A DNA stretch of 16,151 nt from Rhodospirillaceae bacterium (GTDB lineage Bacteria > Pseudomonadota > Alphaproteobacteria > MPNO01 > UBA2964): NCBI GenBank assembly GCA_018660305.1, contig JABJKO010000135.1:1-16151 (forward strand), given 5' to 3'. Shown piece by piece: positions 1 to 16,151 of the stretch; the stretch's first letter is position 1; each line of letters starts with the position of its first letter. The position numbers were made by a program, and so were the translations under genes. The notes beneath the pieces were generated by a model that was not told the DNA's origin, did not search any database, and worked only from the letters and a program-made list of their open reading frames with translations.

Positions 1-398
1 GAGCCGATATTGACGATATGGCCCCGCCGGCGCGCCACCATGCCCGGACTGACCGCCCGCGCGGCATGGATGGTCCCTAGGACATTGGTTTCAAGCGTGG
101 CGTCAATGTTGTCGGGGTCCAGTTCATGAAACGGATCGAAGCGGCTGCCGACACCGGCGGAATTGACTAGAATATCCGCTTCGATTTCGCCCAAGGTCGC
201 GTAAAGCGCCGCCCGGTCGCGCAAATCAAGGGTGTGAATGGTGACATCACCGGCATCTTTCAATTCGATCAGCCGCTCGTGCCGCCGCGCCACGGCGTGC
301 ACCGCCAGGCCGCGCCCCGCCAACAACCGCACCGTCGCCGCACCGATCCCGCTCGATGCGCCGGTCACCAGTGCTGTCCGATAATCTTTCAACGCCAT
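1..398 (-). CDS. Short-chain dehydrogenase/reductase (SDR), N-terminal part, cut by window edge
   Basis: NAD(P)-dependent oxidoreductase of the classical SDR family; the substrate cannot be told. The visible 132 residues give a Rossmann half: the cofactor motif TGASSGIG at residues 12-19, an acidic-turn LDLR near residue 58, the NNAG-type motif as NSAG at 79-82, and the structural or catalytic Asn in TNVLG near 105. The YxxxK catalytic pair would lie beyond the window and cannot be checked. The start ATG at 398 is preceded on the minus strand by an AGAGG-like ribosome site (GAAGAGGCTGTGTG). Residues R38-R39 after the second strand suggest NADPH preference, which is family-based inference. The gene is divergent from the sulfotransferase, with a 199-bp spacer, so the two are not co-transcribed. 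The family call is secure; the specific reaction is unknown. Confidence 0.93.
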   Translation of the reverse strand, partial: MALKDYRTALVTGASSGIGAATVRLLAGRGLAVHAVARRHERLIELKDAGDVTIHTLDLRDRAALYATLGEIEADILVNSAGVGSRFDPFHELDPDNIDATLETNVLGTIHAARAVSPGMVARRRGHIVNIG

Positions 399-597
399 CA
401 CACAGCCTCTTCATTGCCGATTAATTGATCAGGTGTATGGATCATACGGCACGCCGCCGCCGGCGTCCGCCTATATACCTACAGCCGGTGGGCGAATGAC
501 GGCATGTCAACGGGATCAACTTGAGGCATAATTACATCGGTTGTCTGTGGACGAGTAACGATCAATTCATTGAAATAGGCCGATTGAAAGCAGCGCT
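399..597. other. Divergent spacer between SDR and sulfotransferase genes
   Basis: This non-coding stretch must carry promoters for both flanking genes. It is AT-richer than its surroundings. A short palindrome (GTATG-GAT-CATAC, 436-448) lies nearer the SDR start. I could not assign a convincing -35/-10 pair, so no promoter is called. Confidence 0.4.
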
Positions 598-1719
598 ATG
601 CATATTCTTTTTGATCCGGATACCGACAAACTGGTCCTGAAATGCGCCAATTTGCAGGAGACCGACCGGCTTCGTGATCTATTTGGCATCGAGGACACAT
701 CAATTGATGGCTGCATCGCCATCACCATGGAAAACTTCCTGAAAAGCGGGCAAAACCAGTTAATCAACGTCGAGAACCGGGACGTGGGGGAACTGGCCCC
801 CCTTGTGCATATTCAGTCCCCCTTGATGGGTTCGGCGCGGTTTAATCCCGGTCGAAATTTTATCTGCGAGAAATTGGGCGTAGGTTCAGTTGAATTTAGC
901 GCCCAACGTCACGCCCTCAACGGTAACGGCTTTATTCACCGCTTGCTGGAAACGGCGAATTTGGCTGAGCGGCTTGAGATTTATGACGAACTGCAACGCT
1001 ATATCGCCATGGACACATTCAGATTATTCAGCGAATTCAATTGGTTGAAGGCCGATTGTCTCTGCCTCGATATCCATCTGCCCATGTTGCTGCGATATTT
1101 CGACTACCAACTGAAGGACGCCAAAATTATCTTCCTGTTCCGCGATCCGCGGGATTGGATGGTCAGTGTTTACCATTTCTATCGCCATTTATACTTGGAT
1201 TTGGATAACGAGGCCCTGCATACCCATCATCCGGGCTTGTTTCGCCCGGACGGCGATGATTTGGATAATTTTCTTAAGCTATTGATAGATGGAGAGTTTT
1301 TCCACCAGTTCGCGACCGGATTTTATGTTTTCCCCTCGGTCAGGGATTTGTTGGAAGACCGGATTGCCTACAGCCACCACAGGAATGTTTTCTTCGTCGA
1401 CTACGAAAAAGCCAGACTTGATCCGGTCCCCCTCTATTCCGATTTCGCCAAATGGATCGCCGGCACGGTTGAGTTGCCCGCGCAAATTTCCCAGGCGGAT
1501 CTGGTTCAGGCCGGCGAATTGGGTAGTTTCCAACAACAAACCGGCGGCCAGTTGTCCGAGGGCGATAGCGAAAAAGTGCAGAACATCGGCGGTTGGGTAC
1601 GCAAGGGCGTGCCGGGAGACTGGAAAACGCATTTTTCGCCGGAAATTAAACGATATTTCAAGATTCAGACCGGTACACTCATGGTTGATGCAGGATACGA
1701 AGACGACATGGATTGGTAA
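598..1719 (+). CDS. Sulfotransferase-fold protein with degenerate 5'-phosphosulfate loop
   Basis: Probable transfer of a sulfo group (or similar) from a 3'-phosphonucleotide donor; acceptor unknown; predicted cytosolic, with no signal peptide or membrane segment. Of 373 residues, the C-terminal two thirds show the PAPS sulfotransferase landmarks. The 3'-phosphate strand/helix is RDPRDWMVSVYHF (182-194, with R182 and S190 as the expected phosphate ligands). The RKGxxGDWK motif is at 335-343, followed by the usual HF and a C-terminal GYE..W. The normal N-terminal loop (PKSGTTW in SULTs) is not recognisable. The best alignments are SPLMGSARF (74-82), with Leu in place of Lys, or NPGRNF (83-88). 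The first 65 or so residues look like an extra N-terminal segment. Its 3' end overlaps the CysC-like kinase gene, which argues for coupled expression. No strong ribosome site precedes ATG 598. The sequence is visibly AT-richer than downstream genes. The fold is likely; sulfotransfer itself is less sure. Confidence 0.82.
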   Translation: MHILFDPDTDKLVLKCANLQETDRLRDLFGIEDTSIDGCIAITMENFLKSGQNQLINVENRDVGELAPLVHIQSPLMGSARFNPGRNFICEKLGVGSVEFSAQRHALNGNGFIHRLLETANLAERLEIYDELQRYIAMDTFRLFSEFNWLKADCLCLDIHLPMLLRYFDYQLKDAKIIFLFRDPRDWMVSVYHFYRHLYLDLDNEALHTHHPGLFRPDGDDLDNFLKLLIDGEFFHQFATGFYVFPSVRDLLEDRIAYSHHRNVFFVDYEKARLDPVPLYSDFAKWIAGTVELPAQISQADLVQAGELGSFQQQTGGQLSEGDSEKVQNIGGWVRKGVPGDWKTHFSPEIKRYFKIQTGTLMVDAGYEDDMDW

Positions 1720-2302
1720 TCCGGCCGCAGGGAACGTCCCCAGCGGTGGTATTGTCTATTGGATTACCGGGCTGTCCGGCGCGGGCAAAACGACCCTCGC
1801 CGCCGCGCTGACCCAAAAACTGCAGTTGGGCAAGAATAAAGTCGTCCACTTCGACGGCGATCAACTCAGGGCCATATTCCGTATGACGGACGTGCATGAC
1901 CCGGCTGCCCGTCTCGACCTGGCCTTTCGTTATGCCCGGCTGTGTCAGACAGTGGCGGTGCAAGGTGTCGATGTGGTCTGCTCCACCATCTCGCTTTTCC
2001 CGGAAATCCATCAGTGGAACCGCGAAAACAATCCCCGTTACGCCGAGATATATCTGAAAGTGTCTATGGATGTTCTCAAGGCCCGGGACGACAAATTCAT
2101 TTACGCCCGCGCCATGACGGGAGAGATTTCCAATGTGGTCGGCATTGATATCCCCTTGGTCGAACCGGCCGCTCCCGACCTGATTATCGAGAACGATGGC
2201 CGATACCGGCCCGAACAGGCAGCCGAACTGATCCTGCGTCATTTCACGGCTGAACAGGCACGTGACAATCCACGATCAGCCAGATTATCAGGCGCACAAT
2301 GA
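1688..2302 (+). CDS. CysC-like nucleotide 3'-kinase (adenylylsulfate kinase family, atypical)
   Basis: P-loop kinase of the APS kinase family, which phosphorylates the ribose 3'-OH of a 5'-activated nucleotide. Of 204 residues, Walker A is GLSGAGKTT (28-36), DGDQLR is at 56-61, and the lid segment runs from 131 to 160 with GEISNVVGIDIP. Canonical APS contacts differ. DGDN is DGDQ. The LGFS phenylalanine region is TDVHD. FISPYR/H is TISLFPE. NFTGID is NVVGID. I recall similar SxFPE..NR and NVVGxDI features in the Campylobacter cytidine diphosphoramidate kinase clade, so the substrate may not be APS. There is no fused ATP sulfurylase. The start is ATG 1688, inside the end of the sulfotransferase gene (about 32-bp overlap). 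Its ribosome site is weak, so translational coupling is likely. The open frame extends far upstream, but that part is the overlapping gene read out of frame. The family is sure, the substrate open. Confidence 0.85.
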   Translation: MQDTKTTWIGNPAAGNVPSGGIVYWITGLSGAGKTTLAAALTQKLQLGKNKVVHFDGDQLRAIFRMTDVHDPAARLDLAFRYARLCQTVAVQGVDVVCSTISLFPEIHQWNRENNPRYAEIYLKVSMDVLKARDDKFIYARAMTGEISNVVGIDIPLVEPAAPDLIIENDGRYRPEQAAELILRHFTAEQARDNPRSARLSGAQ

Positions 2303-2358
2303 CTGGCCCCGACCATATGCAACGAATGCACCCAATGCACAGTGCGGCGTAGGGCATC

Positions 2359-3135
2359 ATGAACATCATGAAACCAGGTGATTTTTCCAATCTCGCCGAT
2401 GACTACGCCAGCTTCCGCCCCGGCTATGCCAGGGATGTGTGCCGCGCCGCGCTGGCCCTGCCGAATGCGCCGGCGGGCAAACTTGACGTCGCCGACGTTG
2501 GCGCCGGCACGGGGATCTGGACCCGCACACTGCATGCCATGGGATGTCACAAGCTGACGGCGGTGGAGCCGAACGAGGCCATGCGCGCCCAAGGTGTCCG
2601 GCAATCAGAGGGTCTGTCCATCAACTGGAAAAGCGGCAGCGGTGAAGACACTACCCTGCCCACCGCCTCCCAGGACGTCTTGACCATGGCTTCCTCCTTT
2701 CACTGGCCGGACGAGGCGGCGGCCATGTCTGAATTTCACCGTGTGCTGCGCCCGGGCGGATGGTTCGCGGCGCTATGGAATACCCGGTATATCGAAGCCA
2801 GCCCTCTGTTGGTGGAGATCGAGGCGGAATTGCATAATATTGTCCCGGATCTGAACCGGGTTTCCTCTGGTCGGTCCGAATTTACCGCTGGGTTAACGTC
2901 GCGCCTTCTGGCAGCGCAAGGCTGGGGCGCGCCGGTCTATATTGAGGGCTACCACACCGAACGCATGAGCCGGGCGCGGTATCTCGGCATTTGGCGCTCG
3001 GTCAACGATGTCCAGCAACAGGCCGGCCCGGAGCGTTTTCAGCGCTTCCTCGACTATATTGAAGACCGCCTTTCCGACCATGACGAGGTCGATGCCGTCT
3101 ACCAGACCCGCCTCTGGGCTGTCCAAAGCATCTAG
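2359..3135 (+). CDS. Class I SAM-dependent methyltransferase
   Basis: Methyl transfer from S-adenosylmethionine; acceptor unknown. Of 258 residues, motif I is VADVGAGTG (44-52), an acidic ribose ligand sits in AVEPN (E70), a SSFHWPD segment near 111-117 is typical of the Methyltransf_11 / trans-aconitate-methyltransferase-like group, and HRVLRPGG precedes the WFAALWN strand. ATG 2359 has a GTAGGG ribosome site 5-6 bases upstream; ATG 2368 is an in-frame alternative. It lies 56 bp after the kinase in the same direction, so it is probably in the same transcript and may act on the same product. Its TAG stop falls exactly in the left end of the palindromic element that follows. The C-terminus (YQTRLWAVQSI) still resembles relatives, so at most a few residues were replaced. 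Confidence 0.9.
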   Translation: MNIMKPGDFSNLADDYASFRPGYARDVCRAALALPNAPAGKLDVADVGAGTGIWTRTLHAMGCHKLTAVEPNEAMRAQGVRQSEGLSINWKSGSGEDTTLPTASQDVLTMASSFHWPDEAAAMSEFHRVLRPGGWFAALWNTRYIEASPLLVEIEAELHNIVPDLNRVSSGRSEFTAGLTSRLLAAQGWGAPVYIEGYHTERMSRARYLGIWRSVNDVQQQAGPERFQRFLDYIEDRLSDHDEVDAVYQTRLWAVQSI

Positions 3136-3185
3136 CAAGCTGCTGAAAATGTCGGATATTTCGTCGAAAACGGGCTGAAACGGTC

Positions 3186-3205
3186 ACTCCCGCGAAAGCG
3201 GGAGT
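3186..3205 (+). repeat. REP-type hairpin, copy 1 (GAAA tetraloop)
   Basis: Perfect 8-bp stem ACTCCCGC / GCGGGAGT closed by a GAAA tetraloop, a GNRA-type loop that is very stable as RNA. It lies in opposite orientation to copy 2, so the two copies could also pair with each other into a longer cruciform. Confidence 0.9.
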
Positions 3206-3269
3206 CCATGCCTGAATTTTCAACATCTCTCAAGTCATTGAAATGCAGGTGTCTTTAGACTCAGTGTGG

Positions 3270-3289
3270 ATTCCCGCTTTCGCGGGAAT
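3270..3289 (-). repeat. REP-type hairpin, copy 2 (inverted)
   Basis: Perfect 8-bp stem ATTCCCGC / GCGGGAAT. Read on the minus strand the loop is GAAA, as in copy 1, and the flanks GTCA and TCCA match copy 1 too. The one stem difference, A/T for C/G at the second position, is compensated on both sides, which supports selection for the stem. Confidence 0.9.
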
Positions 3290-3343
3290 GACAACAAGAA
3301 TCGAAATCGACAATCTTGAAATCGTTTTTCAGCAAGCTGTTAG

Positions 3344-3476
3344 ACCACATTCAAAACGACAAATGCCGGCCATCAAGGTTTCCATAAGCCGGCCCGTTGG
3401 CTACCCTGACAATTAGAACCGATCGCCAATTTGGCAAAATCGGCCAAACCGTTAACTGGGATGGGAGTGCCAACGC
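3344..3476. other. Leader upstream of the acyl-CoA dehydrogenase gene
   Basis: No gene is seen. The region holds alternating complementary words GCCAA (3425-3429), TTTGGC (3430-3435) and GCCAAA (3443-3448), which could form two mutually exclusive small stems just before the ribosome site. The first palindrome has only a 1-nt spacer. No promoter could be assigned with confidence. Confidence 0.3.
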
Positions 3477-4676
3477 GTGGATTTTCACATCACCGAGGAG
3501 CAGGAACATTTGCGGCAGCGCTGCCGGGAGCTGGCGGCCGATTTCGCCACCCGGTCGGCGGAGCATGACCGCGAAGGGAGCCATCCGAGCGAGAACTACG
3601 AAATTCTGCGCCAGGAAGGTTTTTGCGCTCTGAACGTTCCCAAAAGGCTGGGCGGCGCTGGCCATGGCCTGCTGGGCCATACCTTGGCGTTCGAGGAATT
3701 GGCCCAGGGCTGCCCATCCACCGCGCTTTCCTTCAACATGCACCTCTCGATTACCGGGCCGCTGATGGAAAGCGATCAGGTCACCGAAGAGACCAAGCAA
3801 ATGGTCGCTGATATGGTGGTGCGTGATCGTAAGCTGATCGCCGGATATTTTTCCGAGGCCTCGAGCACGGCATTGATCGGCGAACGCCCCCTGGCGACAC
3901 GGGCGCGCCGGGTGAAGGGTGGATACAGCCTTACGGGCCGAAAGATGTTTGCCTCCATGCTGCAAGCAGCGGACTATTGCGCCGTGCTGACCTATCCCGA
4001 TGAGGCGACAAATCCTTCGGCGGCATTGTTCGTGTTTGTGCCGCGGGATGCCGCGGGGCGCAGTGTCGCGGCGGATTGGGATACCTTGGGCATGCGCGCC
4101 ACGCGCAGTGACTCACTGACATTGGAAGAATGCTGGGTCGCCGAAAGCGCCGCCGTATATCGGACCGATGACTTTCGGGAAATGCGGCGCGACTACGCAA
4201 GTTGGTTTTGGGCCTCGTATACGCCGGTCTACCTCGGTGTTGGCATCGCGGCCTATAACGCGTTGTTGAACGTGGTGAAAGACCGCCAGCCCCAAGGCTA
4301 CGCCCAGCCCCTGGCCTATCACCCCGATGTGCGCCGCCAGGTCGCGAAGATGAGCGTGGAGTTGGAAGCGGCCCGGCTCATGACCTATCATTCCGCCTGG
4401 CTCAGCGATACGGAAGGGCCCACGCCGAAAACACTGGCTGCGCTATTTCGGGCCAAATACATGGTGGGCGAGGTGGTCGGCAACGTTACCCGCACGGCGC
4501 TGACCCTGGGTGGCGCGCATACCATCTTCCGGGGGGGCCGTCTGGAACAGCTGTTCCGCGATGGCGCGCTCGGCGCCCTGCAGCCGCCGCCGTCGGATTT
4601 CTGTTTGTATAACGTGGGCCTGTACGAGTTGGGCCTGGATGCCATGGATATTGTCCCGCCCCTTAAGCCGCTTTGA
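3477..4676 (+). CDS. Acyl-CoA dehydrogenase family flavoprotein
   Basis: FAD-dependent alpha,beta-dehydrogenation of an acyl-CoA or acyl-carrier thioester, in the cytosol; chain specificity is unknown. At 399 residues it is the usual length. It begins MDFHITEEQEHLR, the typical ACAD N-terminal helix. The N-terminal helical domain is followed by a beta domain (GYSLTGRKMFAS near 148-160), then the C-terminal helical bundle with the late LEQLFRDGALGALQPPPSD segment, where relatives carry an Arg-rich FAD-contact region. A catalytic Glu cannot be assigned by eye; this subgroup may differ from beta-oxidation enzymes. The start is GTG 3477, with GGGAG at 3463-3467 giving good spacing. The Gfo/Idh/MocA gene follows 42 bp downstream in the same direction, so one transcript is likely, although the chemistry of the two is not obviously linked. 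Confidence 0.9.
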   Translation: MDFHITEEQEHLRQRCRELAADFATRSAEHDREGSHPSENYEILRQEGFCALNVPKRLGGAGHGLLGHTLAFEELAQGCPSTALSFNMHLSITGPLMESDQVTEETKQMVADMVVRDRKLIAGYFSEASSTALIGERPLATRARRVKGGYSLTGRKMFASMLQAADYCAVLTYPDEATNPSAALFVFVPRDAAGRSVAADWDTLGMRATRSDSLTLEECWVAESAAVYRTDDFREMRRDYASWFWASYTPVYLGVGIAAYNALLNVVKDRQPQGYAQPLAYHPDVRRQVAKMSVELEAARLMTYHSAWLSDTEGPTPKTLAALFRAKYMVGEVVGNVTRTALTLGGAHTIFRGGRLEQLFRDGALGALQPPPSDFCLYNVGLYELGLDAMDIVPPLKPL

Positions 4677-4718
4677 GGGGCTATTTGAACCCTGCACCAT
4701 GGACAATGGAGAGTAGTG

Positions 4719-5768
4719 ATGGCGATGTTGAGATTGGCGGTGATCGGGGCCGGGCTGATTGGGCGCGAACATTGTACTTTGATACGGGAACATCCAGGGG
4801 CCGAGCTCGTGGGACTGGCCGATGTTTCGGAAGATGCCGCATCCTACGCCCAGGGCATCCGCGTACCCTATTATGCCGATTATCAGCAGCTGTTGGATGA
4901 CACAAAGCCCGATGGCGTGATCGTGGCCGTTCCCAACCAACTTCACGTCGCCGCCGGAGGGGCCTGCCTGTCGCGGGGCATACCTTGTCTGGTGGAAAAA
5001 CCCATCGCCGATACTGTGCCGGCGGCGCGGGAGCTGGTGGAAGCAGCCGAGACCGCCGGCGTTCCCATTCTTGTGGGACACCACCGCCGTCACAGCCCCG
5101 ATATTCGCGAAGCCCGGCGTATCATAGAAGCGGGTGCCTTGGGCAATCTTGTCGCGGTCAACGGCATGTGGATGTTGGACAAGCCAGACAATTATTTCGA
5201 AGCCGAATGGCGGCGGTCCCCCGGCGGCGGGCCGTTGTTGATCAACCTTATTCACGAAATCGATTGCCTGCGCTTCATTGTCGGCGAAATCGACTCTGTT
5301 CGGGCCTTCACCTCCAATGCCGTTCGTGGGTTCGGGGTTGAGGATACGGCCACCATCGCCTTGCGGTTCGAGAACGGCGTGCTTGGCAGTTTCCTGATGA
5401 GCGACGCGGTGGCCTCACCCTACAGTTGGGAAGTCACCTCCGGGCAGGCCTTGTATTTTCCGCACCAGCCGGGGGATTGCTATTTTTTCGGCGGCCGTGA
5501 CGGCGCCCTCGCGGTGCCCAGCATGAACCTATGGCGCCATGACGGCGCGGGCAAGAATTGGCAGGATCCGTTGTTGCGTCAACATATGCCCCTGGACGGC
5601 TCCCGCACCTATCGCAATCAGCTCGATCATTTTCTGGCGGTGGTTTCGGGCGATGTCATTCCCGTCGTGACGGCCCGCGACGGGATGATGACCCTGGCCG
5701 CGACCCTGGCGGTTGAGACGGCCGCCCGGGAGGACCGGACCGTCACACTCGCGGAAATGCTTTCATAG
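4719..5768 (+). CDS. Gfo/Idh/MocA family NAD(P)-dependent oxidoreductase
   Basis: Oxidoreductase acting on a sugar, inositol or related polyol (family knowledge; substrate unknown). Of 349 residues, the Rossmann motif is VIGAGLIG (8-15). The signature EKP is at 93-95, with the catalytic Lys at 94, followed by GHHRRH (120-125). IHEID (178-182) supplies the His179/Asp182 pair expected at the active site, and W152 precedes the substrate-binding beta sheet. ATG 4719 was chosen because GGAGAG (4708-4713) sits 5 bases upstream; GTG 4716 directly before it is too close. The gene follows the acyl-CoA dehydrogenase by 42 bp. Its end is only 13 bp from the end of the convergent CMD-fold gene, with no hairpin between them, so read-through and antisense overlap are likely. 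Confidence 0.92.
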   Translation: MAMLRLAVIGAGLIGREHCTLIREHPGAELVGLADVSEDAASYAQGIRVPYYADYQQLLDDTKPDGVIVAVPNQLHVAAGGACLSRGIPCLVEKPIADTVPAARELVEAAETAGVPILVGHHRRHSPDIREARRIIEAGALGNLVAVNGMWMLDKPDNYFEAEWRRSPGGGPLLINLIHEIDCLRFIVGEIDSVRAFTSNAVRGFGVEDTATIALRFENGVLGSFLMSDAVASPYSWEVTSGQALYFPHQPGDCYFFGGRDGALAVPSMNLWRHDGAGKNWQDPLLRQHMPLDGSRTYRNQLDHFLAVVSGDVIPVVTARDGMMTLAATLAVETAAREDRTVTLAEMLS

Positions 5769-5781
5769 TGCCGATCCGGAC

Positions 5782-6333
5782 CTAACGAGGCGTCAAATGC
5801 CGGGCATCCGGTGCCGCGCGGTGATCCATCACCCGCAGAATGGCGGCGTTCATAATATAAACACTCATCGTCGCCGTCAGCTCCAGCAAACCATTTTCAC
5901 CATAACGTTCCCGCACGGCGGCGAAGGTCTCGTCACTGACTTGCGGCGCTTCCAGAAGTTCCCGCCCGAAGCGGATGATCAAGGCCTCGTCCGCCGTCAG
6001 GCCGTCCAGCGGCCCGTAGGTATCCACGATGTGGATCGCCTCTTTCCGGGTGCCGGCCTGCAGGCCCAGCCTGACGTGCGCGCCCCAGATGAAATCGGCG
6101 TTGGCGGCCCGCGCCGCGGTGCAGATGGCCAGCTCCGACTCTGCATCGCTCAATGATGTGTGGTAACGCAGGTGTTCGACCAAATCCGACAGCCGTGCCC
6201 CGGCCTGCCCGCCATAGGTAAGATAGCTGCTGGGCGGCGGCATGCTCTTGCGGGTTTCGAGGATGTGACGCACCGCGGCGCGGGTCTCCTCAGTGAACGC
6301 TTCCGTATCGGATGGGATCGGCAATCGCGGCAT
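5782..6333 (-). CDS. Carboxymuconolactone decarboxylase (CMD)-fold protein
   Basis: Small all-helical protein of the CMD/AhpD superfamily, here 183 residues. The core shows ELAICTAARAANADFIWGAH (about 77-96) followed by RLGLQAG, matching the Trp/His pattern of CMD-like proteins. There is no CxxC, so it is not an AhpD-type peroxidase. Relatives of this type are often annotated only as CMD family; the true reaction is unknown. Two adjacent ATGs (6336 and 6333) follow an AAGGAG ribosome site (6341-6346 on the opposite strand). ATG 6333 has the better spacing of 7. The open frame extends to 6387, but that extension lacks a ribosome site. The gene is divergent from the hybrid kinase and convergent with the Gfo/Idh/MocA gene, so it is probably a single-gene transcript. 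Confidence 0.88.
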   Translation of the reverse strand: MPRLPIPSDTEAFTEETRAAVRHILETRKSMPPPSSYLTYGGQAGARLSDLVEHLRYHTSLSDAESELAICTAARAANADFIWGAHVRLGLQAGTRKEAIHIVDTYGPLDGLTADEALIIRFGRELLEAPQVSDETFAAVRERYGENGLLELTATMSVYIMNAAILRVMDHRAAPDARHLTPR

Positions 6334-6336
6334 CAT

Positions 6337-6520
6337 AACACTCCTTCGTCCGGCCCCAATCGGACCTGCCGGATTACGATGCATCAAGAGGCGCCCCCAT
6401 GGGAAACAAATTTTCCCCCGGGCTCCTAATGTCGCGGGAAATCGCCGCTCACTCTTTACATAATGTTAGTCTGGGGTAGGCTCAAATATAGCAGCACAAA
6501 TCTTATCTTGGGATATACCG
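6337..6520. promoter_or_regulatory. Divergent control region between CMD gene and hybrid kinase
   Basis: This 184-bp region must hold both start sites. It contains an AT-rich patch at about 6452-6500. TTTACA (6455-6460) could be a -35 box for the kinase, but the best -10-like words (TAGGCT 6477-6482, AAATAT 6484-6489) are poor in sequence or spacing. Only the regulatory role of the spacer is inferred, not the exact boxes. Confidence 0.35.
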
Positions 6521-9500
6521 ATGGCGTCTCCTGACCTGTATGAATTAGCGAGCCAGATTAAGTCACTCAGATCCGAAGTTGGTATCACGGAACGCAGTGT
6601 GCGTGAACGCGACCGTCTCATTGATGTGCTCATGGAAAAAGCACAACGGCTCGAGACGCCGCGCGACAGCGACAATCATTTCCGGGAGCTGGTGGAGAGC
6701 TCGCTTCAGGGCGTATCGATCCTTGATCAATCCCAGCGATACTTCGCCAATCGTGCATATGTGGAAATGCTCGGATACGATTCCGTGGAAGAATTAATGG
6801 AAAAGGTGGTGGCCATAGACGTATTTCCCCCCTATGAGCGTGATCGCGTTCGAGAACGATTGGGTCAACGGCTGACTTCCGGTGGTCAGGCGGAGCCGTT
6901 CGAGGCTGATATGGTCCGCCGGGATGGATCAATCGTCACTGCCCTGATCATGGGCCGGCGTATCGAGTGGCACGGCAAACCGGCCATTCTTTCCACCTTC
7001 GTGGATGTTACCGAACGCACGCAGGCCGAAGAGGCCCTGAAGCGGAGTGAAGAGCGTCTTCGGGCATTGATCGAGAACGCCCTCGATACCATCACGATCG
7101 TCGGCACGGACGGTACGATCCTGTTTGAAAGCCCATCGGTGGAAAGGGTGCTGGGCTACAAACCGGAAGAGCTTGTCGGCCGCAAGGTGTTTGATTTTCT
7201 GCATTCCGATGACGTCCAGGCAGCCATCGAGGCGCTTCTTCGCGCGCCAGAAACACCCGCCCGCGTGAGAGAGATTGTATTGCGGACCCGCCACAAGGAT
7301 GGGTCATGGCGACATTTGCAGGCGATTGGGAGGAACCTTTCGAACAATCCTTCGGTTGGGGGCATCGTCCTCAATTCCCGCGACATCACGGAACGTGTCG
7401 CGGCGGAAACGCAGCTGCGAAGTGAACGGGACCTGTTTGCCAGACAGGTAACAATCATGACCGATCTGGCAACCCGGAACTTGTTTGAACTGGGTTTGCA
7501 GGCGGCGTACCGGACCATCACGGAACAGGCGAGCGCGGCATTGCTGGTGGAGCGGGTCAGCGTCTGGCTCTATGGGGCGTCCGGTGATGAAGTGGAGTGC
7601 GTCGATCTCTACGTCAAAAGCACCGGAAATCATGCAAGTGGGGAGCGGTTAAATCGTAGCCGGGAGGTCTTCGAAAGAGAGATTGAGGAGCGTATCATCG
7701 CCATAGACGATGTTGCCACCGACGAGCGGGCCGCCGATTTACGGTCTCAGGTATATGAGCCACGCGGCATCGGTGCCATTCTCGATGCGTCGATATGGTC
7801 GGAAGGCGCCTGCCTGGGCTGGCTGACCCTGTGCCATGTTGGCGGCACGCGCGAGTGGTCGGTCGCCGAGCAGGGAATAGCCATCGCACTGGCGAGCTAT
7901 TGCGCCCGGATCGTCGAGAATGAGGAGCGGCGAAAGACCGAGCAGGCCTTGCGTGAAAGCGAGCTGAATTTTCGTTCCATCGCTGAAGGTTCGCCCGTTC
8001 CGCTGCTGATTACGCGGCTCACCGACGGCATAATTCTATACGCCAATCCCAGCGTCGGCCCGGTGCTTGGCCTTGCGATCGAGGCGTTGGTGGGTCGTAA
8101 TGTCGCGGATTTTGTATGGCATCGATATGAACGTGAAGATCGAATGGCGCGGTTCGAAGCCAATGGTTTCATCTCCGATGAAGTGCTCGAGATGCGCCGG
8201 GCCGATGGGGAGCACATTTCAACCGTACATTCGCTGCAGAGCATCAATTATGCGGGTGAGAGGGCGCTTCTTGGCAGCTTCCAGGACGTAACAGAGAGCA
8301 AGAAAGCTGAACAGGCCTTACGGGAAAGCCAACGCAATCTGGCCGAAGCGCAACGCATTGGCCATATTGGCCACTGGCGGGTCAACACCACATCCGGCCT
8401 GGCCGACTGGTCACCTGAAATGCACGAAATCTGGGGTCTTGTTCCGAGCGATACGCCGGTGACGCTTGACACAATATTAAACGCGATTCATCCCGACGAT
8501 ATTTCCGACGTTGTTGCCGCTCGGGACACCGCCGTGGCCGAAAATCAACCGTATGGGCTTGAGTTCCGGATTGTCAGATCGAACGGCGAAATCAGGCATG
8601 TCCGCAATGAAGGTCGGCCGGAATTTGATGCCGAGCACAATTTGGTATCTGTCTTTGGAATTTCCCAGGATATCACGGAACGAAAAAAAGCCGAAAATGC
8701 GTTGCGGCAAAGCGAAGCACGGTTTCGCGACTATGCCGAAGCGGCTTCGGACTGGTTCTGGGAATTCGATGCGGAGCGCAGGTTCACATATGTATCCGAC
8801 CGGTTCTACGAGATTACCGGTGGTAGCCCGGGCGGTGTTGTTGGTAAGACGGCCGCGGAACAGCATCAGATCTATGAAACGCCGGAAAGCGGTATCGGTA
8901 TTGACGTTGCCATTGCCAACCGCCTGCCCTTCAGGGATATCGTCTCGTCCCGAATACTCGACAATGGGCGCAAATGCTGGATACGTTCCGGCGGCATCCC
9001 AATTTTTGAAGGCGATGGAAGTCTTGTTGGCTATCGTGGTGTCAGCACGGACATCACGGAGGAGGTCGAAGCCCGAGGAGCGGCCGAACAGGCAGACCGC
9101 CGATTTTTCAATTCTTTGGATAACATGCCCGACCATGTCTGCCTTTACGACAGCGAAGATTGCCTGGTTTATTCGAACGGTGTAGCCCGTCAGCATCGGA
9201 TAAGCCTTTATGGGCGCGATTTTCTCGGCGAGACGTTCGAGGCGTTCTGTCGCGCCACGATTACTCACGGCCACGTGCCGGAGGCAGAGGGCCGCGAAGA
9301 GCAATGGCTGCGGGAACGCATTCAGCAACATCGCCAGCCGCGAGCCGCCTTTAGGGTGCATGGCCGGGGCGAAACAGATTACTGGCATGAAATTCGCGAG
9401 CACCGCACGCCCGACGGCGGCACGCTTGTCACATGGGTCAATATCACGGAGTCCGTCGTTCAGGAGCAGCAGTTGCGTCAGGCGCAAAAGATGGAGGCCG

Positions 9501-10612
9501 TTGGCCAATTAACCGGCGGCGTGGCGCACGATTTCAATAATGTACTTGCGATCATTCAAGGCAATTTGGAACTGCTGCATCGCAAACTCGGGGACGATGA
9601 CGTCGTCGACAGCCACTTAAAACCGGCGCTCAGAGCGACGGACCGAGGCGCTGCGTTGACCCACCGCTTATTGGCCTTCGCACGCAAGCAGACCCTGGAT
9701 GTCCAGGACGTTGACATCGGGGCGTTATTGCTCGGCATGGACGACATGTTACGGCGCACCCTGGGCGAAACCATCGATATCAAAGTGGATAATGCGGCGA
9801 CGCCGTGGTTGTGCGCCATTGATCCCGGGCAGTTGGAACAGGCGGTGTTAAATCTGGCGGTCAATGCCCGCGACGCCATGCCCAACGGCGGACGTTTGAC
9901 CATTGAAACTTCGAACGCCCAGATTGACGAGTCCTACGCGGCGGAAAATTTGGAAGTTGAACCCGGCGAGTATGTGATACTTGCCGTCAGCGATAGCGGC
10001 ACTGGAATGTCGCGGGACGTTCAGGCGCAAATCTTCGATCCCTTTTTTACCACCAAGGAAGTTGGCAAAGGCACCGGTCTGGGTCTCAGTATGGTATTCG
10101 GCTTTGTCAAACAGTCCGGCGGACATGTGGCTGTCTACAGCGAATTGGGCCAGGGCACGACCTTTCGTCTCTATCTGCCAAGGTCGCGGGCGGCGGCGGC
10201 CTCGCCCCTGACGACCGTCGCGCCGGAAACAGCGATGGGCAAGCCGGGAGAAACCATCCTGGCGGTGGAAGACGACGCCGGTTTGCGGGAGTTGATTGAG
10301 GACATGCTGCAAGATCTGGGATATGCGGTCATTGTCGCCGGGACAGGTCGGTTAGCGCTGGATATCTTATCAACCACGCCCCGAGTCGATCTGTTGCTAA
10401 CCGATGTGGTTCTGCCCGGCGGCGTTTCCGGTCCGGAGCTGGCGCAAGCAGCCCTTCGGGAGAGGGCGGATCTGAAGGTCCTTTATATGTCCGGATATAC
10501 GCAAGACGCCATTGCCCGCCACGGCCGCCTGGACCCGGACTTGGAGCTTTTGACGAAACCCTTCACATTGAAAGACTTCGGCCGCAAGCTACGAGAGGTC
10601 CTGGACGGTTAG
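6521..10612 (+). CDS. Soluble multi-PAS/GAF hybrid sensor histidine kinase with receiver
   Basis: Autophosphorylating sensor kinase, 1363 residues, with no membrane segment, so it senses cytoplasmic signals. Approximate order: short coiled coil (10-48), PAS1 52-168, PAS2 178-294, GAF 305-470, PAS3 480-594, PAS4 605-722, PAS5 733-849, PAS6 860-978, HisKA with GGVAHDFNN (phospho-His1003), HATPase with N box N1115, DSGTG at 1158-1162, FDPFFTTK 1172-1179 and GKGTGLGL 1182-1189, then a receiver (1243-1360) with E1250/D1251/D1252, phospho-acceptor D1295 and K1346. Each PAS domain ends in a D/N-[IV]-T-E linker (residues 162, 288, 589, 717, 844, 974), a sign of internal duplication. All catalytic residues are present, so it should be active. 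No partner regulator or Hpt gene is nearby. ATG 6521 has a weak TTGGGA site. The receiver implies relay to an unlinked phosphotransferase, or autoregulation. Confidence 0.96.
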
Positions 10613-10614
10613 CG

Positions 10615-10732
10615 CATTTTCGATATTCATCGAATAGCCAAGTCACCCGCTCCCCCTGCCCGTCCACCCATTGATGGTACCCTGTGGGTAGACGGGCAGG
10701 GGGAGCGGGTGGGTAGTTCAAATCCGAAAATG
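10615..10732. repeat. Palindromic intergenic element with very long hairpin
   Basis: Between the convergent kinase and GST genes, an outer 8-bp inverted repeat CATTTTCG (10615-10622) / CGAAAATG (10725-10732) encloses a 27-bp stem (10644-10670 paired with 10685-10711). The stem has one mismatch (C10665 against A10690) and a 14-base loop. The stem is extremely GC-rich (CCCGCTCCCCCTGCCCGTC core). No T run follows on either side, so it is not a textbook intrinsic terminator, although it could block transcription both ways. Nested inverted repeats of this kind fit a MITE/REP-like element. I see nothing coding here. Confidence 0.7.
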
Positions 10733-10766
10733 TTCTAGAACGCGGCTGGGACTCGACGGAAGCTCT

Positions 10767-11396
10767 CTAAAGCTTGGCACTGGGACGGTTGGAAACGGCG
10801 TCGTACCAGCGTTTGGCGTTCGCGGCGTCTTCGGGCAGGCCCATTTTCAGCCAGCCGGCGAAGTCGATCAGGATCATCAGATCGATGTCCGCGACGGTAT
10901 AGTTGTCGCCGGCAACGAATTCCTTGTCGCCGATCATATCGTCGATCCGGCCCAGAAAACGTTGTACCCGCAACTTGCCCCGCTCGCCCAGTTCAGGGAT
11001 CTGTTCGTAATTATCGGGGCCGGGCAGGGCGCGGCCTTTCATGCCCGGAACCGTATTTCGCAGGGCCTCCGCCATGCCCATGGAACCGCTGAATTCGATC
11101 TGCCAGCGAATGTCGGCGATCAGGCCCTTTTCCAGGGCCGTGGCGCCCATCAGGGCGGGTTCGGGGTGGATCGCCTCGAGATATTGCCAGATCCCGGCGG
11201 TGGTCAGCAGTCGGTTGCCGTCATCCAGTTCCAGGACAGGCACGGTGCAATTGGGGTTGATGGCGCGGAATTCATCGCTCAACTGTTCGCCCTTGCGCAT
11301 ATCGATATCGACGGTTTCGATATCCAGGCCTTTTTCGGCGATGAAAATGCGCACACGGCGGGGCGAGGGGGCGGTCTTGCTGTCATAGAATTTCAT
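10767..11396 (-). CDS. Glutathione S-transferase family protein
   Basis: Thioredoxin-fold N-domain plus helical C-domain, 209 residues, cytosolic. It starts MKFYDSKTAPSPRRVRI, with S11 near the usual catalytic Ser/Cys position. The cis-proline motif TVPVLEL gives P53, and the C-domain N-capping box reads YTVADIDL. The glutathione gamma-glutamyl site, normally ESxAI, is TTAGI (65-69), so the conserved Glu-Ser is replaced by Thr-Thr; T66 might keep the hydroxyl. Substrate is unknown: conjugation, dehalogenation or peroxide reduction are all possible. ATG 11396 was chosen from the N-terminal motif; the upstream AGGATTG is a modest ribosome site. It lies 34 bp after the YdjM-type gene on the same strand, so co-transcription is possible. 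Confidence 0.9.
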   Translation of the reverse strand: MKFYDSKTAPSPRRVRIFIAEKGLDIETVDIDMRKGEQLSDEFRAINPNCTVPVLELDDGNRLLTTAGIWQYLEAIHPEPALMGATALEKGLIADIRWQIEFSGSMGMAEALRNTVPGMKGRALPGPDNYEQIPELGERGKLRVQRFLGRIDDMIGDKEFVAGDNYTVADIDLMILIDFAGWLKMGLPEDAANAKRWYDAVSNRPSAKL

Positions 11397-11430
11397 GGCT
11401 TCAATCCTGTTGCGTTGCTTTGCGCTTATC

Positions 11431-12552
11431 TTAGCCGGTTGTCGGAGAAAATTGACAGCCCGCTACTATGGTTTTCTCGCCGCTGACGCCGGAAAGATCG
11501 GCCGTTCTAATCCATGCGTTGATTTCCGCCGGCCGTTTCGCCGGTTCGTGGGCCAGATTGGCCAGCAGCCAATCTACGTCGTCCCAACCGCCCCGGGGGC
11601 CTCCCAAGCGGTAGGGCGGTGCGGTCCGCCAGACATTGTCCTGAAGTCGCGCGACGGCGTAGCGAAACACATAGTTCGGTGTCATACCCATGCGCAGATC
11701 GGAAAATATGATCTCGTCGTCGCGCCGGTCCAGACGGAAGTATCCCCTGCTGAACCATTCCAGCCGTGCAAAGGCCCGGCTATCGCCGAGACAGCCCGCC
11801 AGGGCAAGATTGCGGGGATGATCATAAACGGTGATCTGTTCCGGTCCGCCAAACACGGGCAGATAAATGTTGAGATAGCGATCTTCCTGTAAGGCCATGA
11901 CACGCCAGAAATAGGAATTGAAGGGCGTCGGAATGGCCAACATCCGTTCCGTCACGATGCCGGACCGCGCCAGAAAATCCCCTGCCCGCGCCGCAACAAT
12001 CCGTTGCGCCGTGAAACACCAAACCTGATAGGCGCTGGACAGCACCAGGGCCAATGCGACAATCATGCCCATGCGCGGTGTCCAATGGCGCAGGCACAAG
12101 GCCCAGACAGTCGCCACCAGCAACGGCAGGGTATAGAGAATATCGATTATGAAGATGGAGCCGACGGCGAAGGGCTCTATCGACAGCGGCCACAGAAGCT
12201 TGGTGCCGTAGACCGTCATGCCATCCAGCAGAGCATGGGTGGCCAGACACAGATAAACGGCGGCGTAGGTCAGAACCCGCTGCTGGCGCAGGGCGGCGAT
12301 GAAGCGAACCATGCCCTCGCCGATGAGGGGCGTCACGGCGGCCTGAATAACCAGAGAATGGCTAAAGCCGCGATGGGAGACAAAGGCATCTACCGCATCA
12401 TTGGCTGGCACCAGAATATCCAGGTCCGGCAAGGTACCCAGCAGACCGCCGGCAATGGCGGCCCGGCGTGGGCCCCAATTTTTTCCCGGACGCCGACCCA
12501 AAACCGCAACGCCGACGCAGGCCCCCAGAACGATCTGGGTCAGGGTGTCCAT
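11431..12552 (-). CDS. YdjM-type membrane-bound metal-dependent hydrolase
   Basis: Inner-membrane protein of the YdjM/LexA-regulated hydrolase family, 373 residues. It opens with the family signature MDTLTQIVLGACVG, then PDLD (42-45), HRGFSHSL (60-67) and THALLDGMTVYGT (105-117). These supply D43/D45, H60, H65, H106 and D110 as likely metal ligands. Hydrophobic segments lie near 5-19, 95-110, 131-153 and 161-180; the C-terminal half is soluble. The physiological substrate of the family is not known to me; relatives are sometimes SOS-linked, but I see no LexA box here. The start ATG 12552 has no Shine-Dalgarno site. Instead three 12-bp repeats run directly into it from the aminotransferase stop, so translation may depend on coupling to the upstream gene. 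Confidence 0.9.
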   Translation of the reverse strand: MDTLTQIVLGACVGVAVLGRRPGKNWGPRRAAIAGGLLGTLPDLDILVPANDAVDAFVSHRGFSHSLVIQAAVTPLIGEGMVRFIAALRQQRVLTYAAVYLCLATHALLDGMTVYGTKLLWPLSIEPFAVGSIFIIDILYTLPLLVATVWALCLRHWTPRMGMIVALALVLSSAYQVWCFTAQRIVAARAGDFLARSGIVTERMLAIPTPFNSYFWRVMALQEDRYLNIYLPVFGGPEQITVYDHPRNLALAGCLGDSRAFARLEWFSRGYFRLDRRDDEIIFSDLRMGMTPNYVFRYAVARLQDNVWRTAPPYRLGGPRGGWDDVDWLLANLAHEPAKRPAEINAWIRTADLSGVSGEKTIVAGCQFSPTTG

Positions 12553-12588
12553 GGCGAGTTGATCGGTGAGTTGATCGGTGGAATGATC
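12553..12588 (-). repeat. Three tandem 12-bp repeats at the aminotransferase/YdjM junction
   Basis: Read on the minus strand: GATCATTCCACC, GATCAACTCACC, GATCAACTCGCC, then immediately ATG of the membrane hydrolase. The first unit overlaps the aminotransferase TGA stop by 2 bases. The last two units differ by one base, so a recent slippage duplication is likely. The array takes the place where a ribosome site would be expected. Confidence 0.9.
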
Positions 12589-13807
12589 AGCGTTCTACAT
12601 TGGCGCCGCGCAACGGTACGCCGAATTCTCCATGGCAGATCTCGGCCAGACGGGCGACCCCGTCGCGGATCACCTGATGCGTGGCATGGCCGAAACAAAG
12701 CCGGAAGCGGTGGCGGCCGCTATCGGGATCCGCCGACCATTCGGAACCGGGATTGATAGCCACACCCTGGGCGCTGGCCACTTGCGCCAATCGATCGGTG
12801 TCGACGTCATCGGGCAAGGTAATCCAAATGAATATACCGCCGACGGGGGCGCTAAATTCCGCCGTGGCGCCGAATTGTTCCGCCAGGGCCGCCGTCATTG
12901 TCTCGCATTTGCCTTTCAAGGTCTGGCGCAGTTTATCAACATGGCCGGCGAAATGATCGGGGCAGTATTCGGCCAGTGCCATCTGCTCCAACGCGCCGCA
13001 GCCGCCGTCGGATTTCAGGGGCAGAATGCGGCTCATCACCGGCCAGTCCGCGACCACATAGCCGATGCGCAGCGCCGGCGCGATGGATTTGGAGAAGGTG
13101 CCGCAGTAGATCACCTGGCCGTTTTCGTCCATGGAGCGGATCGATGCCGGGCGATCGCCCTCCCACAGCAGATCGGCGTAACAGTCGTCTTCAAAGATGG
13201 GCACGCCGTATTGTCGGGCCAAATCCAGCATCCGTTGGCGGCGTTCACGGCTCATCACCGTGCCGGAGGGGTTCTGAACCGTGGGAATTGTATAAATATA
13301 CTTGGGCCGGATTCCCTGCCCCTGTAAATCGCCAAGCACTGTGGCCAGGCCGTCCATGCACATGCCGCCCGCGTCCACCTTGACCGACTTGTAATCGACG
13401 CCGCAGCGGCGCAATCGGCTCAGGGCACCGCCGTAGCTAACGTCCTCGACGATCACCGTATCGCCCGGTGACAACAGAGCGCCGTTGACCAGGTCCAGGC
13501 CCTGCAGAGAGCCGGTGGTAATCAGGATATTGGCGGGGTCGGTGGCCATCCCGGCCCGGGCCTCCAGTATCTGGGCGATACATGTCCGCAGGGGCAGATA
13601 ACCTTGGGCGCCACTGTTCATGCCATAGGTGGCAAGCTGTTTGCCGTCGCGCTGCATGGCTTTGGCCAGGGCCTCGGTCAGGGCTTCGACCGGTACGCCG
13701 TCGGCGTCATTATGGCCGCCGACAAAGTTAAATTCGGGAAAACCGCCCCAGGGGTTGGCGGCGGGGGGCAGGTCATCGCGGAAGAACGGCGTGAAATCAA
13801 AGCTCAT
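12587..13807 (-). CDS. PLP-dependent class I/II aminotransferase (MocR-like catalytic domain)
   Basis: Fold-type I aminotransferase, 406 residues, like the 2-aminoadipate transaminase (LysN)/MocR group; amino donor and acceptor are unknown. Visible landmarks: YGMNSGAQGYLPLR (61-74), TTGSLQGLDL (97-106), NPSG (179-182), the PLP-contacting EDDCY (206-210), Schiff-base Lys240 in GTFSKSIAPALRIGY, R247, and the substrate-carboxylate Arg369 in RFRLCFG. There is no N-terminal GntR helix-turn-helix, so it is an enzyme and not a MocR regulator. ATG 13807 was chosen because MSFDFTPFF is the natural N-terminus; the ribosome site is poor. It heads a minus-strand group with the YdjM-type gene and GST, and is divergent from the Urate_ox_N gene. 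Confidence 0.92.
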   Translation of the reverse strand: MSFDFTPFFRDDLPPAANPWGGFPEFNFVGGHNDADGVPVEALTEALAKAMQRDGKQLATYGMNSGAQGYLPLRTCIAQILEARAGMATDPANILITTGSLQGLDLVNGALLSPGDTVIVEDVSYGGALSRLRRCGVDYKSVKVDAGGMCMDGLATVLGDLQGQGIRPKYIYTIPTVQNPSGTVMSRERRQRMLDLARQYGVPIFEDDCYADLLWEGDRPASIRSMDENGQVIYCGTFSKSIAPALRIGYVVADWPVMSRILPLKSDGGCGALEQMALAEYCPDHFAGHVDKLRQTLKGKCETMTAALAEQFGATAEFSAPVGGIFIWITLPDDVDTDRLAQVASAQGVAINPGSEWSADPDSGRHRFRLCFGHATHQVIRDGVARLAEICHGEFGVPLRGANVER

Positions 13808-13922
13808 GGGGGCGTCTTTCTGGTTGCTGCGGGGCCCGGACGGCGGCGTAACATATGAATTTTGGGATAATAATGGTACTATTGATTAAGTGAATCGCAA
13901 AAATTGGGGTAGGGGAAGAAAA
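13808..13922. promoter_or_regulatory. Divergent control region between aminotransferase and Urate_ox_N gene
   Basis: This 115-bp spacer contains a sharp AT-rich patch (about 13852-13890) within a GC-rich setting, the natural place for promoters in both directions. GGGATAATAATGG at about 13864-13876 is the best -10-like core. No operator is assigned. Confidence 0.4.
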
Positions 13923-14528
13923 GTGGCAGCAATTCTCACATCGTTACGCAATACCGTGATCGCGGGCATCGTCCTGGCGGTAATCATGGTCGTCGTTCTC
14001 ATGGCCTGGCATTCGGGGAGCGTTACCTTCGACCATGCCTGGGGCGCCTTCTTCATGCGCTGGCTGCATGTGCTTTGCGGTGTCATGTGGATCGGCATTC
14101 TGTGGTACTTCAATTTCGTGCAGATCCCGACCATGCCGGCCATTCCGGATGATCTGAAACCGGCCATTGGCAAGCATATCGCACCGTGCGCCCTGTTCTG
14201 GTTCCGCTGGGGCGCCATGGGCACCATCATCACCGGCCTTTTGCTGGCTTGGATGAACGGCTATCTGGTGGATGCTATTTCGCTGGGCATCACGGACGGC
14301 GTGCCAAAGCATACCGCCATCGGTATTGGCATGTGGATGGGCGCGATCATGTGGTTCAACGTCTGGTTCATCATCTGGCCGAACCAGAAGAAGGCCCTGG
14401 GCATGGTGGAAGTCGATGCGGATGCCAAGGCAGCCGCGGCGCGGACGGCCATGCTGTTCAGCCGGACCAACACCTTGCTGTCGATCCCCATGCTCTATGC
14501 CATGGTCTCGGCGCAAAATATCTACTAA
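13923..14528 (+). CDS. Urate_ox_N (PuuD-like) integral membrane protein without cytochrome domain
   Basis: Membrane protein of the Urate_ox_N family, the membrane half of the urate hydroxylase PuuD, 201 residues. Hydrophobic segments lie near 11-29, 42-63, 91-111, 132-153 and 182-198. The family core is clear: FFMRWLHVLCGVMWIGILWY (43-62), FNFVQIPTMP (63-72) and ALFWFRWGAM (90-99); H49 and H85 are candidate metal or heme ligands. The C-terminal cytochrome c domain of full PuuD (CxxCH) is absent, and no purine-catabolism genes are nearby, so urate oxidation is not established. GTG 13923 was chosen because AGGGGA (13911-13916) lies 6 bases upstream; an in-frame GTG at 13890 lacks any ribosome site. 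Transcription ends at the strong hairpin just downstream. Confidence 0.88.
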   Translation: MAAILTSLRNTVIAGIVLAVIMVVVLMAWHSGSVTFDHAWGAFFMRWLHVLCGVMWIGILWYFNFVQIPTMPAIPDDLKPAIGKHIAPCALFWFRWGAMGTIITGLLLAWMNGYLVDAISLGITDGVPKHTAIGIGMWMGAIMWFNVWFIIWPNQKKALGMVEVDADAKAAAARTAMLFSRTNTLLSIPMLYAMVSAQNIY

Positions 14529-14548
14529 GCGTTACCGCGCTAACAGCG

Positions 14549-14577
14549 AAGCCCGGACCGAACGGTCCGGGCTTTGT
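14549..14577 (+). terminator. Rho-independent terminator after the Urate_ox_N gene
   Basis: Perfect inverted repeat AAGCCCGGACCG / CGGTCCGGGCTT (14549-14560 and 14563-14574), with an effective GAAC loop, followed by TTTGTTG. It begins 20 bases after the stop codon, as expected for an intrinsic terminator. Confidence 0.92.
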
Positions 14578-14610
14578 TGCGTTTGGAGACGATGCCGCTT
14601 CAGGCCGCGA

Positions 14611-14629
14611 CAGCGGCCCGGCGCCGCTG
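14611..14629 (-). terminator. Possible hairpin after the MR/MLE gene (weak)
   Basis: CAGCGGC-CCGGC-GCCGCTG forms a 7-bp GC-rich stem 74 bases beyond the end of the minus-strand MR/MLE gene. There is no T run on the minus strand, so termination is only a guess. Confidence 0.25.
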
Positions 14630-14702
14630 CGCCGCACCCCCAAGGGCATTATGTGGAGCGGTGCGCCCCGCGCACAAGCATGAGAGAAAAATAGGTCGAG
14701 CC

Positions 14703-15803
14703 CTACTCCGCCGTTCCGATGTGTTCCCGCTTCACCAGATCCCAATCGATCTGGTAGCCCAGGCCCGGCTCGGTCGGGGCATGCACATAGCCGTCGGTGT
14801 ACTGGATGTCCTCCACCAGACCGAATTCGTTGGCCCCGGTGCAGGGGAAGAATTCAAAGAATTCGCAGTTAGGCACCGCCATGGTGACGTGCAGGTTGGC
14901 CACGTTGTTCAGGGAATTGCCGCCGTGGTGGATCTCACACTTCATGTTGAAGCCTTCCGCCAGATGGCAGAGGCGAACCAGGGGCGTGATGCCGCCCGTG
15001 ATGGCCACATCGCCGCGCAGCATGTCCGTGGCGTTCTGGGTGATCCATTGCGCCATGCCATAGAAGCGGCCCGGGGCGTATTCCGTGGCCATGATGGGGA
15101 TGTCCAGCTTCTGCTTCAGCTTGACGTAGTTGTAGATGTCTTCCTCCACCAAAGGATCTTCGTACCAGTAGAAATCCAGTTCCTCGATGGCGCGGCCGAC
15201 GCGCATGGCGTCCTCGTACTGATAGGCCCACATGGAATCCATCATTAGCTTGATATCGCCGCCCACCCCCTCGCGCACGGCCTGGGAAATCTCGATATCC
15301 GCCTTTGCCGTGCCGTGGGGATGCAGCTTGTGGGCGGTCCAGCCCATCTCCTTGAAGCGCAGCGCCTCCTCCACATACTCTTCCGGTGTGGCGTGATAGG
15401 CGGTGGAGGAATAGACGGGCACCGTTTCCTTGCAGGTGCCCAGCAGGCGATGGATGGGTAGGTTGGCGATCTTGCCGTTGATGTCCCACAGGCAGATATC
15501 GATGGCGCCAATGACGTTGGTGGCGACGGAGCGGTTCTGCTTCCACATCTCCCACCAGATGGCACCGATATCCTGGGGGTCCCGGCCCATGATCATGGGC
15601 TTGATGAACTCGATCAGCCCCGGCGCGAAATGATGCGCCCCCATGCGGGATGAACCCAGGAAAGCATTGCCGCTGACACCTTCGTCGGTCTCCACCGTGA
15701 CGATGCCCAACTGCTGTTCCTGCCCGAACATGGTGCCCACGCCGGTCTTCCAGCCGGCGGATTTCCAGGCGCAGATATCCACTTTGACGTTGGTGATTTT
15801 CAT
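14703..15803 (-). CDS. MR/MLE-type enolase-superfamily enzyme (probable acid-sugar dehydratase or racemase)
   Basis: Abstracts the alpha proton of a carboxylate bound to Mg2+; substrate unknown. Of 366 residues, a capping domain (1-120) is followed by the barrel. Metal ligands are D189 (MMDSMW), E215 (WYEDPL) and E241 (ATEYAPG). The second-half base is His292/His293 in EIHHGG, with D265 (RGDVAITGG) as its partner, the mandelate-racemase-subgroup pattern. The first-half KxK of that subgroup reads K159-L-H161 (HKLHPHG), which is unusual. The start ATG 15803 is set by GGGAGGA (15811-15817 on the opposite strand) with 7-base spacing. The open frame extends upstream to 15962, but that part would enter the divergent gene and lacks family similarity. 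It is divergent from the GST-zeta-like gene across a 136-bp control region. Confidence 0.93.
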   Translation of the reverse strand: MKITNVKVDICAWKSAGWKTGVGTMFGQEQQLGIVTVETDEGVSGNAFLGSSRMGAHHFAPGLIEFIKPMIMGRDPQDIGAIWWEMWKQNRSVATNVIGAIDICLWDINGKIANLPIHRLLGTCKETVPVYSSTAYHATPEEYVEEALRFKEMGWTAHKLHPHGTAKADIEISQAVREGVGGDIKLMMDSMWAYQYEDAMRVGRAIEELDFYWYEDPLVEEDIYNYVKLKQKLDIPIMATEYAPGRFYGMAQWITQNATDMLRGDVAITGGITPLVRLCHLAEGFNMKCEIHHGGNSLNNVANLHVTMAVPNCEFFEFFPCTGANEFGLVEDIQYTDGYVHAPTEPGLGYQIDWDLVKREHIGTAE

Positions 15804-15939
15804 TGCTGTTTCCTCCCGTTTTCCCGAATGTATGATAGTGGCCGGTATTCCGGGATTGATCAAATCAATGCAAATTAATGCAAGATAAGTGATCGGCAAT
15901 CCAGACACAGGTGGTGCGAAAGATGGCGCGGCGGCAATC
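15804..15939. promoter_or_regulatory. Divergent control region with 10-bp-phased repeats
   Basis: Between the MR/MLE enzyme and the GST-zeta-like gene lie three adjacent 10-mers, CAAATCAATG, CAAATTAATG and CAAGATAAGT (15861-15890), giving AATGCAA twice at one helical turn. The perfect palindrome TTGATCAA (15856-15863) overlaps the first copy. The placement suits an operator serving both genes. The protein that would bind is not in the window. Confidence 0.5.
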
Positions 15940-16151
15940 ATGACCCTGACATTGTATTCCAACTATCTCAATTCCGCCGGCGAGCGGGTGCGCATTGCCC
16001 TGGCCCTGAAACAGATCAACTACGACTATATCTCGGTCGGTCAAATCGGCTGGGAGGCCTACGAGAAAATCAATCCGCAACGGTTGATGCCCGCCTTGAA
16101 AATCGGCGACCGCATCATCCCCCAGTCCACCGCGATCCTGGAGTATCTGGA
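15940..16151 (+). CDS. GST-zeta / maleylacetoacetate-isomerase-like protein, N-terminal part, cut by window end
   Basis: Seventy-one residues of a glutathione-transferase N-domain are visible; the frame stays open to the window edge. It reads MTLTLYSNYLNSAGERVRIALALK, then YEKINPQRLMPAL and IPQSTAILEYL. The family landmarks are RVRIAL, NPQ, the cis-Pro (MPAL) and the QSxAI glutathione site, typical of zeta-class enzymes that isomerise maleylacetoacetate or maleylpyruvate. The catalytic SSCS loop is altered and about one residue shorter (NSAG), so S11 is the likely nucleophile stabiliser and isomerase activity is uncertain. ATG 15940 is the first in-frame start, with no clear ribosome site. 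It is divergent from the MR/MLE gene and may work in the same catabolic route, which is inference from position only. Confidence 0.88.
   Translation, partial: MTLTLYSNYLNSAGERVRIALALKQINYDYISVGQIGWEAYEKINPQRLMPALKIGDRIIPQSTAILEYL

Follow-up and report, generated by a model that had tools for sequence, protein, structure and literature searches.

A putative phosphoramidate-transfer module encoded by overlapping sulfotransferase-fold and CysC-like kinase genes in an alphaproteobacterium

The window analysed here, a 16,151-nucleotide stretch of alphaproteobacterial DNA, encodes a sulfotransferase-fold (ST-fold) protein and a kinase resembling the APS kinase CysC from overlapping genes, which raises the question of whether the two proteins serve ordinary sulfation or the activation and transfer of another group. 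The original prediction held that the kinase makes an unusual 3'-phosphonucleotide donor from which the ST-fold partner transfers the 5'-linked group. Our sequence comparisons argue for this interpretation: the kinase falls outside the CysC clade, the gene pair recurs, and the module is linked to a recognizable biosynthetic cassette.

Gene layout and the altered kinase and sulfotransferase sites

Three genes on the forward strand make up the module. The ST-fold gene (598..1719, + strand) encodes 373 aa and is the proposed (methyl)phosphoramidate transferase. The CysC-like kinase gene (1688..2302, + strand; 204 aa) encodes a proposed CDP-phosphoramidate 3'-kinase, a designation based on its NF004041 score and its position in the tree. 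The cassette-linked SAM methyltransferase gene (2359..3135, + strand; 258 aa), which starts 56 bp after the kinase gene, is the proposed source of the O-methyl group of methyl phosphoramidate. An open reading frame for the kinase from position 1289 was rejected as a frame extension only; the close relatives P0009 and P0010 begin with MQDT, matching the ATG at 1688, which is the likely start. With this start, the overlap between the ST and kinase genes, originally put at about 32 bp, is exactly 32 bp (1688..1719, + strand). Among 120 kinases listed (P0008–P0127, of which P0008 is the window's own) out of 1132 matches, each compared with six ST C-termini, only P0010 with P0001 gave an overlap-compatible pair, possible over 11 codons and in the same register as in the window; the longest contig was 601,954 bp in both cases. 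Judged from these sequences, the overlap is conserved, more than chance would give. The expectation that the pair would be conserved in other genomes held, though not for every ST gene: the overlap recurs in one further contig, and three genomes have an ST-clade gene and the kinase in one stretch (G070, and G043 and G173, with about 2.6 kb between the two). In G002, G006 and G191, by contrast, the sequence read around the ST gene contains no kinase of cassette type (the contigs of G006 and G191 are short). A scan of the genome contigs with one peptide pattern yielded 9 loci; the distant ST-like genes L017–L022 were set aside, as a tblastn search with the window kinase (E 1e-3) found nothing in them. 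A promoter and terminator scan returned nothing clearly beyond shuffled expectation. A sulfatase gene (PF00884) lies upstream, ending some 350 bp before the window. A reading as a defence system was rejected, since PADLOC gave only weak partial matches for the kinase (mad8, 19.4 bits) and the methyltransferase (mad2, 46 bits) and none for the ST-fold protein.

The kinase retains an intact Walker A motif (GLSGAGKTT, 1769-1795), as had been claimed, and the segments said to sandwich APS are indeed replaced, by TDVHD (67-71), STISLFPE (99-106) and NVVG (149-152). We take the phenylalanines of the LGFS, FISPYR and NFTG segments to be the APS-contact positions, which are occupied by H70, T100 and V150 in the window kinase. 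The LGFS phenylalanine is present in 17/17 CysC sequences versus 3/16 cassette-type kinases, that of FISPYR in 15/17 versus 1/16, and that of NFTG in 17/17 versus 1/16; further group-wide changes relative to CysC are A to N at 111 and F to Y at 118. Fifteen of these 16 cassette-type kinases adjoin a glutamine kinase gene; the sixteenth comes from G362, where none was found and the contig ends.

Profile searches point in the same direction. The best NCBIfam model for the window kinase is NF004041 (PRK05541), at 183.8 bits against a cut-off of 127, and the apsK equivalog TIGR00455 scores 100.7 bits, below its cut-off of 138.7. The Campylobacter kinase Cj1415 presumably belongs to the same PRK05541-type subfamily (NF004041), and the relatives P0063, P0071 and P0125 carry the JGI name cytidine diphosphoramidate kinase. 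Across 17 genomes, PF01583 scores are bimodal, with 17 sequences at 196-240 bits and the others, fragments close to the cut-off excepted, at 75-125; the value for the window kinase is 94.9 bits. The phylogenetic comparison with true APS kinases gave the same separation: in a tree of 60 rows, which omitted L081 (one base unreadable) as well as 98 of the 120 kinases listed, the 17 high-scoring CysC sequences are split by a 100/100 branch from the 43 others, the window kinase among them. It groups with P0009-P0011 and, at 98/88, with the cassette kinase of G390. Clade, apsK cut-off and residues together lead us to reject a true APS kinase. The 16 cassette-type kinases are scattered over several branches (6 changes) among relatives of unread context; the tree therefore rules out CysC without delimiting a phosphoramidate clade.

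The ST-fold protein shows a complementary pattern of retention and loss. Its predicted fold matches PAP-bound sulfotransferases, and it keeps the predicted motifs RDPRD (residues 182-186; 1141..1155, + strand), with S190 also present, and RKGVPGDWK (residues 335-343; 1600..1626, + strand), which we take to be the 3'-phosphate-binding motifs. His160, within IHLP (1072..1083, + strand), presumably occupies the position of the catalytic histidine of cytosolic sulfotransferases. The claimed absence of a PKSGTTW-type loop was borne out as well: at the beta1-loop-alpha1 position, in place of this 5'-phosphosulfate loop, stands GSARFNP (residues 78-84; 829..849, + strand), without the lysine and tryptophan of PKSGTTW. 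In 18/18 aligned sequences (the window protein and 17 relatives), G78, R81 and P84 of the resulting GxxRxxP pattern are invariant, and the 3'-phosphate motifs and the histidine vary little or not at all; the alignment left out P0007, a weak match (27% over 53%) with a canonical PKSGSH loop. Consistently, Pfam PF00685 matches the window protein only at profile positions 72-244 of 255, and the part covering the 5'-phosphosulfate loop is unmatched. The window's genome contains five other ST-like loci, four of which were read; 4/4 keep a [K/R]xG[T/S][T/S]-type loop.

Linkage to phosphoramidate cassettes

A CysC-type kinase acting on a substrate other than APS has a precedent in Campylobacter, whose capsule is the best-known carrier of methyl phosphoramidate. 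According to the accessible text of PMC11800397, Cj1415-Cj1418 convert glutamine, ATP and CTP into CDP-phosphoramidate 3'-phosphate; the same text describes the C. jejuni transferases Cj1421 and Cj1422 as known from knockouts and leaves Cj1419 and Cj1420 without assignment. Cj1418 is the L-glutamine kinase, annotated earlier as PEP synthase or PPDK, as stated in the available part of PMC10971088. One review, in its available part, describes the glutamine kinase as C. jejuni-specific (PMC9561416), and a 2025 paper, in the portion accessible, still names methyl phosphoramidate decoration as future work (PMC12409886).

A cassette of this composition was found in G070. There, the gene order is kinase (NF004041, 171.4 bits), an NF004508 protein with PPDK_N and PEP-utilizer domains (961 bits), a protein whose best PDB match is the gamma-glutamyl-GABA hydrolase PuuD, and a LicC-like NTP_transf_3 protein with CTP:phosphocholine cytidylyltransferase as its best PDB match; the cluster also holds several epimerase-type genes and a family-2 glycosyltransferase. 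From the fit between this NF004508 protein and the former annotation of Cj1418, we infer that NF004508 corresponds to the Cj1418 family, and its members are called glutamine kinases below. NF004508 occurs in 18/385 genomes of the class sample, in 17 of them above the cut-off. When these 18 genomes were read together with G001 and G002, the kinase lay in the same fetched stretch as NF004508 in 16/20; the exceptions are G194, where the contig ends, G009, G361 and G202, the last of which carries a kinase-methyltransferase pair on a different contig from NF004508.

The window's own genome encodes an NF004508 glutamine kinase on contig C300 (874 bits), beside a second kinase, and an adjacent cytidylyltransferase and gamma-glutamyl hydrolase on contig C223 (76% and 74% identical, respectively, to their G006 counterparts). 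Every enzyme type of the known pathway is thus present in this genome, to which the window, located on a separate contig, adds the ST-fold protein, the kinase and the methyltransferase. The donor originally guessed at, of CDP-phosphoramidate type, is accordingly favoured by two lines of evidence: relatives of the window kinase and methyltransferase sit in Cj1415-1418-type cassettes, and the other enzyme types are encoded in the same genome.

The methyltransferase provides a further link. To Pfam it is a generic SAM enzyme; its distribution is more specific. At E 1e-20, it was found in 12/385 class genomes, 10 of which are among the 18 with NF004508 (Fisher 1.6e-13); the class samples behind the ST, NF004508 and methyltransferase counts are of the same size and use the same genome handles. 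In 11/12 cases, a kinase of this type is encoded within the same stretch, the exception being G239 (8 kb read), and the window enzyme is 49-54% identical to the cassette methyltransferases of G070, G100, G141, G191 and G380. The pairing with the kinase also appears in Azospirillum and on a deltaproteobacterial plasmid. This linkage to the cassettes suggests that the methyltransferase methylates the phosphoramidate or its precursor. In C. jejuni, Cj1419 and Cj1420 are predicted methyltransferases.

The ST fold itself is also associated with the pathway. Six genomes of the class sample carry an ST-clade gene (G000, G006, G043, G070, G173 and G191), and NF004508 is present in 4/6 of these versus 14/379 others (Fisher 4.8e-5, to be read with the caveat that the six represent three families and are not independent). 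Within the genus (11 genomes), the ST gene was found in three (G000, G002 and G006); NF004508 is present in these and in G001 and G009, and among the seven genomes tested for it, G003 and G004 had no match above the cut-off. In G070, two ST-clade genes lie in the same cluster as the whole cassette. When ST genes of any Pfam family are considered, 6/20 glutamine-kinase genomes have one in the fetched stretch around that gene (G070, G100, G136, G202, G209 and G222; ST loci hand-counted). Uniform placement would predict 0.25 (P about 1e-7), although this null is a generous one, since glycan loci are where ST genes gather. The ST and kinase genes of G209 meet in a 4-base overlap. The remaining 14/20 have no Pfam-detected ST gene in the fetched 6-20 kb stretch.

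Proposed donor chemistry and competing explanations

We consider it probable, from these sequence relationships, that the window kinase makes 3'-phospho-CDP-(methyl)phosphoramidate, that the ST-fold partner transfers the phosphoramidate group, and that the module is supplied with CDP-phosphoramidate by enzymes encoded elsewhere in the genome. The substrates, the transfer and its direction, the order of methylation and the acceptor would then be as follows. Glutamine would be N-phosphorylated by the glutamine kinase encoded on C300, the phosphorylated glutamine would be coupled to CMP by the C223 cytidylyltransferase, and the C223 hydrolase would remove the glutamyl part to give CDP-phosphoramidate. 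The window kinase would phosphorylate the 3'-OH of this compound, and the window methyltransferase would add the O-methyl group, before or after transfer. The ST-fold protein would bind the 3'-phosphate, as other sulfotransferases do; the acceptor, probably a surface glycan, would attack the outer phosphorus, and cytidine 3',5'-bisphosphate would leave, as PAP does in sulfation.

PAPS is a nucleoside 3',5'-bisphosphate bearing a sulfuryl group, and 3'-phospho-CDP-phosphoramidate is the same arrangement bearing an amidophosphoryl group. Because of this shared chemistry, an ST fold that keeps its 3'-phosphate site and acceptor histidine and has a rebuilt 5' loop would suit such a donor. There is about an even chance, in our estimation, of a broader proposal: that the ST fold has been recruited, perhaps repeatedly, as a phosphoramidate transferase, with 3'-phospho-CDP-(methyl)phosphoramidate as the P-N analogue of PAPS, that the 3'-phosphate exists because the fold reads it, and that cassettes without the kinase use transferases of CDP-glycerol or CDP-alcohol type. 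The plasmid records bear on this last point. Of 14 records with the glutamine kinase, 11 were examined, a Microvirga record with no gene table being left out of the analysis; seven were searched for the kinase and the rest were judged by annotation. Among kinase-less cassettes, that of Vibrio alfacsensis has, by annotation, a CDP-glycerol glycerophosphotransferase-type gene; a protein of that type, just under the PF04464 cut-off at 21.2 bits, occurs in the Pseudohalocynthiibacter cassette and, as the same protein, in Roseovarius. The cassettes of Agrobacterium vitis and Allorhizobium S4 have a CDP-alcohol phosphatidyltransferase, and the Cupriavidus cassette has neither type annotated. The other transferase types in kinase-less cassettes fit a 3'-phosphate made for ST-fold transferases, in a sample that is small and not clean. 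Counter-cases exist: in G202, the neighbour of a kinase-methyltransferase pair weakly resembles PF04464 (14.9 bits, below the cut-off), the Smac51 cassette combines the kinase with two 413-aa proteins without family assignment, and in Azospirillum TSA2s the kinase adjoins a glycosyltransferase gene.

The donor may carry a different cargo. Under the same logic, the kinase would 3'-phosphorylate another CDP- or nucleotide-linked group for transfer by the ST-fold partner, and cytidylyltransferases can activate many groups. Both G043 and G173 have an ST-clade gene together with a kinase, and a profile search found no glutamine kinase in either; in G043, moreover, the ST gene overlaps a pyruvate-kinase-like gene. 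Other donors may therefore be in use, and the donor need not be phosphoramidate everywhere. Nevertheless, the kinases of G043 and G173 form a separate branch in the tree, whereas the window kinase and methyltransferase match cassette members, and the window's genome has the glutamine kinase, hydrolase and cytidylyltransferase. For the window, we regard another cargo as unlikely.

Divergent but ordinary sulfation, in which the kinase would make PAPS and the ST-fold protein would transfer sulfate with a rebuilt loop, is a poorer fit still, and we hold it to be improbable. It can draw on the Pfam membership of the two proteins (PF00685 and PF01583), the match of the predicted fold to PAP-bound sulfotransferases and the upstream sulfatase, as well as on two relatives: the ST gene of G002 lies about 5.5 kb from a CysNC gene, and G173 has no strong PF01583 match other than its ST-linked kinase, which could thus serve there as the APS kinase. 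However, the window's genome has a separate high-scoring CysC on contig C104 (230 bits), the window kinase has lost the APS-contact phenylalanines and the ST-fold protein the loop lysine and tryptophan, and both the kinase and the methyltransferase have ties to the phosphoramidate cassette. Least credible, at a very low probability, is an inactive ST-fold protein or an accidental overlap, with only the kinase and methyltransferase modifying a donor for an unlinked transferase: kinase-methyltransferase pairs do occur with no ST-clade gene in the stretch in G191 (where one lies on another contig), G380, G100, G141, G202 and G362 (G100 and G202 having ST genes of other families by their cassettes), but the near-invariance of the 3'-phosphate motifs and histidine, the conserved overlap and the two ST-clade copies in the G070 cluster all speak against it.

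Relation to known systems

For environmental alphaproteobacteria, the preferred reading, a phosphoramidate-transfer module, ties together a kinase, a methyltransferase family and an ST-fold family; cultured Azospirillum carries related cassettes. Why the donor is 3'-phosphorylated, and which proteins act as transferase and methylase, thereby become directly testable questions. Our searches found no paper joining phosphoramidate, sulfotransferase and capsular polysaccharide, which is no proof of novelty, and none joining diphosphoramidate with adenylylsulfate kinase; in both searches, most subscription papers were outside the scope.

A close arrangement is found in a cultured organism: on plasmid AZO_p6 of Azospirillum lipoferum 4B, genes for the kinase, methyltransferase, PEP-utilizing enzyme, hydrolase and cytidylyltransferase follow one another, with sulfotransferase-domain genes nearby, two of them, besides the domain fused to the kinase, within 6 kb of the cassette. 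Unlike the window kinase, the kinase there has a fused N-terminal domain that is probably Sulfotransfer_2-like; no window-clade ST gene was seen on AZO_p6, the window ST having no match among the plasmids searched at E 1e-5. Evidence that the domain fused to the cassette kinase, in A. ramasamyi as in A. lipoferum 4B, has the ST fold is weak: the N-terminus matches a neighbour annotated as sulfotransferase family 2 (BLASTP E 1e-7), which itself scores 18.6 bits against PF03567, under the cut-off of 22; the N-terminus scores 16.2 bits against the same family, also under the cut-off; its motifs were read by eye; and a PDB sequence search with it returned no sulfotransferase.

Compared with CysC (APS kinase, PF01583), the window kinase shares the P-loop family, the Walker A motif and the DGD and RDxK segments, but it lies off the CysC clade and under the apsK cut-off, and its APS-contact phenylalanines are replaced. 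Compared with the cytosolic sulfotransferases (SULT, PF00685), the window protein has GSARFNP where SULT has PKSGTTW; if the proposal is correct, phosphoramidate transfer would be a second chemistry for the sulfotransferase fold. With the MeOPN pathway of Campylobacter jejuni (Cj1415-Cj1418 together with Cj1421/Cj1422), the window's genome shares the kinase, glutamine kinase, hydrolase and cytidylyltransferase types, and a methyltransferase is associated; it differs in that the host is an alphaproteobacterium and the genes are spread over three contigs, and its proposed transferase has the ST fold. Under the broader proposal above, what has been regarded as a Campylobacter speciality would be a decoration system scattered across Pseudomonadota, with a methyltransferase of its own.

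Surroundings of the module in the window

Upstream, a PF00884 sulfatase gene lies on the same strand and ends approximately 350 bp before the window start (14115-15728 of the fetched stretch L034, corresponding to 29114-30727 of contig C74 in the window's own genome, G000), and the gap between it and the window start holds an oppositely oriented gene for a short-chain dehydrogenase. Directly 3' of the methyltransferase gene, an inverted repeat was identified at 3183-3292 of the window, with arms of 26 nt showing 92% complementarity and separated by a 58-nt spacer. Further into the window, at 6521-10612, a hybrid histidine kinase of 1363 aa is encoded, comprising many PAS domains, one GAF domain, and one receiver domain.

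Besides the module in the window, G000 carries a second one on contig C300 (L035 8854-13833), where genes for a glutamine kinase, a CysC-like kinase, a 182-aa protein without assignment, a formyltransferase-like protein, and another methyltransferase follow one another. The same gene order was found in genomes G002 and G006.

Sulfotransferase-like genes at other loci

In genome G043, a pyruvate-kinase-like gene and a relative of the window's sulfotransferase-fold gene share 8 bases (L016 7759-10642), and a PhyH-type oxygenase gene is located past the CysC-like kinase gene at this locus; glutamine kinase was not found in the G043 genome. Separately, three Bacillales loci, from Alkalihalobacillus (L018, L019, and L021), each contain two distant sulfotransferase-like genes in facing orientation, about 3 kb apart, with no kinase match near the pairs.

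Kinase absence and fusion in phosphoramidate cassettes

Four phosphoramidate cassettes (L140, L141, L143, and L148, the last judged from annotation only) lack the 3'-kinase and have, instead, transferase genes of the CDP-glycerol or CDP-alcohol type. At two Azospirillum loci, the cassette kinase is encoded within fusion genes (L138 8810-11323 and L145 8809-11346), whose protein products contain a long middle part without assignment and an N-terminal part that is probably a sulfotransferase-fold domain.
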